Below, piece after piece: positions 1-64,000 of a DNA stretch of 64,000 nucleotides (within the stretch, counting starts at the first letter, position 1; each line of letters opens with the position of its first letter). Under the pieces are notes generated by a model. It saw only the letters and a program-made list of their open reading frames with translations. It searched no databases and was not told where the DNA came from. The DNA comes from Thiotrichaceae bacterium. GTDB lineage: Bacteria; Pseudomonadota; Gammaproteobacteria; Beggiatoales; Beggiatoaceae. The stretch spans positions 1-64,000 of the forward strand of contig JAABRD010000020.1 of NCBI GenBank assembly GCA_011391085.1, read 5' to 3'. The position numbers were made by a program, and so were the translations under genes.

Positions 1-236
1 CGAAAATCATTCCAATCATAGTTCAAACAAAGAAACGTCTTGAACTATGATTTAGGTGATTAAATGAAGACTGTGAAGAGGCCATCAATCATAGTCCATC
101 CGAAAATCATTCCAATCATAGTTCAAACAAAGAAACGTCTTGAACTGTGATTGAGGTGATTAAATGAAGACTCTGAAGAGGCTCTCAATCATAGTCCATC
201 CGAAAATCATTCTAATCACAGTTCAGACAAATAATC
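1..236. repeat. 100-bp tandem repeat, about 2.3 copies
   Basis: Units begin at 1, 101 and 201 (the last is partial) and differ by only a few bases. Each unit contains a hairpin in which ATCATAGTTCAA pairs with TTGAACTATGAT. A diverged inverted copy lies at 29824-29914, where the stem reads GAACTCTGATT/AATCAGAGTTC, so the pairing is kept although the bases differ. The third unit fades into the 3' end of the gene on the minus strand. No protein is supported here. Confidence 0.9.
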
Positions 237-1034
237 TCACCGCCCCAAAATCAGTTCCAACACCAGCTTGGTCCCAAAATAAGCCAACATTAACGCTACA
301 AACCCGCTTAAACTCCAACGTATCGCAGTCCGCCCGCGCCAGCCATAACGCCAGTGTCCCCATAGTAACATAGCAAAGACACCCCAAGCGAGAATGGATA
401 AGACCGTTTTATGCACCAAATGTTGTCCGAAAATGTCTTCCAGGAAGAGGAGACCACTGATCAGACTGACACTGAGTAATAAAAATCCTAACGCAATCAT
501 TTGGAATAACAAACGTTCCATGACTTGCAACGGTGGCAATCTTTGCATCACCCAAGCTGGATGTTTATGATGCAATTGATAATCTTGAAACGCCAAGAAG
601 ATAGCTTGAAGGGCCGAAATACTCAACAGACTATAGGCTAAAATGGAAGACAAAATATGCAAATTGACGCCCCATTCCCGGTCTGACAAAATCCGATCCG
701 TGTGAAAATAGCCTTCTAAACCGATTGTCAAAGCCGCAATGGGAAACAACACCATTAACAAATTTTCTACCGGTTGCCGTAGTAAGAAGGTTAACAATAA
801 TACCGCAATTACCCACGCAATCAGGGAAGCCGCATTGAAGAATCCCAAATTCAGGCCGGCGGGAGTCACCATATTTTGATATAATACCAACGCATGAAGA
901 CTGATAGCAAAGATTCCCAATAACAATAAATGATGTTTAGAAGAGGTCGCAACGTTGCCTAAACGATAGATACGTGCAATGGCCACGGCAACGTATAAAG
1001 CCATAGCAGATAAGCTAAGAGTAGAAATATTCAT
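237..1034 (-). CDS. CcsA/YpjD-like cytochrome c assembly family membrane protein
   Basis: A 265-residue polytopic protein with about eight hydrophobic segments. The region WGVNLHILSSILAYSLL (about residues 125-145) and the histidine-containing segments FGQHLVHKTVLSILAW and LLWGHWRYGWRGRTA match the CcsA/ResC/HemX-type cytochrome c assembly domain. The length fits the YpjD branch of gammaproteobacteria better than full CcsA, which is longer. In those bacteria ypjD usually neighbours ffh and rpsP; here the rpsP cluster is 43 kb away and the gene stands alone. The start ATG at 1034 precedes the first membrane segment. Role by family: inner-membrane protein of uncertain function, possibly linked to heme handling. 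Confidence 0.8.
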   Translation of the reverse strand: MNISTLSLSAMALYVAVAIARIYRLGNVATSSKHHLLLLGIFAISLHALVLYQNMVTPAGLNLGFFNAASLIAWVIAVLLLTFLLRQPVENLLMVLFPIAALTIGLEGYFHTDRILSDREWGVNLHILSSILAYSLLSISALQAIFLAFQDYQLHHKHPAWVMQRLPPLQVMERLLFQMIALGFLLLSVSLISGLLFLEDIFGQHLVHKTVLSILAWGVFAMLLWGHWRYGWRGRTAIRWSLSGFVALMLAYFGTKLVLELILGR

Positions 1035-1056
1035 GGTTATATTTATGGTACAGTGG

Positions 1057-1089
1057 AGAAACTAAGTTTCTTTAAGAAACTTAGTTTCT
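1057..1089. repeat. GAAACTAAGTTTC double palindrome
   Basis: AGAAACTAAGTTTC, a short spacer CTTTAA, then GAAACTTAGTTTCT. The whole is palindromic and each half is itself nearly palindromic. It lies between two minus-strand genes. Near-identical copies occur many times in the window (for example 24411, 55208, 55252, 61828), so it is a repeat family rather than a site for one gene. It could act as a bidirectional terminator but has no clean T-run. Confidence 0.85.
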
Positions 1090-1100
1090 GTAATATCGCC

Positions 1101-2258
1101 TTACTTCGCCTTGGGCAAACTCTTCGCCTGTTCCAAAGCCACTTCCTTGAACGCCTGCAATGACGAATGACTGGAAGAACCTTCAATGGCTTTGACTGCC
1201 AACTCTTGCACCTGTTTGAGGGCAGCTTCTAGTTGTTGATTCAGCCGTTCAATTTGAGTGGATTGCTTGGTGAGTTCCTCCTCCAAAGCACGAATTTTCA
1301 GACGCGACACCTCCTCCTCACCGGCAAATTCTTTGGCCAACAAATCAGCCTTGTTCTTGGCTTGATGTCTGGCAATCCCCGTGCCTTCATCCTTGGCCTT
1401 CTTAATCGCCGCCTCCAAATCCTTGGGAAACTTCTCCACTTTCGCTTTGGCTTCTTCGAACTGCTTCTCACGTTCGGCCAACGTTTTCTCACGTTCCTCC
1501 CAGTCTTTCAGACGCTTCTCCTTGAACGTCTCTAACTCCTGTTGCTGTTGCTTCCGTTGCTGGGCGTAGTCTTCCTCACTACGATTGCGATTTAGCGTCA
1601 AATCATACCGATACGCCGTCTCTTCCCGGGTTTGCGTCTTCTTATCCGCCTGATTTTGTTCTTGCCAACGCTGCACCGTCTCCTCTTTTTCTTTCTGCCA
1701 CGCCTGCGTTTTTTCTAACCACGCCTTTTCCGTCTCTTCCCGCTTGCGTCTGGAGGTCTCTTCAGATTGCACCGACGTATCCGCATATTGCTTCAGCAAT
1801 ATACCTAACGTGTCTTCCTCAATCTTCAAGCCATACAAGGTGGCTAACCGAGTGCTTTCGTCCTCCACTTTGGTACAAACATCTTTAAGACGAGTTGCCT
1901 CGACTAACAAACTGGTGGACAATTGGCTTAATGCCGTGTTAAATTGTTCACCCAATTGTCCCAAACCCTGAATGACCGCGTCCATACTGGCCCGGACGGC
2001 GCCCTCTTCTAATTTGGGTAACAAATCCAAAGTCGTGGTAGTAGCCATTTTTTTCTCCTTGGGGGTAGCTGATGTGGATGTGGGAGAAGAGGCCACCGCG
2101 CTGGGTTGCTTCACTTCCTCTTTGGCAGGGGCCGCCTGCGGTGCGGCTGGTGCAGTGACCTTTTGGACTTGTAACTCTTTAAAGGCTGCCTCTAACTCTT
2201 GATAAGCCTCCAGAATTTCGGCCTTGGTGCTTTTCGCTTGGATTTTCTTGTTCATCAC
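1101..2258 (-). CDS. coiled-coil protein, paralogue of the upstream gene
   Basis: A 385-residue hydrophilic protein with no signal peptide or membrane segment. Residues 1-30 form a short helix, about 35-75 are Ala/Pro/Ser-rich, 75-150 are a mixed helical segment, and 150-365 are a long charged coiled coil rich in Glu, Lys and Gln. It shares its layout and the ILxAxxxLxA N-terminal helix with the gene just upstream (2275-3273), so the two are tandem paralogues. The start is GTG 2258 or ATG 2255, both well placed behind AGGAGG. A second ATG with AAGGAG in front lies at about codon 71, but the shared N-terminal helix favours the long form. Function unknown; a structural or scaffold role is only a guess. 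Confidence 0.75.
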   Translation of the reverse strand: MMNKKIQAKSTKAEILEAYQELEAAFKELQVQKVTAPAAPQAAPAKEEVKQPSAVASSPTSTSATPKEKKMATTTTLDLLPKLEEGAVRASMDAVIQGLGQLGEQFNTALSQLSTSLLVEATRLKDVCTKVEDESTRLATLYGLKIEEDTLGILLKQYADTSVQSEETSRRKREETEKAWLEKTQAWQKEKEETVQRWQEQNQADKKTQTREETAYRYDLTLNRNRSEEDYAQQRKQQQQELETFKEKRLKDWEEREKTLAEREKQFEEAKAKVEKFPKDLEAAIKKAKDEGTGIARHQAKNKADLLAKEFAGEEEVSRLKIRALEEELTKQSTQIERLNQQLEAALKQVQELAVKAIEGSSSHSSLQAFKEVALEQAKSLPKAK

Positions 2259-2274
2259 TCAATGACCTCCTGCC

Positions 2275-3273
2275 TTATGAATTTTTCTCGACGGATTTGA
2301 CTTGCCCCGTACTGGATACGGCCGTGATAGCCAACTGTTGCGCTTGTTTGGAGACAGATTGGAGTTGTTCACTCAATTGCGCAATTTGCACTTTCTGTTG
2401 TTCAATGGTCTTGGTTAGAGACTCGATTTTCAACTCAAACGCTTTGCGTTTGGCTTCCATCTCTTTTTCCATCAACTTCGCCTTGGTTTCCTCCTCCTTG
2501 TAGGTTTCCTTGATAGCCTCCTCACGGGCCTTCTTCATGGCCTCGTCAATTTCCTTGGGCATCGTGTCGACCTTGACCTTATACTCGTCAAACTGCGTTT
2601 GATGTTTGGCCAAATAACTCTCCCGTTCGCCCCAATTTTTCTCCTTCTGCTGCTGTTCTTCGGACAGTTCACGTTCTAGGACACGTTTACGTTTTTCGTA
2701 TTCATCGGCGGCTTCAGTACGTTGCCGTTGGAGTTTATACGCATACTCATCCTCTTCAGACTGACGAGTTTTGCCTTGCACCACCTGTTGCTTGGCCTTC
2801 GCCTGTTCATTCTCCTGTTGCTGTTTGGCCCAAACCTCCCGCTGTTTGGCCATTTCTTTTTCGATGGCTTCCTGCTTTTGTCGATAATCCTCTTCCAACG
2901 TGTGCAACGTCTTCTGATGTTCTTGTTCCAAAATATTTAGCGTTTCTGCCGCAATGGAAATATTTTGCAAGGACTCTAAACGTTGCGTTTCGACCAGAAT
3001 AGCACGTTGCATTTGTGCTAACTTATCAACCTCGATGGTCATCGTTTTGGACAATTCCTGAACGGATTGACCAAAGGCAGATTGCAATTTTGCCAGGGAT
3101 TGAAAGATACTCTCAGCGGTATAGGTAGCGGCCTGTTTCACCAACTCTTTATCTGTTTGGCGGGCGGCTAAGAGTTCTTTCGTAGCAATTTGCGCTTCCA
3201 CACGTTTATGGTCCGCGCGGAGCTTCTCAAAAGCCCTTAAAATGGTTTGTGGGTCTGTATGAGGTGTGTTCAT
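2275..3273 (-). CDS. coiled-coil protein, tandem paralogue
   Basis: A 332-residue predicted cytoplasmic protein dominated by coiled coil from about residue 110 to 315, rich in Glu, Gln, Lys and Ala. It lacks the Pro/Ala linker of its downstream paralogue. I placed the start at ATG 3273 (protein begins MNTPHTDPQ) because GGAGG lies about 12 bases upstream; the open frame extends further to 3339 but only through repeat-like DNA. The stop is 16 bases before the downstream start and the two genes probably form an operon. I do not recognise a functional domain. Confidence 0.75.
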   Translation of the reverse strand: MNTPHTDPQTILRAFEKLRADHKRVEAQIATKELLAARQTDKELVKQAATYTAESIFQSLAKLQSAFGQSVQELSKTMTIEVDKLAQMQRAILVETQRLESLQNISIAAETLNILEQEHQKTLHTLEEDYRQKQEAIEKEMAKQREVWAKQQQENEQAKAKQQVVQGKTRQSEEDEYAYKLQRQRTEAADEYEKRKRVLERELSEEQQQKEKNWGERESYLAKHQTQFDEYKVKVDTMPKEIDEAMKKAREEAIKETYKEEETKAKLMEKEMEAKRKAFELKIESLTKTIEQQKVQIAQLSEQLQSVSKQAQQLAITAVSSTGQVKSVEKNS

Positions 3274-3311
3274 GTGATTGAGTTTCCTCCTAAAATTGGA
3301 TTTTTCTGATT

Positions 3312-3436
3312 CGTACCAACGGAATAAATTCCGTACCAACGGAATAAATTCCGTACTCCAAAACCGACGGAATTCAGTGTTGGAGTACGGAATTCATTCC
3401 GCCTGAAACGGAATAAATTCCGTACTCCAAAACCGC
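3312..3436. repeat. GGAATAAATTCC short repeat cluster
   Basis: The word ACGGAATAAATTCCGTAC occurs three times, with an inverted form GTACGGAATTCATTCCG and a spacer CTCCAAAACCG repeated twice. The cluster lies between thiC and the coiled-coil gene, where it could fold into alternative hairpins. It gives no coding signal. Confidence 0.75.
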
Positions 3437-3448
3437 ACTTGTACAACA

Positions 3449-5260
<1,812 letters not shown>

Positions 5261-5284
5261 CTAAGCGCAAGAAAAGCAAGCAAA

Positions 5285-5360
5285 TACATGCTTCCCTACG
5301 CCAGTATGATCTGGTTCAGGTTCAGAGGGTTTTTCTCAGCCCCGTGGGGCACCCCTAGCA
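5285..5360 (-). promoter_or_regulatory. TPP riboswitch (THI box) of thiC
   Basis: Read on the minus strand, the region has the canonical elements in order: GGGGTGC, a short hairpin, CTGAGA, ACCC, GAACCTGAT and GGCGTAGGGAAGC. It lies about 55 bases upstream of the thiC start and would reduce thiC expression when thiamin pyrophosphate binds. Confidence 0.97.
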
Positions 5361-5403
5361 AATTTTTTAATGAATAATGGTGACTTACTCTTCATTGTTC
5401 GCT

Positions 5404-5433
5404 ATAATAGCCTAATATGCAAATATTTTACAA
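5404..5433 (-). promoter_or_regulatory. candidate promoter of thiC
   Basis: On the minus strand TTGTAA is followed after 18 bases by TATTAT, and transcription would start about 35-40 bases before the riboswitch. Position and spacing fit a sigma-70 promoter; this is by eye only. Confidence 0.45.
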
Positions 5434-5508
5434 TATCCGTTGTCGTCGCAAATTGTTTGAATCAAGATTAATGTAGATGACTGATGGTGAGAAACTAAGT
5501 TTCTTTGA

Positions 5509-5649
5509 CAGGATTTACGCAACCGCCGGTCTTTACCCCACCCCAACCCTCCCCGCACGCGGGGAGGGAGTCCCCCCCCGTGTACGGGGGGCAGGGGGGG
5601 TGATAATGTGTAAAATCAAATAGTTACAAAAACGGTTGCGTAAGTCCTA
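5509..5649. mobile_element. AGGACTTACGCAA-family MITE inside a GAAACTAAGTTTC palindrome
   Basis: The ends read CAGGATTTACGCAACCG and CGGTTGCGTAAGTCCTA and frame a GC-rich hairpin of C and G runs. The flanks TTTGA (5504-5508) and TTTAA (5650-5654) are a 5-bp target duplication with one change. Outside them are the two halves of the double palindrome (GAAACTAAGTTTC on the left, GAAACTTAGTTT on the right). Removing the element and one flank copy restores the usual CTTTAAG centre of that palindrome. No reading frame inside. Confidence 0.88.
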
Positions 5650-5703
5650 TTTAAGAAACTTAGTTTTTTTGGCATTCTAACCACCCAATTCCCCAAAAAT
5701 GAT

Positions 5704-6369
5704 ATGATAGCAGAAACCAATTTTGACCATGCCCGTTTCAACATGATTGAACAACAAATTCGTCCCTGGGAAGTCTTAGACCAACAGGTGTTAGACTTGA
5801 TGTATCAAGTTCCACGCGAGGAATTTGTGCCAAAAGATTACCGAAACTTGGCCTTTGCCGATATAAATATCCCCTTGCCTCATCAACAAGTGATGATGAA
5901 GCCTAATGTGGAAGGCCGTTTACTACAAGCCTTGGCTTTGAATCCTCAAGATCAAGTCTTGGAAATTGGCACAGGTAGCGGTTATTTGACCGCCCTGTTA
6001 GCCAAATCCGCAAATCATGTGGATAGCGTGGACCTGTTTGCCGATTTCGTGACTGAAGCCAAGGCTAAATTAGATGCTTTGGGAATCACTAACGTGTCCT
6101 TGGAAGTGGGAGATGCCTCGAACGGTTGGAATCTTCATAAACAGTATGACATCATTGTGATTACCGGTGCCTTACCAAAGTTACCGTCGCACTTGCAGGA
6201 ACAAATCCGGGAAGGTGGCTGTATCTTCGCAGTGGTGGGAGAAGCACCGGTTATGTGTGCCCAAGTTCTCAATCATCTGAGTGAAGAGGAATGGCACACG
6301 GATGAGTTATTTGAAACGTGGTTACCTCCTCTGGTGGGGGCGTCACCGCGGCAACGGTTTGTGTTGTAA
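5704..6369 (+). CDS. protein-L-isoaspartate O-methyltransferase family protein
   Basis: A 221-residue cytoplasmic methyltransferase. The SAM-binding motif I is VLEIGTGSGYLTALLA (residues 85-100), and the N-terminal PREEFVPKDYRNLAFAD region is typical of PIMT (PCMT) proteins, which methylate isoaspartyl residues for repair. The sequence around the substrate site is diverged from classical Pcm (GALPKLP instead of the usual TAA-type motif), so substrate is uncertain. In many gammaproteobacteria such a gene stands directly before the tolC homologue, as here. It starts at 5704, about 30 bases after a repeat. Confidence 0.85.
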   Translation: MIAETNFDHARFNMIEQQIRPWEVLDQQVLDLMYQVPREEFVPKDYRNLAFADINIPLPHQQVMMKPNVEGRLLQALALNPQDQVLEIGTGSGYLTALLAKSANHVDSVDLFADFVTEAKAKLDALGITNVSLEVGDASNGWNLHKQYDIIVITGALPKLPSHLQEQIREGGCIFAVVGEAPVMCAQVLNHLSEEEWHTDELFETWLPPLVGASPRQRFVL

Positions 6370-6408
6370 TTGGCATGTCGCCGAGAAACTCAGTTTCTTT
6401 AAGAAACT

Positions 6409-6513
6409 GGTAGTGATGCAATCTGGGTGATATTCATGTTACCCTCACCCCCGGCCGTAGGGAGAGGGGCCGGGGGGTGAGGGTAAACATATCACCCCCA
6501 TTGCATCACTACC
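6409..6513. mobile_element. GGTAGTGATGCAAT-family MITE with 8-bp target duplication
   Basis: The 105-bp element has ends GGTAGTGATGCAATCTGGG and CCATTGCATCACTACC around a C/G-rich hairpin. The sequence AAGAAACT occurs immediately on both sides (6401-6408 and 6514-6521). Deleting the element and one copy regenerates an intact GAAACTCAGTTTC double palindrome (6384 onward), so insertion happened in that older repeat. Confidence 0.92.
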
Positions 6514-6567
6514 AAGAAACTGAGTTTCTAACGCCTGTTATTCATCTTTCATCTTTCATTCATACCC

Positions 6568-8106
6568 ATGCGAATCCTATTATCCTCCATTATTTTATTT
6601 AGTAGTACCTTCCTACACGCCGAAACCCTTTTGGAACTATACAAACTAGCGGAGGAACAAAATCCGCAACTGAAAATTGCGAATACCAATCGTCTCATCA
6701 TCTTAGAAAAGAAGCCTCAATTGCGTGCCACCATGTTGCCACAAGTGACTGTGGGTGCCAATGCGTCAGAAGCATCACGTAAGAAAGGTTGGTTGCTGTC
6801 CAGTGATAGAGTGGAAAATACCACGGCAGGCTATCATATTTCCCTGGCTTATTCCCTGTATCATCCAGACCGTGACATTGCTTTGGAACAAGTTGACAAT
6901 CAAATTAAAATAACTGAACTGACCTATGAGAGTTCTCGTCAATCTCTGATGGAACAAGTCGCCACGCGCTATTTTGCAGTATTGGCAGGAACTGACAATT
7001 TAAAATTAGCGAAGGGGGCGAAAGAAGCTTTTGGACGCCAACTCGATCAAGCGAAACAACGTTTTCAAGTGGGTCTGATTGCTATCACCGATGTGCAAGA
7101 AGCCCAAGCTGGTTACGATTTAGCGGTGGCCGATGAAATTGCGGCCCAAAACGGGTTAGACAACGCCCGCGAGATGTTGCGAGAACTGACTGGCAGTTAT
7201 CATGAAACCCTGGCGAGTTTAAGCGAAGATGCCCCCTTATTGGGTCCCGATCCGCCTCAAATTGAAGCGTGGTCTAAAATGGCTTTGGAACAAAATCCAC
7301 AACTGTTAGCCAGTCGCTATCAGGTAGAGATTGCCCATCAAGAGATTGATAAGCAACGGGCGACTCATTCGCCCACCGTGGAATTTGTCGCGGGTCATAG
7401 CTATAACGACATTCTCCGCGGCCAAGATGCACCTGGCAATCTATCGACTAGCAACAGTTTTGGCATTCAACTGAATTATCGATTGTATGAAGGCGGTGCC
7501 ATTGATTCCCAGGTTCGCGAAGCCCAGCAGCAATACACGCAAGCGATAGACAAGGTGGATCAGGAACGGCGCACGGTGCAACGCCAAACGCATGGGGCGT
7601 TTTTAAATTTATCGTCTAATATCAGTCGAATAAAAGCACTTAGACAAGCCCTGGCTTCCACTAAAACGGCCTTAGAAGCGGTCAAAACAGGTTTTGAAGT
7701 GGGCACCCGAACCACGGTGGATGTTCTCAATGCAGAACGCGATTTATTGAGGGCACAACGTGATTATTCCAACGCCCGTTATGATTATGTGCTGGCCAGT
7801 ATCAGATTAAAACAAGCCGTGGGAATGTTAAGTCTGGAGGATTTGGAGAGTCTCAATGACTGGTTGAGTGCTTTGAAAGTGGAATTGGAAACCGTTCCAA
7901 CACCTCCTCAAATTGTACCAGTGCCAATTCCTTCTGAGGTGCCAAAATCCTCGGAAGATTCAGGTCTCAAAGTTGACGTTAATAAGGAGGTGCCAAGGGA
8001 ACAAGTGTCGCCACCGACGGAAGAACAGGCGCCGGTGGAGAAAGTGCCTGAATCCATGCCGAGGAAGTCTAAAAAATCGTCTCGGCGGAGAGGCAAGAAG
8101 GAATAG
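6568..8106 (+). CDS. TolC-family outer membrane efflux protein
   Basis: A 512-residue protein with a signal peptide (MRILLSSIILFSSTFLHA, cleavage before ETLL) and two outer-membrane-factor repeats: residues about 20-220 and 230-420. Signatures are GLIAITDVQEAQAGYD and the matching GTRTTVDVLNAERDLLRAQ. TolC forms the trimeric channel through which RND, ABC or MFS exporters and type I secretion expel substrates. The C-terminus after about residue 435 is a Pro/Glu-rich tail ending in a Lys/Arg cluster, longer than in E. coli. It follows the PIMT gene, a common arrangement; no pump genes are adjacent. Confidence 0.93.
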   Translation: MRILLSSIILFSSTFLHAETLLELYKLAEEQNPQLKIANTNRLIILEKKPQLRATMLPQVTVGANASEASRKKGWLLSSDRVENTTAGYHISLAYSLYHPDRDIALEQVDNQIKITELTYESSRQSLMEQVATRYFAVLAGTDNLKLAKGAKEAFGRQLDQAKQRFQVGLIAITDVQEAQAGYDLAVADEIAAQNGLDNAREMLRELTGSYHETLASLSEDAPLLGPDPPQIEAWSKMALEQNPQLLASRYQVEIAHQEIDKQRATHSPTVEFVAGHSYNDILRGQDAPGNLSTSNSFGIQLNYRLYEGGAIDSQVREAQQQYTQAIDKVDQERRTVQRQTHGAFLNLSSNISRIKALRQALASTKTALEAVKTGFEVGTRTTVDVLNAERDLLRAQRDYSNARYDYVLASIRLKQAVGMLSLEDLESLNDWLSALKVELETVPTPPQIVPVPIPSEVPKSSEDSGLKVDVNKEVPREQVSPPTEEQAPVEKVPESMPRKSKKSSRRRGKKE

Positions 8107-8149
8107 GAATAGGTTTACCGTTGCCTATCTGTCCTCTGGTATAAGGAAT

Positions 8150-8177
8150 GGTGGGCAACTTAAACACGTTGCCCACC
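8150..8177. terminator. GGTGGGCAAC hairpin between convergent genes
   Basis: GGTGGGCAAC pairs with GTTGCCCACC across an 8-base loop, between the tolC-type gene and the convergent toxin gene. The same stem occurs at 51183-51210, so it belongs to a repeat family; a bidirectional terminator role is inferred from its position. No T-run follows. Confidence 0.45.
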
Positions 8178-8223
8178 CTACACAGGTCACCTTGTCAAGG
8201 AGGTAAGTAGCCCCCGTGGTCCA

Positions 8224-8655
8224 TCACACCGGCTGGTCATCAATCCAATTTGCCAGTTGACGACTGGGCAGAAATAACTTGAAGTCTTTGGTATTGCGAG
8301 TGACTACGATGTGATTACCCGCTTTCGCCATTGCCGCTATCATCATATCAGCATAGCGTTTATGCGCTTTATGGTGTTGTTTAAACTGTTTTAAGACCTC
8401 TGCGCAACGTTCATCAAACACGATTACCTCAAACTCTGCCAAGAGTTTCTGCGTGTCTAATAATTGACGATGTGCCCGCGGTGCCTCTTCAGGGGACGCC
8501 TTGCGGGCGAAATCGCAACGTCCCCCCAAGATTTCCGCCACCACCACGGAAGGTAGCAAAATGTCTGAGTGAGAGACTCGTTTTACATGGTCAAGAAGAA
8601 TGAGAGGCTTTTTCTCACCAAAAGCTCTCACTATATTGGAATCCCAAAGCCACAT
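8224..8655 (-). CDS. PIN-domain toxin (VapC-like ribonuclease)
   Basis: A 143-residue PIN protein. The acidic residues expected for the metal site are present: D5 (MWLWDSN), E41 (VVVAEIL), D103 (RYADMMIAAMA) and D124 (VTRNTKDF). VapC proteins are Mg-dependent RNases that cleave tRNA or rRNA and are held inactive by a cognate antitoxin. The gene starts six bases after the stop of the small gene upstream, as in vapBC operons. The first acidic residue sits so close to the N-terminus that the start at 8655 is secure. Target RNA cannot be predicted. Confidence 0.88.
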   Translation of the reverse strand: MWLWDSNIVRAFGEKKPLILLDHVKRVSHSDILLPSVVVAEILGGRCDFARKASPEEAPRAHRQLLDTQKLLAEFEVIVFDERCAEVLKQFKQHHKAHKRYADMMIAAMAKAGNHIVVTRNTKDFKLFLPSRQLANWIDDQPV

Positions 8656-8661
8656 AATTGA

Positions 8662-8937
8662 TTACCCCAAATCACGTTGCCGTTCGATTTCATCAAACAG
8701 TTTGCCCCAAGTGGGGTCGTGTTGAAACGCCCCAAAACCGCGTATTCCCTGGCCCAAATAATGCAGTTGAAATTCGCGGTTGACCTCGAACATGTGACGG
8801 TCTTCATCCACCTTGGTAAACGTTTCTCCCTCACTGGAAGACCAATCTTGATATTCATGCACGATGTTTTCTGCCGGCACTTGTTGATTGTGTTTAATCA
8901 AGTCGACTACGTTAGTAAATTCTTCAAAAGTTACCAT
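8662..8937 (-). CDS. putative antitoxin of the PIN toxin
   Basis: A 91-residue acidic protein directly upstream of the PIN toxin with a six-base gap. It starts at ATG 8937 (MVTFEEFTNVVDLIK), preceded by AGAGGA eight bases upstream; an extension to 9042 would cross a palindromic repeat. I see no clear AbrB, RHH or HTH motif, so the antitoxin assignment rests on position, size and coupling. The segment EDRHMFEVNREFQLHYLG may be the toxin-binding part, but that is a guess. Confidence 0.68.
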   Translation of the reverse strand: MVTFEEFTNVVDLIKHNQQVPAENIVHEYQDWSSSEGETFTKVDEDRHMFEVNREFQLHYLGQGIRGFGAFQHDPTWGKLFDEIERQRDLG

Positions 8938-8982
8938 TTGAACATTCCTCTTTGTGATTGTAAAGGTTGCTGAAATGAAACT

Positions 8983-9012
8983 CAGGAGTCCAAAGCTTCG
9001 CTTTAGACTCCT
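8983..9012. repeat. AGGAGTCCAAAGC palindrome
   Basis: AGGAGTCCAAAGC followed by GCTTTAGACTCCT. Copies or variants occur at 16499, 40400, 49602, 56459, 62430 and 63087. This copy overlaps the end of the neighbouring minus-strand dehydrogenase gene and supplies its last codons and stop. Confidence 0.85.
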
Positions 9013-9992
9013 GAACCCAGTTTGTAAGGCGGCACCGGCCATGAAAATCGCCCCTGATTCAGAAATTGCTTCACTTGTAACACGCTATGTTGTGCCTTCC
9101 GATCCACTGCCTCCTGAGTATTGAACGCATTATGCGGAGTCAAAATGACATTGGGATGTTTGGCAAGTTCTAAGAGGAGAAGGGCCTCTTTACAATTGGT
9201 TACTTCTCCTTTACGCAAAGCTACCGCTATTTCAGTTTCTTGATCATACACATCGAGGGCGACTCCACCCAGATGACGTTCCTCTAGCAAACGTAATAAA
9301 TCGGCAGTAGGGGAAAATTCTCCTCTGGCGATATTGACAAAAATGACTCCTGGTTGAGCGCGTTTCAGCAATGAGTAGTTGAAGTAACTAAGATTTTGAG
9401 AGGTCAAATCCATGGCACAGACCACGATATTTGCGTGTGCCAACCCTTCTTCAATCGATACATAATTAACGTCAGGATGTTTCTTGTCTATGTCAACACC
9501 CAACACCATCATCCCCAGTCCTCTGCCAATTTGAACAACTTCATAGCCAATATTGCCGACGCCCACTACTAATAGCGTTTTGTGGAAACATTCTTGACCG
9601 GTTAAACCATCGCGGTGAAACGTCTGAAATTGTTGAAGTTGTTGAGGTAGCTTGCGAAGCAGAGACATCCATAATAACATCGTTTGTTCAGCCACGGCAC
9701 GATGGCAATAGAGAGGTAAATAGCCACTGAGTACCTGCTTTTGACAAGTTTGCCAGTAACGATGAATATGGTCATAACCGGTGCTACGAGTCAAAATACC
9801 GTCCAGATTGGTCGCCCACTCAGTGGGAAGAAGAGACTGGGTGCGAATGCTAATCAACGGTGCTGGAGGAGTCTGTGGATTCTCTTCTTGAATGGTTTTC
9901 CAGGTGAAACCAGCCTGAATGTCAGGTGGTAAATAACGTTTAATAGCCTGGTCCTCTTCGGCAAAGGCTTCGTAGAAAAAAATGTCTAGCAT
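9003..9992 (-). CDS. D-isomer-specific 2-hydroxyacid dehydrogenase
   Basis: A 329-residue NAD-dependent dehydrogenase. The Rossmann motif is VVGVGNIGYEVVQIGRGLGM (about residues 145-165). The catalytic Arg is in FVNIARGEFS and the His in ILTPHNAFNT, with the Glu region in ALDVYDQE. Family members reduce 2-oxoacids to D-2-hydroxyacids, for example D-lactate or glycerate; the substrate cannot be read here. The stop codon and the last residues (GSGV) come from a palindromic repeat at 8983-9012, so the original tail may have been replaced. It starts at 9992. Confidence 0.9.
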   Translation of the reverse strand: MLDIFFYEAFAEEDQAIKRYLPPDIQAGFTWKTIQEENPQTPPAPLISIRTQSLLPTEWATNLDGILTRSTGYDHIHRYWQTCQKQVLSGYLPLYCHRAVAEQTMLLWMSLLRKLPQQLQQFQTFHRDGLTGQECFHKTLLVVGVGNIGYEVVQIGRGLGMMVLGVDIDKKHPDVNYVSIEEGLAHANIVVCAMDLTSQNLSYFNYSLLKRAQPGVIFVNIARGEFSPTADLLRLLEERHLGGVALDVYDQETEIAVALRKGEVTNCKEALLLLELAKHPNVILTPHNAFNTQEAVDRKAQHSVLQVKQFLNQGRFSWPVPPYKLGSGV

Positions 9993-10058
9993 AAGAAAGT
10001 TTCATTTTGGAGTCCAAAACGTGTTTTGGATTCCGTGTTTTGGACTCCGTGTTTTCAG

Positions 10059-11459
10059 TTAAAATAAAGACGGTTGCTTCTCTCCAGTGGCAACGACTTT
10101 TACATAACGCACAGGCTTGGTTAATTTTTTCACTTTACCTAATTCCATGGCACGTTTTAGCCACTGTTTTAATTGGCCAGGATGTAAATTCAAACGGTCG
10201 GCCAGTTCGTCTTCCGTGATTTCAGTCTTCAATTGGGATTCCAGATAAGGCCATACAATGCTAAATAAATCGGGAGGCATTTTAGTTTGGTCAAGGTCCG
10301 GTGCCTGTTTTTGGATGGATTTGGGAGGTTTGACCGGTGGGAGTTCCGTCACTTTAGGAGGAGATACGGTTTTCTCTGCCACACTCTTTGAGGAGGCTGT
10401 GCGAGTCTCCGCGATAGCGAGAGAGGGTCTTTCTTCAGCCACCTTGGGATCTTGAAACGAAGTTGGCGCCGTCACAGGAAGAGGCGTTGGTTTAGCCACG
10501 CCAGTAGCCAACTGTTGTAAATATTCGCGCAAATCCGAAGTATGTTCCAAAATGGAACTATCCAAGGCCATCGCCCCTTGACTCAACAACTGTTGATTCC
10601 CAACGGAGTTTTCATCTTGGCGAACCCACAGAGGCGTCCAACCCGCCCGTAAGTTTTCCATGGCCCCTGCCCAACTGCCTTCTTGTTCAAAATCACTATT
10701 GATGACCACCGCCCAATCAGATAAGGCATACACATATTTATGACTAGCTAATAGATTGCCGACGTTGAAGCCCGTTTGGGGATCAAAGGGAGACATGAGG
10801 AGGAGCCGTTCTTCTTGTAAAGCATCTCGATATTTGCTAGAAACTGCCGCTTTAGCTAATCCATCAGCCAAGATTCCGACGGCACAACGACCTTGGGCGA
10901 GGGCGGTTAAAATGGCTTCGGTATTGATACCGCGAGTACCACCTGACAAGACCGTGATACCTTGATGGGCCGCCACTTTGGTGAGTCTTTTGGTAAAATC
11001 AATCATCTCCTTTTGGGTGTTTCGAGTGCCCACGATGGCCAAACCACCTTTTTGTAATAATATCGAGGGACCAATTCCATACAAGAGAGGTGGCGCCGCA
11101 TGTCCCAACCGGGTTTTTAAGCGGGTGGGATAGGTTTTATCGCCGCGGCTGATGACCCAGAAGCCTTGCTTCGTCCAGGTCTCAACGGCCGCAACCATAG
11201 CTGGTTTTCGCATGAGGAGGGTCAATAAACGACTGGCGGTAACATTTTGATAGGCAAGGGGTTTAATCAGAGTGGCGGCCGTCGAGTCTAACAAATCCGC
11301 AGGTCGCAGTTGTTGTTCATGTAGCCATTGCGCCAGCCAAGCATATTCCAAGGAGGTTAAAGGTTGAATATCTCGTTTTTCAGTTTTTTTGCCAAGGGCA
11401 CTGCATAGCAATAAAATGGCTTGAGTATCTGGACTGAGTTGAGGTTCTGTGTGGTTCAT
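10059..11459 (-). CDS. DprA/Smf-like DNA-processing protein
   Basis: A 466-residue protein with a Rossmann-type DprA core at about residues 95-310: LLYGIGPSILLQKGGLAIVG, then LSGGTRGINTEAI (the GGxRGID-type motif), and NLLASHKYVYALSDWAVVI. A Pro/Ser/Lys-rich linker of about 70 residues follows, then a C-terminal winged-helix-like domain (ITEDELADRLNLHPGQLKQW). DprA loads RecA on incoming single-stranded DNA in natural transformation. This protein is longer and more diverged than classical DprA (about 370 residues), so it may be a DprA-like paralogue with another role. It is flanked by repeats and has no operon partner. Confidence 0.75.
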   Translation of the reverse strand: MNHTEPQLSPDTQAILLLCSALGKKTEKRDIQPLTSLEYAWLAQWLHEQQLRPADLLDSTAATLIKPLAYQNVTASRLLTLLMRKPAMVAAVETWTKQGFWVISRGDKTYPTRLKTRLGHAAPPLLYGIGPSILLQKGGLAIVGTRNTQKEMIDFTKRLTKVAAHQGITVLSGGTRGINTEAILTALAQGRCAVGILADGLAKAAVSSKYRDALQEERLLLMSPFDPQTGFNVGNLLASHKYVYALSDWAVVINSDFEQEGSWAGAMENLRAGWTPLWVRQDENSVGNQQLLSQGAMALDSSILEHTSDLREYLQQLATGVAKPTPLPVTAPTSFQDPKVAEERPSLAIAETRTASSKSVAEKTVSPPKVTELPPVKPPKSIQKQAPDLDQTKMPPDLFSIVWPYLESQLKTEITEDELADRLNLHPGQLKQWLKRAMELGKVKKLTKPVRYVKVVATGEKQPSLF

Positions 11460-11493
11460 AGTTGAAGAACTGGATGCAACGCTTAACTACCAA

Positions 11494-11527
11494 AGAAACT
11501 AAGTTTACTTACAGAAACTTAGTTTCT
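11494..11527. repeat. GAAACTAAGTTTA double palindrome
   Basis: AGAAACTAAGTTTACTTACA followed by GAAACTTAGTTTCT. This is a variant copy of the double palindrome family, left of the element at 11547. Confidence 0.8.
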
Positions 11528-11546
11528 CGTTCACTCTTCAAAGAAA

Positions 11547-11707
11547 TATAGTAGTATTCATCTGCTTTTGTACCTTCTCTCTGTCCCTGTAGGGTGGATT
11601 TCGCTGCGCGTATCCACCAAAATAGATAGAGAATGGTGGATACGCTTCGCTTAATCCACCCTACATTTTAAATCAAAATGGGACAAGGGTGAATGAATAT
11701 TACTATA
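11547..11707. mobile_element. TATAGT-ended MITE carrying a GTGGAT hairpin
   Basis: The ends are TATAGTAGTATTCA and TGAATATTACTATA. The interior is not the usual CGCAATAATTC hairpin but an inverted repeat of GTAGGGTGGAT and ATCCACCCTAC. The sequence AAGAAA occurs on both sides. Ends that begin TA fit TA-targeting elements of the IS630/Tc1 kind; no coding region. Confidence 0.82.
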
Positions 11708-11708
11708 A

Positions 11709-11741
11709 AGAAACTCAGTTTCTCGAAGAAACTGAGTTTCT
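11709..11741. repeat. GAAACTCAGTTTC double palindrome
   Basis: AGAAACTCAGTTTCTCGA followed by AGAAACTGAGTTTCT, directly downstream of the stop of the cytochrome gene on the minus strand. It may help terminate that transcript. Confidence 0.8.
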
Positions 11742-11743
11742 GC

Positions 11744-12121
11744 TTATTTTTTGGTCGCGGCCATTTCAAATTTGTAGTATTCGCTATTGAGGTAAGAAGC
11801 GACTTGTTCCACTTCTTCTTCAAACCAGGGAATACTCAGTTGCGTTGCACACCATTGTACTTGGGTTTTGACACCTTCGTAACTTTTCATTTTACGGGTG
11901 TCTCTGGTGTAAAGTTCGGATTGATGGCAACGCACACAATTCCCATCGTGTAACTTTTTACCCGCCTCATTAGCCGGCGGCGCCGCTACTGGTGGTGAAG
12001 CAGGTTGAGTGGCTTCGGGGGTTGCGGTGGGAGAAGCAGCAGAGGAGGGTTTGGCTTCCTCCGCCATGACATTGACTGTTGTTGCTAAACAACTGTATAA
12101 TAACCAATATTTCATTTTCAT
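11744..12121 (-). CDS. periplasmic monoheme cytochrome c
   Basis: A 125-residue protein with a signal peptide (residues 1-20, ending VMA before EEAK), an Ala/Pro-rich linker of about 30 residues, and one heme site CVRCH at residues 62-66. A Met suitable as the distal ligand may be in the RKMKSYEG segment. The start ATG 12121 has AGGA eight bases upstream. It is probably a small soluble or tethered electron carrier in the periplasm; the partner is unknown. The Pro/Ala linker is unusual for a class I cytochrome of this size. Confidence 0.88.
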   Translation of the reverse strand: MKMKYWLLYSCLATTVNVMAEEAKPSSAASPTATPEATQPASPPVAAPPANEAGKKLHDGNCVRCHQSELYTRDTRKMKSYEGVKTQVQWCATQLSIPWFEEEVEQVASYLNSEYYKFEMAATKK

Positions 12122-12146
12122 TTGAGTGTTCCTAAATGTGATTGTT

Positions 12147-12231
12147 GTGGTTCAAGCATGGACGGTGGATACGCTTCGCTTAATCCACCCTACAAATTAC
12201 AGTGGTTCAAGCATGGACGGTGGATACGCTT
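12147..12231. repeat. 30-bp duplication of the peptidase gene end plus GTGGAT palindrome
   Basis: The last 25 bases or so of the M48 peptidase gene (12202-12231) are repeated at 12147-12176, with a GGTGGATACGCTT...TAATCCACC palindrome between. This palindrome also occurs at 11595-11665 and in degenerate form near 28415. Confidence 0.75.
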
Positions 12232-13464
12232 TCAAATGTGCAATTCGCACCGGCACCGGCGGATGCGAATCATAACACGCCGAGTATAACGGATCAGGTG
12301 TCAAGGTACTGGCATTGTCTTTATGCAACTTAACTAATGCCTGTATCAAACCTTGTGGCCCGGCCTGTTGAACCGCAAACTCATCGGCTTCAAATTCATG
12401 TTGACGAGACATCCAAGCTAACCAGGGTGATAAGAAGAAAGTAAATATCGGAATCACCAACGTGAATAGTAACAAGCCCATGTAAGTAGATATGGTGCTG
12501 ACTCCTAGCCCCTGGTAAAACCAAGTTTGGTCGATCAACCAACCTAATAATGCCAACCCTGCCAATGCTAAACCGCCGATGAGGAGAAGACGTTTTGGGA
12601 TATGTTTACGTTTGAAATGACCGATTTCGTGCGCTAACACCGCTTCCATTTCGTCGGCGGTCAGGCATTCCAACAAGGTGTCAAAAAACACGATGCGTTT
12701 ATGGTTGCCAAAACCGGTAAAGTAGGCATTGCCATGTCCTGAACGTTTGGAACCGTCCATGACAAACACGCCATCACTGGTCAAACTATTGCGTTGCAAT
12801 AATGCCTCAATCCGTCGCTTTAACTCTTCATTTTCCAACGGTTTAAATTCGTTAAACAGAGGTGCAATAAAGGTTGGATACGCCCATAATAGTAACAAAC
12901 TGAATCCCATATCCAAGCCGACCAGACGAAAAACCACCAGAAGGGGCCTGCGTGTTCCATCAACCACAAAATTAACGCAGTGAAGGGTACTCCAATGACT
13001 AGCAATAAAATCAAAGATTTAACGAGGTCTGTCAAGAATAAACGGGGAGTGGTACGGTTAAAATCAAACTGCGCTTCCAAGCGAAATGTGGTATATAAGT
13101 TAGCAGGTAAGTCAAGTAATGCCGACACGACCATCATGCTGATGATGACCCCGACACCCGTCCACAATGGCGACCAATCTAAACTACGCCAAGTTTGGTC
13201 GAAATATTCTAGCAAACCACCCAGCGTCCACAATAGCACTATCACAGTGTCCATAATAAGCATTTTTTGTGCGAAACGGGTTTTTGCCAAAGTATAAGCG
13301 GCAGCTTTTTGATGGTCTGATAGAGAGACGGTTTGACTAAATGCGCTGGGTACGGCATCTTGATGGGCGCGAACAAAACTTATTTGCCGTTTAGCTAACC
13401 AGATTTGTAAAATAGTTCCTAACACTAAAAAAATTAAGAAAATGGAAGTAAACTCGTTCATCAT
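12197..13464 (-). pseudogene. M48 (Ste24-type) zinc metallopeptidase, one frameshift
   Basis: Two overlapping reading frames (13464 to about 12906, then to 12197) together give about 422 residues, the usual size of Ste24/CAAX-protease-like membrane peptidases. The N-terminal part has several membrane segments and ends FWWFFVWSAWIWD; the C-terminal part begins GFSLLLLWAYPTFIAP and carries the zinc motif HEIGH and the later EFEADEFA. The break falls at a GGG run (12906-12908 on the plus strand as CCC), where one extra G would restore one frame. Either a real disruption or a single-base sequence error. It stands upstream of orn in opposite orientation, a neighbourhood seen in related bacteria. 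Confidence 0.85.
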
Positions 13465-13492
13465 AAAAAGTTTTATCAGGTTAAAATGGATA

Positions 13493-13765
13493 GTCTGAAT
13501 CAGAATTTGCAGAATTTAAGAATTAACCGAATGGGAGAAATGATTTCGTTCCCACGCGCCTGCGTGGGAATGCCGTGCGATGCTTACCTACTATAGTGAT
13601 ATTCACTTATTCTTGTACCCCCCAGCCCCCGCACGCAGGGGGGTCACTCCCCCCCGTGTACGGGGGGGGGCTGGGGGGTACAAAAATGAATGAATATTAC
13701 TATACAATCCAGCGAGAAATGCTGGCGCGTGGAAACGAGAACATTCTGCTAATTCTGATTCAGAC
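13493..13765. mobile_element. GTCTGAATCAGAAT-ended element with a nested TATAGT MITE
   Basis: GTCTGAATCAGAATTTGCAG at the left is matched by ATTCTGATTCAGAC at the right. Inside it, at 13592-13704, is a complete TATAGTGATATTCA-ended element. The same GTCTGAATCAGAA/TTCTGATTCAGAC pair frames another repeat block at 42208-42423. There is no coding sequence. Confidence 0.7.
13592..13704. mobile_element. TATAGT-ended MITE with a C/G-run hairpin
   Basis: The ends are TATAGTGATATTCA and TGAATATTACTATA. The interior is GTACCCCCCAGC ... GCTGGGGGGTAC with further C and G runs. The copy at 46102-46237 has the same interior type, while others carry a CGCAATAATTC hairpin. Confidence 0.85.
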
Positions 13766-13861
13766 AACATATTATCACATCCTAGTATATTTAGTATATT
13801 TAGGTTAAAATAATTTCTATTAAAGTCTTAAAATACTTTCATTATTTATGATTTACAATTT

Positions 13862-14404
13862 ATGCCTCAAAATTCCACCAACTTGATATGGATTGATTTA
13901 GAAATGACAGGACTCCATCCTGACAATGATACCATTATAGAAATTGCCACGCTGGTGACAGATAGTCATCTCAATGTGGTTGCAGAAGGTCCCGTGTTAG
14001 CAATTCATCAAAGTGACGCGGTTCTGGCCACGATGGATGAGTGGAATCAAAAACAACATGGACAATCTGGATTGGTTGAACGAGTGCGACGTAGCACTAT
14101 CACCATGGCCACAGCGGAACAGAGGACATTGGAATTTGTGCAACAGCATGTTCCAGCCAACACTTCTCCTATCTGTGGCAATACCATCTGTCAAGACCGA
14201 CGCTTTTTATTTCGCTATATGCCGACGTTGGAAAAATATTTTCACTACCGTCATTTAGATGTCAGCACCTTGAAAGAATTGGCCAAACGTTGGCTACCAA
14301 GTTTACCAGAATTTGACAAAGTCTCCAAACATTTGGCGATGAGTGATATTCACGATTCGATTGAAGAATTGAAATATTACCGGACTCATTTTTTACGAGG
14401 GTAG
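13862..14404 (+). CDS. orn: oligoribonuclease
   Basis: A 180-residue DEDDh 3'-5' exonuclease that degrades 2-5 nt RNAs and pGpG to mononucleotides. Motifs: [12 protein letters not shown] (D and E of ExoI), [16 protein letters not shown] (ExoII), and [17 protein letters not shown] (His and Asp of ExoIII). Length matches E. coli Orn (181). It is followed 100 bases later by nnr and tsaE, a conserved gammaproteobacterial order. Confidence 0.97.
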
Positions 14405-14470
14405 GGTGCGTCCTACGCACCATTTTTAAAACGGCCAGGTATCAGAAAAGGTGCGTAGGACGCACCCTAC
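14401..14470. terminator. TAGGGTGCGTCCTACGCACC palindrome downstream of orn
   Basis: GTAGGGTGCGTCC is matched by GGACGCACCCTAC, and each arm is itself a smaller hairpin. It overlaps the orn stop and may reduce read-through to nnr. A half copy is at about 31838-31860, so it is also a dispersed repeat. Confidence 0.5.
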
Positions 14471-14505
14471 CAAACCATCCGCCATTTGCTATCTAAACTT
14501 CGATT

Positions 14506-16002
14506 ATGGAAAAAAAACCTCTTCCCTTAACCCTTTACCGCGCCAGCCAGGTACGCGAATTGGACCGCATTGCCATTGAAGAAATGGGTATCCCCGGCGT
14601 TTGTCTCATGGAACGCGCCGGCAGTGCGGCATTTGCCCTGTTACAACAACGTTGGCCACGCGCCCGGCGCCTTGCCGTTCTCTGCGGGGTTGGCAACAAT
14701 GGTGGAGATGGCTATGTGTTAGCACGACTCGCCTATTTAGTCGGTTACGAGGTCACCGTCTTACAACTGGGTGACATCTCGAAACTCAAAGGTGAAGCCC
14801 GTATCACCTACGAAGCCATGACGGAAGTGGGACTCACTGTGCAAGTCTTTGCCGAAAAGAAACTGACGATAGTGGAAGTGGTTGTCGACGCCCTCTTTGG
14901 TACTGGTTTAGACCGCAAAATAGCAGGACCCTGGCGCACCGTCATAGAAGCTTTACATCGTTGCAATTGCCCCGTCTTATCTTTAGACATCCCCTCTGGC
15001 TTACATGCTGATACGGGCACCGTCTTAGGTGTTGCGGTACGTGCCGACGCGACCATCAGTTTTATTGGACTCAAACAAGGTCTGTTTACCGGTGATGGAC
15101 CTGAATATTGTGGAGACATTTATTTTGATGATTTACAAGTTCCTCCAGCTACCTTTAAACAAATCAAGGCTACCGTCAATCGCCTCGATTATGAGACTTT
15201 AAAAACCACGTTTAAAAAACGCACACGCACAGCCCACAAAGGCACCTTTGGACACGTCTTAGTGATTGGAGGAGATAAAGGGATGACAGGCGCCGCCCGC
15301 TTGGCCGCCGAAGCTGCCGCCCGGGTGGGGGCCGGCAAAGTCAGTCTCGCCACTCGTGCCACCCACGCCACTCTCATCAATCTGACATGCCCAGAAATCA
15401 TGAGTCATGGAGTAGAAACCACCGAAGAACTTCTCCCCTTGTTAGACAATACCGATGTTATCGCCATTGGCCCAGGCCTGGGCCAAACCTTATGGGCCCG
15501 TGCCATGTTGGAAGCCGTAAAAGATACCCAAAAACCTGTGGTCGCCGATGCTGACGCTTTAAATCTACTCGCCCGCCTCCCCTTTCGCTTCGTTAACAGC
15601 ATTCTTACTCCCCATGTTGGTGAAGCGGCCCGCTTACTGGAAATCACCACAGAAGTCATCCAAAGTGACCGGTTCGCTGCCGTTCGTTCGTTACAACTAC
15701 GTTTCGGAAGCGTCTGTATTCTCAAAGGTGCTGGCACATTAGTTGCGAATGAGAATGGCCAAGTCAACATCTGCACAGCAGGCAACCCCGGGATGGCTTG
15801 TGGTGGCATGGGCGATATTCTCACAGGCATTATCGCAGGTCTTCTAGCCCAAGGTTTTTCCACTGTTGAAGCTGCCAATATCGGCGTGTGTCTACATGGT
15901 AAAGCGGGAGACCGCGGGGCCAAAGAAGGAGAACGCGGTTTACTTCCCAGTGACTTATTTCCTTGGATACGTTATTATGCTAACCCTGAATTAGAAAACT
16001 AA
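14506..16002 (+). CDS. nnr: bifunctional NAD(P)H-hydrate epimerase/ADP-dependent dehydratase
   Basis: A 498-residue fusion. The N-terminal YjeF_N epimerase (residues about 10-215) has GVGNNGGDGYVLARL. The C-terminal YjeF_C dehydratase (about 230-490) has VLVIGGDKGMTGAARLAAEA and the nucleotide-binding NPGMACGGMGDILTGIIAGL. Together they repair hydrated NADH and NADPH in the cytoplasm. The stop codon overlaps the tsaE start by one base (TAATG), so the genes are translationally coupled. Confidence 0.97.
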   Translation: MEKKPLPLTLYRASQVRELDRIAIEEMGIPGVCLMERAGSAAFALLQQRWPRARRLAVLCGVGNNGGDGYVLARLAYLVGYEVTVLQLGDISKLKGEARITYEAMTEVGLTVQVFAEKKLTIVEVVVDALFGTGLDRKIAGPWRTVIEALHRCNCPVLSLDIPSGLHADTGTVLGVAVRADATISFIGLKQGLFTGDGPEYCGDIYFDDLQVPPATFKQIKATVNRLDYETLKTTFKKRTRTAHKGTFGHVLVIGGDKGMTGAARLAAEAAARVGAGKVSLATRATHATLINLTCPEIMSHGVETTEELLPLLDNTDVIAIGPGLGQTLWARAMLEAVKDTQKPVVADADALNLLARLPFRFVNSILTPHVGEAARLLEITTEVIQSDRFAAVRSLQLRFGSVCILKGAGTLVANENGQVNICTAGNPGMACGGMGDILTGIIAGLLAQGFSTVEAANIGVCLHGKAGDRGAKEGERGLLPSDLFPWIRYYANPELEN

Positions 16003-16457
16003 TGTCTTACATTATTCCTACCTCTGAAGCTATGGAACAGGTGGGTGCGCAATTCGCCACGGCCTGTCATTCCCATTGCACCATTTACCTAGTTGGTGAC
16101 TTAGGCGTTGGTAAAACGACTCTCGTTCGCGGTTTCTTACATGCTTTAGGACACCCAGGCACCGTCAAAAGTCCCACCTATACTCTCGTGGAACCCTATC
16201 AAATTGGCAACCACTTCATTTACCATTTTGACCTCTACCGATTAAGTCATCCAGAGGAACTAGAATATTTGGGAATCCGCGATTATCTGGAAGAGAATGT
16301 GATATGTTTAATTGAATGGCCAGAACGCGGTGGCTATATCACTCCCCCACCTGATCTAGAAATTCAACTTTATCACCATGTCGAAGGACGGCGGTTAGAA
16401 TGGAAGGCTTATACGGAAACGGGAATCGCTATTGTTCAAAGAGTAGGATGGAGTTGA
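16002..16457 (+). CDS. tsaE: tRNA threonylcarbamoyladenosine synthesis ATPase TsaE
   Basis: A 151-residue ATPase with Walker A GDLGVGKTTLVRG (about residues 31-43), the motif VKSPTYTLVEPY, and HFDLYRL. TsaE acts with TsaB and TsaD to form t6A at position 37 of ANN-decoding tRNAs. Its start overlaps the nnr stop. Confidence 0.96.
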   Translation: MSYIIPTSEAMEQVGAQFATACHSHCTIYLVGDLGVGKTTLVRGFLHALGHPGTVKSPTYTLVEPYQIGNHFIYHFDLYRLSHPEELEYLGIRDYLEENVICLIEWPERGGYITPPPDLEIQLYHHVEGRRLEWKAYTETGIAIVQRVGWS

Positions 16458-16498
16458 CGGAAATGACTGTTTAGCTTCACCTAAACCGTAATTTATTC

Positions 16499-16529
16499 CA
16501 GGAGTTCAAAGCTACGCTTTGGACTCCTA
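16499..16529. repeat. AGGAGTTCAAAGC palindrome
   Basis: AGGAGTTCAAAGC, TAC, GCTTTGGACTCCT. A dispersed family copy between tsaE and the MscK-type locus; it may serve as a terminator for the nnr-tsaE transcript. Confidence 0.8.
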
Positions 16530-16558
16530 GAACCATACTCTACCAAGAGGATTTTCTT

Positions 16559-16819
16559 ATGCGCTTACATCACTTCATTTTTTATCTCTACATCTTTTTA
16601 GCTTTACACCTAGTTCCATCTGCTATCCTGGCCCAACCGCTAGGCGATAACACGCCACCCACGCCAGAAGAGTTATCCACCGATATTACTCCGGAGTGGT
16701 TGGTTAAACAACAACAAGTTATTGTCAAGGCCCAGGCCGCTTTGGGGAAGGAACGGCAAACCTGGAAAACAGAGGAGAAAAACTTTCCTAAGAAACAGGA
16801 GCGGCGCCTTCTAAAGTGA
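16559..16819 (+). CDS. signal-peptide-bearing N-terminus of the MscK-type channel, out of frame
   Basis: 86 residues: a signal peptide (residues 1-27, ending AILA before QPLGD), then a charged stretch ending KNFPKKQERRLLK. The following gene lacks a signal peptide and opens in the minus-one frame. Reading across at about 16792-16806 joins this fragment smoothly to a Pro/Ala/Lys-rich linker (ETGAAPSKVTPP). I therefore treat it as the first exon-like part of the same gene, separated by a single-base change or an error. AAGAGGA lies upstream of the ATG. Confidence 0.65.
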   Translation: MRLHHFIFYLYIFLALHLVPSAILAQPLGDNTPPTPEELSTDITPEWLVKQQQVIVKAQAALGKERQTWKTEEKNFPKKQERRLLK

Positions 16820-19800
16820 CTCCACCTGCGCCTGACACTGCTAATATCAGTTCCGACAAACCGAACGTCTCCCCTAAACAGGATGAGGCCAAACCAGAAA
16901 AAGCTATTGACACCCACACGAACCAAGAGATACCTGCAAAACCAACCAGTCCTCCGACCAAAATCAGTCAGATTTCTTTGCAACCTTCGACCCCCGCGGC
17001 ACCCACGGCGGCAGAACTCAAGAGTAGCTTGGAGTTACTTCAAAAAGCCATCGGCCTTCAGACCATCTATGTCAATCTCTTTGGCGAACGTTACCAGTTA
17101 GCCAGTCAACACCTGAAATTGGCTATTCAGTGGTATGACCAACTCCGCACCAAGTTTGTGCAACGTCAATTGCAAGAAAAGCAAGAGACCATCAATAAGG
17201 CCAAGACCACGCTGGCTAGTATGCAAGATGCGTTGAAGTTTCAACAAAGCGAGTTACCCAATAAAGTAGCCCGTTTGGAAACCACCCAGATGACTGCCGA
17301 GGTGTTGGGAGACCTGTTGGAAAAGGCTGCCTTAGATAAGGATACCGCCGCCATTGAGATAGAGAATCTCAAACTGGAAAGTCAAAACGCCCAAGCCAGT
17401 TTGGACACGCAACAAAAAAATCTGGAGGAACAACGCAAGAAATTAGAAACGTTGCAGAAAACCGCATTGCCTGACCCGGCCCAAATGGAAGTGCAAAACC
17501 AAATCATCGCAGGTCAAACCCAAGAACTGAAATGGCAAGAACAACATCTGGAACTGGATAAACAAAACCTGGATATTCTCAAGCAACGTTTGGAACAAAC
17601 GGACAAACAGTTACAATTGGCCTCCGAATGGCATCAAAAATTGCAGTCCGTGTATCAAACTCGTCAGCAACAGTTCTTAGAAATTCAAGTGCAACAAGAA
17701 CAACAACGGCATTTTACCAATGCCCTGGGGTTACGCAAGCAACTCGAGGAATTACCTGCCACAGCCCCTGCCACGCAACGAGAACTAATCAAACTCCAAT
17801 TGCAAGAAGCCAAAGAACGTGCCGAACAGGTCAAACGGAACTTGCAAGTGAACCACTTGGAAGAACAACTGCAACAATGGCATACGACTAGCCAGCAGAA
17901 AATCGCTGATGCGGGCGTGTATGATACCCTGGAGACCCTGCGCAACTTGCTAATCAAGGTGGACCAGTTGTTTCCAGAATTGCAGCAATTGGAAGACGCG
18001 CTGAAGGGTAAGTTACAAATCTTTGACCAACAGTTAGAAGTGACCCAGAAAAAGGCCGACACGTTGGCCAACGAAGCGTTACAGCACGATACCCAATCTC
18101 AACAGGTGTTGACCAGCCTCACCAGCAGTTTGCGTGGCGAGTTGAACAAAATTCCCACCTTACGCACCAAAGGCGAGGAGTTGAAAAAACAACTGGAGAA
18201 CGCTTACAAAGACAATTTGCACCGCGCCCTGTTTCGAGTCCGGCAATTGCCCAAAGAGGTGGGTGAATGGCAAATTGTGTTTGAAGAAGGTCTCAAACCG
18301 CTTCCCGGCTTGTTCTTCCAACAAGGTCAATTGACTTGGCAAGCCCTGGTGCAAGCCTTCCAATCAACCACTTCTCAAACTTGGTTGCTGTTTAGTATTG
18401 CCACCTGCATTTGGCTATTGTTGTTAGCTGCGGGATTAAGATGGGAGAAACGCAGTGAAATGACCTTGAATGAAGCCAAAAACCGTAGTTTTATAGCGTA
18501 TGCTTCTTTGTTAGGACTGCGTCTGTTAGAGAAAAATGCACTGGGTATTGCGATGCTGGGTCTCGTAATACTCCTCTTCTGGTTAACCAAACCTAGCTGG
18601 TCTAGTACCTTCTTTGTGTTTGCGTTCCTGTTAAGTGGATTAATTATCAAACTGGTCATCAATGCCATTCAACTATTGTTGGCAGAAGACACCGTAAAAT
18701 CCTCTGGACGAGTTCTCTCGTGGCGATTGTATGGCATGGTGATGCTATTAGGTACCCTCGGCCTGTTTACAGCTTTGTTGCATATCGAGACCGAAGGATA
18801 TGTGATAAGAGTACCCTTAACCACTCTTGACATCATCGACTCTCTATTCATGTTAGGTTTATCGGCAACCGTCTTGCCACTCTTACAACTACGTAAAACG
18901 TTGTTGAGTGCCTGGCGAAGTCGCGGTCAATCTTCAGGAGGATTCCTCTTCTCACTGCTAACCTGGTTAGTGCCCTGGTTAATTTTAGCGGTCTCACTAT
19001 TAGGATTAATCGGCTATATCAACTTAGGCTGGAACATGGCCAAACACCTCAGTCTCTTCCTACTGGTCTTAGTCCTCTGGTTAATGGTAGAAGGACTGGC
19101 TACTGATATGATGAACTGGTGGAAACGCTTGGCCACGCAAAGCTATTCACATAGCACCTTATGGACCGACAGTCTCATACCCTTAGTTCACAAAATCTTG
19201 GGATTGATTTTGACTGTTCTGGCCGTCTTGGCCTTCTCCTGGCTAAATGGCTGGTATTCGGACGTGGCTGTGAGACAAACTTTCAGTGTATTCTTTGGTT
19301 ATCCATTGCTGGCTTTGGGGGACCAACAAATTGTGGTAGGTGACATCTTCCTCTCGGTGTTCATTCTATGGATAGTCTTCTGGTTAGGCGGTTGGTCTCG
19401 TCAAGTCAGTTATCAATGGGTTTACCTAAACATCACTGATACTGGCATCCGCCATAGTTTATCTATTTTCACTCAGTATGCGGTGATAGTGATTGGACTA
19501 TTGATTGCTTTAAACATTATCGGCATTGACATCACCACCCTCACCGTCTTTGCGGGCGCAGTCGGCGTCGGCGTCGGCTTTGGTTTACAAAACGTCATTA
19601 ACAACTTTGTCAGTGGTGTGTTACTCCTAGTGGAACGTCCGTTACGCAGTGGTGACATCGTGAATGTCAAATCTCATCAAGGCAAAGTGACCGAAATTGG
19701 GATTCGGTCTTTGACGATTGAAACGGTTGAAGGACCAGAAATCATCGTGCCCAATGCGGAGGTGATTTCTAACATCTTTACGAACTTCACCCGGAATCAT

Positions 19801-20211
19801 CAGTACCAACGCAAGACTTTGTATGTGAATGTCAGTCCCACCGACGACTTAAAATTGGCTTACGACCTTCTCAAAGGGGTTTTGGAAGAGGAACCAGAAA
19901 TCCTCAAACAGCCGGCGTCCAATGTGTACTTGGCTGAATTTACGGACTATTCCGTGAAGTTTCGGCTAGATTACTTTGTCGATATTCGACAGTCCAATTC
20001 GGTGCGAATTGCTTCCAATCTACAGATGAAGATTTGGGAACGTTTCAATCTGGCCGGGTTGCATATTGCTTTTTTTTCACTCAAGGAAGAATCGGAAGCG
20101 GGGAAACAATCTGCCGAAGAGGCGCAAAAAAGGAACGGTCTGAAGATGCAGTCGCAACCACAGGCGGTAGCAGTGATGTTGGCTTTGAAACGTTTTAAAG
20201 GGAGGAAGTAG
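16816..20211 (+). CDS. MscK/KefA-type mechanosensitive channel
   Basis: A 1131-residue protein. Residues 1-70 are a Pro/Thr-rich linker; about 70-500 are a periplasmic-type coiled coil rich in Gln; about 520-900 contain roughly ten membrane segments; about 905-1100 are the MscS core with FAGAVGVGVGFGLQNVINNF (the pore-lining Gly/Ala helix) and VERPLRSGDIV. These channels release solutes on hypo-osmotic shock, and MscK also responds to potassium. The apparent start is GTG 16816 with only a distant AGGAG. The preceding 86-residue fragment in another frame carries the missing signal peptide. A hairpin terminator follows. Confidence 0.9.
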   Translation: MTPPAPDTANISSDKPNVSPKQDEAKPEKAIDTHTNQEIPAKPTSPPTKISQISLQPSTPAAPTAAELKSSLELLQKAIGLQTIYVNLFGERYQLASQHLKLAIQWYDQLRTKFVQRQLQEKQETINKAKTTLASMQDALKFQQSELPNKVARLETTQMTAEVLGDLLEKAALDKDTAAIEIENLKLESQNAQASLDTQQKNLEEQRKKLETLQKTALPDPAQMEVQNQIIAGQTQELKWQEQHLELDKQNLDILKQRLEQTDKQLQLASEWHQKLQSVYQTRQQQFLEIQVQQEQQRHFTNALGLRKQLEELPATAPATQRELIKLQLQEAKERAEQVKRNLQVNHLEEQLQQWHTTSQQKIADAGVYDTLETLRNLLIKVDQLFPELQQLEDALKGKLQIFDQQLEVTQKKADTLANEALQHDTQSQQVLTSLTSSLRGELNKIPTLRTKGEELKKQLENAYKDNLHRALFRVRQLPKEVGEWQIVFEEGLKPLPGLFFQQGQLTWQALVQAFQSTTSQTWLLFSIATCIWLLLLAAGLRWEKRSEMTLNEAKNRSFIAYASLLGLRLLEKNALGIAMLGLVILLFWLTKPSWSSTFFVFAFLLSGLIIKLVINAIQLLLAEDTVKSSGRVLSWRLYGMVMLLGTLGLFTALLHIETEGYVIRVPLTTLDIIDSLFMLGLSATVLPLLQLRKTLLSAWRSRGQSSGGFLFSLLTWLVPWLILAVSLLGLIGYINLGWNMAKHLSLFLLVLVLWLMVEGLATDMMNWWKRLATQSYSHSTLWTDSLIPLVHKILGLILTVLAVLAFSWLNGWYSDVAVRQTFSVFFGYPLLALGDQQIVVGDIFLSVFILWIVFWLGGWSRQVSYQWVYLNITDTGIRHSLSIFTQYAVIVIGLLIALNIIGIDITTLTVFAGAVGVGVGFGLQNVINNFVSGVLLLVERPLRSGDIVNVKSHQGKVTEIGIRSLTIETVEGPEIIVPNAEVISNIFTNFTRNHQYQRKTLYVNVSPTDDLKLAYDLLKGVLEEEPEILKQPASNVYLAEFTDYSVKFRLDYFVDIRQSNSVRIASNLQMKIWERFNLAGLHIAFFSLKEESEAGKQSAEEAQKRNGLKMQSQPQAVAVMLALKRFKGRK

Positions 20212-20237
20212 ATACTACACGGGTTGGTAAAAAAATA

Positions 20238-20272
20238 AAACCTCGTCAGGTTTGAAGATTGACGAGGTTTTT
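20238..20272 (+). terminator. rho-independent terminator after the MscK-type gene
   Basis: AAACCTCGTCA pairs with TGACGAGGTTT across a 13-base loop and is followed by further Ts, 27 bases after the stop. Confidence 0.7.
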
Positions 20273-20575
20273 AGAGGAGAGGTTTTTAGAGAATGGATGG
20301 GCTTTGCCCATTCGTTGTTTGGTTATAGCAAATCAGCGTGATAACTGTTCAAAAATACTAGGTGGTGGAGAAAATTTTAGGAGTAGCGGCCTAACTGGAG
20401 AGGGTTTGCCGGTGTGTTGCCCTGTTACGGAATCGGTTCCTGGCCAATGGCCGATGGCCTTAACGATAATTTTAGTATTGCCCCTGTTTACTTTAATCAA
20501 CCCCACGTAATCCGTTATGTCCACCCCCATGAATCTTGAAATGTTGGTCAATCGATTTACCAACCAGTAATTTTT
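20273..20575. other. 300-bp stretch without a recognisable gene
   Basis: Plus-strand frame 2 from about 20390 reads NWRGFAGVLPCYGIGSWPMA and onward for some 30 further residues, then a stop. It has no start or family I can name. It may be a decayed coding fragment interrupted by the element at 20576. Confidence 0.3.
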
Positions 20576-20839
20576 GGTAGTGATGCACAAGGTAGTGGTA
20601 ACTATCATCAAACCTGACAGGTTTTAAAGATCTGTCAGGTTTAAATCATTCAAACCTGTACTATTTCCTCTGGAGCGCAATAAGAATTATTGCGCCGTTG
20701 CTGCGCAACGCAGGGGGCAATAATTCTTATTGCACTCCAGTGGATAAAGTACAAATTTATGTGAATATTACTATATCATCAAACTTGACAAGCCTCAAAG
20801 ACCTGTCAGGTTTAAATCACTACCTTGTGCATCATTACC
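20576..20839. mobile_element. GGTAGTGATGCA-family element with nested repeats
   Basis: The ends GGTAGTGATGCACAAGGTAG and CTACCTTGTGCATCATTACC are inverted over 22 bases. The flanks TAATTTTT (20568-20575) and CAATTTTT (20840-20847) are an 8-bp duplication with one change. Inside lie two AACCTGACAGGT-type palindromes (20606-20645 and 20778-20818) that frame a left-truncated TATAGT-family element with its CGCAATAATTC hairpin. Confidence 0.85.
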
Positions 20840-20910
20840 CAATTTTTGGGCAAAGTGATTCGTCTCACGTCGGCCCGACAAGCGGTGGTAGAAGAGAAGC
20901 TCGAAGTCAA

Positions 20911-21624
20911 AAAAGCTGGTGGGGTTTATTAACGGAGGGTTGGAGTTTGGCGAATCCTCAAGTACAAGTGTTATTAGAGAAGTTGCAACGAGTGGGAGTG
21001 CCCTTGGATGAGTATGTCAAAGGGCAACTCTTTTATGGTATCAAAACGGGACTCAATGAGGCATTTGTGATTGATGCGAAAACACGAGAGAGGTTGATTG
21101 CCAAAGATCCCAAGAGTACAGAACTGATTAGGCCGTTTTTGTTGGGAAGAGATATTAAACGGTATCAACCGCTGACCTGTCAACAGTTCTTGATTTTTAC
21201 CCGCCAGGGGGTTAATATTGATCAATCTCCCGCTATCAAGCAATATCTGCGGCGTTTCAAGAAGTCGTTAACTCCTAAGCCTAAGCGTTGGCAGGGAGAA
21301 AACTGGCCAGGGCGGAAACCTGGGAGTTATCAGTGGTACTAAATTCAAGATGCCATTGATTATTACCAAGAATTTGAAAAGGGGCGAATTCCCATCAAAC
21401 GGATTGATTTCTATAATCCTATTGACAAAGCCAACCATGACCGAATCGTTCATCTGGTCACTCAAATCCTCGATCCGAATAAACGGCTGGCCACCGCTTT
21501 GGACACTCATAGCAAAACGATGTTGCAACGGCAAATTGAGGCGATTGATGAGGAGATTGACAAGGTGGTTTATGGGGTGTATGAGTTGACGGCAGAGGAG
21601 ATTGAGACAGTAGAGAAACATTAG
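20911..21624 (+). pseudogene. relic of an Eco57I-type (type IIG) restriction-methylation enzyme
   Basis: The reading frame begins EGWSLANPQVQVLLEKLQ and continues EYVKGQLFYGIKTGLNEAFV, GRDIKRYQPLTCQQFL and WPGRKPGSYQWY, the known start of the TaqI-like specificity region in large type IIG enzymes. A TAA at 21340-21342 stands where Glu is usual; the same frame then resumes with QDAIDYYQEFEK, jumps by an internal deletion to RIDFYNPIDKANHDRIVHLV, and ends TAEEIETVEKH at 21624. The methyltransferase half is missing. It is certainly inactive. Confidence 0.85.
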
Positions 21625-21639
21625 TCCTCTGTTTTTCAA

Positions 21640-21706
21640 ACCGTATCATTGTATATTCATTCAAATCTGTACGATTCCCTCTGGAGCACAATAAAAATTA
21701 TTGCGC
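21640..21706. mobile_element. truncated TATAGT-family MITE (left half)
   Basis: TATATTCATTCAAATCTGTAC, then CTCTGGAGCACAATAAAAATTATTGCGC. The right half is missing. Confidence 0.65.
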
Positions 21707-21777
21707 ATCAACAGTTGTGTGACTCAGTGAGTGAGTGTAAGAGAACAGTTGACAAAGTAGTAGTCAGTTGACGTGGG

Positions 21778-21851
21778 GGTAGTGATGAAATGTGGGTGAT
21801 GGAACAGGACTGCCAATCCTGATATTTCTATCACCCAGATTGCATCATTTC
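21778..21851. mobile_element. short GGTAGTGATG-family MITE
   Basis: GGTAGTGATGAAATGTGGGTGAT and ATCACCCAGATTGCATCATTTC, read in fewer than 25-base parts, form a 74-bp copy with an AGGACTGCCAATCCT centre. The right end is diverged and no target duplication is visible. Confidence 0.65.
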
Positions 21852-21867
21852 AAAAAGTGATACAACA

Positions 21868-21900
21868 AGAAACCGAGGCCTTTTAAAGAACTCGGTTTCT
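21868..21900 (-). terminator. AGAAACCGAG hairpin after rpmA
   Basis: AGAAACCGAG pairs with CTCGGTTTCT about 35 bases past the rpmA stop (minus strand). A diverged member of the GAAACT palindrome family that could act as terminator. Confidence 0.45.
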
Positions 21901-21935
21901 ACTGCGAATGACTTACGCAAGCCACCGAAATAAGG

Positions 21936-22226
21936 TTACGACGCCTGGGCCGTCACACCCATTTCGGCAAGCACGGGAAAGACATTGACATATCTGCGAC
22001 TCTTAGGCCCCTTGATGCCAAACTTGACTTTACCATCCGCCGTCGCAAATAGAGTATGGTCTTTACCCACCTCCACGTTGACACCCGCATGAAATTGTGT
22101 GCCCCGTTGACGCACCAAAATATTCCCCGCCAACACTTGCTGACCGTCAAAGCGTTTGACACCTAAACGTTTTGATTGGGATTCACGTCCATTGCGGCTA
22201 CTACCGCCTGCTTTTTTATGTGCCAT
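21936..22226 (-). CDS. rpmA: 50S ribosomal protein L27
   Basis: 96 residues beginning [16 protein letters not shown], the invariant L27 start, with [16 protein letters not shown]27 reaches the peptidyl transferase centre. It lies 25 bases downstream of rplU in the usual rplU-rpmA operon. The C-terminus (EMGVTAQAS) is slightly longer than in E. coli (85 residues). Confidence 0.98.
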
Positions 22227-22251
22227 TTTAGGTTACCTCATTTCACAAAAA

Positions 22252-22662
22252 TTATCCGTTTTCTGTCACGGCCCCTGCTGGTGGTGTGATGTCACTGGGC
22301 GAAGCTTCTGTTACCACGTCTGGCACAGGTTTCGCCGCCAGTTTCTGGTTATTCAGAAACAGGCCAGTGATTTTCACTGAAGTCAAATATTGACGATGCC
22401 CCATCTGCTTGCGATGATGTTTCCGGCGTCTCATCTTGATGATTTGAATCTTCTTGCCACGCCCTTGTCCTTGCACCGTTGCTGTCACTCTACTACCCGT
22501 CACCAGAGGAGTACCAATGTTTATATTTTCCCCATCTGATAGTAGTAGCACTTCATTAAAGTCAATGTTATCACCTTCATTAGCAATCAGTTTTTCAACT
22601 TTTAACTGAGTGCCTTCGGTGACTTTATATTGTTTGCCACCAGTTCTAATTACAGCGTACAT
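22252..22662 (-). CDS. rplU: 50S ribosomal protein L21 with C-terminal extension
   Basis: 136 residues. Residues 1-103 are standard L21 ([36 protein letters not shown]). About 33 extra residues follow, Pro/Ala/Thr-rich and acidic ([16 protein letters not shown]), absent from E. coli L21. The start has ACGGAGA upstream and a promoter is visible. It is first gene of the rplU-rpmA operon; obgE, often next, is not seen. Confidence 0.97.
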
Positions 22663-22715
22663 GTTTGATAATTCTCCGTCAATTTTCCTGTCTGGAGTAT
22701 GTTTAAAGGAACTGC

Positions 22716-22744
22716 ATTCTAATCAATTTTTTTTGATAAAGCAA
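22716..22744 (-). promoter_or_regulatory. candidate rplU promoter
   Basis: On the minus strand TTGCTT, a 17-base spacer containing eight As, then TAGAAT, 54 bases before the rplU ATG. The spacing is ideal for sigma-70. Confidence 0.6.
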
Positions 22745-23304
22745 GTTATAAAAAATTTTAATCAATAACCACAATTTATAAATTTGTTATATATGAGTAA
22801 AAAGTTATACCAGCTTAATCTTGAAGAAATGTTGGAGTAGAGGCTTTAGCCGCAACGCCATTAAGTTAGGGAATAACCCTCCGAAATTAACCGACAGGTG
22901 GACTAGAGGCTTACGCCTGTGGACATGGAACAGATATTGAAATCACGGTGCCCCACCCACAGGCGTAAGCCTCTACTCCAGCGTGGTGCTGTCAACCCAC
23001 AGGCGTAAGCCTCTACTCCAGCGTTTCGATGGATTCGCGTACTAAAATAGGTATTGCATATAAAGTATTGGTATAAATTTTTAATTATCCGTACAATTAT
23101 GTAGAATAATTTGGTGTGCAACATCATTCCATCTGTGGTCATTTTCGTCTGGTGCGCAATTAGGAATTATTGCGTTTCAGACTAAATCATATAGATTCAT
23201 GCAAACTTGACTCTAAGTACCCGTGCAAAATCTATCTGGTATTTTCGAAATACAAAACTTGAATCTATCCCAAAAATGAAACATGGGGATTGGCATAAAT
23301 ATAA
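22745..23304. repeat. AGGCTTTAGCC / AGGCGTAAGCC repeat region
   Basis: A region without a gene. It holds GGAGTAGAGGCTTTAGCC (22833), GGACTAGAGGCTTACGCC (22901), and two inverted copies of GGCGTAAGCCTCTACTCCAG (22961 and 22999), plus a TGCGCAATTAGGAATTATTG fragment at 23153. The rest is AT-rich and featureless. Confidence 0.7.
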
Positions 23305-23588
23305 TATAGTAATATTCAGATGAAATTGTACTTTATCCACTGGAGCGCAATCAGAATTATTGCGCTGTGCGCCCGCGTAGCGTCGGCGTCTGATTGCGCA
23401 ATAATTCTGATTGCGCTCCAGAGGGAATCGTACACAGGACTTACGCAACCACTTTTGTAAGTCGTTGAGTTGACACCCCCCCTATCCCCCCCGTACACGG
23501 GGGGAATCACTCCCTCCCCGCGTGGGGGGAGGGTTGGGGTGGGGTAACTGCGTAAGTTCTAGTACAATTTAGTTAGAATACTACTATA
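23305..23588. mobile_element. TATAGT-ended MITE interrupted by a second MITE
   Basis: The left end TATAGTAATATTCAGATG and right end TTAGAATACTACTATA belong to one element with the CTGGAGCGCAATCAGAATT hairpin. Its right arm is split by an AGGACTTACGCAA element at 23435-23561, flanked by GTACA on both sides. Confidence 0.88.
23435..23561. mobile_element. AGGACTTACGCAA-family MITE, nested, 5-bp target duplication
   Basis: Ends CAGGACTTACGCAACC and TGCGTAAGTTCTA, interior of C and G runs. The perfect 5-bp duplication GTACA is at 23430-23434 and 23562-23566. Confidence 0.9.
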
Positions 23589-23599
23589 AGAAAGAAGAA

Positions 23600-23800
23600 C
23601 ACCTACCGCCGCCGGCTAAAGCCTCAATGCCATTAAGTTAAGGAAAATCCCGGTGGAGTGGAGGCTTTAGCCGGCCGGCCGTAGGCATCACCCCCCACTC
23701 AAATTGCGGGTCGCCTACCGCCGGCAGGCGTTAGCCTCCACTCCAGCGTACCTTAACTTAATGGCATTGCGGCTAAAGCCTCTACTCCACCTGTGTGGTA
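23600..23800. repeat. AGGCTTTAGCC inverted repeat cluster
   Basis: Arms GCCGGCTAAAGCCTCAATGC and ATGGCATTGCGGCTAAAGCC with GGAGTGGAGGCTTTAGCCGG and GGCGTTAGCCTCCACTCCAG between; CATTAAGTTAAGG and CCTTAACTTAATG also pair. It is a dispersed family (see 54095 and 25228). Confidence 0.75.
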
Positions 23801-23871
23801 GGCCAAAAAACCTTTGCCCTCCTACAATAGCTACCTTATACTTCACTATCTAAAATTGAGAGATAACAACT

Positions 23872-24381
23872 ATGCAAGTATTAATTATTCGACACGCCCC
23901 AGCCGCAGACCGTGAAGAGTTTGCGTTGACGGGGCAATCTGAAGAACTGCGGCCCTTGACCGATAAGGGGCAAATAAAAATGCGAAAAAATGTTCGTGGA
24001 CTGCTTACCACCGTTTCCAAACTCCAGATGATTGCTTGTAGTCCCTTCTTACGTGCCCTACAAACCGCAGATATTTTGGCCCAAGTCTATCCTTATGCCC
24101 ATCGTGACACATTGTCTGCACTTGCCCCGCTGGGTACGATGACGGAAATTTTGGCTTATTTACAAGATCATGCGAACACGACTCACACCATTGCTTTAGT
24201 GGGTCATGAACCTGATTTAGGTCAACTGGCCACTTGGTTATTGACAGGTCATCCTAACTATTGGATGCCTCTGAAAAAAGGGGCCGCTTGCCTGTTGGAA
24301 TTTCCTAACTTAGTAGAAGCTGGTCAAGCCGAATTAGTGTGGTCGTTGACGCCTGGGCAATTGAAGCAGATGACAGAGTGA
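23872..24381 (+). CDS. sixA: phosphohistidine phosphatase SixA
   Basis: A 169-residue histidine phosphatase. The catalytic motif is IIRHAPAAD (residues 5-13, RHA instead of the usual RHG, as in E. coli SixA), with a second His in VGHEPDLGQLATWLL. SixA removes phosphate from HPt domains of histidine kinases and from phosphocarrier NPr. GAGAGA lies upstream of the ATG. It stands alone between repeats. Confidence 0.92.
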   Translation: MQVLIIRHAPAADREEFALTGQSEELRPLTDKGQIKMRKNVRGLLTTVSKLQMIACSPFLRALQTADILAQVYPYAHRDTLSALAPLGTMTEILAYLQDHANTTHTIALVGHEPDLGQLATWLLTGHPNYWMPLKKGAACLLEFPNLVEAGQAELVWSLTPGQLKQMTE

Positions 24382-24410
24382 TTTGAATAGGAGTGGCGCA
24401 AACACTTCAA

Positions 24411-24443
24411 AGAAACTCAGTTTTTTAAAGAAACTGAGTTTCT
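24411..24443 (+). terminator. GAAACTCAGTTTT double palindrome after sixA
   Basis: AGAAACTCAGTTTTTTAAAG followed by AAACTGAGTTTCT, 30 bases after sixA. A repeat-family member with a T-run in the loop; it may terminate sixA. Confidence 0.5.
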
Positions 24444-24472
24444 AGTGGAATAGCCACCGAATACACAGTCAC

Positions 24473-24598
24473 TCAAACTGACTTTGAAATCGTCTCCACC
24501 AACCGATCAATTTCTTGCCATTGATGTCGTTTTTTTGCACAAGGACTTACATTTTGACCTGGTAGCCCCAATAAACTAAACTTAGAAACGAGTCTTCA
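24473..24598 (-). pseudogene. possible decayed C-terminal gene fragment
   Basis: The minus strand reads LVSKFSLLGLPGQNVSPCAK, then KRHQWQEIDRLVETISKSV and a stop. The composition is protein-like and the frame ends cleanly, but there is no start and I cannot name a family. The remainder of 24444-24677 shows nothing else. Confidence 0.3.
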
Positions 24599-24677
24599 CA
24601 CTCATCACACCCAATCACAGTTCAATTAATTGCCTCTCCAACCGACATTTTAAATTCAGCAAACTCCATAGGAAAAC

Positions 24678-25127
24678 ATGATGAAACTTTCCCTCTATTC
24701 TTTTATCGTATGTGTCCCACTGACCCTCCCGGTGACTTACGCCGGCCAAATTAACAATGCTTTATTTGACCAAGGCAAAGCGGTGTATGACAAAGTGTGT
24801 TCGGCTTGTCACAATTACCTGCCTCCCCCCAAAGCCGCGCCTCCGCTTCTCGGTATTTCGGGTCACTATCACCAAGCCTTTGTCGACCCTAACAAAGCCA
24901 TTGCCCATATTGTTGACTATCTAAAACAACCGGCGGCAGAAAAATCCATGCTTCCGCCAATGGCTAGACAACAATGGGGATTGATGGCGCCGTTGTCTCT
25001 ACCTGATGAGGAACTCAAAGCGGTGGCTTATTGGGTTTGGGAAATTTATACAGTGGAATGTAGCAAAGGCGCCGCGGCGCCGTGGGTTTGCCGTAATTCC
25101 CAAGGAAATCCTCCGTTGATGAAATGA
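24678..25127 (+). CDS. periplasmic monoheme cytochrome c with a C-terminal Cys pair
   Basis: 149 residues: a signal peptide (about 1-22, ending TYAG), a heme site CSACH at about residues 41-45, and Met candidates for the distal ligand in KSMLPPMARQQWGLM. Two further Cys (VECSKGAAAPWVCRN) near the end could form a disulfide. Start ATG 24678 or 24681, with AGGA just upstream. Role: small electron carrier, perhaps to a terminal oxidase or from sulfur oxidation; this is inference. Confidence 0.88.
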   Translation: MMKLSLYSFIVCVPLTLPVTYAGQINNALFDQGKAVYDKVCSACHNYLPPPKAAPPLLGISGHYHQAFVDPNKAIAHIVDYLKQPAAEKSMLPPMARQQWGLMAPLSLPDEELKAVAYWVWEIYTVECSKGAAAPWVCRNSQGNPPLMK

Positions 25128-25227
25128 GGTTTGGCGAAGCTTCGCTTTGGATTTCTGGTGATATTTCATTTTCTATTCCACAGAAGCCCAATTGCGAGAA
25201 TTGGAGGCAAAGATTTCGCAGAAATTA

Positions 25228-25453
25228 AGGTGGACTAGAGGCGTTAGCCGGTGACATCGCAGAAATTAAGGTCACGGTGGACTAGAGGCTTTAGCCGGTG
25301 ACATCGCAGAAATTAAGGTCACGGTGGACTAGAGGCTTTAGCCGGTGGTAGGGGCAGAACATAACTCAATTGCCAGGAACAACCCACCGGCTGAAGCCTC
25401 TAGTCCACCGGCTGAAGCCTCTAGTCCACCGGCTGAAGCCTCTAGTCCATCGA
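25228..25453. repeat. 51-bp and 21-bp tandem repeats of the AGGCTTTAGCC family
   Basis: From 25228 a unit of GGTGGACTAGAGGC plus TTTAGCCGGTGACATCGCAG and AAATTAAGGTCAC repeats about three times (period about 51). From 25384 the 21-base unit CCACCGGCTGAAGCCTCTAGT repeats three times in the opposite sense. No spacers, so not CRISPR. Confidence 0.85.
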
Positions 25454-25480
25454 CCAAAATTTCCAGTCCAGTATTTTCTT

Positions 25481-26755
25481 TTATCCCGCCGCTACCAAGG
25501 CTTGTTCAATATCTGCAAGAATGTCATCCAGATGTTCTAAGCCAATGGATAGCCGCACCATGTCTTCACTGACACCAGCATTTTTCAACTCTTCTGGTTT
25601 CAACTGACGGTGCGTCGTAGTCGCTGGATGACAGGCGAGGGATTTGGCATCGCCGATGTTCACTAAGCGGACGACGAGGTTGAGGGCATCAATGAATTTT
25701 GCACCGGCTGCGCGTCCACCTTTGATTCCAAAACTCATAATGCCCGAAGCGCGTCCACCCATATATTTGTCGATTAGCGGTTTGCTAGGGCTATCTGGAA
25801 GACCGGCATATTTGACCCAATTGACTTTGGGATGCTGTTTTAAATGAGTGGCGACCACCAACGCATTGGCACAGATTCTATCCATGCGCACGGGAAGAGT
25901 TTCAATGCCTTGGAGGATGAGGAAGGCATTGAGGGGAGACAGGACGGCGCCCATGTTGCGCAACGGAATGACTCGGGCCCGCGCAATGTAGGCGGCATCC
26001 CCAAATTGTTCCGTGAACACCACGCCATGATAGGAAGGGTCGGGTTCGTTGAAACGTTTAAATTTCTCCTTGTGTTGCGTCCAGGGGAATTTACCAGAGT
26101 CAATAATCACTCCTCCGAGGCTGTTTCCATGGCCACCCATATATTTAGTCAAGGAGTGAACCACAATATCCACGCCGTGTTCAAAGGGACGACAGAGGTA
26201 AGGAGAAGGGACGGTGTTATCGACAATCAAAGGAATGCCGTGGGCGTGGGCTAGGTCCGCTAAGGCACCAAAGTCCACGACATTGCCTAACGGATTACCA
26301 ATGGATTCACAGAAGATGGCTTTGGTATTTTTATCAATCAGTTTGGCAAAACTGTTGAGGTCTTGATAGTCGGCAAAGCGCATATCAATGCCATATTGTG
26401 GCAACGTATGGGCAAATAGATTATACGTGCCACCATATAGGGTGCCGGGAGTAATCACATTGTCTCCCGCCGTGGCTAGGGTCATCACAGAGGCAGTGAT
26501 AGCGGCCATTCCAGAGGCCATCGCGAGTCCCCCAATGCCACCTTCCATAGCCGCTACGCGCTTCTCCAACACGTCGCTGGTAGGGTTCATCATGCGCGTG
26601 TAAATGTTGCCGGACACTTTTAAATCAAACAAATCTGCGCCATGTTGAGTGTTATCAAAAGCGTAGGAAGTGGTTTGATAAATGGGGACGGCAACGGCTT
26701 TGGTGGTGGGATCAGGTGTATAACCGCCGTGAATGGCGATAGTTTCTAGTTTCAT
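25481..26755 (-). CDS. metY: O-acetylhomoserine aminocarboxypropyltransferase/sulfhydrylase-type PLP enzyme
   Basis: A 424-residue Cys/Met-metabolism PLP enzyme. It begins MKLETIAIHGGYTPDPTTKA, the MetY-type start, with YTRMMNPTSDVLEKRVAAME, the PLP lysine in VHSLTKYMGGHG, and the C-terminal SIGLEHLDDILADIEQAL. It would make homocysteine from O-acetylhomoserine and sulfide, or act as a related gamma-lyase. I chose ATG 26755, behind AGGAGAACTGACC; the frame could extend to 26851 but only into non-homologous DNA. Sulfide use would suit a sulfur bacterium. Confidence 0.92.
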   Translation of the reverse strand: MKLETIAIHGGYTPDPTTKAVAVPIYQTTSYAFDNTQHGADLFDLKVSGNIYTRMMNPTSDVLEKRVAAMEGGIGGLAMASGMAAITASVMTLATAGDNVITPGTLYGGTYNLFAHTLPQYGIDMRFADYQDLNSFAKLIDKNTKAIFCESIGNPLGNVVDFGALADLAHAHGIPLIVDNTVPSPYLCRPFEHGVDIVVHSLTKYMGGHGNSLGGVIIDSGKFPWTQHKEKFKRFNEPDPSYHGVVFTEQFGDAAYIARARVIPLRNMGAVLSPLNAFLILQGIETLPVRMDRICANALVVATHLKQHPKVNWVKYAGLPDSPSKPLIDKYMGGRASGIMSFGIKGGRAAGAKFIDALNLVVRLVNIGDAKSLACHPATTTHRQLKPEELKNAGVSEDMVRLSIGLEHLDDILADIEQALVAAG

Positions 26756-26807
26756 GGTCAGTTCTCCTAAAAAGTTTAGAAAAGCTAAAACGATGTGTGG
26801 TATTCTG

Positions 26808-26828
26808 GACAGAAACTTAGTTTCTGTC
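26808..26828. repeat. single GACAGAAACTTAGTTTCTGTC palindrome
   Basis: A 21-base near-perfect palindrome of the GAAACTTAGTTTC family (half of the usual double form), upstream of metY. Confidence 0.7.
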
Positions 26829-26836
26829 AGTGCAGT

Positions 26837-26968
26837 TATAGTAATATTCATTCAAATCGGTACGATTTCCTCTGGAGCGCAATAAGAATTATTGCGCCCT
26901 GTGCGCCGCGCAATAATTCTTATTGCGCTCCAGATGGAACCGTACAATTTAACTGGAATACTACTATA
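26837..26968. mobile_element. TATAGT-ended MITE, complete copy
   Basis: The ends TATAGTAATATTCATTC and GGAATACTACTATA frame the hairpin CTGGAGCGCAATAAGAATT / AATTCTTATTGCGCTCCAG. 132 bp, between metY and grxD. Confidence 0.88.
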
Positions 26969-26979
26969 CGTAAAGTGAG

Positions 26980-27309
26980 TTACGATTCTTTAGTTTGGTT
27001 CACGGCCTGTTCTAACATGGGCTTCAACTCGCCCTTTTGATGTAATTCCAACGTGATGTCACAGCCTCCAATCAATTCGCCCTTAACATAGATTTGGGGA
27101 AAAGTGGGCCAGTTAGCATAACGCGGCAAATTTTCATAAACCTCCCGGTCTGTTAAGACATTGACCGCCGTAAATTCCACCCCACAATCTTGCAGGGCCT
27201 TGACAGCACGGCCAGAGTAGCCGCATTGCGGAAATTTGGGCGTACCTTTCATGTAAATAACAATCGAGTGGTTTTCCACTTGTTGCTTGATTTTTTCTAA
27301 GATGTCCAT
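26980..27309 (-). CDS. grxD: monothiol glutaredoxin, Grx4 family
   Basis: 109 residues. The active site is CGYS (residues 29-32; CGFS in most members) after YMKGTPKFPQ, with WPTFPQIYVKGELIGGCDI. Grx4 proteins bind and transfer [2Fe-2S] clusters. The start at ATG 27309 (MDILEKIKQQ) matches family starts. A divergent gene begins 107 bases away, and this shared promoter region plus the first 13 codons of grxD is duplicated at about 28523-28667. Confidence 0.95.
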   Translation of the reverse strand: MDILEKIKQQVENHSIVIYMKGTPKFPQCGYSGRAVKALQDCGVEFTAVNVLTDREVYENLPRYANWPTFPQIYVKGELIGGCDITLELHQKGELKPMLEQAVNQTKES

Positions 27310-27416
27310 AGTATTCAAATATAGTAAACTTGTAAAATTGCTGAATATCATCTACACTGATATACTATCAACTTTCCAATTCATTGTCCATTACTTAATT
27401 CTTTCTGATAATCACT

Positions 27417-28382
27417 ATGAAACACACTATCTATTTATTCTCCCTGCTATTTACCGCCAGCATTGCCCAGGCGGCTCCCCCTAACCTTGCCTCCACAGAT
27501 GCCCATACCTACTTCAATCAAGTTCGGCAAAAAATGGGCATGATGGAGTTTTTTCCACATTGGCAGTCAGAAACGGTGGGGACTGCCGATTCCTCTTTGC
27601 TTGATCCATTTGTCAACACGAACTGGGAATTTAGGATTTCCTATTCTGATAAGTGTGAGGATTTTCCGGTTTCCACTTACCTGTTTGATACTTCCACCAT
27701 GACCTTGGAGGATGGCACGATAGGATTAGCGGCCACTGATGATGCTGAGGGAAAATGGATATTGTGGTATGAAGGCACTGAATCCTTTTATGTTCTGGCA
27801 ACCAATGCAGATAATGGAGGCATACTTATGTATTCGTTCAACTGCGATACGCCCGCCTGCGATAGTACCATCTCAGGTGTGTTTGAAACGCTTTACCCTG
27901 ATGATAGCGTCTCAGAACCACGGCAATTTACGGGTTATCGCCACACACTATCTCCTCTTGGCAAAGCGAATAATGCTGACACGTTTTTTAGAGGTGGTAT
28001 TGCCATCAATGGCGGAGAATATCAAACGCAAATCATGCAAAGTCTGCATGACAATGTCGACATTCTCGGTGAAATGATTGTGGATTGCAAGCATGTCGGT
28101 CAAGAAGCGGATATTTTTATCTATGCAGAAACGACTTTGCCTCCTTTAGAAGGAGTTTTTTACTTCATGTTGGATGAAGGTAAAACCATTCTCCCATGGG
28201 ACCAAAACCCAGCTAATTTGGTGGCGTTGATCCCTGCGATAAGATTAAACCAACTGGAGACAGTCCCCCTGTATCAAGGAACGTTCTATTATCATGGAAC
28301 GTTGAAAGTCCATTTTGGCTATCGTCTAACAGATGGAACCGTCGTGACGAGTGGAGAACCGATTGAGATTGCGATAAACTAG
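27417..28382 (+). CDS. secreted protein, family member 1 (shares C-terminal domain with the CAP protein)
   Basis: 321 residues with a signal peptide (1-19, ending AQA before APPN). Residues 25-45 (DAHTYFNQVRQKMGMMEF) resemble the first helix of a CAP domain, but the rest of that domain is absent and a different segment with a Cys pair (NCDTPACDS) follows. The C-terminal 130 residues (GGIAINGGEYQTQIMQSL to KVHFGYRLTDGT) match those of the genes at 28668 and 30039. Function unknown; probably periplasmic or extracellular. It is divergent from grxD. Confidence 0.8.
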   Translation: MKHTIYLFSLLFTASIAQAAPPNLASTDAHTYFNQVRQKMGMMEFFPHWQSETVGTADSSLLDPFVNTNWEFRISYSDKCEDFPVSTYLFDTSTMTLEDGTIGLAATDDAEGKWILWYEGTESFYVLATNADNGGILMYSFNCDTPACDSTISGVFETLYPDDSVSEPRQFTGYRHTLSPLGKANNADTFFRGGIAINGGEYQTQIMQSLHDNVDILGEMIVDCKHVGQEADIFIYAETTLPPLEGVFYFMLDEGKTILPWDQNPANLVALIPAIRLNQLETVPLYQGTFYYHGTLKVHFGYRLTDGTVVTSGEPIEIAIN

Positions 28383-28522
28383 GTACCAGTGCATGACGAA
28401 CCTGGTATTTCAGGTGGACTGAATACGCTTGGTTTAATCCACCCTATCAATGGAACTGTGATTGATGTGATGTGTACGAGAAAAAGAATGAAGGGAATGA
28501 AGTGTATCAGCCCCATCGGCTG

Positions 28523-28561
28523 TCTTTCCACTTGTTGCTTGATTTTTTCTAAAATGTCCAT
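28523..28561 (-). pseudogene. 13-codon remnant of a duplicated grxD start
   Basis: The minus strand reads MDILEKIKQQVER, the grxD N-terminus, then diverges. The adjoining 107 bases up to the start at 28668 match the grxD/27417 intergenic region almost exactly. It marks the left edge of a 1.25-kb tandem duplication. Confidence 0.9.
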
Positions 28562-28667
28562 AGATTCAAATATACTAAACTTGTAAAATTGCTGAATATC
28601 ATCTACACTGATATACTATCAACTTTCCAATTCATTGTCCATTACTTAATTCTTTCTGATAATCACT

Positions 28668-29720
28668 ATGAAACACACTATCTATTTATTCTCCCTGCTA
28701 TTTACCGCCGGCGTTGCCCAGGCGGCCCCCCCTAACCTTGTTTCCACAGATGCCCATGCCTACTTCAATCAAGTTCGGCAACAGGTAGGCATGATGAAGT
28801 TTTCTCCACATTGGCAATCAGAAACGATGGCGACTGCCGATCCCTCTTTAATCGAACCATTTATCGATACTCTCTGGGAATTTGCAATTTCCTATTCTGA
28901 TGAGGATGGTGATTTTCTAATTTCCTATTATGTGTTTGACACCTCCACCATGACCTTGGAGGATGGCACGATAGGATTAGTGGCCACTGACGATACTGGT
29001 GGGATGTGGATATTGTTGTATGAAGATACTGAATCCTCTTATGTTCTGGCAACCAACGCAGGCAACGAGGACATCTTTACGTATTCCTTCAACTGCGATA
29101 CGCCTACTTGCGACAGCACCGTGACAGGTGTATTTGAAACGCTTTACAGTGATGGTCGCATTTCAGAACCACTGGAATTTACAGGCCAGCGTAGCGTCGA
29201 TGTCGATACGGGCGACAACTCAGACTTCGTGGAGACTCCCTCCTCAGACGAGTTGCCTCAACTTGGCGACACCATTGCCACTGATACCACAGGCAAGGTG
29301 ATGTGGAATCAGGCCTTATTTTCAGGCGGTATCGCCATCAATGGCGGAAAGGAGTATCAGACGCAGATGATACAAAGTTTGTATGACGAAGTTGATATTC
29401 AAGGCGAAATGATTGTGGACCCTAACCATGTCGGTCAAGAAGCAGATATTTTCGTCTATGCAGAAACGACCTTGCCACCTTTGGAGGAAGTCTTTTACTT
29501 CATGTTGGACGAAGGACTCAAGGCCATTCTCCCATGGGACCAAAACCCAGTCAATTTGGTGGCGTTTATCCCCGGTGTGAGACTAAACGCCCTAGAAACG
29601 GTGACAATGTATCAGGGAACGTTCTATTATCCTGGGACGTTGAAAGTCCATTTTGGTTATCGTCTGACAGATGGCACCGTCGTGACGAGTGGAGAACCGA
29701 TTGATATTGCGATAAACTAA
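28668..29720 (+). CDS. secreted protein, family member 2 (tandem duplicate)
   Basis: 350 residues, closely similar to member 1 over the whole length, with the same signal peptide and upstream region. It has an insertion of about 28 residues (around DVDTGDNSDFVETPSSDELP) before the shared C-terminal domain. Several Cys and the NCDTPTCDS pair are kept. The two copies differ at many positions, so the duplication is not recent. Confidence 0.8.
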   Translation: MKHTIYLFSLLFTAGVAQAAPPNLVSTDAHAYFNQVRQQVGMMKFSPHWQSETMATADPSLIEPFIDTLWEFAISYSDEDGDFLISYYVFDTSTMTLEDGTIGLVATDDTGGMWILLYEDTESSYVLATNAGNEDIFTYSFNCDTPTCDSTVTGVFETLYSDGRISEPLEFTGQRSVDVDTGDNSDFVETPSSDELPQLGDTIATDTTGKVMWNQALFSGGIAINGGKEYQTQMIQSLYDEVDIQGEMIVDPNHVGQEADIFVYAETTLPPLEEVFYFMLDEGLKAILPWDQNPVNLVAFIPGVRLNALETVTMYQGTFYYPGTLKVHFGYRLTDGTVVTSGEPIDIAIN

Positions 29721-29742
29721 GTGAACGTCGGTTGACACTCCT

Positions 29743-29779
29743 CAAACCTGACAGGTCGTAAAGCACCTGTCAGGTTTAA
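29743..29779 (+). terminator. AAACCTGACAGGT hairpin
   Basis: AAACCTGACAGGT pairs with ACCTGTCAGGTTT, 22 bases after the stop at 29720. The same hairpin is used at 20606 and 20778 inside mobile elements, so it is a repeat; a terminator role is inferred. Confidence 0.5.
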
Positions 29780-29795
29780 CCCACTTGATTATTTT

Positions 29796-29960
29796 GGTAG
29801 TGATGCAATGTGGGTTCTCTGTCTGAACTCTGATTAGAATGATTTTCAGATGGACTCTGATTAGTCAAGCCTCCTTTCATAGCCCTCATTTAATCATTTC
29901 AATCAGAGTTCAAGACCTAAGAGAAACCGCACGATATTTCACCCAGATTGCATCACTACC
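29796..29960. mobile_element. GGTAGTGATGCAAT-family element carrying the 100-bp repeat
   Basis: Ends GGTAGTGATGCAATGTGGG and CCCAGATTGCATCACTACC. The perfect 8-bp duplication ATTATTTT flanks it (29788-29795 and 29961-29968). The interior (29824-29914) is an inverted, diverged copy of the 100-bp repeat found at 1-236. Confidence 0.92.
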
Positions 29961-30038
29961 ATTATTTTTACCTAATGTATCACTACCCAAACTTACCTCA
30001 CTTTCATCTATATTACACACATCTCATCCCTCACAATT

Positions 30039-31805
30039 ATGAAACGTACTCTCTTTTTCTCCAGTTTAATATTAACCACCAGCATCGCCCAGTCTGGCAC
30101 CTATGATCCAACAGATTTAACTCAAGCCTATACCTACTTAAACCAAGTGAGGTTAGCCGCTGGGATGACTGAATTTAGCAAGAATCCGCTACTTGAAAAA
30201 TCTGCCTCCAATCACGCTAATTATTTGGCCGACAATGCCACTGAAGGACATTTTGAAACCGCAGGCAAACTGGGCTTTACGGGTGTCGAACCCAAGGATC
30301 GCACCAAACATGCAGGTTATCCCAGTTTATCGGTGTCAGAAAACGTGTCCACGGGGAACCCCAATAGCACCGATTCCATTGACGGTCTCATGGGCGCCAT
30401 TTACCATCGGATTGGTTTCCTGGATTTCGTCAACAATGAAGTCGGGATTGGCATTGCCCACGTTTCCAATCCTGAAGAACACACCGCCTACGTCTATAAT
30501 CTGGGCAATTCCAAATACGGTGCCCTTTGCGCAGGTCCTTCTTTCGAGGACGAAGGGTCTTATTATTATGATGTTTGCGAACCCAACATCAATATTGATG
30601 CCGTTGCTTTTGACGAAGTGACCCGACAAGCCCAAGGCAACAATCCGACCGTCGTTCTATGGCCGACTGAAGGTGATAAACAAGTACCTCCAGCGTTTTT
30701 TGAAGAATCGCCGGACCCGCTACCTGATTATTCAGTCTCCGGTTATCCCATTTCCATTCAATTTAATCCTCTCAGTTTCAAGGCTGTCAAAGTCAGCGAT
30801 TTCAAATTATATCGTGACCCAGACAGTTCTGAAATCAAATCCACCAGACAGTTAAACAAGAAGACGGATCCCAATGAGAAACTCACCGCCCTGGAGTTTG
30901 TTCTCTTTCCACTAGAACGACTGGATTGGAACACCGCTTACCGAGTGGAAGCCAAATATACGGATGATGCCGGTAAAGAAAACACCTTGACTTGGCATTT
31001 TCAAACCCGAGGCGCTGGTGCCCCGCTGTTCACAGTCACCGGGAAGGGGGAGGAATTATCAGTGCCACTGACGGCAAAGTTTGCCATCTATGTGCCACCT
31101 ACCAAACAATCTGCGGAGATAGGTTCACTTAACTTCTCCTTTAGTTCTGGGATGAAAATCGACACGAACTTTATTGACGCTAATACCTTTCTGATAGATT
31201 TATCTGGCAAAGAAGGTCAAACCGCGGAGTTTAAATTTTCCGAAGGCCGTAGCTTCAAAGTCACCCTGAAAACGGACGCCACCTTGCCTACCGACACAAG
31301 TGAGACCCCGTCGACGCCTGTAACTCCAGTACCTGCCACGTTGCCTACCTTGACGGATCCGTATGCAGTGAATGGCAAAGGGAAATCGGTCAAAACAAAA
31401 ACGCAGTTTGCAGGCGGTATTGCAGTGAATGGTAGCGAGTATCAAAAACAAGTGGTCCAAATGCTATCTGATCCAGTCGAAGTGAAGGGAGAAATCAAGG
31501 TGGATTCTGCCAATGTAGGTAAAAAAGCAGACCTGTTTGTGTATGCCGAAACTTCGTTACCACCTGATCTGGAAGTGTACTACTTCATGTTGGGAGAAGG
31601 TGGCGAATTATCTTTATGGGACCAACAATCTGCTAACCTCGTTCCATTTCAAAAGGAAGTTAAACTTGGAAAGACGCAAACAGTGACGATGTACCAGGGG
31701 ACATTTGCTTATCCAGGGACGTTAAAAGTCCATTTTGGTTACCGTCTAACAGATGGGACGATGGTGAGTCATAAGGAAGCGATTGAGATTACGATAAATA
31801 GGTAA
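30039..31805 (+). CDS. secreted CAP (SCP/PR-1) domain protein
   Basis: 588 residues with a signal peptide (1-18). Residues about 25-175 are a CAP domain: AYTYLNQVRLAAGMTEF, LEKSASNHANYLADN, SENVSTGNPNSTDSIDGLMG and VGIGIAHV, with His, Glu and His in the usual cavity positions. About 215-335 is an Ig-like segment, often found next to CAP. The last 130 residues are the domain shared with the two genes upstream (KVHFGYRLTDGT). CAP proteins are extracellular with varied roles. No operon link is evident. Confidence 0.85.
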   Translation: MKRTLFFSSLILTTSIAQSGTYDPTDLTQAYTYLNQVRLAAGMTEFSKNPLLEKSASNHANYLADNATEGHFETAGKLGFTGVEPKDRTKHAGYPSLSVSENVSTGNPNSTDSIDGLMGAIYHRIGFLDFVNNEVGIGIAHVSNPEEHTAYVYNLGNSKYGALCAGPSFEDEGSYYYDVCEPNINIDAVAFDEVTRQAQGNNPTVVLWPTEGDKQVPPAFFEESPDPLPDYSVSGYPISIQFNPLSFKAVKVSDFKLYRDPDSSEIKSTRQLNKKTDPNEKLTALEFVLFPLERLDWNTAYRVEAKYTDDAGKENTLTWHFQTRGAGAPLFTVTGKGEELSVPLTAKFAIYVPPTKQSAEIGSLNFSFSSGMKIDTNFIDANTFLIDLSGKEGQTAEFKFSEGRSFKVTLKTDATLPTDTSETPSTPVTPVPATLPTLTDPYAVNGKGKSVKTKTQFAGGIAVNGSEYQKQVVQMLSDPVEVKGEIKVDSANVGKKADLFVYAETSLPPDLEVYYFMLGEGGELSLWDQQSANLVPFQKEVKLGKTQTVTMYQGTFAYPGTLKVHFGYRLTDGTMVSHKEAIEITINR

Positions 31806-31907
31806 AGTGGTTTGCTTCAATGCCATTAAATTAAGGTAGGGTGCGTCCCACGCACCATTTGAGAAACCGCACCACTTTTTATGAATTTTTAGGCGATACA
31901 TGGCGAG
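31806..31907. other. intergenic repeat remnant
   Basis: TAGGGTGCGTCCCACGCACC at about 31838 is a half copy of the palindrome at 14401, followed by GAGAAACCGCACCAC, also seen near 29922. There is no gene. Confidence 0.6.
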
Positions 31908-32124
31908 TCACAGCTTCTGTTTGACATTGTCCCAATCTTCAAAATCGAAGTCTCCCTGTAGCCCCAGATGGGGGTGTATCGCCTGAAGATAATCGCCTGA
32001 AGATAAATGATTTCTGCCGACGTCAGCGTGTCATCATCTTCTATACAGACGGCATTGTTCGGCAGGTAATAACCGCAAGAAGTTAAGAATGGTTGGATAA
32101 ATGGGTATGGTTGGATAAATGGGT
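31908..32124 (-). pseudogene. decayed gene fragment with two small tandem duplications
   Basis: The minus strand reads SCGYYLPNNAVCIEDDDTLT and SAEIIYLQAI; then a 14-bp duplication (31978-31991 and 31992-32005) breaks the frame. Removing one copy continues it as HPHLGLQGDFDFEDWDNVKQ KL and a stop at 31908. An 18-bp duplication (32089-32106, 32107-32124) precedes it. No family recognised and no start. Confidence 0.5.
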
Positions 32125-32179
32125 TCGGCGATTTCTAGGGAGATGGTTTTCATTAGGAAGTCTTTGTTCGTTAATCAAA

Positions 32180-32320
32180 TATAGTAATATTCATCTAAAT
32201 TGGTACTTTATCCACTGGAGTGCAATAAGAATTATTGCCCCCTGCGTTGCGCAGCAACGGCGCAATAATTCTTATTGCGCTCCAGAGGAAATGGTACAGG
32301 TTTGAATGAATATCACTATA
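32180..32320. mobile_element. TATAGT-ended MITE, complete copy
   Basis: Ends TATAGTAATATTCATC and TGAATGAATATCACTATA, hairpin CTGGAGTGCAATAAGAATT with its inverse. 141 bp. Confidence 0.9.
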
Positions 32321-32335
32321 AATTTTCGAATCAAA

Positions 32336-32534
32336 AATTTGGGAGATGTGGTGGTGGTTCTTCCAAACTCCACAAAATTTGTCCACAAATGCCTGCGGTT
32401 CCTGATAAGTCGGTTTCGGCAACTGAATCTTCACTAAGAGGGTCTTGATCACCCTGGATAAAAATCTTGTCAAATGGAGTGGCGGGAGTTGGTAGATGAA
32501 GACGGTGGGCAAAGAAAAACTTGCCCTCTACCAT
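32336..32534 (-). pseudogene. decayed copy of a small antitoxin-like gene
   Basis: Split over two frames: MVEGKFFFAHRLHLPTPATP in one, and LLVKIQLPKPTYQEPQAFVD then VWKNHHHISQIFDSK in the other. The second part matches the intact small gene at 33554-33712 (ILVKIQLPK, VWKND, SQIF). Frameshifted and without a partner. Confidence 0.55.
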
Positions 32535-32552
32535 AACTACCCTGACTTCAAT

Positions 32553-33020
32553 TTAGGTATGCTTCTTTGCCACAGGATAGATCTCATGTCTTGGGTCCCA
32601 CCATAAAATTTTGAAAATATGACGTTCACGAATACCCCAAAGGCGTTCCCTTCCTGACAAGCGCAACGAAAAAAGTTCTTCTTCCACGCCAATGAGTTTT
32701 ATTTGAGTCAGACGTTTTTGGGCCTCATTACCTAATTCCTTGAGTTTAATAGGATGGCAACCGGTATTGGGGTGGTTGATTTCGGCCCAAGTCATGGTTT
32801 CAAATTGGGCTAGTTTGCCATGAATATATTTCAAGGTGTCGGCGTCCAAATTATCCCATCCCCAAGGACCTCCAAAATCCAGAAGATAAACTTGCCAAGA
32901 GAGTTTTTCATGGTCACTATTGGGGTTCTGCAAATTCCGAGAAAACTTATACGGAACGGTTTGTTCAAATTTCGATGCAGTACGTGGTTGTTTATTTTTT
33001 TTGGTATTTGGTTTGCCCAT
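32553..33020 (-). CDS. putative toxin partner of the Panacea antitoxin
   Basis: 155 residues. A basic, low-complexity start (GKPNTKKNKQPRTASKF) is followed by a globular part ending LRLSGRERLWGIRERHIFKI then LWWDPRHEIYPVAKKHT. The tail with a conserved-looking WWDPxH and terminal KKHT is typical of a family I have met only as hypothetical proteins. It starts seven bases after the Panacea gene on the same strand, so it is the natural toxin candidate. A ribonuclease fold related to RelE is possible but not shown. Confidence 0.7.
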   Translation of the reverse strand: MGKPNTKKNKQPRTASKFEQTVPYKFSRNLQNPNSDHEKLSWQVYLLDFGGPWGWDNLDADTLKYIHGKLAQFETMTWAEINHPNTGCHPIKLKELGNEAQKRLTQIKLIGVEEELFSLRLSGRERLWGIRERHIFKILWWDPRHEIYPVAKKHT

Positions 33021-33027
33021 AAACGCG

Positions 33028-33495
33028 CTATGGTTCTATATCGAACCCCTCATTGTAAGCCCCTTCATAATAAGAAGCCAGAGACGCCAACTGGATTTCT
33101 TGTCCGCCTCCGTTAATCACCGATCCTTTACGCGCTTCCAGCCATGGTTTTTCCATCACAATCAAGTCACGAAGCCATTGCGCGGATTTATTGCCGTAAT
33201 AGCGTAGCACTGTTTGAACCGTTTCTGTTTGAGTGTCACTCAGTGCGTCAGGATTTCCAAGGGTTGGAATATCCTCTAAGTTCATCTCGTATTTTCCAGG
33301 ATAAGCGTCATGCAACTCCTTTATAATCGGGCCATTTGGCCAGGCTTCAATGGGTTGTTCAAAGAGTGGTTTTTCATCCCAAACCAGTGACCAGGCTTGG
33401 CAATAATACAGTAATTTATGTAACCTTGGAGTCGGTAACGGATGTTTTTGGGATACCATGAAGGCTGCAATATCGAAAACGTTTTTGGTTGCCAT
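33028..33495 (-). CDS. Panacea (SocA-like) domain antitoxin
   Basis: 155 residues with the Panacea signature: PRLHKLLYYCQAWSLVWDE (about residues 22-40), then PIEAWPNGPIIKELHDAY. Panacea proteins neutralise very diverse toxins encoded next to them. The start is ATG 33495 with AGGA upstream. It is the first gene of a two-gene unit with 32553-33020. Confidence 0.88.
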   Translation of the reverse strand: MATKNVFDIAAFMVSQKHPLPTPRLHKLLYYCQAWSLVWDEKPLFEQPIEAWPNGPIIKELHDAYPGKYEMNLEDIPTLGNPDALSDTQTETVQTVLRYYGNKSAQWLRDLIVMEKPWLEARKGSVINGGGQEIQLASLASYYEGAYNEGFDIEP

Positions 33496-33553
33496 TAGTC
33501 AAAATTCCTGTTAATGGTAAGTGGGAGTCATAGTTGAATTTTCTTGGCGGTTG

Positions 33554-33712
33554 TTATTGGGTGGCAAAAATTTGGGAGAGATTGGAGTCGTTCTTCCAAA
33601 CATCACTCAGTTTCGGTAACTGAATTTTCACGAGGATAGTCATGCCGTCTGACAGACTGGTGTGACGGGCTAACTCAATTTGGTTGCCCTCAACGAGGCC
33701 TGATAGGTACAT
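33554..33712 (-). CDS. 52-residue antitoxin-like protein
   Basis: Starts ATG 33712 with AAAGGAAAG about nine bases upstream. It reads MYLSGLVEGNQIELARHTSL, then SDGMTILVKIQLPK, then VWKNDSNLSQIFATQ. Small beta-rich proteins of this form (xGxVEGxxIxL... dGxxVxV) are common orphan antitoxins in filamentous bacteria. No toxin is adjacent. A decayed relative is at 32336-32534. Confidence 0.6.
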   Translation of the reverse strand: MYLSGLVEGNQIELARHTSLSDGMTILVKIQLPKLSDVWKNDSNLSQIFATQ

Positions 33713-33823
33713 ACGTTCTTTCCTTTGGATTGTGAAATCGATTTTTTAAAGTGGTTGGACTATGCCACTAGCCGCGACTCTCATTGGATAATAAGTTTTG
33801 GCGGGTGGCGTAGTTCACTAATT

Positions 33824-33985
33824 GGTAGTGATGCAATGTGGGTGATATTCATGTTGCCCTCACCCCCGGCCCCACGCCCGTAGGCGTGGGGAGAAAACCA
33901 CTGGTGCCGCCATACTCCCCACGCCCGTAGGGAGAGGGGCCGGGGGTGAGGGCAACATGAATATCACCCACATTGCATCACTACC
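33824..33985. mobile_element. GGTAGTGATGCAAT-family MITE
   Basis: Ends GGTAGTGATGCAATGTGGG and CCCACATTGCATCACTACC around a long C/G-rich hairpin. The flanks CACTAATT (33816-33823) and CACAAATT (33986-33993) are an 8-bp duplication with one difference. Confidence 0.9.
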
Positions 33986-34063
33986 CACAAATTTATCGTT
34001 TCCCACTCAGTTGCAGTTTTTGGGAAAAAGAGGATTTGCCAGCCCCAAACGAAAGGGATGTCG

Positions 34064-34119
34064 AATGGCCAACTATTCTCGTCATTGGGTGACGAAAAGA
34101 GAGAAAAACGTTGGCCATT
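34064..34119 (-). terminator. AATGGCCAAC hairpin after the ATPase operon
   Basis: AATGGCCAAC...TTCTC pairs with GAGAAAAACGTTGGCCATT, with an inner hairpin CGTCATTGGGTGACG. It is about 13 bases past the stop of the last operon gene. Terminator role inferred. Confidence 0.45.
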
Positions 34120-34131
34120 TTCTAATCAGTC

Positions 34132-35226
34132 CTATAAAAGAAAACTTTCATATTTACGGTCCAAGAGTTTTGAGAAATTCGCATAAATTTGGAACTTCCT
34201 TAATCTGGCCACCGCGTCCTCACGTTCTCTATCTGTGTAACCTTCTAAGGCACCCTGATAAATTGACAAAGGAAAAATATTGAGAGGCAGAATGGGATGT
34301 CCATCATTCTTAGCAAGTCGTCGAGTCGCACGGTCCAGGACATCGACAAATAATGGATAATCATCATCATACCGGCTTTCGCCAAGGACCCACGTATGTG
34401 CCTCCCATAATGCTTGCATCCACTTCTTGAAACTAACCGGATCCCCAACGGGCAACTTCTCCAAGTCTGCTAATTTGGCGATGGTATAGTCTGGTTGCCC
34501 CATTATGCTAACAAATATTCTCTCCAATATACCTTTAGGTTCAGGACGGGCGAATAATAAACCGACTGGGGTGTAAGTATGCACAATCGAACCTACTCCA
34601 CGGTTATTAAATAGATTTTCGATATTGCTGGCTGTATTTACCATTATGTTATTTTCTGGCCATTCTTTTCTTATAAACTTAGACAGTTGCCTATAGACCC
34701 ATAAAAACCAAATAGTCATCATATCCTTCGTGATATCCGTGTCACGGTATTTTTTATAACTATCATGGTTGCTATCTGCCGAGAAAATATTACAGAAGTG
34801 GTAATTTGTATCAATAATTACAGATTGCAAAGGTGGAATCTTCAGTTGTTTTGCAATCCGGTCCGCATCATTTCTAATTGTACAGAGTAACGCACTCAAA
34901 TAGTTGTATTCATAAAGTGCAAAGGGATTGGATGGCCGACCCACGCCAAAATAACAAGTATCCTCGTATCTATCAAAAGAATAAGTGCGTTGCAACATTA
35001 TTTTTCTGTCTTTGTCCCCCTCAAACCCTTTCAAAGGATAGTAGATAGGTTCATCAACCTTCTTATTATAAAGGAGTATTGCAGAAGTGTCTGTATTGAC
35101 AACGTTCAAATCTAACACCAGGATTCCTTCCGCCGGCTTCCTCTCCAGTTGATGTCCCAACAATAGTAAAGTCAGCAGAGTTTTACCCACTCCGCCTTTG
35201 CTACCTGTTATGATATGCCATTGCAT
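34132..35226 (-). CDS. ParA/MinD-like P-loop ATPase
   Basis: 364 residues beginning MQWHIITGSKGGVGKTLLT: a deviant Walker A with both Lys (K10, K15), which marks the ParA/MinD/SIMIBI class. The switch region VLDLNVVNTDTS follows. The C-terminal half has no match I recognise. ParA-class ATPases position plasmids, proteins or membrane complexes by dimerising on ATP. Last gene of the six-gene operon, 12 bases after the AAA-TPR gene. No ParB partner is present, so plasmid partition is unlikely. Confidence 0.82.
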   Translation of the reverse strand: MQWHIITGSKGGVGKTLLTLLLLGHQLERKPAEGILVLDLNVVNTDTSAILLYNKKVDEPIYYPLKGFEGDKDRKIMLQRTYSFDRYEDTCYFGVGRPSNPFALYEYNYLSALLCTIRNDADRIAKQLKIPPLQSVIIDTNYHFCNIFSADSNHDSYKKYRDTDITKDMMTIWFLWVYRQLSKFIRKEWPENNIMVNTASNIENLFNNRGVGSIVHTYTPVGLLFARPEPKGILERIFVSIMGQPDYTIAKLADLEKLPVGDPVSFKKWMQALWEAHTWVLGESRYDDDYPLFVDVLDRATRRLAKNDGHPILPLNIFPLSIYQGALEGYTDREREDAVARLRKFQIYANFSKLLDRKYESFLL

Positions 35227-35238
35227 AGTTGTCTTTCC

Positions 35239-36909
35239 TTAATATTTTTCAGGAGGCTTCCTGTTGAGTCGGATTAATGTTAAAAATGCCAGCAATATTT
35301 TCAATGGTTTCGAATTCCAAAAACACTGGTTCTTAGTTTCACGTACTTTGTCTTTCAATCCCGCCTGCCGATAAGCATTGATTGCACTCTTGCAATCATC
35401 GTCTCGCAATGCCCTTCCCGCACGACGTTTCCAAATCTCTCCAATTTCCCTTTTAGCCCCTGCATGTTTATCATCAAATTGGAGTATTTCTTCATAAAAA
35501 CTCAGTTGTTCACCTTCCTTTTTAGATTGTTGCGCCATCGACCATAGCGTTTGAACAAGCAAAGGGCGGGCTTCGTCTGGATGGTCATCAAACAAATTTT
35601 TCAATTTTCTACGGGATTCTGGCAACTTTCCTCGTTCTAACAAAATCTTTGCTTGCAATTTAACTGTATTTATATGGTTAGGATTCAGTCTTAACACACG
35701 ACTCAATTCCTCCAGTGCCTCCTCCAGTTTGTTCTCCGTGCGTAATTTGAGGGCCAATTCATAATAACTGTTGGCTTCTGGTTCCAGACGATTCAATTCA
35801 TCTTTAACCAAATGAAGAGGTTTATATTTGGCCACTAACAGACGCAGTAATTCAACTTTAATGCCGTATCCATTTCTCTCCTCTTTAATCACATCCCAAC
35901 CATTTGTTTCCAACGACTGAGGGGCATTTTCTAAGGCTGGTACGGAAATTTTTATACCAATTTTAGATAAGGAGGCGTTCAATTGAACTTTAGTCACAAT
36001 CTTGTTGTCCTCCCCTGCCATTGCTGAAATAAACACCTTTTGTGCCGATTCCAGACCACCCCATAGCCATTCTAACATAGCTTCACTACGTTCCAACACA
36101 GTAGGAATGACCGCATCGATATGTTTAGGAGAGACGCTGGGAATTTTTGCGACACCTTGCCTATAAAGATGATCCCATACACAAGAACATACTTGTTGAG
36201 TCAAAAAAGGATGTCCCAGCGTTAACTGCCAAACTTTTTCTTCTGCTTTGGTTGACCATTGCAAGGTATTATTATCTTTAGACAGACGAATTAATTTCAG
36301 GGTGTCTTCCCGATTTAGCAAAGAAACTGGCTTAGTGGGAATCCCTTTAAATAAGGCCAAGGCAATCTGCGTCAAATCACTCACGTTACGTCCAATGGCA
36401 AATACAAAATCTAACTTTTCTCGATTGATAGCCAATAAATCATGCAAATAGCGAAAAAGTTCGGCCCTGGTTTGTTTAGTTAAAGCATCATCTAACGCAT
36501 CAAATTCGTCAAATAGTAAAACAAAAGTCTTCTCCTCTGTTTGGAGTAAATTTGGCAACCAAGTTTCATAAAAATAACTTTTAGGGTCTGGTCCGAGTTG
36601 AGGTTTTCCCTGACTTAATTTATCACTGATATGGTTGGCCAACTCTTGCACAATCTGCGGGATAGATTGATGGGCTTTACCAAGCAAATCAAAGAAAATC
36701 GGGCAATAGTTTCCCTTGGTAGGTAACTTAGCTTCCAATTCTCGCAAGATAGACGTTTTGCCAATCCGACGTTGACCATGCAATAAAATGGCATTGTGCT
36801 GGGGATGTTGTAAAATACGATAGACTTCCTGCAAAATATCATCTCGTCCCACAAACGCAGGACTCCCACCCACGGCATTGCCTACTAAGTAAGGATTCAT
36901 TGGTTGCAT
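35239..36909 (-). CDS. AAA/STAND-type ATPase with C-terminal TPR repeats
   Basis: 556 residues. N-terminal NPYLVGNAVGGSPAFVGRDD is typical of AAA-like signalling ATPases. Walker A is GQRRIGKTS (K51) and Walker B VLLFDEFD (about 130-137). A winged-helix region follows (about 290-365). Residues 380-530 form TPR-like helices (SYYELALKLRTENKLEEALE). A short hydrophobic, basic tail ends the protein. The start is 36909 (AAGGA nine bases upstream) or 36900, where ATG overlaps the previous stop in ATGA. Likely a regulated oligomerising switch; target unknown. Confidence 0.82.
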   Translation of the reverse strand: MQPMNPYLVGNAVGGSPAFVGRDDILQEVYRILQHPQHNAILLHGQRRIGKTSILRELEAKLPTKGNYCPIFFDLLGKAHQSIPQIVQELANHISDKLSQGKPQLGPDPKSYFYETWLPNLLQTEEKTFVLLFDEFDALDDALTKQTRAELFRYLHDLLAINREKLDFVFAIGRNVSDLTQIALALFKGIPTKPVSLLNREDTLKLIRLSKDNNTLQWSTKAEEKVWQLTLGHPFLTQQVCSCVWDHLYRQGVAKIPSVSPKHIDAVIPTVLERSEAMLEWLWGGLESAQKVFISAMAGEDNKIVTKVQLNASLSKIGIKISVPALENAPQSLETNGWDVIKEERNGYGIKVELLRLLVAKYKPLHLVKDELNRLEPEANSYYELALKLRTENKLEEALEELSRVLRLNPNHINTVKLQAKILLERGKLPESRRKLKNLFDDHPDEARPLLVQTLWSMAQQSKKEGEQLSFYEEILQFDDKHAGAKREIGEIWKRRAGRALRDDDCKSAINAYRQAGLKDKVRETKNQCFWNSKPLKILLAFLTLIRLNRKPPEKY

Positions 36910-38051
36910 AGTTCTGGTTCCTTCTCATCAATAAAATCCACCGACATTGGAGGAGAGACTTGCCACTTATCATTAGCGTCTTTTTTCAAGAGACCTTGTT
37001 TTTCAAGCAATTCAATCCAGGTGGGGGTGGCAGGTTGTTCTCCTCTCTTCAATGCCACGAGAGTTTGATAAACTTTGGTATTCAGGTTGACCAGTGTATT
37101 TGCTACTATGGCTGGCAACTCTTGTTCGACCGCTTTTTTGATCGTCTCCCAAGGTTGAACCTCCTGATGTTCCTTGGCTTTTTGCAATGCTTCAGCCACT
37201 AGACGAATGAAATGCGGATGTTGGCCCGCTGTTTCCCTAATAAATTGACACTCTACTTGAGAAAAGCCATTTTTTTGAAGCAATTCATCTATTTTGGCAT
37301 CTAAAAGTAAACCTAGCACAATTTCATAGCTGTCCATAAAATTGAAGTAGGGTGAACCTTTAGGATTCAAGTGTTTAGTTTGGTCATGAAACTGTTTCAG
37401 AGACAGATTTCCTGAAATAATCAAACTCAGTGGGCTGGGAGTGCGAGACGCTGCTAGTCTTCTTAACAAGGCAAAAAACTCTGGTTGCTTCAAGTTAGAA
37501 TTGTTTAACAATTCGTCGAATCTATGCAACATGAGAACTAATCGCCATTCCTCTTGTTTCACCTGTACCATCAGTTTATCCAGGGAATACTCGTCAAACT
37601 GGTTCTGTTGACAGGTTTGATAACTTTCAAGTAAAGTTTGGCTTTGATTACATTTGTCTTCTAATGGCTTTAAAGCACGTTGCCAAAATTGGGCAGGTTG
37701 ACAATCTTTTGGCAACATAGAAATGTCCACTAACGAAAATACCAGTTTGTCAGCATATTCCTCATAAAGTGTTTGACTGTGATCGGGGTCAATCAAATAA
37801 CCTAAAATGGCGGTTCTCTCCTGTTCAAACACGCCCACAATCGCACCAGATTGACCTGTCAAAATGAGTCTCTTCAGTTGGTCGATTTCTCTGCCGCGGC
37901 CCAGGAGAGGAGTAAGATGCAGTGGGAAAGCTGGGGTACTCTTTCGGTTTTGACGCGGTGAAGAAGGAGTAATTACCTTTATAAATATGACAAGGAATGT
38001 TAATAGCGCGAGATTAACAATCCATCCTAAGAGGGTTCCTATTTCTATCAT
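36897..38051 (-). CDS. membrane-anchored NTPase-like protein with degenerate P-loop (copy B)
   Basis: 384 residues. One N-terminal membrane helix (residues 6-26), a Pro/Ser linker, then LTPLLGRGREIDQLKRLI as in STAND ATPases. The place of Walker A reads GVFEQERTA (about 73-81), lacking the GK; Walker B is altered to LVLMLHRFDELL. The C-terminus is helical, with a winged-helix-like end. It is a paralogue of 38643-39785. It probably binds or senses rather than hydrolyses nucleotide. Its stop overlaps the next start. Confidence 0.75.
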   Translation of the reverse strand: MIEIGTLLGWIVNLALLTFLVIFIKVITPSSPRQNRKSTPAFPLHLTPLLGRGREIDQLKRLILTGQSGAIVGVFEQERTAILGYLIDPDHSQTLYEEYADKLVFSLVDISMLPKDCQPAQFWQRALKPLEDKCNQSQTLLESYQTCQQNQFDEYSLDKLMVQVKQEEWRLVLMLHRFDELLNNSNLKQPEFFALLRRLAASRTPSPLSLIISGNLSLKQFHDQTKHLNPKGSPYFNFMDSYEIVLGLLLDAKIDELLQKNGFSQVECQFIRETAGQHPHFIRLVAEALQKAKEHQEVQPWETIKKAVEQELPAIVANTLVNLNTKVYQTLVALKRGEQPATPTWIELLEKQGLLKKDANDKWQVSPPMSVDFIDEKEPELCNQ

Positions 38052-38074
38052 GATTTAGCGGTTCTCAGATGTTA

Positions 38075-38587
38075 TTATGTTTGGTTATTCAACGGAATCG
38101 ATGAGGAGGGCTTTTCCTCTTTATCTTTCTCATTTCTATGTTTCTCCCCCCATGAGGTCTGCTTAACAAAGGCGGCATAGACAGCCACAAGCACGAAAAG
38201 GATTATCTCCGCGATTATTGTAGATGTATCGATATGTTCTTTTACCGCTTGACATCTCAAGTAGAAGATTAAACAAAACACTATTAATAGCATTGGAGAA
38301 ATATGGATAAAAAGTCCCCTAGTAAATTCCGAAATGCCTTCTCCCAAAGCTGCCGAAAAATCCTTCTCAAATAAGAAGTTGTCTATCACCAACGAGGACG
38401 TAATAACCATTGAAAACAGCACTATGTCTCCTTCGGAAAAAAATTTCCAAAGAGTATAGTCAAAAAACGGCATCACCATTTTAGCAAACATTGGAATAAA
38501 TAGGGCCCAGACACACGTCAACCCAAACCAATAATAGCCATCCTGATACCTTTTGATTTTTGAAAAAAAGTTATTTGGTTCGTTCAT
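38075..38587 (-). CDS. four-helix membrane protein (copy B)
   Basis: 170 residues with about four membrane segments: YYWFGLTCVWALFIPMFA, DIVLFSMVITSSLVI, FIHISPMLLIVFCLIFYL and IIAEIILFVLVAVYAAFV. It ends in a charged tail. A paralogue of 39852-40346 (shared ALFIP, VLFSMVI, LVIDNFLFEKDF, YAAFVKxTSWxxK). I do not recognise the family. It is always followed here by a membrane-anchored NTPase-like gene, so the pair likely works together. Confidence 0.75.
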   Translation of the reverse strand: MNEPNNFFSKIKRYQDGYYWFGLTCVWALFIPMFAKMVMPFFDYTLWKFFSEGDIVLFSMVITSSLVIDNFLFEKDFSAALGEGISEFTRGLFIHISPMLLIVFCLIFYLRCQAVKEHIDTSTIIAEIILFVLVAVYAAFVKQTSWGEKHRNEKDKEEKPSSSIPLNNQT

Positions 38588-38642
38588 GATTCGTGTTCTC
38601 CACTGGTTATCTTGTTACACTGAAATGACAGCCTGCAATGAT

Positions 38643-39785
38643 TCAACAGTTGCACAATTCTTGTTCCGTCCTGTTGTTAATAAAATCCACCAATACCCGT
38701 GGAGAAACTTGCCATTGACCATCACGGTCTTTCACCAAAAAGCCTTGTCTTTCCAATAGCGATAATTCGTCATTGGATAATTCAGGTACTTTACCTTCTT
38801 TGACCAACGAGACCAACGCTTTGCAAACTTTGGGAGACCATGCGTGGATAACATTAGCCAATATATTTGCTACCCCATCAGAAAAGTCCTTTCTGGCACT
38901 CTCCAATGGTTCCTTTTCATTACGTCCCTTAGTGGCTTGCAACGCTGAGATTGCCGGTTGAATAAGATAAGAGTGTCTGCCTGTGAGTTCTTTAAGGAAG
39001 CGACACTCTTCCTCTGAAAAATCTTTATTTAGCAGGTTGTCTATTTCAGCGTCAGACAATGTCTTTAACACTACCTCTCCCATAAAGTTGAAATAGGGAG
39101 AACCTCCATTAAAGTTCTTGGTCTTTTCATGGAACTCATTTAAGGAAAGTCCCCATGACACAATCAAACATAGAGAACTTGGCGAACGCGAAGAGGCCAG
39201 CTTTCTCAGGGTGGCAAAAAATTCAGAGTTTTCTTTAAAATTGGGAAAACGTAAGAACTCATCAAATCGGTCTAACATCAAGACCAACGTCCCACCTTCT
39301 TGTTTCAATTGTACCATCAATTTGTCCAGACTATATTCGTTAAATTTGTTTTGTGAACAAGATTGATAGAGATTCAGCAAAGTTGGACTTTGTGCACCTT
39401 GGTCTTCCAAGGGACGCAATGCACGTTCCCAAAAATTGGCGGGTGAACTGTTTTCGCCTAACATGGAGAGGTCCAGTGAGGAGAAGATCAATTTACTCGC
39501 ATATTCTCCATACAACGCTTGACTGTGACCGGGGTCACTTAGATAACCTAAAATGGTGGTTCTCTCCGGTTCAAACGGGCCCAGAATGGCAGCCGATTGG
39601 CCGGTTAAAATGAGTCCTTTTAGACGGTTAATTTCTTGGTTTCTGCCCAGGAGAGGGGGCGGGGCCAGGGGGGAAGTTGCCTTTCCTTTTTGGTCTTGAG
39701 GAGAAGGAGTAACCAAGTACATGAAATAGAACAAATAGGCTATTAATGCGATGATAAGCAATCCCAAGGAAAGAGTTTCTGCCAT
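38643..39785 (-). CDS. membrane-anchored NTPase-like protein with degenerate P-loop (copy A)
   Basis: 380 residues: an N-terminal membrane helix (residues 7-25), PPPLLGRNQEINRLKGLI, the degenerate P-loop GPFEPERTT (69-77), and Walker B-like LVLMLDRFDEFL (167-178) with intact acidic residues. The C-terminal region matches copy B (GLSLNEFHEKTK, GSPYFNFM, KWQVSP-type ending, ELCN). Copy A keeps a better Walker B than copy B. It is followed by the copy B membrane protein after 55 bases. Confidence 0.75.
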   Translation of the reverse strand: MAETLSLGLLIIALIAYLFYFMYLVTPSPQDQKGKATSPLAPPPLLGRNQEINRLKGLILTGQSAAILGPFEPERTTILGYLSDPGHSQALYGEYASKLIFSSLDLSMLGENSSPANFWERALRPLEDQGAQSPTLLNLYQSCSQNKFNEYSLDKLMVQLKQEGGTLVLMLDRFDEFLRFPNFKENSEFFATLRKLASSRSPSSLCLIVSWGLSLNEFHEKTKNFNGGSPYFNFMGEVVLKTLSDAEIDNLLNKDFSEEECRFLKELTGRHSYLIQPAISALQATKGRNEKEPLESARKDFSDGVANILANVIHAWSPKVCKALVSLVKEGKVPELSNDELSLLERQGFLVKDRDGQWQVSPRVLVDFINNRTEQELCNC

Positions 39786-39836
39786 AACTTTACTGACCTC
39801 GATAATGGTGATTTAAATTTGTGTGCCTAACGGGAA

Positions 39837-40346
39837 TTAAGATAACGGATGGTTTCTCTTTTTTTCCCATGAAGTGTGTTTAACAAAAGCGGCATAGGTA
39901 GCCACCATGACAAATAGGAGTATCTCAGTGGCTATCATAAACCAACCTATGTTTCCATCACTCACCTGACATTTCAAGTAAATGATTAAACAAAACACTA
40001 TCATTAACGGTGGCAGAACATGAATAACAAGTCCCTTAAGAAGGCCTGAAGCGGTTTTTCTGCCAAGAATGGCCGCAAAGTCTTTCTCAAAAAAGAAGTT
40101 ATCTATTACTAATGTGGTGCTAATCACCATTGAAAAAAGCACTATCTCGCCATCTGAAAGAAGATAGTCAAAAAACGAATGTTTTTTCTCAAAGCAACAC
40201 TGAATGACCATCCTTGCGATGATGGGAATAAACAAAGCCCATAAACATGTCAGCAAAAACCAAAGATAACCATCTTTATATAAGATGATATAGTTTTTTG
40301 TTATTGACCACAATTGATAAAAAAAACTATATAGATATTGTTTCAT
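39837..40346 (-). CDS. four-helix membrane protein (copy A), first operon gene
   Basis: About 169 residues from ATG 40346 (MKQYLYSFFYQLW), preceded by GGGGA; a frame start at 40361 is also possible. Four membrane segments as in copy B: GYLWFLLTCLWALFIPIIA, EIVLFSMVISTTLVI, LVIHVLPPLMIVFCLIIYL and IATEILLFVMVATYAAFV. It opens the six-gene minus-strand unit. No promoter is clear; an AGGAGTCC palindrome remnant lies upstream at about 40400-40425. Confidence 0.75.
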   Translation of the reverse strand: MKQYLYSFFYQLWSITKNYIILYKDGYLWFLLTCLWALFIPIIARMVIQCCFEKKHSFFDYLLSDGEIVLFSMVISTTLVIDNFFFEKDFAAILGRKTASGLLKGLVIHVLPPLMIVFCLIIYLKCQVSDGNIGWFMIATEILLFVMVATYAAFVKHTSWEKKRNHPLS

Positions 40347-40430
40347 ACTCATTCCCCACATAAATATTCAAAAGTCCAATGCGCAACTCTGTCTGACAAA
40401 GCTACGCTTTGGACTCCTGGATATTGAACG

Positions 40431-41651
40431 TTATTTAGCCGTAGTAGTTCGTCCCTTTCCTAACAACGGCAAATCTCGATTGAGGAGATAAGGAATCAAC
40501 CGTTCTGGAGGGACATAACCTGGGATTAATTCGCCCGTGGATAACAATAGGGCGGGCGTGCCAGTGACTCCGACCTTCTTGCCCAATTCATATTGCTTAT
40601 CTATCGAATTATCGCACGTCGCGGATTTCACCGCCCGCCCAGCTTTGGCGTCAGTCATTGTTTCTTGCGGGTTTTCCGCACACCAGACGGAGACCATTTT
40701 CTTATAGGTTTCTGAACCTATGCCAGCACGGGGAAAAGCCAGATAACGAACTTTGATGCCAGCCTCATTGAGTTTGCCAACCGCCTCTTGATGGAATTTG
40801 GCGCAGTAGCCACAATCCACATCGGTAAAGACGTTGAGAGTGGCCTTAACATCACCTTTAGGGGCAAAGACCACGAGGTCTTTTTCGTCCAACGTTTTAA
40901 TGGCATCCGCCCGCATTTTATCTCGTTTGTCTTCGGTGATATTTCGTCCGGTCTGGGTGTCTCGCAAGTCCCCCATGAGTAGATAGCGGCCATCGGCGCT
41001 GACATAAACCACTTCCGATTCTATCGCTGCTTCATATACTCCAGGAATAGGGGCTACCGTGATGGAGATTTTTTCTGGCGGTGCTTTGACAATCCGTTTG
41101 AGAGTTTCTTTGACCGTGTTTGGTACCGTGTGCGGAGTTTCTTCGACAGGGGTGCTAGACACATCCTCTTCCATAGTCGTGATGAAGTTGAGTAATTCGG
41201 CCATTTCCTTGGGCGTCATCTTGTTGAGGCTGTTTAGGATTTTTTCCTTGTAGGGATTATCTTCAAGGGGAGTATTCGACACGTCTTCTCCCATAGTGGT
41301 GATGAAATTAAGTAGTTCTGCAACCTCTTTCGCACTCATTTTGCTAAGGGCGTTGAGGGCCTTTTTCTTTTTGGCAGAGGTTTCCTCTTCTGGGGGAGTA
41401 GAGGAAGACGGAGAAGGCGTTGTTTGGGCCGCTGGGTCGGCAACGGTTTTGGTAGCTGGGGATGCAGTTGGGAAGTCTGCTGAGGAAGTCGTCGCACCAG
41501 GTAATGGTTCAGCAGTTGGCGTACTTGGTGGAACCGACGGTGTGGGGGCAACTTGATCTTGGGGGGTTACTTCAGTAGATTCCTCAAGGGCAAACGTGGT
41601 AGTTGCAGTGCAAACTGTCAATAGGACGAGTATGAAAGGATAAATACGCAT
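40431..41651 (-). CDS. DsbC-like disulfide isomerase with a long N-terminal extension
   Basis: 406 residues. Signal peptide 1-21 (ending TFA). Residues 25-95 are Pro/Thr/Ser-rich. Residues 102-180 hold a 40-residue tandem duplication (LSKMSAKEVAELLNFITTM, then LNKMTPKEMAELLNFITTM). About 185-255 is the DsbC dimerisation domain (VVYVSADGRYLLMGDL) and 265-400 the thioredoxin domain with the CGYC active site (280-283) and the cis-Pro in VTGTPALLL. It shuffles disulfides in the periplasm, normally reduced by DsbD. The extension of about 160 residues is unusual for DsbC. Confidence 0.88.
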   Translation of the reverse strand: MRIYPFILVLLTVCTATTTFALEESTEVTPQDQVAPTPSVPPSTPTAEPLPGATTSSADFPTASPATKTVADPAAQTTPSPSSSTPPEEETSAKKKKALNALSKMSAKEVAELLNFITTMGEDVSNTPLEDNPYKEKILNSLNKMTPKEMAELLNFITTMEEDVSSTPVEETPHTVPNTVKETLKRIVKAPPEKISITVAPIPGVYEAAIESEVVYVSADGRYLLMGDLRDTQTGRNITEDKRDKMRADAIKTLDEKDLVVFAPKGDVKATLNVFTDVDCGYCAKFHQEAVGKLNEAGIKVRYLAFPRAGIGSETYKKMVSVWCAENPQETMTDAKAGRAVKSATCDNSIDKQYELGKKVGVTGTPALLLSTGELIPGYVPPERLIPYLLNRDLPLLGKGRTTTAK

Positions 41652-41678
41652 AAGAGTTCCTCTGGTTAGGGTTGGGAG

Positions 41679-42167
41679 TTAATCGCGAAAATTGATATGT
41701 TGTAGAGGCAAATTGAAATCCTCTGATTGGGTTCGAAGTAACGCTATCACCTGTTGTAATTCATCACGTTTCTTACCGCTGACACGTACTTGGTCTGCTT
41801 GAATAGCCGCTTGTACCTTGATTTTACTGTCTTTGATCAGCTTGGTAATTTTCTTCGCTAGGTCCTGGGGGATACCTTGTTTAATGGTGATAGGTAATCT
41901 GGCACGCCGGTTTTGGGTTTCGGGTTGCCCGATGTCTAAGGCGGCAATATCAATGCCGCGTTTGGCCGTTTTTTTCTGCAAGATGTCTATCATCTGCTTG
42001 AGTTGAAATTCGTTTTGGGCATGTAGTGTCAACGTCTCCTTGGTGTGTTCCACACGCGCATCGGCATCTTTAAAGTCAAAGCGGGCGGTGATTTCACGAT
42101 TGGTTTGGTCGATCGCATTGGCCAATTCGTGTAAGTCGACTTCGGAGACAATATCAAATGAGGGCAT
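41679..42167 (-). CDS. yajQ: YajQ family nucleotide-binding protein
   Basis: 162 residues, MPSFDIVSEVDLHELANAID start, KKTAKRGIDIAALDIG and RVSGKKRDELQQVIALLR. YajQ-family proteins have two ferredoxin-like domains; some bind cyclic di-GMP. Full length (E. coli 163). It may be co-transcribed with the DsbC-like gene 28 bases downstream. Confidence 0.96.
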   Translation of the reverse strand: MPSFDIVSEVDLHELANAIDQTNREITARFDFKDADARVEHTKETLTLHAQNEFQLKQMIDILQKKTAKRGIDIAALDIGQPETQNRRARLPITIKQGIPQDLAKKITKLIKDSKIKVQAAIQADQVRVSGKKRDELQQVIALLRTQSEDFNLPLQHINFRD

Positions 42168-42207
42168 AGTGAGTCATTTCCTGGTGGTTGTCTCGTTAAG
42201 TGGTGGT

Positions 42208-42423
42208 CTGAATCAGAACGGTTAGAATCTGTTTTGGGATAAATACGGAGTTCCACGGGGTCTCAAAACGGGTTTTGGGACGAGAGCATTTGTCCCAAAA
42301 CGGGTTTTGGGACGAGAGCATTTGTCATATTTTGGGACGAGAGCGTTTGTCCCAAAACGGGTTTTGGGATTCCAAATTTGCATTGGTACTTAATTCTTTC
42401 CGTGCTTCCCATTCTGATTCAGA
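42208..42423. repeat. 32-bp tandem repeat framed by GTCTGAATCAGAA inverted ends
   Basis: Left GTCTGAATCAGAACGG and right CCATTCTGATTCAGAC. Inside, a 32-bp unit (CAAAACGGGTTTTGGGACGA plus GAGCATTTGTCC) repeats from 42269, two full copies, one shortened and one partial. Each unit contains the palindrome CCCAAAACGGGTTTTGGG. Confidence 0.8.
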
Positions 42424-42443
42424 CTATTTGTGTATAAAGCCAG

Positions 42444-42818
42444 TTATTTACGAGAATCCTTCTTGGCGGGAATTTTCTCTTTAATCCGGGCGGCTTTACC
42501 ACGTAGGTTTCGCATATAGTAGAGTTTGGCACGTCGAACTTTGCCACGTCGTTTGATTTCGACGCTGTCAACGAGGTGACTATAGACGGGAAATACCCGT
42601 TCCACGCCCTCCCCATGGGAAATTTTGCGGACTGTGAAGGAGGAGTTATAGCCGCGATTGCGTTTGGCAATCACTAAACCTTCAAAGGCTTGTAAACGTT
42701 CGCGGTCTCCTTCTTTGACCTTGATTTGGACAATGATGGTGTCACCTGGGCCAAAATGAGGCAGTTGTTTATTGCCCATCTGTTCTTTTTCCCAGGTAGC
42801 AATCAGCGGATGTGTCAT
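42444..42818 (-). CDS. rplS: 50S ribosomal protein L19
   Basis: 124 residues with [20 protein letters not shown] and [20 protein letters not shown], the L19 signature. Start overlaps the trmD stop by four bases (ATGA). Last gene of rpsP-rimM-trmD-rplS. Confidence 0.98.
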
Positions 42819-43570
42819 GGTGTCAATTCTCCTATTCGTTGTTCGTTGATAAATTCATTTAACAATGTTTGTTGGGTTGCGGTTAAAGTGACTTTGTCTA
42901 ATAAGTCTGGACGTTTTAACCAAGTCCGTCCTAACGCTTGTTTCTGTCGCCAGCGTTCAATTTCAGCGTGGTGTCCAGTCAGTAAAATGGCTGGTACAAT
43001 TTGTCCGTCAAGTTCTTCTGGGCGGGTGTAGTGTGGACAATCTAGTAGTCCTGTATAAAAAGAATCTTGGGCCGCCGATTGGTCATGGCCTAACGCGCCT
43101 GGAAGGCGGCGCGTGAGGACATCTATGATGACCATAGCGGCTAGTTCTCCACCACTTAATACATAGTCGCCGATCGACCATTCTTCATCAATGTCTCGTT
43201 CAATTAGTCGTTCATCGATGCCTTCATAGCGACCTGTGACGAGAAGTAGTTTTGGGTAATTCAATAATCTTTCGGTCCCTTCTTGGTCTAAACGTCGACC
43301 TTGGGGGGATAGATAAATGACTCGTGTCTCTTGACCCAGGGTGGCCCGGGCGGCCTGAATAGCGGCACGCAGAGGTGGCACTAACATGACCATGCCCGGT
43401 CCGCCTCCGTAAGGTCTATCATCTACTTGACGATAGTTGTCAGTCGTGAAGTCACGCGGATTCCACAAGTCCAGTTTGAGGATGCCTTTATCGAGGGCGC
43501 GGGCAGTGATGCCACCACAATAGAGGGCTTCAAACATTTCTGGAAAGAGGGTGATAACGCCGATGTACAT
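42815..43570 (-). CDS. trmD: tRNA (guanine37-N1)-methyltransferase
   Basis: 251 residues. Knotted SPOUT methyltransferase that makes m1G37 and prevents frameshifting. Motifs: [48 protein letters not shown] and the C-terminal [16 protein letters not shown]. Coupled to rplS. Confidence 0.98.
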
Positions 43571-43609
43571 GGGATTTCAAGTCATGAAGTGGGTGACCAG
43601 TTTATGTTT

Positions 43610-43642
43610 AGGACTGGCAGTCCTTTAAGGACTGCCAGTCCT
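43610..43642. repeat. AGGACTGGCAGTCCT palindrome
   Basis: AGGACTGGCAGTCCTTTA then AGGACTGCCAGTCCT, followed at 43661-43682 by a TGGAGTAGAGGCTTTAGCCG fragment. These repeats split trmD from rimM, which normally adjoin. Confidence 0.75.
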
Positions 43643-43688
43643 GACTTCTCCTCACCCAGATGGAGTAGAGGCTTTAGCCGGTTCCAAT

Positions 43689-44201
43689 TTAATAGTCGAC
43701 TTCCCAATCCACTCGAATCCAGCGTTTGGATAAATCTATTTCCAATATCACTCGGTCCGGTAAAAATGGAATCAGCCGTTCGGGTGTACCTTCTCCTTTG
43801 ACCACCAGGACATCATTGGCACCAGTTTCCAATAGGGAAACGACTTGACCAAACGTGATACCTTCGGAATTTATCACGGTCAAGCCGATTAAATCGGCCC
43901 AATAATATTCTCCCTCTAACGTAGGTGGTAATTGCCCACGATCCACGGCAATGTCTGCGCCCAAAAAACGTGCGGCAGTGTCACGGTCTTGACAAGATTC
44001 CAACCGGGCAAGGATCCCTTTACCATAAGCCTGTCTTTCTGCTACCATGACGTTTTGCCATTGTCCATGCAGACCCAGTTGCCAAGGCGAATAGGTCAAA
44101 ATATTAGTTCTAGGGTTAGTATAAGAATAGACTTTGACCCAGCCGCGTACTCCGTATAGGCTTACAATTTTTCCTACGATGATTGGTATGAATGGTGACA
44201 T
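43689..44201 (-). CDS. rimM: ribosome maturation factor RimM
   Basis: 170 residues: VGKIVSLYGVRGWVKVYSYT start, ADLIGLTVINSEG and the PRC-barrel ending RLIPFLPDRVILEIDLSKR. RimM binds S19 during 30S assembly. Second gene of the rpsP cluster. Confidence 0.97.
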   Translation of the reverse strand: MSPFIPIIVGKIVSLYGVRGWVKVYSYTNPRTNILTYSPWQLGLHGQWQNVMVAERQAYGKGILARLESCQDRDTAARFLGADIAVDRGQLPPTLEGEYYWADLIGLTVINSEGITFGQVVSLLETGANDVLVVKGEGTPERLIPFLPDRVILEIDLSKRWIRVDWEVDY

Positions 44202-44213
44202 TGCCTGACTTAG

Positions 44214-44246
44214 GGAAACTCAGTTTTTTCAAAAAACTGAGTTTCT
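44214..44246. repeat. GAAACTCAGTTTT double palindrome
   Basis: GGAAACTCAGTTTTTTC then AAAAAACTGAGTTTCT, between rpsP and rimM. It may attenuate the operon. Confidence 0.75.
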
Positions 44247-44266
44247 TTTCTACGCTTGAACTTAAA

Positions 44267-44599
44267 TTAAGCGGTGGCCCCAGCCATGGCAACGTCCGCA
44301 GGTGCATTTTCGACCGGCGGATTCTCCGCTTTGGGGGTATCAACTAAAGCCGGCGGAGTTTTCATCATCTCCTTGATTAACTGGGCAACCCGATCAGACG
44401 GCTGGGCACCGGTCTTTAACCAGTATTGGAGACGTGGTGAATTGACACGCAAAGGCTCCTGCTTTGCTACGGCAATAGGATTAAAAAAGCCTAAGCGTTC
44501 AATATACCGCCCATCGCGGCGATTGCGTGAATCAGTGACAACGATATGGTAAAACGGACGTTTTTTGGTACCGGCACGACTTAAACGAATTGTAACCAT
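44267..44599 (-). CDS. rpsP: 30S ribosomal protein S16 with C-terminal extension
   Basis: 110 residues. [20 protein letters not shown] and [14 protein letters not shown] identify S16. The last about 28 residues (Pro/Ala/Glu-rich, [12 protein letters not shown]) exceed the E. coli protein (82). First gene of the cluster; AGGATATA upstream. Confidence 0.98.
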
Positions 44600-44837
44600 G
44601 CTATTTTATATATCCTGTAATGTTACTTTAGGGTAGTGAAATTGACTATTATATGAGATGAAAAAGTCATTTTGGAAGGGGGCCACCGAAAGAAACTGGG
44701 TTGTTAGAAAATACTTTTTTGTAGTATCCGTATTTTTGTAATTAGGCAAAACATAAAAATTCAATTTTGCAATATGCTCTTTTCTAAACCTTAACTGTCT
44801 AGGAAAGATAGGTATTTCAGGGTATCAACATTATTTT

Positions 44838-45026
44838 ATGAAAAAATCTGAACTTTGCTTAAAATTCATGGAAATCGCCGCACACTTAGTTCGAACTGAA
44901 GTCGAACAAAATAAATTTATTCATGAAAGCGGTTCTTATGATGAACAAGAAGCCAGTGTCAAAAAATTATTCGATTCTCACTTAGAATTTGTTGAGAAAA
45001 AATTTTTCCAACTGATGAATAAATAA
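44838..45026 (+). CDS. small helical protein, function unknown
   Basis: 62 residues: MKKSELCLKFMEIAAHLVRT, then a charged helix ending FVEKKFFQLMNK. No membrane segment. No strong ribosome site (ATTATTTT before ATG), but the low-GC coding style and a hairpin right after the stop support it. I do not recognise it. The 200 bases upstream hold nothing else. Confidence 0.5.
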   Translation: MKKSELCLKFMEIAAHLVRTEVEQNKFIHESGSYDEQEASVKKLFDSHLEFVEKKFFQLMNK

Positions 45027-45044
45027 ATTGTCTGAATGCGGTTA

Positions 45045-45077
45045 AGATTTGACAACTTTTCAAAAGTTGTCAAATCT
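45045..45077. terminator. GATTTGACAACTTTT hairpin
   Basis: AGATTTGACAACTTT pairs with AAAGTTGTCAAATCT almost perfectly, between the small plus-strand gene and the convergent PhnD-like gene. Likely bidirectional terminator. Confidence 0.65.
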
Positions 45078-45088
45078 CATTTAAGATT

Positions 45089-45938
45089 TTACCGCAACAC
45101 GGGTGCATCTTTCAAAATTGTCCGCAACGACTCATAATCGGCATCTGTTACTGACACAAACCCCGTCAAACCTTCACTGATAGCTGCCAAAATAGTCCCT
45201 TTATCTGCCTTATTTTTCAAAGAATAAAGCGCCGGTTTCTAACTTTTTGACGATGTCACTAGGCAAATCTTTACTGGCCACCAATAAATGAGTAGAAATC
45301 GGAGGAGATAAGGCCAACGCACGGATTCCACGAGATTCATATTCATCAAAAATCTCTTGGGCCAAACAACCTGCGGTATAATCTCCCAATAATACCCCTA
45401 ATACCACATTTTGTTGATTTTTCAGAAATTCATACGACCCCAACGCCGACAATTTAACCCCTGCTTGTGCCAGCATATAACTGGGAACGAGGGTATTCAG
45501 CGTAGAATCTACCGACCCAAACGCAAACCGTTTTCCAGCTAATTCACTCAAATTTTTCAAGGGGCTACTCTTGGCCACGAATATGACCCCCTGAAAAGTT
45601 GGTTTTCCTTTCATTTCATAACGTGCCAACAGCGGCTTTTTTCCATACAGGTCGACCATTTTCACATAAGGCGCCCCGCCTAAAAAAGCTAGATCAAATT
45701 TATCTTCGCCCACTTGCTTAATATGTTCATCATAATTCTTAGAAATGACAATGGCAATGGGCGCCCCTACCGCGTCACCCAAATACGTCACTAACGGCGT
45801 ATATTTTTTTATCAGTTCGCCTGCGGCCAAGTAAGGCAACAGGCCAAAAGTCAAAGATTCCTTCTCGGCGGCTTTGGCAAACACATTGCTTAAAACACAA
45901 TAAATTGCCAAAATACTTAGAAAATAACGACGTACCAT
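45089..45938 (-). pseudogene. PhnD-like periplasmic binding protein, one frameshift
   Basis: The main frame (45938-45210) has a signal peptide (about 1-22), SLTFGLLPYLAAGELIKKYT, LAFLGGAPYVKMV and KRFAFGSVDSTLNTLVPSYM, typical of phosphate/phosphonate-type binding proteins. It stops prematurely at 45210. In the next frame the expected C-terminus continues as ALYSLKNKADKGTILAAISE, then GLTGFVSVTDADYESLRTIL and ends PVLR at 45089. One extra G near 45230 explains it. No permease or ATPase genes adjoin; such orphans often feed two-component sensors. ATG 45938 preferred to GTG 45953. Confidence 0.82.
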
Positions 45939-46101
45939 GTGTATTACACCCACACTTTTTTTATCTAAAGCGTTTCTAAACCTAACAGAGTTAGGAAATC
46001 ATTGATAATTTATAATGTATATAAACTAGAATTTTCCAAACCAGATTCGATTTTTTATTTTAAATTAAACCTCAATGATAATTCAAGTCGAAAAAACTTG
46101 A

Positions 46102-46237
46102 TATAGTGATATTTCTTCTCATTTGTACCCCCCCTGCCCCCCGCACGCGGGGGGGATGACTCCCCGCCGCGGCGGGGATGACTCCCCACCGCGTGCGGGG
46201 GGCAGGAGGGGTACAAATGGATAGGAATATTACTATA
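46102..46237. mobile_element. TATAGT-ended MITE with C/G-run hairpin
   Basis: Ends TATAGTGATATTTCTTC and AGGAATATTACTATA; interior of GTACCCCCCCTGCCCCCCGC and its inverse, with GGGGATGACTCCCC repeated. 136 bp. Confidence 0.88.
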
Positions 46238-46323
46238 TTGTTCATACATGCAAATTTCAGGTATGCTAAATACCTCTTAGGCACTCAAATTGGCAGATTT
46301 TTCCACCATTACACTGGAACATT

Positions 46324-49300
46324 ATGATTTTAGATAAATTTATCAAACCTAAATGGCAACATCGCAATCCTGAAGTCCGTAAATCCGCCATTGAAAAACT
46401 CAACGACGCCACCATTTTAAGCAACCTCGCGCAACATGATGAAGCTGCCGTAGTACGGCGTGTGGCGGTGCAAAAAATTGACGATTTAAATTTGCTTGAA
46501 CACATTGCCCAACATGACACCGACAGCACCGTCCGCGAAGTAGCAGGGCAACGCTTTAAAAAATTGTTGTGTGGTCAAAAAGAAAATGGCCCCGACTTAA
46601 ATTACCGTATCAACTGGCTAACTCGCCTCACTGACCTTGAACGATTAGAATATGTTGTGTTACATGGACAAGAATCCGAACTGCGCCTGGCGGCCCTGCA
46701 AAAAATCGACCGTGACAGCCTCTTAGGCGACATTGCCATTGACGACCCCAGTAGCGACCTCCGAGTAGCTGCCATGGACAAAATCACCCAGCCGGCCACC
46801 CTAGAACGAGTGTTTAAAGCCTCGCGCAACCGTGATAAACGAGTCAGTCGCCTGGCCCGTGATAAACTGGATGCTATCGTGCAACAACAAGAACGTGCTA
46901 ACCATGTCCGCAAAGAAAGTCAAGCCGTCTGTGAACGCCTAGAAACCTTTGGACGCGGTCTAGGCTTGGAACAAGAATTTGCCGAACTGAAACGACTGCA
47001 AGAACGTTGGCAAGCCGTGGCCGCGGAAGCGGAACCAGACTTTCAAACGCGCTTTCAAACCGCCCAACAAGTTTTCTTAACTGTTTTTGAAGAATACCAG
47101 AAGGCCCGCGAAGTGTCGCGCCAGCGTGAACAAGCCTCCATTGACATTAAAGATCAACTCTACCAACAGGCGAATCGTCTCTTCACTCAACTCCAATCAT
47201 TGGACCGGATGGGTGAAGAAGATTATAACCACTTCTCTCAACAGCTTAACCAATTGCAAACGCAATGGCAAGGTAATCACGCCCTCTCTGAACCGGACGC
47301 TGAACGACGCTGGCAAACCCAGTTTGCCCAACTGTGTCACAAACTTCAAGACCGGCTACAAATTCTACGACTCTCGGACCAAGCGGCCCATGTCCTAGAA
47401 GCCCTGTGTGTGCAAGCGGAGACTTGGCAAAATGCCCCGGACCCTCTCATTGTTTCTCAAATCGACGACCTCCAAGCGCGTTGGCAAGGCATTTCGCAAC
47501 CGGATTCGAAAACGCCTCTTTTGAATCACCTCCAAAGTCGCTTCGACAAAACCTTGGAAGTCCTTCAAACACGCCTGCAAGAACAAAAGAAGCACAGTGA
47601 ACAAGCCCTTCACTCGTTCAAACAACTCTTAAATAACCTCGAAGAAGCCCTCGACCGGGGCGAGTTGAAAACCGCTATTCCCCTAGAACAGCAAGCGCGG
47701 GACCTACTCAAAGACATCGAAAACATATCCAGTTACAAAAAATTCGACACCCGTCTTCAGAAAAGCACCACCAAAATCAACGAACTGCGAGGTTGGCAAA
47801 GCTGGGGTACCAAACTGGAACGAGATAAACTTTGCCAACAACTGGAAGACCTTGCCCAGACGGAGGAAGACGATAACCCAGACGAAACCTTGCGCTTGAT
47901 TCAAAAAATTCAAGACGCCTGGCGCAGACTCGGTGCCGTAGGCTACTCCCAAGACCTCAAGGAACGCTTCCAAACCGCATGTCAACAGGCTTATCAACGC
48001 TATCGCGAATATCTCTGCCAACGCATGGAAGACCTCCTGCAACAAGACGAGGAACAAACTCCACCGGAAGAACGGGCCCGGGTGATTCGAGATGCACAAA
48101 CCACTTGGAAAAACCTCGGTTCCCTGGGACACTCTCAAGAACTGTGGGAACGTTTTAATACTGCTTGCAACACGGCCTATGCACCGTGTCATATCTATTT
48201 TAATATCCAGGCCCAAGAACGTCAACAACATTTGTACGAAAAAGAAGTGGTCTGCGAACGTCTGGAAAAAGAACTGCTAACCGATTGGGATAGTCCCAAT
48301 TGGAAAGAAATTTACCTATTTGTCCGCCAATGCGAACATGATTGGAAAAATCAGGGACCCGTGGACCGCAAATCCCGCAAATCCCTTCAGAAACGCTATC
48401 ACAAGGCCATGCAACCTTGGCAAGCCCACTTAGATGAAGAACGTCAACGCGGTTTTCAAATTCGTCAACATCTGATCGAACAAGTCCAAGAGGTCGCTGA
48501 AAAATTCGCCGCCGACGATCTTGACGATGCCATTGCCGAAGTCAAAAGATTGCAAACACAATGGTACGTGGCCGTCCCAGGGACTCGTAGTGAAGAACGA
48601 GAACTTTGGAAAGCCTTTCGAAAAGCCTGCGACCTGGTGTTTGACCGGCGTCGCTTGCAACAAGATGCCCAAAAACGTGAACTGCAAGCCAATTTGGACC
48701 AAAAAGCGGCCCTGTGTTCGAAAGTCGAAGTCCTGGCCACCTTGACCGGTGAAGAACTCAAAACTGCCCCCAGTCAAATACGAAAGATTCAAGAGGCTTT
48801 TCGAAACATTGGCCCCGTTCCCAAAAAGACCGCAGAAGCCATTGAAAGACGTTTAGAAAACGCCTGCAAACAGGTCGAATTTCAACGCCAATCTCAACTG
48901 GCCGCAGAACAACGGCGCCAATTTGATCTCCTTCGCGACAAAGCCGCTTTTTGCACCTTAGTCGAACAAGAACTGCTTAACTCTGAACAACTTGCCGCGG
49001 CCCAACTTACCTGGGAATGCCTACCCAGGTTAGACAAACCGGAGATGGAAACCCTCATCTCGCAACGATTTGAAACGGCTTGCGCCACCCATTCCACAGG
49101 TCCACAAACTGTCTCAGAAGAGATTCTCAATACCAAAAAGATTCTCTGCTTGCGTATGGAAATCTTAGCAGGAATAGACTCGCCTCTTGAAGAAATCGAA
49201 GCCCGGATGGCGTACCAGGTAAACCGTTTATCCGAAGCCCTGTCAGGTGGCGACAAGACCGTTGTCAAAGATAAATTGACGGAGGCACAAGACCTTGAAC

Positions 49301-49407
49301 GGGCCTGGTATCTTAGTGGTGCCGTACCAAGGGGGCAAGCGGAACCTTTAGAACAGCGATTTAACCGGGCCTTAGAAGCGTTTTTTGCCACGCGCTATCA
49401 AAAGTAA
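46324..49407 (+). CDS. large DUF349/HEAT-repeat coiled-coil protein
   Basis: 1027 residues, predicted cytoplasmic. Residues 1-190 contain HEAT-like repeats (VREVAGQRFKKLL, LRVAAMDKI). From about 190 onward there are repeated helical units with conserved Trp, for example LKRLQERWQAVA, LQTQWQGN, IQDAWRRLGAVG, QTTWKNLGSLG, CEHDWKNQGPVD and KRLQTQWYVAVP, the DUF349 pattern. Such long single-copy proteins are common in gammaproteobacteria; function is not established. The first ATG lies behind CTGGAAC. Confidence 0.88.
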   Translation: MILDKFIKPKWQHRNPEVRKSAIEKLNDATILSNLAQHDEAAVVRRVAVQKIDDLNLLEHIAQHDTDSTVREVAGQRFKKLLCGQKENGPDLNYRINWLTRLTDLERLEYVVLHGQESELRLAALQKIDRDSLLGDIAIDDPSSDLRVAAMDKITQPATLERVFKASRNRDKRVSRLARDKLDAIVQQQERANHVRKESQAVCERLETFGRGLGLEQEFAELKRLQERWQAVAAEAEPDFQTRFQTAQQVFLTVFEEYQKAREVSRQREQASIDIKDQLYQQANRLFTQLQSLDRMGEEDYNHFSQQLNQLQTQWQGNHALSEPDAERRWQTQFAQLCHKLQDRLQILRLSDQAAHVLEALCVQAETWQNAPDPLIVSQIDDLQARWQGISQPDSKTPLLNHLQSRFDKTLEVLQTRLQEQKKHSEQALHSFKQLLNNLEEALDRGELKTAIPLEQQARDLLKDIENISSYKKFDTRLQKSTTKINELRGWQSWGTKLERDKLCQQLEDLAQTEEDDNPDETLRLIQKIQDAWRRLGAVGYSQDLKERFQTACQQAYQRYREYLCQRMEDLLQQDEEQTPPEERARVIRDAQTTWKNLGSLGHSQELWERFNTACNTAYAPCHIYFNIQAQERQQHLYEKEVVCERLEKELLTDWDSPNWKEIYLFVRQCEHDWKNQGPVDRKSRKSLQKRYHKAMQPWQAHLDEERQRGFQIRQHLIEQVQEVAEKFAADDLDDAIAEVKRLQTQWYVAVPGTRSEERELWKAFRKACDLVFDRRRLQQDAQKRELQANLDQKAALCSKVEVLATLTGEELKTAPSQIRKIQEAFRNIGPVPKKTAEAIERRLENACKQVEFQRQSQLAAEQRRQFDLLRDKAAFCTLVEQELLNSEQLAAAQLTWECLPRLDKPEMETLISQRFETACATHSTGPQTVSEEILNTKKILCLRMEILAGIDSPLEEIEARMAYQVNRLSEALSGGDKTVVKDKLTEAQDLERAWYLSGAVPRGQAEPLEQRFNRALEAFFATRYQK

Positions 49408-49417
49408 TCGACTTCTC

Positions 49418-49582
49418 CAGGACTTACGCAACTGTTTTTGTAACTCGTTGAGTTGACACCCCCCCTAGCCCCCCCGCACGCGGGGGGGAATGATTCCCTC
49501 CCCGTGTGCGGGGAGGGTTGGGGTGGGATGAATGACTCCCTCCCCGTGTGCGGGGAGGGGTGGGGTGAGGGCGTAAGTCCTA
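49418..49582. mobile_element. AGGACTTACGCAA-family MITE
   Basis: Ends CAGGACTTACGCAACTG and GGCGTAAGTCCTA. The flanks TTCTC (49413-49417) and TTATC (49583-49587) agree at four of five positions. Interior C/G-run hairpins with a duplicated CTCCCCGTGTGCGGGGAG. Followed by an AGGGGTCCAAAGC palindrome at 49600-49630. Confidence 0.85.
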
Positions 49583-49741
49583 TTATCATTAACCAACCCA
49601 GGGGTCCAAAGCGTAGCTTTGAGACCCATAGAGGACTGGCAGTCTTGATATTTCTACCATCGACATTTCCTCACTACCCCCAAAAAGTCGTCAAATCTCA
49701 TCCACATCAAAATGTTCCAGAAGAACCACAGAAAAGTCATT

Positions 49742-51172
49742 ATGCTAAAACGTTATCTATGTATTTTGGGATTATGGGCCCTGACCATATCCGCATTTGC
49801 CCAATCCGTGCAAAATGCAGACACCTTTCACCCAGAATGGTATAGTACAAGTGAACCAGGCCAGGTACAAATCCATTTATATTTCTTCCATTCGAAAACG
49901 TGTCCTCATTGTAAGCGGGCCAAACCGTTTTTGTCTCAATTAGAGGCAAGTTATCCCTGGCTAAAAATCCATTCTTATGAAATTTCGACCTCTCCTGAAA
50001 ATGCGGTGTTATATAACCAGATGGCGAAATCGTTGGGCGAAACCGTGAATGCGGTGCCAGGGTTTTTATTTTGTGAACAAATGCAAGTGGGTTATGATAA
50101 TGAAGAAGGTGTAGGTGCGTTTCTTAAAAAACAATTGGAAATCTGTTATGAAAAACACGCTTCGTCAGCGGCATCCTCACTCTTACCTCCGCCAGCGGCT
50201 TCGATACTCTCTTCACCTAAGTCAACAGAGGTAGAAAAGTCGACTGGGGAGACTCTTAGTGAGGTTGGTCATCCAGCCACGGTTACCGCAGTTCCCTCTC
50301 CTCCCACAGAGACGACTTCCTCCTCTTCTCCACCGCCGCTGGAAAAAGTTGTGCCACCGTTGCAAATTCCTTGGTTGGGAACGGTCAATGCCCAACAGTT
50401 TTCGTTGCCCGTGCTGACTTTGGTGATTGCAGGATTGGATGCGTTTAACCCTTGCGCCTTTTTCGTGTTACTGTTCTTGCTAAGTTTGTTAGTACACACA
50501 CGCAAACGGTCACGCATGTTCTTAATTGGAGGCATTTTTGTATTCTTTTCAGGATTCATTTACTTTTTGTTCATGGCCGCGTGGTTAAACATCTTTCTCT
50601 GGATGGGCGAGTTGCAAATCATTACGGTGATTGCAGGACTCATTGCCATTCTTATCGCCCTAATTAACATCAAAGATTTTTTCTGGTTTAAAGTGGGCGT
50701 CTCGTTAAGTATTCCAGACCAGGCGAAACCGGATTTGTATCAACGGATGAGGAGGTTAGTCACTTCGACTGAACTCCTCCCCATGCTTGTCAGTACGGTA
50801 GTGTTAGCGATAGTGGCGAACACTTATGAACTGTTATGCACCGCCGGTTTTCCGATGGTCTATACGCGCATTTTGACGTTGAATCAGTTGCCAAATAGTC
50901 TCTATTATTTGTATTTGGTGTTTTACAATATTGTCTATGTCATCCCCTTGCTGGTCATTGTCCTGGTCTTCACTTATACGTTAGGTTCGCGGAAACTCGC
51001 CGAATCTGAAGGGCGGGCGTTGAAATTGATGTCGGGATTGATGATGTTGGGATTAGGAGGCGTCTTGTTAATTCAGCCGACGTTGTTGACAAACATGTTG
51101 GCTTCCGCAGCAATCTTGGGTGGCGCAGTGGTGTTGGGAGGGTTGATCGTATGGGTAGTGGATAGCGGATAG
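49742..51172 (+). CDS. thioredoxin-like/CcdA-type membrane fusion protein
   Basis: 476 residues from ATG 49742 (MLKRYLCILGLWALTISAFA signal-like segment). Residues about 40-135 form a thioredoxin-fold domain with CPHC. A Ser/Pro/Glu linker (145-215) leads to about six to eight membrane segments (about 235-475) with NPCAFFVLLFL and ELLCTAGFP, the two Cys of CcdA/DsbD-type electron carriers. It likely moves reducing power across the membrane to its own periplasmic domain, perhaps to DsbC-like proteins. A frame extension to 49712 would break the signal peptide. Confidence 0.85.
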   Translation: MLKRYLCILGLWALTISAFAQSVQNADTFHPEWYSTSEPGQVQIHLYFFHSKTCPHCKRAKPFLSQLEASYPWLKIHSYEISTSPENAVLYNQMAKSLGETVNAVPGFLFCEQMQVGYDNEEGVGAFLKKQLEICYEKHASSAASSLLPPPAASILSSPKSTEVEKSTGETLSEVGHPATVTAVPSPPTETTSSSSPPPLEKVVPPLQIPWLGTVNAQQFSLPVLTLVIAGLDAFNPCAFFVLLFLLSLLVHTRKRSRMFLIGGIFVFFSGFIYFLFMAAWLNIFLWMGELQIITVIAGLIAILIALINIKDFFWFKVGVSLSIPDQAKPDLYQRMRRLVTSTELLPMLVSTVVLAIVANTYELLCTAGFPMVYTRILTLNQLPNSLYYLYLVFYNIVYVIPLLVIVLVFTYTLGSRKLAESEGRALKLMSGLMMLGLGGVLLIQPTLLTNMLASAAILGGAVVLGGLIVWVVDSG

Positions 51173-51182
51173 TCTATGTAGG

Positions 51183-51210
51183 GTGGGCAACAGCTTTATC
51201 GTTGCCCACC
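51183..51210 (+). terminator. GGTGGGCAAC hairpin
   Basis: GGTGGGCAACAGC...ATCGTTGCCCACC, 12 bases after the stop at 51172. The same repeat is at 8150. Confidence 0.5.
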
Positions 51211-51227
51211 AGATTGAAATGTTAAGG

Positions 51228-51395
51228 TTAGCAAACAAACACTGAATCTCTCATCTGAACCCGCTTGCAGTGCAAACTGGGATGATAAGGATTTTGTTTC
51301 CACAAACGGTAATTGTTGCGGGCTTGTCGTTGAATGGGGGAGGGTAACTCAATAAAACAGGAAATAAAATCCTCATTTAGGTAAGAATTGATAAC
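51228..51395 (-). pseudogene. truncated RelE-type toxin relic
   Basis: The frame overlapping the antitoxin end reads NSYLNEDFISCFIELPSPIQ, then RQARNNYRLWKQNPYHPSLH, then CKRVQMRDSVFVC and a stop. This is the N-terminal half of the RelE-like toxin that normally follows this antitoxin type. The catalytic C-terminal half is missing and no proper start codon is in frame. Confidence 0.75.
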
Positions 51396-51607
51396 TCATC
51401 CATGCCCATTTTTCTCACATGACCCGCCTGGTAGTCCTCTCTAGCCTTCTTGGCTAATTTAGCCAACTGATTTTGAGACTTGGCAAAACGGTTATCCCAT
51501 TCTAATTCATCAAGGAGTTCTTCCAATATCAAACTGGCAATGGCATCTTGTTGAAGGGATGGCAATTGCGTGACTTTAACAATCGCTTGTTCAAGCAGTG
51601 GGGTCAT
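51377..51607 (-). CDS. type II antitoxin, orphaned by toxin decay
   Basis: 76 residues: TQLPSLQQDAIASLILEELL, then DNRFAKSQNQLAKLAKKARE and GMDELSILT. This small helical family pairs with RelE/ParE-like toxins; the relic of one overlaps its 3' end. The antitoxin frame is intact. Confidence 0.75.
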   Translation of the reverse strand: MTPLLEQAIVKVTQLPSLQQDAIASLILEELLDELEWDNRFAKSQNQLAKLAKKAREDYQAGHVRKMGMDELSILT

Positions 51608-51692
51608 GGTTAAATTTCCTTGGTTACAGTTAAGAATGAGTCATCGATTTATCTTGGCGCACCAGGTTGAAATCCTCAACTGGGCAAACAAT

Positions 51693-51809
51693 TATAGTAA
51701 TATTCCTTCAAGTTGATACGATTCCCGCTGGAGCGCAATAATAATTATTGCGCGTAGCGGCGCAACGTAGCGCAATAATTCTTATTGCGCCCCAGCAGAA
51801 GTGCTACCT
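51693..51809. mobile_element. TATAGT-family MITE with truncated right end
   Basis: TATAGTAATATTCCTTCAAG, then the hairpin CTGGAGCGCAATAATAATT with its inverse and AGAAGTGCTAC. The right terminus is missing where the speD stop begins. Confidence 0.8.
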
Positions 51810-52679
51810 TCAAACCTTGGGAATATTTTGCGAATAAAAGATTTCCATCATCTCTTTACGCAACCGTTTTTCAATTCGGTCTCGTTCGAACATCGGCAAA
51901 TCACTGGCATGAATGTCGAACAAATAGTTATCCAGGTCAAAATTTTTCAGCATCATTTTGGTGTGAAAAATGTTTTCCTGGTAAACGTTAACATCAATGA
52001 GATGATAGAGACCCTTGGTGTCTTCAGAAATGAAGTTTTGGATGGAGTTGATTTTGTGATCGATGTAGTGCTTCCGTCCACCCACGTCACGGGTGAAACC
52101 ACGCACTCGGTAATCGGTGATGACAATATCTGAGTCAAAACTATGAATCAGATAGTTAAGTGCCTTCAGGGGAGAAATGCGGCCACAGGTGGAAACGTCA
52201 ATATCAGCGCGAAAGGTGCTGATGCCGTTGTCAGGGTGACTTTCCGGGTAAGTGTGAACGGTCAAGTGACTTTTGTCGAGATGGGCAACCACGGCATCAG
52301 GTAACGGAGTCATGGTATGACTCTTGTCAAGATGGGCTGCCACCAAGTCAGGCAAGGGACCAGGTTCTTCGGTGTTCGACAACATTTTTTCAGTGTGAAC
52401 ATGTTCTTCGGCAATTAACATGGTGACACTGGCCCCTTGTGGTTCATAGTCCTGGTGGGCGATGTTGAGAATATTTGCCCCAATGATATTTGCCACGCTG
52501 GTCAGAATTTGGGTGAGGCGTTCGCTGTTATACACTTCGTCAATGTATTCAATATAGCCTTTGCGCTGATTGGCATTCGTGGTATAGCAAATATCGTAGA
52601 TATTAAAGCTCAAAGTTTTTGTGAGGTTGTTAAAACCTTGTAGCTTGAACTTGAGTGGTTTGGGACGGTGACTTATCAT
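51810..52679 (-). CDS. speD: S-adenosylmethionine decarboxylase proenzyme, E. coli type, with duplicated cleavage motif
   Basis: 289 residues. It makes decarboxylated SAM for spermidine synthesis after self-cleavage creates a pyruvoyl group. LHGFNNLTK-like start, [20 protein letters not shown], and [15 protein letters not shown]-like ending match E. coli SpeD (264). The processing region occurs twice: [16 protein letters not shown] (residues 108-123) and [16 protein letters not shown] (125-140), a 17-residue tandem duplication. The second copy is followed by the normal VHTYPESHP, so Ser137 is the expected pyruvoyl precursor. The partner speE is at 60962. Confidence 0.96.
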
Positions 52680-52996
52680 CTCATTTATACCTCACAGTAG
52701 GAAAAACAGTTTTCCCTTTTTGCTTTTGATGTGAAAGTTTAAGGTGGGTTATCTACCCTGATTGTATTTCAGATTTGTTTCCTATTTCCAGGGGTTAGGA
52801 CACGGCATAATCCATTTGAAATAAGTGGGTAAATAAGGAATAAAAAATTGCCGTTGGGGATTGGCAATCAAAAAGGACTTTTCAAACGACCGTATGACGT
52901 TATTTGGTTAAACGTCACTTTGGAGCATCCCACCATGAGGGTTGGTTTTGGCTAAAACCATTTTCCGTGGAATGGCAGATTTCTAGGAATAGAAGA
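52680..52996. other. intergenic region between tRNA-Met and speD
   Basis: About 300 bases. It has hairpins TGACGTT...AACGTCA (52897-52915) and GGTTTTGGCTAAAACC (52943-52958) that could be part of the tRNA terminator or the speD leader on the minus strand. No gene and no riboswitch I recognise. Confidence 0.5.
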
Positions 52997-53073
52997 TGGT
53001 GGCTATGGGTAGAATTGAACTACCGACCTCAGCATTATGAGTGCCGCGCTCTGACCATCTGAGCTACATAGCC
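52997..53073 (-). tRNA. tRNA-Met (elongator, CAU anticodon)
   Basis: Minus strand. The acceptor stem GGCTATG pairs with CATAGCC, followed by A and an encoded CCA. D-arm GTAGCTCAGATGG, anticodon loop CTCATAA, T-arm with GTTCAAT. It resembles the E. coli elongator tRNA-Met rather than initiator or Ile2 (no CCC/GGG anticodon stem). Confidence 0.95.
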
Positions 53074-53508
53074 ACAAATTGGAAGGCTTATATATGAACT
53101 TTTCACTGGGTATTGGCAAGAGACTTAAAAAAAACCTCTTTAATCCAACCCCATCACACGTCTATAGTGTCTTTGCGAAGTGATTCTAATTATAGGGTCC
53201 GTTTTTCCATTTGTCAAGGTAAAATTAAATAAAAATTTTTCTTGAATTTTTTCAAAAAGTTACAACTTATCAATATAAGTACCAGTGTTTAAACACAGAC
53301 TCTTTCCACTAAAGGTTGCAGTGCTATTAAGTTCACATAAGCGTTGTCCTATAATGGGGGAATCAGCAAGCATTGTCAAGGGAAAATTAGAAAATATTTC
53401 TTAACACAGTGATGCCGTCAATCAAGTATTTACATCGACTAATAATCTGGAACGCAATAAGAATTGTAGCGGACAGTGGCGCAATAATTGCGTTCCAGAT
53501 GCTAACCA
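53074..53508. other. intergenic region with a CGCAATAATTC hairpin
   Basis: AT-rich DNA upstream of the tRNA. At 53444-53500 ATCTGGAACGCAAT is matched by ATTGCGTTCCAGAT, a diverged core of the TATAGT-family hairpin without its ends. Nothing else is seen. Confidence 0.6.
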
Positions 53509-53928
53509 TTATTCACTATTCACTATACTATAGTCATGAGTGATTTTAGCGGTTTTTTCTAACATGGCAGAAACCGAACAATATTTTTCAGCCGATAATT
53601 CAATGGCACGTTTAACATGGGTTTCTTTCAGGTCGCGCCCCGTAATAATATAGCGAATCTGTATGTCAGTAAACACTTTAGGAGGGTCTTCGCGCCGCTG
53701 GGCCTCTATTTCTATGGCAAAATCGGTAATATTTTGCCGCTGTTTTTTGAGAATGCTTAATACGTCCATAGCGGTGCAACCGCCTAAGCCCATTAACACC
53801 ATTTCCATGGGGCGTACCCCTAAATTCCGTCCGCCAATGTCAGGGGCACCGTCTATCACGATTCCATGGCCGCTTTCGGATTCGCTTAAAAGACATACAT
53901 TTTCAACTAATTTGATGCGTGCTTTCAT
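53509..53928 (-). CDS. OsmC/YhfA-family peroxiredoxin-like protein
   Basis: 139 residues from ATG 53928 (MKARIKLVENVCLL), the family start; the frame could extend to 54000. MEMVLMGLGGCTAMDVLSIL holds the first conserved Cys and AIELSAEKYCSVSAMLEKTA the second. OsmC proteins reduce organic hydroperoxides, while the YhfA branch, which this resembles, is less defined. Confidence 0.88.
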   Translation of the reverse strand: MKARIKLVENVCLLSESESGHGIVIDGAPDIGGRNLGVRPMEMVLMGLGGCTAMDVLSILKKQRQNITDFAIEIEAQRREDPPKVFTDIQIRYIITGRDLKETHVKRAIELSAEKYCSVSAMLEKTAKITHDYSIVNSE

Positions 53929-54094
53929 GTTTCTGGTATTGGGATATTGTTGAGAAAAAGTTTGATATTTGTAACATTGATGCTTTGTCAATGCAAGCAC
54001 AGATTTTTTAAGTTATTAAAACAGTCCGTTCCCAGTTGACTTATGGTAAGGTAATCACCATTTATAATACAAACGTCCTAAAGAAAACTCTGAA

Positions 54095-54325
54095 GGAGTG
54101 GAGGCTTTAGTTGCAATACCATTAAGTTGGGGAATTAAGACTTTGATGGAGTGGAGGCTTTAGCTGGCTGACGGTAGGCACACTCCATGTCTCAAGAGTG
54201 AGGGGCGCCTACTGCCAGCCGGCTAAAGCCTCTACTCCACCGGCTAAAGCCTCTAGTCCACCGGCTAAAGCCTCTAGTCCACCGGCTAAAGCCTCTACTC
54301 CACCGGCTAAAGCCTCTACTCCAAC
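54095..54325. repeat. AGGCTTTAGC array with five 21-bp tandem units
   Basis: GGAGTGGAGGCTTTAGTTGC and GGAGTGGAGGCTTTAGCTGG, then the unit CCACCGGCTAAAGCCTCTAST five times at a 21-base period from about 54219. Inverted to the first part. Same family as 25384. Not a CRISPR array because there are no spacers. Confidence 0.85.
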
Positions 54326-54438
54326 AAATATATTGCACACAAGGTAAGGTTTAGTTTCTACCGATGCTAATTTTTTGGTTATGTTGTATAATACAAAAAG
54401 CTGTTTTCCTTTTCAACTTATTATGAGGTACAATCACT

Positions 54439-55188
54439 ATGAGTATTTTTGATGAACTGAACAAAAAACCCGTGAGTAACACAGCCGTGATGGGTAGCGG
54501 TCAGTCCAATTCAACCCTCGCATTTAATCAGGAAGATACCTACAGCCCTGCGCTGGCGGTGGACACCAACAAACTGATTCGCAACACTTATACGTTGTTG
54601 TCGTTGACGTTGCTATTTAGTGCTTTCATCGCGGGTGTGTCGATGGCACTTAACATCCCTCATCCAGGCTTCATTATCTCCCTGGTGGGCTACATGGGAC
54701 TGTTCTTTGTGGTCAATGCGCTGAAAAACAGCGCATGGGGAATTTTGGCCGTGTTTGCCCTGACAGGGTTTATGGGGATGACTTTGGGGCCCATTCTCAA
54801 TCTTTACCTGGCGGCTTATACCAATGGACACACGCTGATTATGATGTCCTTTGGGGCAACCGCCGCGATTTTCCTGGGGCTGTCGGGCTATGCCTTAACC
54901 ACCCGTAAGGACTTCAGCTTCATGGGTTCCTTTTTATTTGCAGGACTCATCGTGGCCTTTCTGGCAGGGTTAGGGGCCTGGCTATTTAGCATCCCCATGC
55001 TGTCCTTAGCTGTCTCTGCCGTCATGGTGTTATTGATGACGGGTTATATCTTGTATGACACCAGTAACATGGTGCATGGGCAAGAAACCAATTACATCAT
55101 GGCCACGGTGAACTTGTATGTGGACATTTATAGCTTGTTCCTAAACCTGCTGAGTTTGTTGGGCTTCTTTATGGGGGAAAGAGAATAA
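54439..55188 (+). CDS. Bax inhibitor-1/YccA family membrane protein
   Basis: 249 residues with seven membrane segments after a polar N-terminus of about 45 residues. Signatures: RNTYTLLSLTLLFSAFIAGV, FMGMTLGPILNLY, and the pore-region ILYDTSNMVHG with YVDIYSLFLNLLSLLG. YccA in E. coli modulates FtsH; others leak calcium. AGGTACAATCACT stands before the ATG. Confidence 0.95.
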   Translation: MSIFDELNKKPVSNTAVMGSGQSNSTLAFNQEDTYSPALAVDTNKLIRNTYTLLSLTLLFSAFIAGVSMALNIPHPGFIISLVGYMGLFFVVNALKNSAWGILAVFALTGFMGMTLGPILNLYLAAYTNGHTLIMMSFGATAAIFLGLSGYALTTRKDFSFMGSFLFAGLIVAFLAGLGAWLFSIPMLSLAVSAVMVLLMTGYILYDTSNMVHGQETNYIMATVNLYVDIYSLFLNLLSLLGFFMGERE

Positions 55189-55207
55189 TTACTCACCTTG
55201 CCACCTC

Positions 55208-55284
55208 AGAAACTAAGTTTCTTTAAGAAACTTAGTTTCTTGCCACCCCTTAGAAACTAAGTTTCTGGAAGAAACTTAGTTTCT
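55208..55284 (+). repeat. two tandem GAAACTAAGTTTC double palindromes
   Basis: 55208-55240 and 55252-55284, each followed by TTRCCACCCCTTA. The unit of about 44 bases is duplicated. Downstream of the BI-1 gene, so possibly its terminator. Confidence 0.85.
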
Positions 55285-55323
55285 TACCACCCCTTAAATA
55301 TATCCACCACATCAGGAAGAACT

Positions 55324-56427
55324 ATGACCCAAATAGGAAACCTCCAAAGGTTAGCCCGCTTCAGTAATTTACTGTTGATATTTGGCTGTACCTTCATCTT
55401 CACCCCTCTCGCTGTTGCGGCCCCAGCCGAAAATAAAACCTTCGAATGGAAAATGGTCACCACCTGGCCACCTAACTTTCCGATTTTCCAAGAAGGCGTC
55501 GAACAACTGTCCAAAGACCTCGAATTGATGAGTGGCGGACGTCTCAAAGTCAAAGTCTATGCAGGTGGCGAATTAATTCCAGCCTTACAAACCTTTGATG
55601 CCGTCTCTCAAGGCACCATCCAAATGGGACACGGCGCTGCCTATTACTGGGCCGGCAAAGTACCTGCGGCCCAATTTATGAGTGCCGTACCTTTTGGAAT
55701 GACTGCCAAAGGCATGAATGCCTGGTTTTATGGTGGTGGCGGTTTAGAATTATGGCGTAAACTTTATAAAGATTTCAATGTCATCCCCTTCCCCGCCGGC
55801 AATTCGGGTGTCCAAATGGGTGGCTGGTTTCGCAAAAAAATTGAGAAAGTGGAAGACTTACAAGGTCTTAAAATGCGCATCCCAGGTTTAGGTGGCAAAG
55901 TCTTAGCCAAAGCCGGCGGAACTCCCGTTCTATTGGCTGGGGGTGAAATTTATAGTGCGTTAGAACGCGGGACCATTGACGCCACCGAATGGGTCGGTCC
56001 CTTCCATGATGAACGGTTAGGACTCTACCGGGCCGCCAAATATTATTACTATCCAGGTTGGCATGAACCTGGCACCACCTTGGAACTAATCGTCAATGCC
56101 AAAGCGTGGGAAGAACTGCCCGAAGACTTGAAAAAAATCATTGACGTCGCGGCGCGGGCAACCAATCAATGGATGTATGCCCAATTTGAAGCCTCTAACG
56201 TCAAAGCGTTACAAGAACTCAAGGAGAAATACAAGGTAGAAGTATTGCCTTTCCCGCCTGAAGTGATAAAGGAATTGAAACGTTTGACCAAAGCAGTCTT
56301 GGCGGAAGAAGCGGCCAAAAATGCGAATTTTAAGGAAGTGTATGACGCAGTTCAACAATTCCAGGCCGGACATGCGGCCTGGAGTGCTATTTCTGATGAT
56401 GCCTATAGCAAGGCATTGCAAGAATGA
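55324..56427 (+). CDS. TRAP transporter substrate-binding protein (DctP family)
   Basis: 367 residues. Signal peptide about 1-36 (ending AVAAPA). WKMVTTWPPNFPIFQEGVEQ, MRIPGLGGKVLAKAGGTPVL, YSALERGTIDATEWVGPFHD and YYYYPGWHEPG resemble the TakP-type 2-oxoacid binding proteins. The small and large membrane subunits are not adjacent, so it is an orphan here. Confidence 0.9.
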   Translation: MTQIGNLQRLARFSNLLLIFGCTFIFTPLAVAAPAENKTFEWKMVTTWPPNFPIFQEGVEQLSKDLELMSGGRLKVKVYAGGELIPALQTFDAVSQGTIQMGHGAAYYWAGKVPAAQFMSAVPFGMTAKGMNAWFYGGGGLELWRKLYKDFNVIPFPAGNSGVQMGGWFRKKIEKVEDLQGLKMRIPGLGGKVLAKAGGTPVLLAGGEIYSALERGTIDATEWVGPFHDERLGLYRAAKYYYYPGWHEPGTTLELIVNAKAWEELPEDLKKIIDVAARATNQWMYAQFEASNVKALQELKEKYKVEVLPFPPEVIKELKRLTKAVLAEEAAKNANFKEVYDAVQQFQAGHAAWSAISDDAYSKALQE

Positions 56428-56458
56428 GAATCCTAATTATCCGTTAATTCCTCCCAGG

Positions 56459-56511
56459 AGTTCAAAGCGTAGCTTTGTCACCTGACAAAACTATGCTTTG
56501 GACCTCTGGGT
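56459..56511. repeat. AGGAGTTCAAAGC palindromes
   Basis: AGGAGTTCAAAGCGTAGCTTT and CAAAACTATGCTTTGGACCT, overlapping family copies, directly left of the element at 56520. Confidence 0.7.
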
Positions 56512-56519
56512 TTAGATTC

Positions 56520-56643
56520 TAGGACTTACGCAACCGTGTTTGTAACTCTTTGAGTTGACCCCCCCTATCCCCCCGTACACGGGGGGAATCACTCCCTCCC
56601 CGTGTGCGGGGAGGGTTGGGGAGGGGTGAGTGCGTAAGTCCTA
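56520..56643. mobile_element. AGGACTTACGCAA-family MITE, perfect 5-bp target duplication
   Basis: Ends TAGGACTTACGCAACC and GTGCGTAAGTCCTA, interior CCCCCCTATCCCCCC-type hairpins. GATTC is duplicated at 56515-56519 and 56644-56648. Confidence 0.92.
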
Positions 56644-56704
56644 GATTCCTTGGATTTGAACTCTGTAACCCTGTCAACATAACCACTTCAATGAGAAAAT
56701 TGTG

Positions 56705-57568
56705 ATGGAAGAGACAATGTTTGTACTTTTAGGTAGCGGAAGTCTTCTGTTTTTCATAGCCATTGGATGGCTTTATCTGCACACCAACAACAAACTGTCT
56801 ATGATGATAACTCCCCCTTCGGTTTCTCACAAGAATCAACAAACCGGTTTTTGGTTTAAAGACAAGTTCACCCCCACTCTCCCAGATGTGAAACGTTATG
56901 GCGGTGGTTCCCATCAGAAACAGGCGATTTTGGCCACGGAGTATCCCGACGAATACGACGTTCATACGGATCCGCTTGCCAGTCACTTACCGTACACTTC
57001 GCGAAAAAATCTCTTTTCACCCGCAGAACAACAATTTCTCAAGGTATTGGAACAGGCCCTACATCCTCAATCGTATCGAATTTTTGGCAAAGTTCGTTTG
57101 GCAGAACTACTTCACACGGTTTCTGGCTTACAGACTCAACAACAACGTCTCGCCGAAGAACGTTTGCATCAAAAATTGCTAGATTTTGTCGTCTGTCATG
57201 CCACCACGTCAGAAATTTTAGGCGTTGTCATTCTGGAAAAACACCAAAGTCATAAACCAGATGCCCAAATGCACCAAAAATTCATTGATGCGGCCTTGGC
57301 CTCGGCCCAGATTCCATTAGTACGCATTCCTCTGGAACAGAACTATCAAGTGGCGACCTTGCGCAAAATACTTCATCACAGTCTTAGAAGTTTGCGGCTT
57401 ACCAACCCTAGTTCACTCAAACTCATACCTCCTCCTCCAACCGTCTGCCCAAAGTGCGGGGCTACGTTGAAAAAAGCCAAAATTACCCAAGGTCAACATG
57501 CGGGCAAACAAGTTTGGGCCTGTACTCATTATCCACAGTGTAAAACTGTATTTAAAATGGATGAATAA
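56705..57568 (+). CDS. DUF2726 protein with a C-terminal topoisomerase-type zinc finger
   Basis: 287 residues from ATG 56705 (GTG 56702 possible). One N-terminal membrane helix (about 4-24), a polar linker, a DUF2726-type nuclease-like domain at about 95-240 (NLFSPAEQQFLKVLEQAL, LDFVVCHATTSEILGVVIL, IDAALASAQIPLVRIPL), and a zinc finger CPKCGATLKKAK ... CTHYPQCK. DUF2726 is related to PD-(D/E)XK folds. Membrane-tethered nucleic-acid binding is inferred. Confidence 0.85.
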   Translation: MEETMFVLLGSGSLLFFIAIGWLYLHTNNKLSMMITPPSVSHKNQQTGFWFKDKFTPTLPDVKRYGGGSHQKQAILATEYPDEYDVHTDPLASHLPYTSRKNLFSPAEQQFLKVLEQALHPQSYRIFGKVRLAELLHTVSGLQTQQQRLAEERLHQKLLDFVVCHATTSEILGVVILEKHQSHKPDAQMHQKFIDAALASAQIPLVRIPLEQNYQVATLRKILHHSLRSLRLTNPSSLKLIPPPPTVCPKCGATLKKAKITQGQHAGKQVWACTHYPQCKTVFKMDE

Positions 57569-57720
57569 TTGTGGAAAATAGAAAATGGAAAACATATACG
57601 GGACTAGAGGCTTTAGCCGGTGGGTTTGACATAAACAAATAAAAAAACCGACGTACTTGACTTTGACTCTTGAAATTTGTTCAACTTGCCCTTACATATT
57701 AGACATCCCTCCAAAATGAT

Positions 57721-57795
57721 GCGCCCGTAGTTCAGCCCGGATAGAACGTTGGCCTCCGGAGCCAAAGGTCACAGGTTCAAATCCTGTCGGGCGCG
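57721..57795 (+). tRNA. tRNA-Arg (CCG anticodon)
   Basis: The acceptor stem GCGCCCG pairs with CGGGCGC; D-arm GTAGTTCAGCCCGG; anticodon stem TTGGC/GCCAA with loop CTCCGGA; T-arm CAGGTTCAAATCCTG. CCA is not encoded (GTAT follows). A TAG-AGGCTTTAGCCGG fragment lies upstream at 57605. Confidence 0.95.
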
Positions 57796-58004
57796 TATCT
57801 CTTTATCCCTCCTATAGGGTCTTCATCTGGCCATGCGTTCATAATTTATTTTATAGTCACATTATTTATTTTATAGTGACATTGCCATAAAACTGTACAT
57901 ACTATCTGGATTGCAATAAAAATTGTTGCACCTCTCTCCGCATCTCAAACTACCCACGGTGGGATTTGATGGGCAACCGTAAACCAAACTATGTTATCCC
58001 CCGC
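57796..58004. other. intergenic remnants
   Basis: ATTTATTTTATAGTSACATT occurs twice in tandem at about 57845-57883. A decayed TATAGT-family piece (CTGGATTGCAATAAAAATTG) is at 57915. No gene. Confidence 0.55.
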
Positions 58005-58994
58005 CTATTTCGTCACCGCCCCCCGATAAAATTCGTCATCAATAAACTTTTCTAACTTCACCTGGTCAAGCAACCCGGCCTGAATAGAAATATCTACAAT
58101 TGTTTGAAAATCCTTTAACACCGGGTTCAGGTCCGCAAACGAAATGCGGTCCGAAGGATTTTGCAACCCATTGATAATAGTGGTTGCACTATGAGGCAAA
58201 TATTTTTGAGTCATCATTTGCGCCACTTGCTTCGAACCATTCTCTTGCTTATCGGTTTCAATCCATTGACCCGCCCGAATTAAACTGTTCACCCATTCTT
58301 GAACGGCAGCAGGATGATTAGCGAGGACCTTTTGTTGAACCACCACAATACATTCGACATGGTGGTTAAGAATGTCTTTGGTTAACACCAACATTTTACC
58401 TACCCCATCTGTTTGCGTCTTCGTTCCAAACGGTTCTGCCACAATGAAAGCATCCACACTGCCCGCCTGCATAGCGGCTTCCATGTTAGGTGGGGCAATC
58501 ACTTTGGTGATGACATCTTTGAGTGAAATACCACCACCTGTCAGATAGTGGTTGAGTAATGCCAGATGAGTGGCTTTTTTATACGGAATGGCGATGGCCT
58601 TCCCCTTTAAATCAGCCGCGGAATGAATCGGTACATTTTGTTTGACCGTGATAGCCGACCCATCTCGATGCGCCAACAACACCGTTTTAATCGCCACGCC
58701 CTGATTAAACAAATCCATCGCCAATAGGGACGTAACAAAAGCCGCATCGAGTACCCCTGCTTTAATTGCACCGGCCACTTCCTCCCAGGTTTTGAACATT
58801 TTCGGTTCAATGGCAACTTGCTGAAAAGCGTCATTATCCTTAGCATGAGAAACTAACAACGCCAGATGGTCAAGAATGGGAAGATAACCCACCTTGAGGG
58901 AAGTTTTGGGAACCGTGTTAGTATCGGTATTAGTCGCACCTAACAAGCCGGTGAAAATGACTGTAATGATGAGAAATTTAATTAAAGACAGCAT
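58005..58994 (-). CDS. NMT1/SsuA-type ABC transporter substrate-binding protein
   Basis: 329 residues from ATG 58994 (MLSLIKFLIITVIFTGLLG signal peptide), behind AGAGGAAAC. LKVGYLPILDHLALLVSHAK, AAFVTSLLAMDLFNQG, LKGKAIAIPYKKATHLALL and AFIVAEPFGTK identify the nitrate/sulfonate/taurine binding family. No ABC permease or ATPase adjoins. Ligand unknown. The repeat at 59005-59032 sits just above its ribosome site. Confidence 0.88.
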   Translation of the reverse strand: MLSLIKFLIITVIFTGLLGATNTDTNTVPKTSLKVGYLPILDHLALLVSHAKDNDAFQQVAIEPKMFKTWEEVAGAIKAGVLDAAFVTSLLAMDLFNQGVAIKTVLLAHRDGSAITVKQNVPIHSAADLKGKAIAIPYKKATHLALLNHYLTGGGISLKDVITKVIAPPNMEAAMQAGSVDAFIVAEPFGTKTQTDGVGKMLVLTKDILNHHVECIVVVQQKVLANHPAAVQEWVNSLIRAGQWIETDKQENGSKQVAQMMTQKYLPHSATTIINGLQNPSDRISFADLNPVLKDFQTIVDISIQAGLLDQVKLEKFIDDEFYRGAVTK

Positions 58995-59004
58995 TTTAGT
59001 TTCC

Positions 59005-59032
59005 TCTCTGGAACGCAATAAGAATTATTGCG
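59005..59032. repeat. CGCAATAAGAATTATTGCG core palindrome
   Basis: CTCTGGAACGCAATAAGAAT then TATTGCG, the hairpin core of the TATAGT family without its ends. It supplies the last residues and stop of the gene upstream (59025-59744). Confidence 0.75.
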
Positions 59033-59744
59033 AATGTTTTGGAATAGCCTCGATCAAAGAAAACGACAACGGTTCCATCCCCGTCATCAATTTTAACCGT
59101 GCTTCATAAGTCGTCACTGACTCATCGAATGGATTCAGTACCTCGACCATAGGTAAATATAGCCAACCGTCATCTATAGAAAAACTTGCGACCAGCGGAG
59201 ATTCTAAGGGAGGTGGTTGAGTCTCAATGCCATACAAACTTGGATGGGCCTTACACATTTCAATCCCTTCTTGAATCAATGCTTCGCGATCCATCTCAAT
59301 GTCACAAGACTGCGGATTTTCGCGACATTGGGCAATACCCTCCTCTTTCGTTCCCTGAACCTGGATACCACAAGATTCAGGATCACGTTGACATTCTTCC
59401 TTACCTGCCTGCGTAGAACCATCGGTATTTAGGTTCACCGTAATTCCACAGGATTCGGGATTCTCTTGACATCTCTTCGCACCGTCGATGACATTTATGA
59501 CATAATTTCCACCCGTTAGTTCAACAACAGTCGTCAACGATGTTTCTGCGCCAATACCACAGGAAGCTGGAAATCTTCTGCACAAGTTCATCCCCGTTGC
59601 CACACCATCCGCATAGCCATTGACATAAATGGGATTGCTATACACGGCTGGAGGTTGATCATCAAAATTTTGAGTTTCTTCGGCAATGGCTGGATGATAT
59701 AGTAGAAGATATAAAAAAGATGAAGTTACTTTAAAAGGTTTCAT
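59025..59744 (-). CDS. secreted protein with CxxxPxSCGI repeats
   Basis: 239 residues from ATG 59744, with a signal peptide (about 1-21, ending AIA). Residues 50-170 hold five spaced repeats of GxxxCxxxPxSCGI: NLCRRFPASCGI, KRCQENPESCGI, EECQRDPESCGI, AQCRENPQSCDI and a worn EMCKAHPSLYGI. Each has two Cys eight residues apart, probably disulfide-linked. A beta-rich C-terminal region follows. The final HSQ and stop come from a repeat. Family unknown to me by name; an extracellular or surface role is inferred. Confidence 0.75.
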   Translation of the reverse strand: MKPFKVTSSFLYLLLYHPAIAEETQNFDDQPPAVYSNPIYVNGYADGVATGMNLCRRFPASCGIGAETSLTTVVELTGGNYVINVIDGAKRCQENPESCGITVNLNTDGSTQAGKEECQRDPESCGIQVQGTKEEGIAQCRENPQSCDIEMDREALIQEGIEMCKAHPSLYGIETQPPPLESPLVASFSIDDGWLYLPMVEVLNPFDESVTTYEARLKLMTGMEPLSFSLIEAIPKHSQ

Positions 59745-59828
59745 TAGGGTTTCGGAAAGCAAACTGAATTTCTATAGTGCCGCGTTGCGTGAACGGACGT
59801 AGGAATCTGGCAATTCAGGCAATCAGAT

Positions 59829-60695
59829 TCAGACGTGGTCAGATGTGGATTTTAAAGCATAGACCTGTCCGACAGACAATCCTGTGTATTTGGCTACCAT
59901 TTCTATCGACACCCCATCGATTAACATCCGGCGGGCTGCCGCGAAACGTTCTTCTTCACGTCCTTCTTCTCTCCCTTTCGTCCGTCCCGTTCGCAAGGCA
60001 AGTTCCACCATCCCCCGTTCATCTTGGGCTTTCATCCCCCAATACTCATAAATTTCTAACTCCTGTGGGGACCACTGAAACTGATTGGCAATATCATACG
60101 CTGCACGTAACGCCACCGTATCCGCATGAGAAGGGATCACTTCTAAGTCACTGGCATATTTGAGAAAGTAGGCCCATTTGTCCAATGGCGTCTGTAACTC
60201 GTGTGCGGCTTTGGTAAACTTGGGCAATTCCAAAAAATTAAATTCCAAGTCTCGCAATTCCTGAACCTGCGTTTCACAGTTGATTAACAAATGGCGACTC
60301 AGGTAGTGACTATTACTAAACTCCGCAAAGTTTAAAATCCCAATGAAAATAACCTGATTGAGGCTAGGATAATCTTCGCCGCGGTGTAATTGGCTACTAT
60401 AACTTTTGGCCACATAATATTGAAAACGTTGGCGAATACCCCGCAAATTTTCCATTTGCATCTCCACAATGAAATGGATTCCGCGTTGATCGGTCGCCTT
60501 GACATCCAACAACGTATATTTGAGGAGGTCGAGTTTTGGCGCCTGATACGGATTTAAAATTTCCACTTGTTGAATCGTTTTAGAACCCTGTAAGTCTAGC
60601 ACCGCGTTGAGAAACTCAATGAGGACTTCTTTATGTTGGTCGTTGCCAAAGATTTTTTTAAAGGCAACGTCGTTTTTTGGATTGACGAATTGCAT
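59829..60695 (-). CDS. Rpn-type PD-(D/E)XK recombination-promoting nuclease
   Basis: 288 residues beginning MQFVNPKNDVAFKKIFGNDQ, the hallmark of Rpn/PDDEXK_2 transposase-like proteins. LDVKATDQRGIHFIVEMQM contains the acidic and E-x-Q catalytic pattern. The C-terminal KGREEGREEERFAAARRMLI basic-acidic stretch is usual. These proteins nick or cut DNA; some act in anti-phage defence. They are often present in many copies. Confidence 0.92.
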   Translation of the reverse strand: MQFVNPKNDVAFKKIFGNDQHKEVLIEFLNAVLDLQGSKTIQQVEILNPYQAPKLDLLKYTLLDVKATDQRGIHFIVEMQMENLRGIRQRFQYYVAKSYSSQLHRGEDYPSLNQVIFIGILNFAEFSNSHYLSRHLLINCETQVQELRDLEFNFLELPKFTKAAHELQTPLDKWAYFLKYASDLEVIPSHADTVALRAAYDIANQFQWSPQELEIYEYWGMKAQDERGMVELALRTGRTKGREEGREEERFAAARRMLIDGVSIEMVAKYTGLSVGQVYALKSTSDHV

Positions 60696-60961
60696 TTCAA
60701 TAATACCTGTTTGAGGAATACGGAAAGATAGATAATATATTGGAACAGTATACCAAATTTATTTTGCATAGGCATTCAGGATTGCTAAATATTATAATTT
60801 GAATGGGTACTTAGGACTGCCAGTCCTGATGAACCAAAACTCGTTTTGGGACTCCACTGCCTTAAAGAAACTAAATTTCTTACTCTTTACTTCACAAAAC
60901 GACTTGCCCAAAGTATAATGTTCTAAACTTTACCACATTTCCATTTATCAGGACACTCTCA
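60696..60961. other. intergenic region before speE
   Basis: AGGACTGCCAGTCCT (60812), CCAAAACTCGTTTTGGGACTC (60835) and a worn AAGAAACTAAATTTCTT (60865) are repeat fragments. No gene; the speE promoter is probably in 60880-60950 but not clear. Confidence 0.5.
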
Positions 60962-61816
60962 ATGACAAATTTAGATAGTAAATGGTTTACAGAAGCCGAT
61001 TACACCAATGGCGTCGCTTTTTCCTTACGTGTTACCCAGAAATTACATGAGGAAACCACGCCCTTTCAACACCTCGCCATCTATGATACCACCGATTTTG
61101 GCAAATTAATGACCCTGGATAACATGTTAATGGTCACCGACCGCGACAATTTCATTTACCATGAAATGATAACCCACCCGGTCTTGTTCACGCATCCAGC
61201 ACCGCGTAAAGTGGCGATTATTGGCGGTGGCGATTGCGGCACGTTGCGCGAAGTGTTAAAACATCCAGACATTAAACAAGCGTTACAAATTGAAATTGAT
61301 GAACGAGTCACCCGCGTGGCCGAACAATATTTTCCCACCCTATGCGAATCCAATCGCGACCCACGGGCGGAATTTCACTTTGAAGATGGCATCAAATGGA
61401 TGGCTAACGCAAAAGAGAATAGCCTAGATGTCATCATCATTGACAGCACTGACCCACTTGGTCCTGCCGAAGGGTTATTCAATGAGGAGTTTTACCGTCA
61501 ATGCCACCGTGTCTTAACTCCGACTGGATTACTAGCCCAACAAAGCGAATCGCCGCTGTTACATCTCCCCTTATTACAATCCATGCACCAAGCCATGCGC
61601 CAAGCCGGTTTTGGACGGACCCGCACGTTGCATTTTCCGCAATGTATCTATCCCTCTGGCTGGTGGTCTGTCACCCTCGCAGGAATGGGCGACCTCACTG
61701 AATTTCGTATTGCCGACGTGGTTCACAAACATTTTGAAACGCGCTATTATAATGCCGATATTCACCGCGCCAGTTTTGCATTGCCGACGTTTGTCATAGA
61801 AGCATTGCTGGATTAG
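60962..61816 (+). CDS. speE: spermidine synthase (polyamine aminopropyltransferase)
   Basis: 284 residues. FTEADYTNGVAFSLRVTQKL start, DNMLMVTDRDNFIYHEMI, the SAM-type VAIIGGGDCGTLREVLKH, and IIIDSTDPLGPAEGLF with the catalytic Asp. It transfers aminopropyl from decarboxylated SAM (made by SpeD at 51810) to putrescine. Start behind AGGACACTCTCA. Confidence 0.97.
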   Translation: MTNLDSKWFTEADYTNGVAFSLRVTQKLHEETTPFQHLAIYDTTDFGKLMTLDNMLMVTDRDNFIYHEMITHPVLFTHPAPRKVAIIGGGDCGTLREVLKHPDIKQALQIEIDERVTRVAEQYFPTLCESNRDPRAEFHFEDGIKWMANAKENSLDVIIIDSTDPLGPAEGLFNEEFYRQCHRVLTPTGLLAQQSESPLLHLPLLQSMHQAMRQAGFGRTRTLHFPQCIYPSGWWSVTLAGMGDLTEFRIADVVHKHFETRYYNADIHRASFALPTFVIEALLD

Positions 61817-61827
61817 CATTGACGAAC

Positions 61828-61860
61828 AGAAACTCAGTTTCTTTGAGAAACTGAGTTTCT
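61828..61860 (+). terminator. GAAACTCAGTTTC double palindrome after speE
   Basis: AGAAACTCAGTTTCTTTG then AGAAACTGAGTTTCT, 12 bases past the speE stop. Repeat-family copy and probable terminator. Confidence 0.55.
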
Positions 61861-61870
61861 CAGTATAATT

Positions 61871-62417
61871 ATGGATAACGTGAAAGTAATTTGTCCTCTG
61901 TGCGAAGCCGGTGAATTAATTTTTAAAACCAGCCCCTGGACTTACTGTTATAAAGAACACGACTTTGTTTTAGAAGACATTGAGTTTGCCGAATGTACCA
62001 GTTGTCATTCAGAATTGATTCTGCCCGATCAAAGTCGTCGAAACGAAGCACGTATTCGTGACGAACACCGCAAAATCGATGGTCTGTTAACCAGTATTGA
62101 CATTACCCAATTAAAAAAACATTTTCATCTTACCGAAAGTCAAGCCTCTCAAATTTTCGGGAGTTTGGATTTTTCTAAATATGAAACGGGTGAACAGATT
62201 CAAAATAAGTAGTGAAGCAGAAGTTTTCTGGTATAACGACACCCTCACCCCCGGCCCCTCTCCCTCTGGGAGAGGGGCCGGGGGTGAGGGCGACGATTGA
62301 AAATACCGTAAAATTTCTGCTTCGGTACTTATCGCCGTGGACCGACTGATGAGACTCACCCTCAAAGTGCCTCAATGTTTTGAAGAACTTTGTAAAATAG
62401 CAAAAGTTCAGAATTAA
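61871..62417 (+). pseudogene. MqsA-like (YgiT-type zinc finger) antitoxin interrupted by an element
   Basis: The N-terminal zinc-binding part has CPLCEAGELIF and CTSCHSELILP, and the HTH part LKKHFHLTESQASQIFG ... FSKYETGEQIQ. It stops at 62212 inside a palindromic insertion (62205-62332). The expected C-terminal helix then reappears in another frame as VDRLMRLTLKVPQCFEEL and ends at 62417. MqsA proteins bind DNA and neutralise MqsR-like or HigB-like toxins; no toxin gene is beside it. The truncated product (113 residues) may still be made. Confidence 0.78.
62205..62332. mobile_element. AAGTASYGAAGCAGAA-ended palindromic element
   Basis: The arms ATAAGTAGTGAAGCAGAA and TTCTGCTTCGGTACTTAT frame a perfect CCCTCACCCCCGGCCCCTCT hairpin. 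128 bp, inserted in the antitoxin gene. The core hairpin also occurs in the elements at 6409 and 33824, but the ends differ. Confidence 0.78.
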
Positions 62418-62429
62418 TAATGTAAAACT

Positions 62430-62460
62430 CAGGAGTCCAAAGCGTAGCTTTGGACTCCTA
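62430..62460. repeat. AGGAGTCCAAAGC palindrome
   Basis: AGGAGTCCAAAGC, GTA, GCTTTGGACTCCT, a perfect copy just above the next gene. Confidence 0.85.
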
Positions 62461-62471
62461 AACTATCAATT

Positions 62472-63107
62472 ATGGCCTTCAGTAACTATAAAAATCTTGC
62501 CCAAGTTCAACAGCAGTTTAACATCACCTATCAAGAGGAAAAATTTTTGGTTATCCAAGAATATCAAGTTCCCGCCACCTTTCTCAGCGACTTTGAGTTT
62601 TGGCGAGAACACTTGGACATCTATGCTTCAGAAGCCTCGCGTTGCGAAATTATTATTTCGCCAATACTTAGAGAAGTCTATAAACGCCACTATACTCAAT
62701 GTTCTTTTTGGATTCAGAAAAATATCTCTTATGACGACGTTCTCACCGGCATTCCTGATTACCTCTTTTCCACCAAATCTAAACTGGGCAAAACCGTCCT
62801 AGAAAAACCGCTATTGGTTATTGTGGAAGCTAAGAAAAACGACTTTGAACAAGGTTGGGGACAATGTTTGGCAGAATTGGTGGCGGCCCAAAAAATCAAT
62901 GCCGATTCGAAGCGTACCGTCTATGGAATTGTCACGGATGGAAATGTCTGGCAATTTGGCAAATTGACGGCTGATCTATTTACCAAACATCCCGAAAATT
63001 ACATCATTGATAACTTAAATAAATTATTTGGTGCCATCGATTTAGTTCTGCAAATGACGTTATTCCAAACTCAGGACCAAACCCAGGAGTCCAAAGCTAC
63101 GCTTTAG
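62472..63107 (+). CDS. PD-(D/E)XK nuclease-superfamily protein
   Basis: 211 residues. GIPDYLFSTKSK (D96) and LLVIVEAKKNDF (E119, K121) form the PD...ExK site, followed by GWGQCLAELVAAQ and VYGIVTDGNVWQFGKL, the usual core of restriction-endonuclease-like hypothetical proteins in filamentous bacteria. Substrate unknown. The last residues ESKATL and the stop come from the AGGAGTCCAAAGC palindrome at 63087-63115. Confidence 0.82.
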   Translation: MAFSNYKNLAQVQQQFNITYQEEKFLVIQEYQVPATFLSDFEFWREHLDIYASEASRCEIIISPILREVYKRHYTQCSFWIQKNISYDDVLTGIPDYLFSTKSKLGKTVLEKPLLVIVEAKKNDFEQGWGQCLAELVAAQKINADSKRTVYGIVTDGNVWQFGKLTADLFTKHPENYIIDNLNKLFGAIDLVLQMTLFQTQDQTQESKATL

Positions 63108-63115
63108 ACTCCTGA
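63087..63115. repeat. AGGAGTCCAAAGC palindrome
   Basis: AGGAGTCCAAAGC, TAC, GCTTTAGACTCCT, overlapping the end of the nuclease gene and supplying its stop codon. Confidence 0.85.
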
Positions 63116-63153
63116 AATCAACACCCTCACTCCCTAAACACAAGGAAACCATT

Positions 63154-64000
63154 ATGTTCAACAACCTCAAAATCAAAACTCGTCTTTGGCTAAGTTTCGG
63201 AATACTCATCCTAGCTATGGCCGGTATGGGTAGCTTTGCCATCTTTCAGATGTACGAACTGACCACCACCGCCACACTGTTGTACAACCACCCGTATACG
63301 GCTGGTAAAGCCATCCGCGAAGCGACTATCAATCTCAAGCAAATGCGTATCTTAACCCTCCGGTCGGCCCTCTTTACGGACAACGTGGAACTCGATTCGA
63401 CCCTGGTTGAAGTTGACGCCCTCAAAGAACAAAATCGCCAACTTCACGTCATCATCAAAGAACGTTTCCTGGGTGACCTGCAAGAAATCGAAGCGTTTAT
63501 TACCCTGTCAGGCAAACACGGGGAACTACGTGACGAAGCCATCAATCTCCTCAAAACCGGGAACCGCGAACAAGCTGTTTTATTCCTCCTCGGCAGTGAA
63601 TATACCAAACAATTTGAGGAACTCGAAAGACATATCAAAAAAATTATGAAATTCGGTAACGACAAAGCGGAAGCGTTCATGCTCAGTGGAAATGCTCAGG
63701 CCCACAATTCCTACCGCTGGACGTTGGGCGTCCTCATTGCCACGATTATATTGTCCCTGTGGATGGGGATAACATTGGCACAAGCCGTCAATCGTCCCTT
63801 GAATCAAGCCGTCGCCATCGCTAAGGCGATTACCGCAGGCACTCTGAACAACGAAATTGAGGTGACTTCCACCAATGAAACTGGCCAACTGCTGTCCGCA
63901 TTAAGCACCATGCAAAGTCAGTTATGGGAACGTTTTGAAGAAGATAAACGCATCACCGAAGAAATCAATACCGTCACACATGCGGCTTCTCAAGGGGACT
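63154..64000 (+). CDS. methyl-accepting chemotaxis protein, N-terminal part (runs off the window)
   Basis: 282 codons visible. It begins MFNNLKIKTRLWLSFGILIL with AAGGAAACC upstream. One membrane helix (about 10-30), a helical periplasmic sensor domain of about 160 residues, a second membrane helix (WTLGVLIATIILSLWMGITL), then a HAMP domain (AVNRPLNQAVAIAKAITAGT) and EEINTVTHAASQGD. This layout is that of chemoreceptors with a 4-helix bundle sensor; the signalling domain lies beyond the window. A sensor kinase is the alternative. Confidence 0.8.
   Translation, partial: MFNNLKIKTRLWLSFGILILAMAGMGSFAIFQMYELTTTATLLYNHPYTAGKAIREATINLKQMRILTLRSALFTDNVELDSTLVEVDALKEQNRQLHVIIKERFLGDLQEIEAFITLSGKHGELRDEAINLLKTGNREQAVLFLLGSEYTKQFEELERHIKKIMKFGNDKAEAFMLSGNAQAHNSYRWTLGVLIATIILSLWMGITLAQAVNRPLNQAVAIAKAITAGTLNNEIEVTSTNETGQLLSALSTMQSQLWERFEEDKRITEEINTVTHAASQGD

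Follow-up and report, generated by a model that had tools for sequence, protein, structure and literature searches.

Bacterial STAND receptors are usually pictured as cytoplasmic sensors. The described systems closest to the locus analysed here include pairs of an active and an eroded STAND ATPase. In the two-gene nSTAND2 system, the adjacent genes encode one intact and one eroded STAND ATPase, which were proposed to form a mixed ring, and in the available text of that report the eroded module bears effectors, mostly GT4 or HEPN (Kaur et al. 2021, PMC8195603). The MoxR-vWA-iSTAND ternary system likewise includes a STAND component that is catalytically dead, and the available part of the source places TM segments in about 28% of these systems and gives multicellular organisms as hosts; it catalogues EACC1 systems as well and lists MinD/ParA-like domains, predicted to be inactive, among the effectors of related VMAP systems (PMC7159879). 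The polar landmark proteins FimV/HubP combine a periplasmic LysM domain, a TM segment and cytoplasmic TPRs, and the accessible text names FlhG among their clients (PMC12918733).

The operon studied here is a variant of such active/eroded STAND pairs. It was found in a 64-kb window (the whole stretch of DNA analysed, 64,000 nucleotides from a Thiotrichaceae bacterium), with the following features.

40431..41651, minus strand: DsbC-like gene, the upstream flank of the operon slot, 69 bases before TM1
39837..40361, minus strand: TM1, 174 aa, four hydrophobic segments (ORF, hydropathy)
38643..39785, minus strand: iS1, STAND ATPase anchored in the membrane, Walker A eroded, 380 aa, N-terminal TM
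38075..38587, minus strand: TM2, duplicate of TM1, 170 aa, 4 TM (ORF, hydropathy, identity to TM1)
36897..38051, minus strand: iS2, duplicate of iS1 with eroded Walker A, 384 aa, N-terminal TM
35239..36909, minus strand: AAAT, STAND-type AAA ATPase with intact Walker motifs and C-terminal TPRs, 556 aa
34132..35226, minus strand: Par, divergent ParA/MinD-type ATPase, 364 aa
33824..33985, no strand assigned: palindromic repeat of 162 bp, high-copy and MITE-like, located 3' of Par (palindrome and genome search)

The ORF listing of the window agreed with the six minus-strand genes described in the earlier note. All six ORFs were intact and tightly spaced, with distances from TM1 to Par of 51, 55, 23, -13 and 12 bases, so that the overlap reported there amounts to 13 bases; a TM1 start at 40346 was likewise permitted by the sequence. 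TM segments were called with a simple hydropathy scan. The paralogy of genes 1-2 and 3-4 was also borne out, TM1 and TM2 being 57.7% identical across 149 residues (E 3.6e-54) and iS1 and iS2 53% identical. In a tree of 19 proteins iS1 and iS2 were sisters (support 100/98). No Pfam family was found above cut-off for TM1, and the TM1/TM2 family had four members in the collected locus set.

The STAND-type ATPases of the earlier note were upheld, with the correction that its two "NTPase-like" proteins (iS1, iS2) and its AAA ATPase with TPR repeats (AAAT) are members of a single STAND family (hhalign E 1.8e-23, 347 columns). The Walker A motif was abnormal in iS1 (GPFEPERTT) and iS2 (GVFEQERTA), and the motif table gave iS2 a histidine at the position of the Walker B aspartate; judging by these motifs, both proteins are probably ATP-dead. 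The seven eroded iS proteins formed a single clade (100/99 in the 19-protein tree), and a hydrophobic N-terminus was present in all seven. Since GKT was retained in the Walker A motif of 12 of the 19 aligned iS proteins, the label "dead subunit" applies to a single clade. The Walker A motif of AAAT was intact (GQRRIGKTS), and Walker A and B were kept in all 15 aligned AAAT proteins, the window copy included, broken AAAT of other loci having been left out of the alignment. AAAT matched AAA_16 (E 4.1e-10) and TPR_2 (E 1.1e-4) in Pfam, and it appears to be the ATP-competent paralogue of iS1/iS2. Among its listed matches to PDB sequences there were only TPR proteins. A membrane-associated complex with a duplicated pair, as the earlier note proposed, is likely, and in the pairing of active with inactive STAND proteins the duplicated genes supply the eroded side.

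For iS1, AAA_35 was matched under the Pfam cut-off (E 2.3e-5). Its AlphaFold model (pLDDT 87.5) had 2qen as top match in Foldseek (E 1.6e-7, TM-score 0.55) and gave Z 17.9 with the same entry in VIA (307 residues, 4.9 A). The nearest solved folds were PABY2304/SSO1545-type archaeal STAND ATPases and ORC/Cdc6, at 10-16% identity, with an N-terminal TM added in iS1. Its predicted fold resembles those of archaeal STAND/ORC ATPases and of NLRs, with an ORC/Cdc6-like core that would be followed by helical and winged-helix regions, the winged helix being read from the 2qen alignment. The alignments behind the structure models were shallow (19 and 22 rows). With the iS profile, no STAND entry was retrieved from the PDB, only ClpB-type entries (E 0.005). 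Two weak iS matches outside the family, in G207 and G211 (E 4e-13 and 3e-11), were put down to ordinary STAND proteins.

Compared with nSTAND2 as presented in the available text (PMC8195603), the operon shares adjacent STAND genes, one intact (AAAT) and one eroded (iS1/iS2). Unlike the nSTAND2 module, iS1 and iS2 have an N-terminal TM and no GT4, HEPN or other effector domain in Pfam; the eroded gene is duplicated alongside one for a 4-TM protein, and the set further includes TPRs and a ParA-type ATPase. Pfam nSTAND2 (PF20702) matched 5 of 19 iS (best 1.6e-13) and 7 of 15 AAAT (best 1.7e-5) at E<=0.05; the window AAAT scored 16.6 bits against a cut-off of 24, and iS1 and iS2 were not among the matches. 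With the MoxR-vWA-iSTAND system, as far as the accessible text describes it (PMC7159879), the operon has in common a dead STAND component, TM segments and multicellular hosts. The operon is not a MoxR-vWA system: neither the six genes nor the scanned neighbours included a MoxR or vWA gene, and Pfam iSTAND matched AAAT at no better than E 0.025.

Par carried an intact Walker A motif of the deviant type (SKGGVGKT), whose signature lysine was present in 21 of 22 aligned Par proteins, L062 having R. It shares this motif and the predicted fold with ParA/MinD/BcsQ/FlhG/Get3 ATPases, and differs from them in falling below Pfam cut-offs (CbiA E 0.0077), in a family signature of its own (IDTNYHF) and in having a partner protein. 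It also differs from the MinD/ParA-like domains of VMAP effectors, predicted inactive in the accessible text (PMC7159879), in keeping its motif. The AlphaFold model (pLDDT 83.7) gave weak Foldseek matches (best E 3.2e-3, nothing below E 1e-3), whereas VIA returned 5tvk as best match (Z 13.4, 217 residues, 3.3 A) and Z 13.4 to 11.3 across the best 50 listed, which points to a ParA/MinD fold, in agreement with the earlier assignment. The Par profile retrieved unrelated PDB entries only and no ParA entry. Such a predicted fold would also suit a locus for plasmid or chromosome partition, for secretion or for pili that employs a ParA/MinD ATPase. We consider this extremely improbable, because the genes scanned held no ParB or relaxase and no secretion or pilus protein family at a meaningful score, and the setting is chromosomal, with dsbC, yajQ and trmD-type genes adjoining the operon. 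A known partition locus, which would have explained the operon away, was not matched, no ParB family being present among the neighbours scanned. The DsbC-like gene matched Thioredoxin_2 (E 3.3e-23) and DsbC_N (E 1.6e-14) in Pfam. A mobile origin was considered and rejected: Par and iS1 were unmatched in plasmid and phage records, and Par in viral contigs.

The earlier note expected repeated co-occurrence of these genes in relatives if they form a system, and this was observed in a search that took in cyanobacteria through a motif scan only. The gene set was nearly confined to one family in the genomes searched, Beggiatoaceae according to record names. In 19 of 23 iS loci the next labelled gene 3' on the same strand was AAAT, a count that tolerates unlabelled genes in between (two in L087, for example); the others ended at contig ends (L074, L082), had the reverse order (L081) or had a Par fusion as next labelled gene (L107). 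Par lay inside the array in 7 of the 23 (the window, L049, L062, L063, L066, L107 and L056, where it is fused to AAAT), and L176 additionally had AAAT-5TM-Par at a contig end. No Par was found within the stretch read in the other 16, eight of which are close to a contig end (L070, L072-L074, L079, L080, L082, L169). Because 22 of 30 Par loci had neither iS nor AAAT, several of these being truncated where the contig stops (L053, L054, L060, L065, L177), Par is not an obligate member. Distances of iS and AAAT were correlated (r 0.81 over 16 loci; 0 of 10,000 permutations as high), also after removal of L087, L073 and L080 (r 0.57; 1 of 10,000), a correlation partly due to shared ancestry.

The window lacked several modules that relatives carry, namely SBP3, SPOR or LysM-type domains, the sensor-like protein, the 5-TM protein and the Par partner. 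Outer domains included SBP_bac_3 in L070 (E 1.6e-21) and SPOR in L071 (E 1.7e-6) and L075 (second ORF, E 7.6e-14). The SENS domain was carried on AAAT in L062, L066, L072, L073, L079 and L176, was a separate gene before Par in L050, L056-L059, L061, L085 and L088, and was in pieces in L064. The window AAAT had neither a C-terminal TM nor a sensor domain, unlike most relatives; hydropathy listed a TM for 13 of 19 AAAT scanned, the window copy not among them. The periplasmic and cell-wall-type domains of relatives fit envelope sensing as well as defence. An operon serving envelope homeostasis signalling with no immune role, in which wall state or solutes would be read and transport or wall synthesis tuned through Par and kinase-like partners, could account for them and for the SSF-family symporters near Par in seven loci (L049, L060, L062, L066, L067, L068, L107). 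We regard it as unlikely in view of the Par fusions described below, and the window copy had no outer domain, nor was a symporter recognised in the scanned neighbours.

TPR, TM and LysM/SPOR architectures in relatives also recall FimV/HubP, whose features and clients (PMC12918733, available text) would suit a spatial organiser, that is, a membrane STAND complex positioning a ParA/MinD-type ATPase and its cargo; one AAAT relative (L070) had TPR, a TM and a sub-cut-off LysM. This is very improbable: the window AAAT, itself a STAND ATPase, had TPRs without TM or LysM, no cargo gene was recognised at the locus, and no STAND ATPase is named for FimV/HubP in the accessible text (PMC12918733).

Links to biological conflict came from fusions of Par. 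In L107, an iS locus of Thiomargarita, a caspase-like domain was fused to Par. Its nearest model was that of EACC1-associated caspases (NCBIfam NF047832, caspase_w_EACC1, E 8.5e-16), at 58 bits against a curated cut-off of 140; Pfam gave only Peptidase_C13 (E 0.0033), and no peptidase was found among PDB sequences. In L114 (Anaerolineae), a TIR_2 domain (E 2.1e-14) was fused to Par next to a TIR-NACHT-HEAT gene; this is one locus from another phylum, sharing 24% identity with Par of the window across residues 4-263. The caspase-like fusion was the reason for placing a conflict-type role in the best explanation. The defence reading of the earlier note gained weight from both fusions, but no NCBIfam model reached its cut-off for any of the six proteins and matches in PADLOC-DB 2.0.0 were partial, none extending over most of a model's length: AAAT matched part of PDC-S27 (E 3.9e-6, positions 4-120 of 474) and also part of PDC-S01, TM2 matched Csx26 (E 0.024), and the remaining four proteins had no match. 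In line with the note, no described system has this composition among the sources searched: no PADLOC model covers the gene set, and no description was found in open PMC papers.

From what the computation shows (the gene set and its homology, the predicted folds, the state of the motifs, the recurrence of the gene order and the fusions), we give roughly an even chance to the operon being a membrane-tethered STAND switch coupled to a ParA/MinD-type ATPase, most likely for a conflict-type response. An inner-membrane platform would be built from the 4-TM proteins together with iS1/iS2, which are TM-anchored and probably ATP-dead. AAAT would dock on it in a mixed oligomer of active and inactive subunits, of the kind proposed for nSTAND2-type pairs, and be held off until a signal alters the platform; the switched state would engage Par, which would pass the signal on. 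We infer this direction of signal flow, the hetero-oligomer and the role of the 4-TM proteins, and also the purpose, most likely sensing of invaders or envelope damage leading to a defensive or self-limiting reaction. In relatives, AAAT often has a TM of its own and an outer domain (SBP3, SPOR, LysM-like or lineage-specific), and Par has a partner protein or a fused caspase-like or TIR domain. With neither outer domain nor partner in the window copy, its input would come via the duplicated TM-iS units and its output would run through Par by itself or through a partner whose gene lies elsewhere. More tentatively, at somewhat below an even chance, the loci may represent a lineage-specific membrane NLR-like family with an active/dead STAND switch, swappable outer-domain input, a ParA/MinD-type relay and outputs of caspase-like, TIR or kinase-like type. 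Predictions that can be tested in laboratory hosts follow from the eroded/active pairing, from the fusions and from the exchange of modules.

The partner protein was present in 25 of 28 testable Par loci of relatives and was kinase-like in three cases. In the window no same-strand gene follows Par, where relatives place it, and the MITE-like repeat occupies that place. The six-frame search for a hidden partner 3' of Par gave at best 5.4 bits (E 2.6), a single-sequence search of the genome gave nothing (best E 7.1), and a profile search located the partner N-domain in the genome solely at Par loci on C109 and C51. No PDB sequence matched the partner. A Roadblock-like identity of the partner's C-terminal domain, likely on visual inspection, was dropped (nothing in Pfam; nothing below E 0.24 in the PDB profile search), and similarity of this domain to the L078 AAAT C-terminus was not significant (probability 4.8). 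The window copy, lacking partner and outer domain, may be losing function. That it is already a decaying remnant, a rearranged copy of a larger system that no longer works, would fit the vacant partner position with its repeat element and the split or fragmentary relatives (L063, L066, L076). We hold this to be improbable, as all six ORFs are open, catalytic motifs are kept in AAAT and Par, and both TM-iS copies have stayed open despite divergence to 53-58% identity.

Around the operon, the earlier note had seen nuclease relics; these were not supported by the two flanking ORFs 32195-32512 and 33957-34283, neither of which had a Pfam match at E<=1e-3, and the SocA/Panacea gene at 33028-33495 was real (E 1e-14). 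TAACTGA repeats, known as Beggiatoaceae repeats (PMC4679880, accessible text), occurred 6 times in the window against 7.2 expected, none inside the operon. Bare consensus matches gave 28 promoter-like sites against 15.4 expected and 11 terminator-like sites against 8.5. The MITE-like repeat had 56-nt arms that were 96% complementary and was present at at least 40 further places in the genome (40 candidates scored of 671).

The operon is best accounted for as a membrane STAND switch with a ParA-type relay for a response triggered by invaders or damage. In this account, the ATP-dead STAND subunits would form the scaffold of the switch, the active TPR-bearing STAND subunit would pair with this scaffold, and the ParA-type ATPase would serve as the relay. 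Composition, homology, predicted folds, motifs, gene order and fusions were all computed; we infer oligomerisation, which way the signal flows, what the four-TM proteins do and the purpose. The six-gene layout described in the earlier note was recovered: all six genes were present and open, in the order TM1, iS1, TM2, iS2, AAAT and Par, with gaps of 51, 55, 23, -13 and 12 bases. TM1 and TM2 are four-TM proteins, iS1 and iS2 (iS) are membrane-anchored STAND ATPases with an eroded Walker A, AAAT is a STAND-type AAA ATPase with TPRs and Par is a ParA/MinD-type ATPase. The operon and the features 3' of it are as follows.

27417-31805, plus strand: three consecutive genes, mutually similar by clustering, with a CAP domain in the third
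32553-33020, minus strand: 155-aa protein without a Pfam match, 7 bases beyond the next feature
33028-33495, minus strand: SocA/Panacea-type gene (E 1e-14)
33824-33985: 162-bp near-palindromic repeat, 3' of Par
34132-40361, minus strand: the six-gene operon

The AAA_16 domain of AAAT was clear (E 4.1e-10), and TPRs were also found with Pfam. For iS1, Pfam gave AAA_35 alone, below threshold (E 2.3e-5), and for iS2 nothing informative. The iS and AAAT profiles aligned over 347 columns (E 1.8e-23), so iS1, iS2 and AAAT were taken as members of a single family. Modelled with AlphaFold (pLDDT 87.5, from 19 sequences), iS1 matched 19 chains in Foldseek at E<=1e-3 (top E 1.6e-7, TM-score 0.55); the best were the archaeal STAND ATPases PABY2304 and SSO1545, followed by ORC/Cdc6, a maltose-regulator entry and plant NRC, and Avs3 was also matched (E 1e-3). 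With VIA the same model gave Z 17.9 over 307 residues at 4.9 A. Par reached no Pfam cut-off (CbiA, E 0.0077), and its model (pLDDT 83.7) had weak Foldseek matches only (best E 3.2e-3). VIA aligned it with a plasmid ParA (Z 13.4, 217 residues, 3.3 A) and with Soj, MinD, BcsQ, FlhG and Get3 chains (Z 11.3-13), scores too close for one ParA/MinD subfamily to be named as the nearest.

Walker A and B were intact in all 15 aligned AAAT. GKT was kept in the Walker A of 12 of the 19 aligned iS and was absent from seven (window iS1 and iS2, L049, L056, L070, L071 and L080), which formed one clade in the tree (support 100/99). A hydrophobic N-terminal segment was found in all seven eroded proteins, as well as in three with an intact Walker A (L072, L073 and L077). 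A simple account of this pattern is that Walker A was lost once, early, in the membrane-anchored iS branch. Since iS1 and iS2 were sisters (100/98), the TM-iS pair was duplicated after the lineage split from the others sampled. The deviant Walker A of Par kept its lysine in 21 of 22 aligned sequences, with arginine there in L062. In the AAAT::Par fusion of L056 the Par half reads SQNATGKT, the signature lysine being lost, and this half may be dead.

Among 369 genomes spread over the class, with up to five candidates scored per genome, Par was found in three (E<=1e-5), all the window's own or of the same family, and iS in five (E<=1e-8), two of them weak outsiders. In 115 related genomes (E<=1e-3), matches to iS1 came from 14 and matches to Par from 20; every one of these genomes was the window's own or of the same family, and 10 had both. 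A motif-based Par scan of one genome per species (84,980 species) gave 26 Par loci, although distant relatives may be missed because the scan needs conserved motifs. Two were in Anaerolineae and 24 in records that bear the name Thiomargarita, Thioploca, Parabeggiatoa, Marithrix, Halobeggiatoa or Beggiatoa, or in three cases only Thiotrichales, Thiotrichaceae or Gammaproteobacteria. At L113, a 174-aa hydrophobic protein without a Pfam match precedes Par, a likeness in layout. In the class of genome G408 (346 genomes, E<=1e-10), no match was found outside G408 itself.

Forty regions were read first, then eleven further hit contigs and, from the motif-based scan, L107, with the same score limits throughout. 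In 19 of the 23 iS loci, window included, the first labelled gene 3' of iS on its own strand was AAAT; the four exceptions were L074 and L082, both at contig ends, L081, where the order is reversed, and L107. AAAT was short in L055, split into two frames in L066 and L075, a fragment in L076 and cut in L169. Weak or fragmentary iS matches below 100 bits (L170, L171, L173, L174 and L175) and the unlabelled L172 were left out of the 23; L174 is a divergent STAND-type gene pair. The iS and AAAT distances correlated (16 of 18 paired loci from the first-read set). A short open frame elsewhere in the window's genome (G000:C140:103555-103869) aligned with the N-terminal region of iS (E 1.4e-33) and represents an iS fragment.

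Par was also present in seven of the 23 iS loci (window, L049, L062, L063, L066 and L107, and L056 as a fusion with AAAT). Thirty Par loci were counted (25 plus L107 and L176-L179, fragment L069 omitted); L176 and L179 share a genome and may represent opposite ends of a single locus. L176, at a contig end, carries AAAT with a sensor domain, a 5-TM protein and Par. A partner domain followed Par in 25 of the 28 loci with sequence beyond it: in the next gene in 23, in the same ORF in L064 and after a Par fragment in L179. The three misses were L107 (next gene kinase-like), L178 (next gene 12 bits only) and the window, which alone among the 28 had no gene after Par. The fullest order, in L062, was iS, 3-TM protein, AAAT with sensor domain, 5-TM protein, Par, partner and a symporter-family (SSF) type gene. 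SSF was also found near Par in L049 (E 2e-23) and L107 (E 9.7e-20), with homologues in L060, L062, L066, L067 and L068.

In Thiomargarita sp. SulCav_PC08_66 (a MAG; L107, 4749-13787), the array consists of iS with an intact Walker A, a small gene, a caspase-like::Par fusion, an overlapping kinase-like gene (Pkinase E 2.9e-7, slightly below cut-off), a gene for a 217-aa protein and an SSF symporter. Par occupies residues 285-674 of the 680-aa fusion (222.6 bits). The first 270 residues matched NCBIfam caspase_w_EACC1 (E 8.5e-16, 58 bits against a cut-off of 140) and Pfam Peptidase_C13 (E 0.0033), and in tblastn the N-terminal part found a gene on a plasmid whose annotation reads 'caspase family protein' (E 8e-8). 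We take its VGHG and DACYSG to resemble the caspase-type His and Cys. In an Anaerolineae MAG (L114, 725-5136), a TIR::Par fusion (TIR_2 E 2.1e-14) lies beside a divergently oriented TIR-NACHT-HEAT gene. These two fusions, from two phyla, are the best hint that the role may be of conflict type.

No description of this gene set was found in open PMC papers. The nearest described idea is the nSTAND2 two-gene system (PMC8195603). MoxR-vWA-iSTAND systems share a dead STAND with the window operon but require MoxR and vWA genes, which the operon lacks (PMC7159879). The same paper reports VMAP systems in Beggiatoa and lists EACC1 systems among those with a strong link to multicellular hosts (PMC7159879). 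Multicellular bacteria are reported elsewhere to carry hypervariable STAND and ternary conflict systems (PMC10907252), and Thiomargarita nelsonii is reported to have 59 metacaspase motifs, MITEs and many AAA ATPases whose function is unknown (PMC4853749).

The end of a DsbC-like gene lies 69 bases before TM1, so transcription of the operon may begin farther upstream. The best 30 dsbC-like loci, own included, were compared; yajQ lay within the fetched stretch in 17, and about 1.5 kb 3' of dsbC was shown in 14 of the 16 others bearing yajQ. None of the system's genes occurred in these 14 stretches, so the operon was probably inserted into a variable slot. The 162-bp repeat is MITE-like, with at least 40 other copies in the genome (about 76-90% identical, better strand); that it took the place of the partner gene is a guess. 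The SocA/Panacea-type gene and the 155-aa protein are perhaps a toxin-antitoxin pair.

We infer input and output mostly from relatives, those domains being absent from the window copy. The AAAT C-terminus carried SBP_bac_3 and a LysM match below cut-off in L070; SPOR was found in L071 and, for L075, in the second ORF, and L087 had a PD40 match that also fell short of its cut-off. The lineage-specific sensor domain was on AAAT in L062, L066, L072, L073, L079 and L176, and a separate gene before Par elsewhere. As 13 of 19 AAAT have a TM segment, the C-terminal domains are probably periplasmic. Par partners also differed, with LysM in L049, a protein kinase in L067 and a kinase in L068 (NCBIfam). 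The latter two are further Par loci of the window's genome (C109 and C51), where Par follows a STAND-type gene (in L067 a match to nSTAND1 at E 2.7e-87, in L068 the homologue of that gene) and precedes a kinase-type partner, with an SSF homologue roughly 2 kb farther on. L056 (1963-9598) contains a sensor gene, Par, partner, iS, a PIN-domain gene and the AAAT::Par fusion. In L087 (584-6662), two 5'-nucleotidase/metallophosphatase genes, one with LysM, adjoin a divergent iS/AAAT pair.
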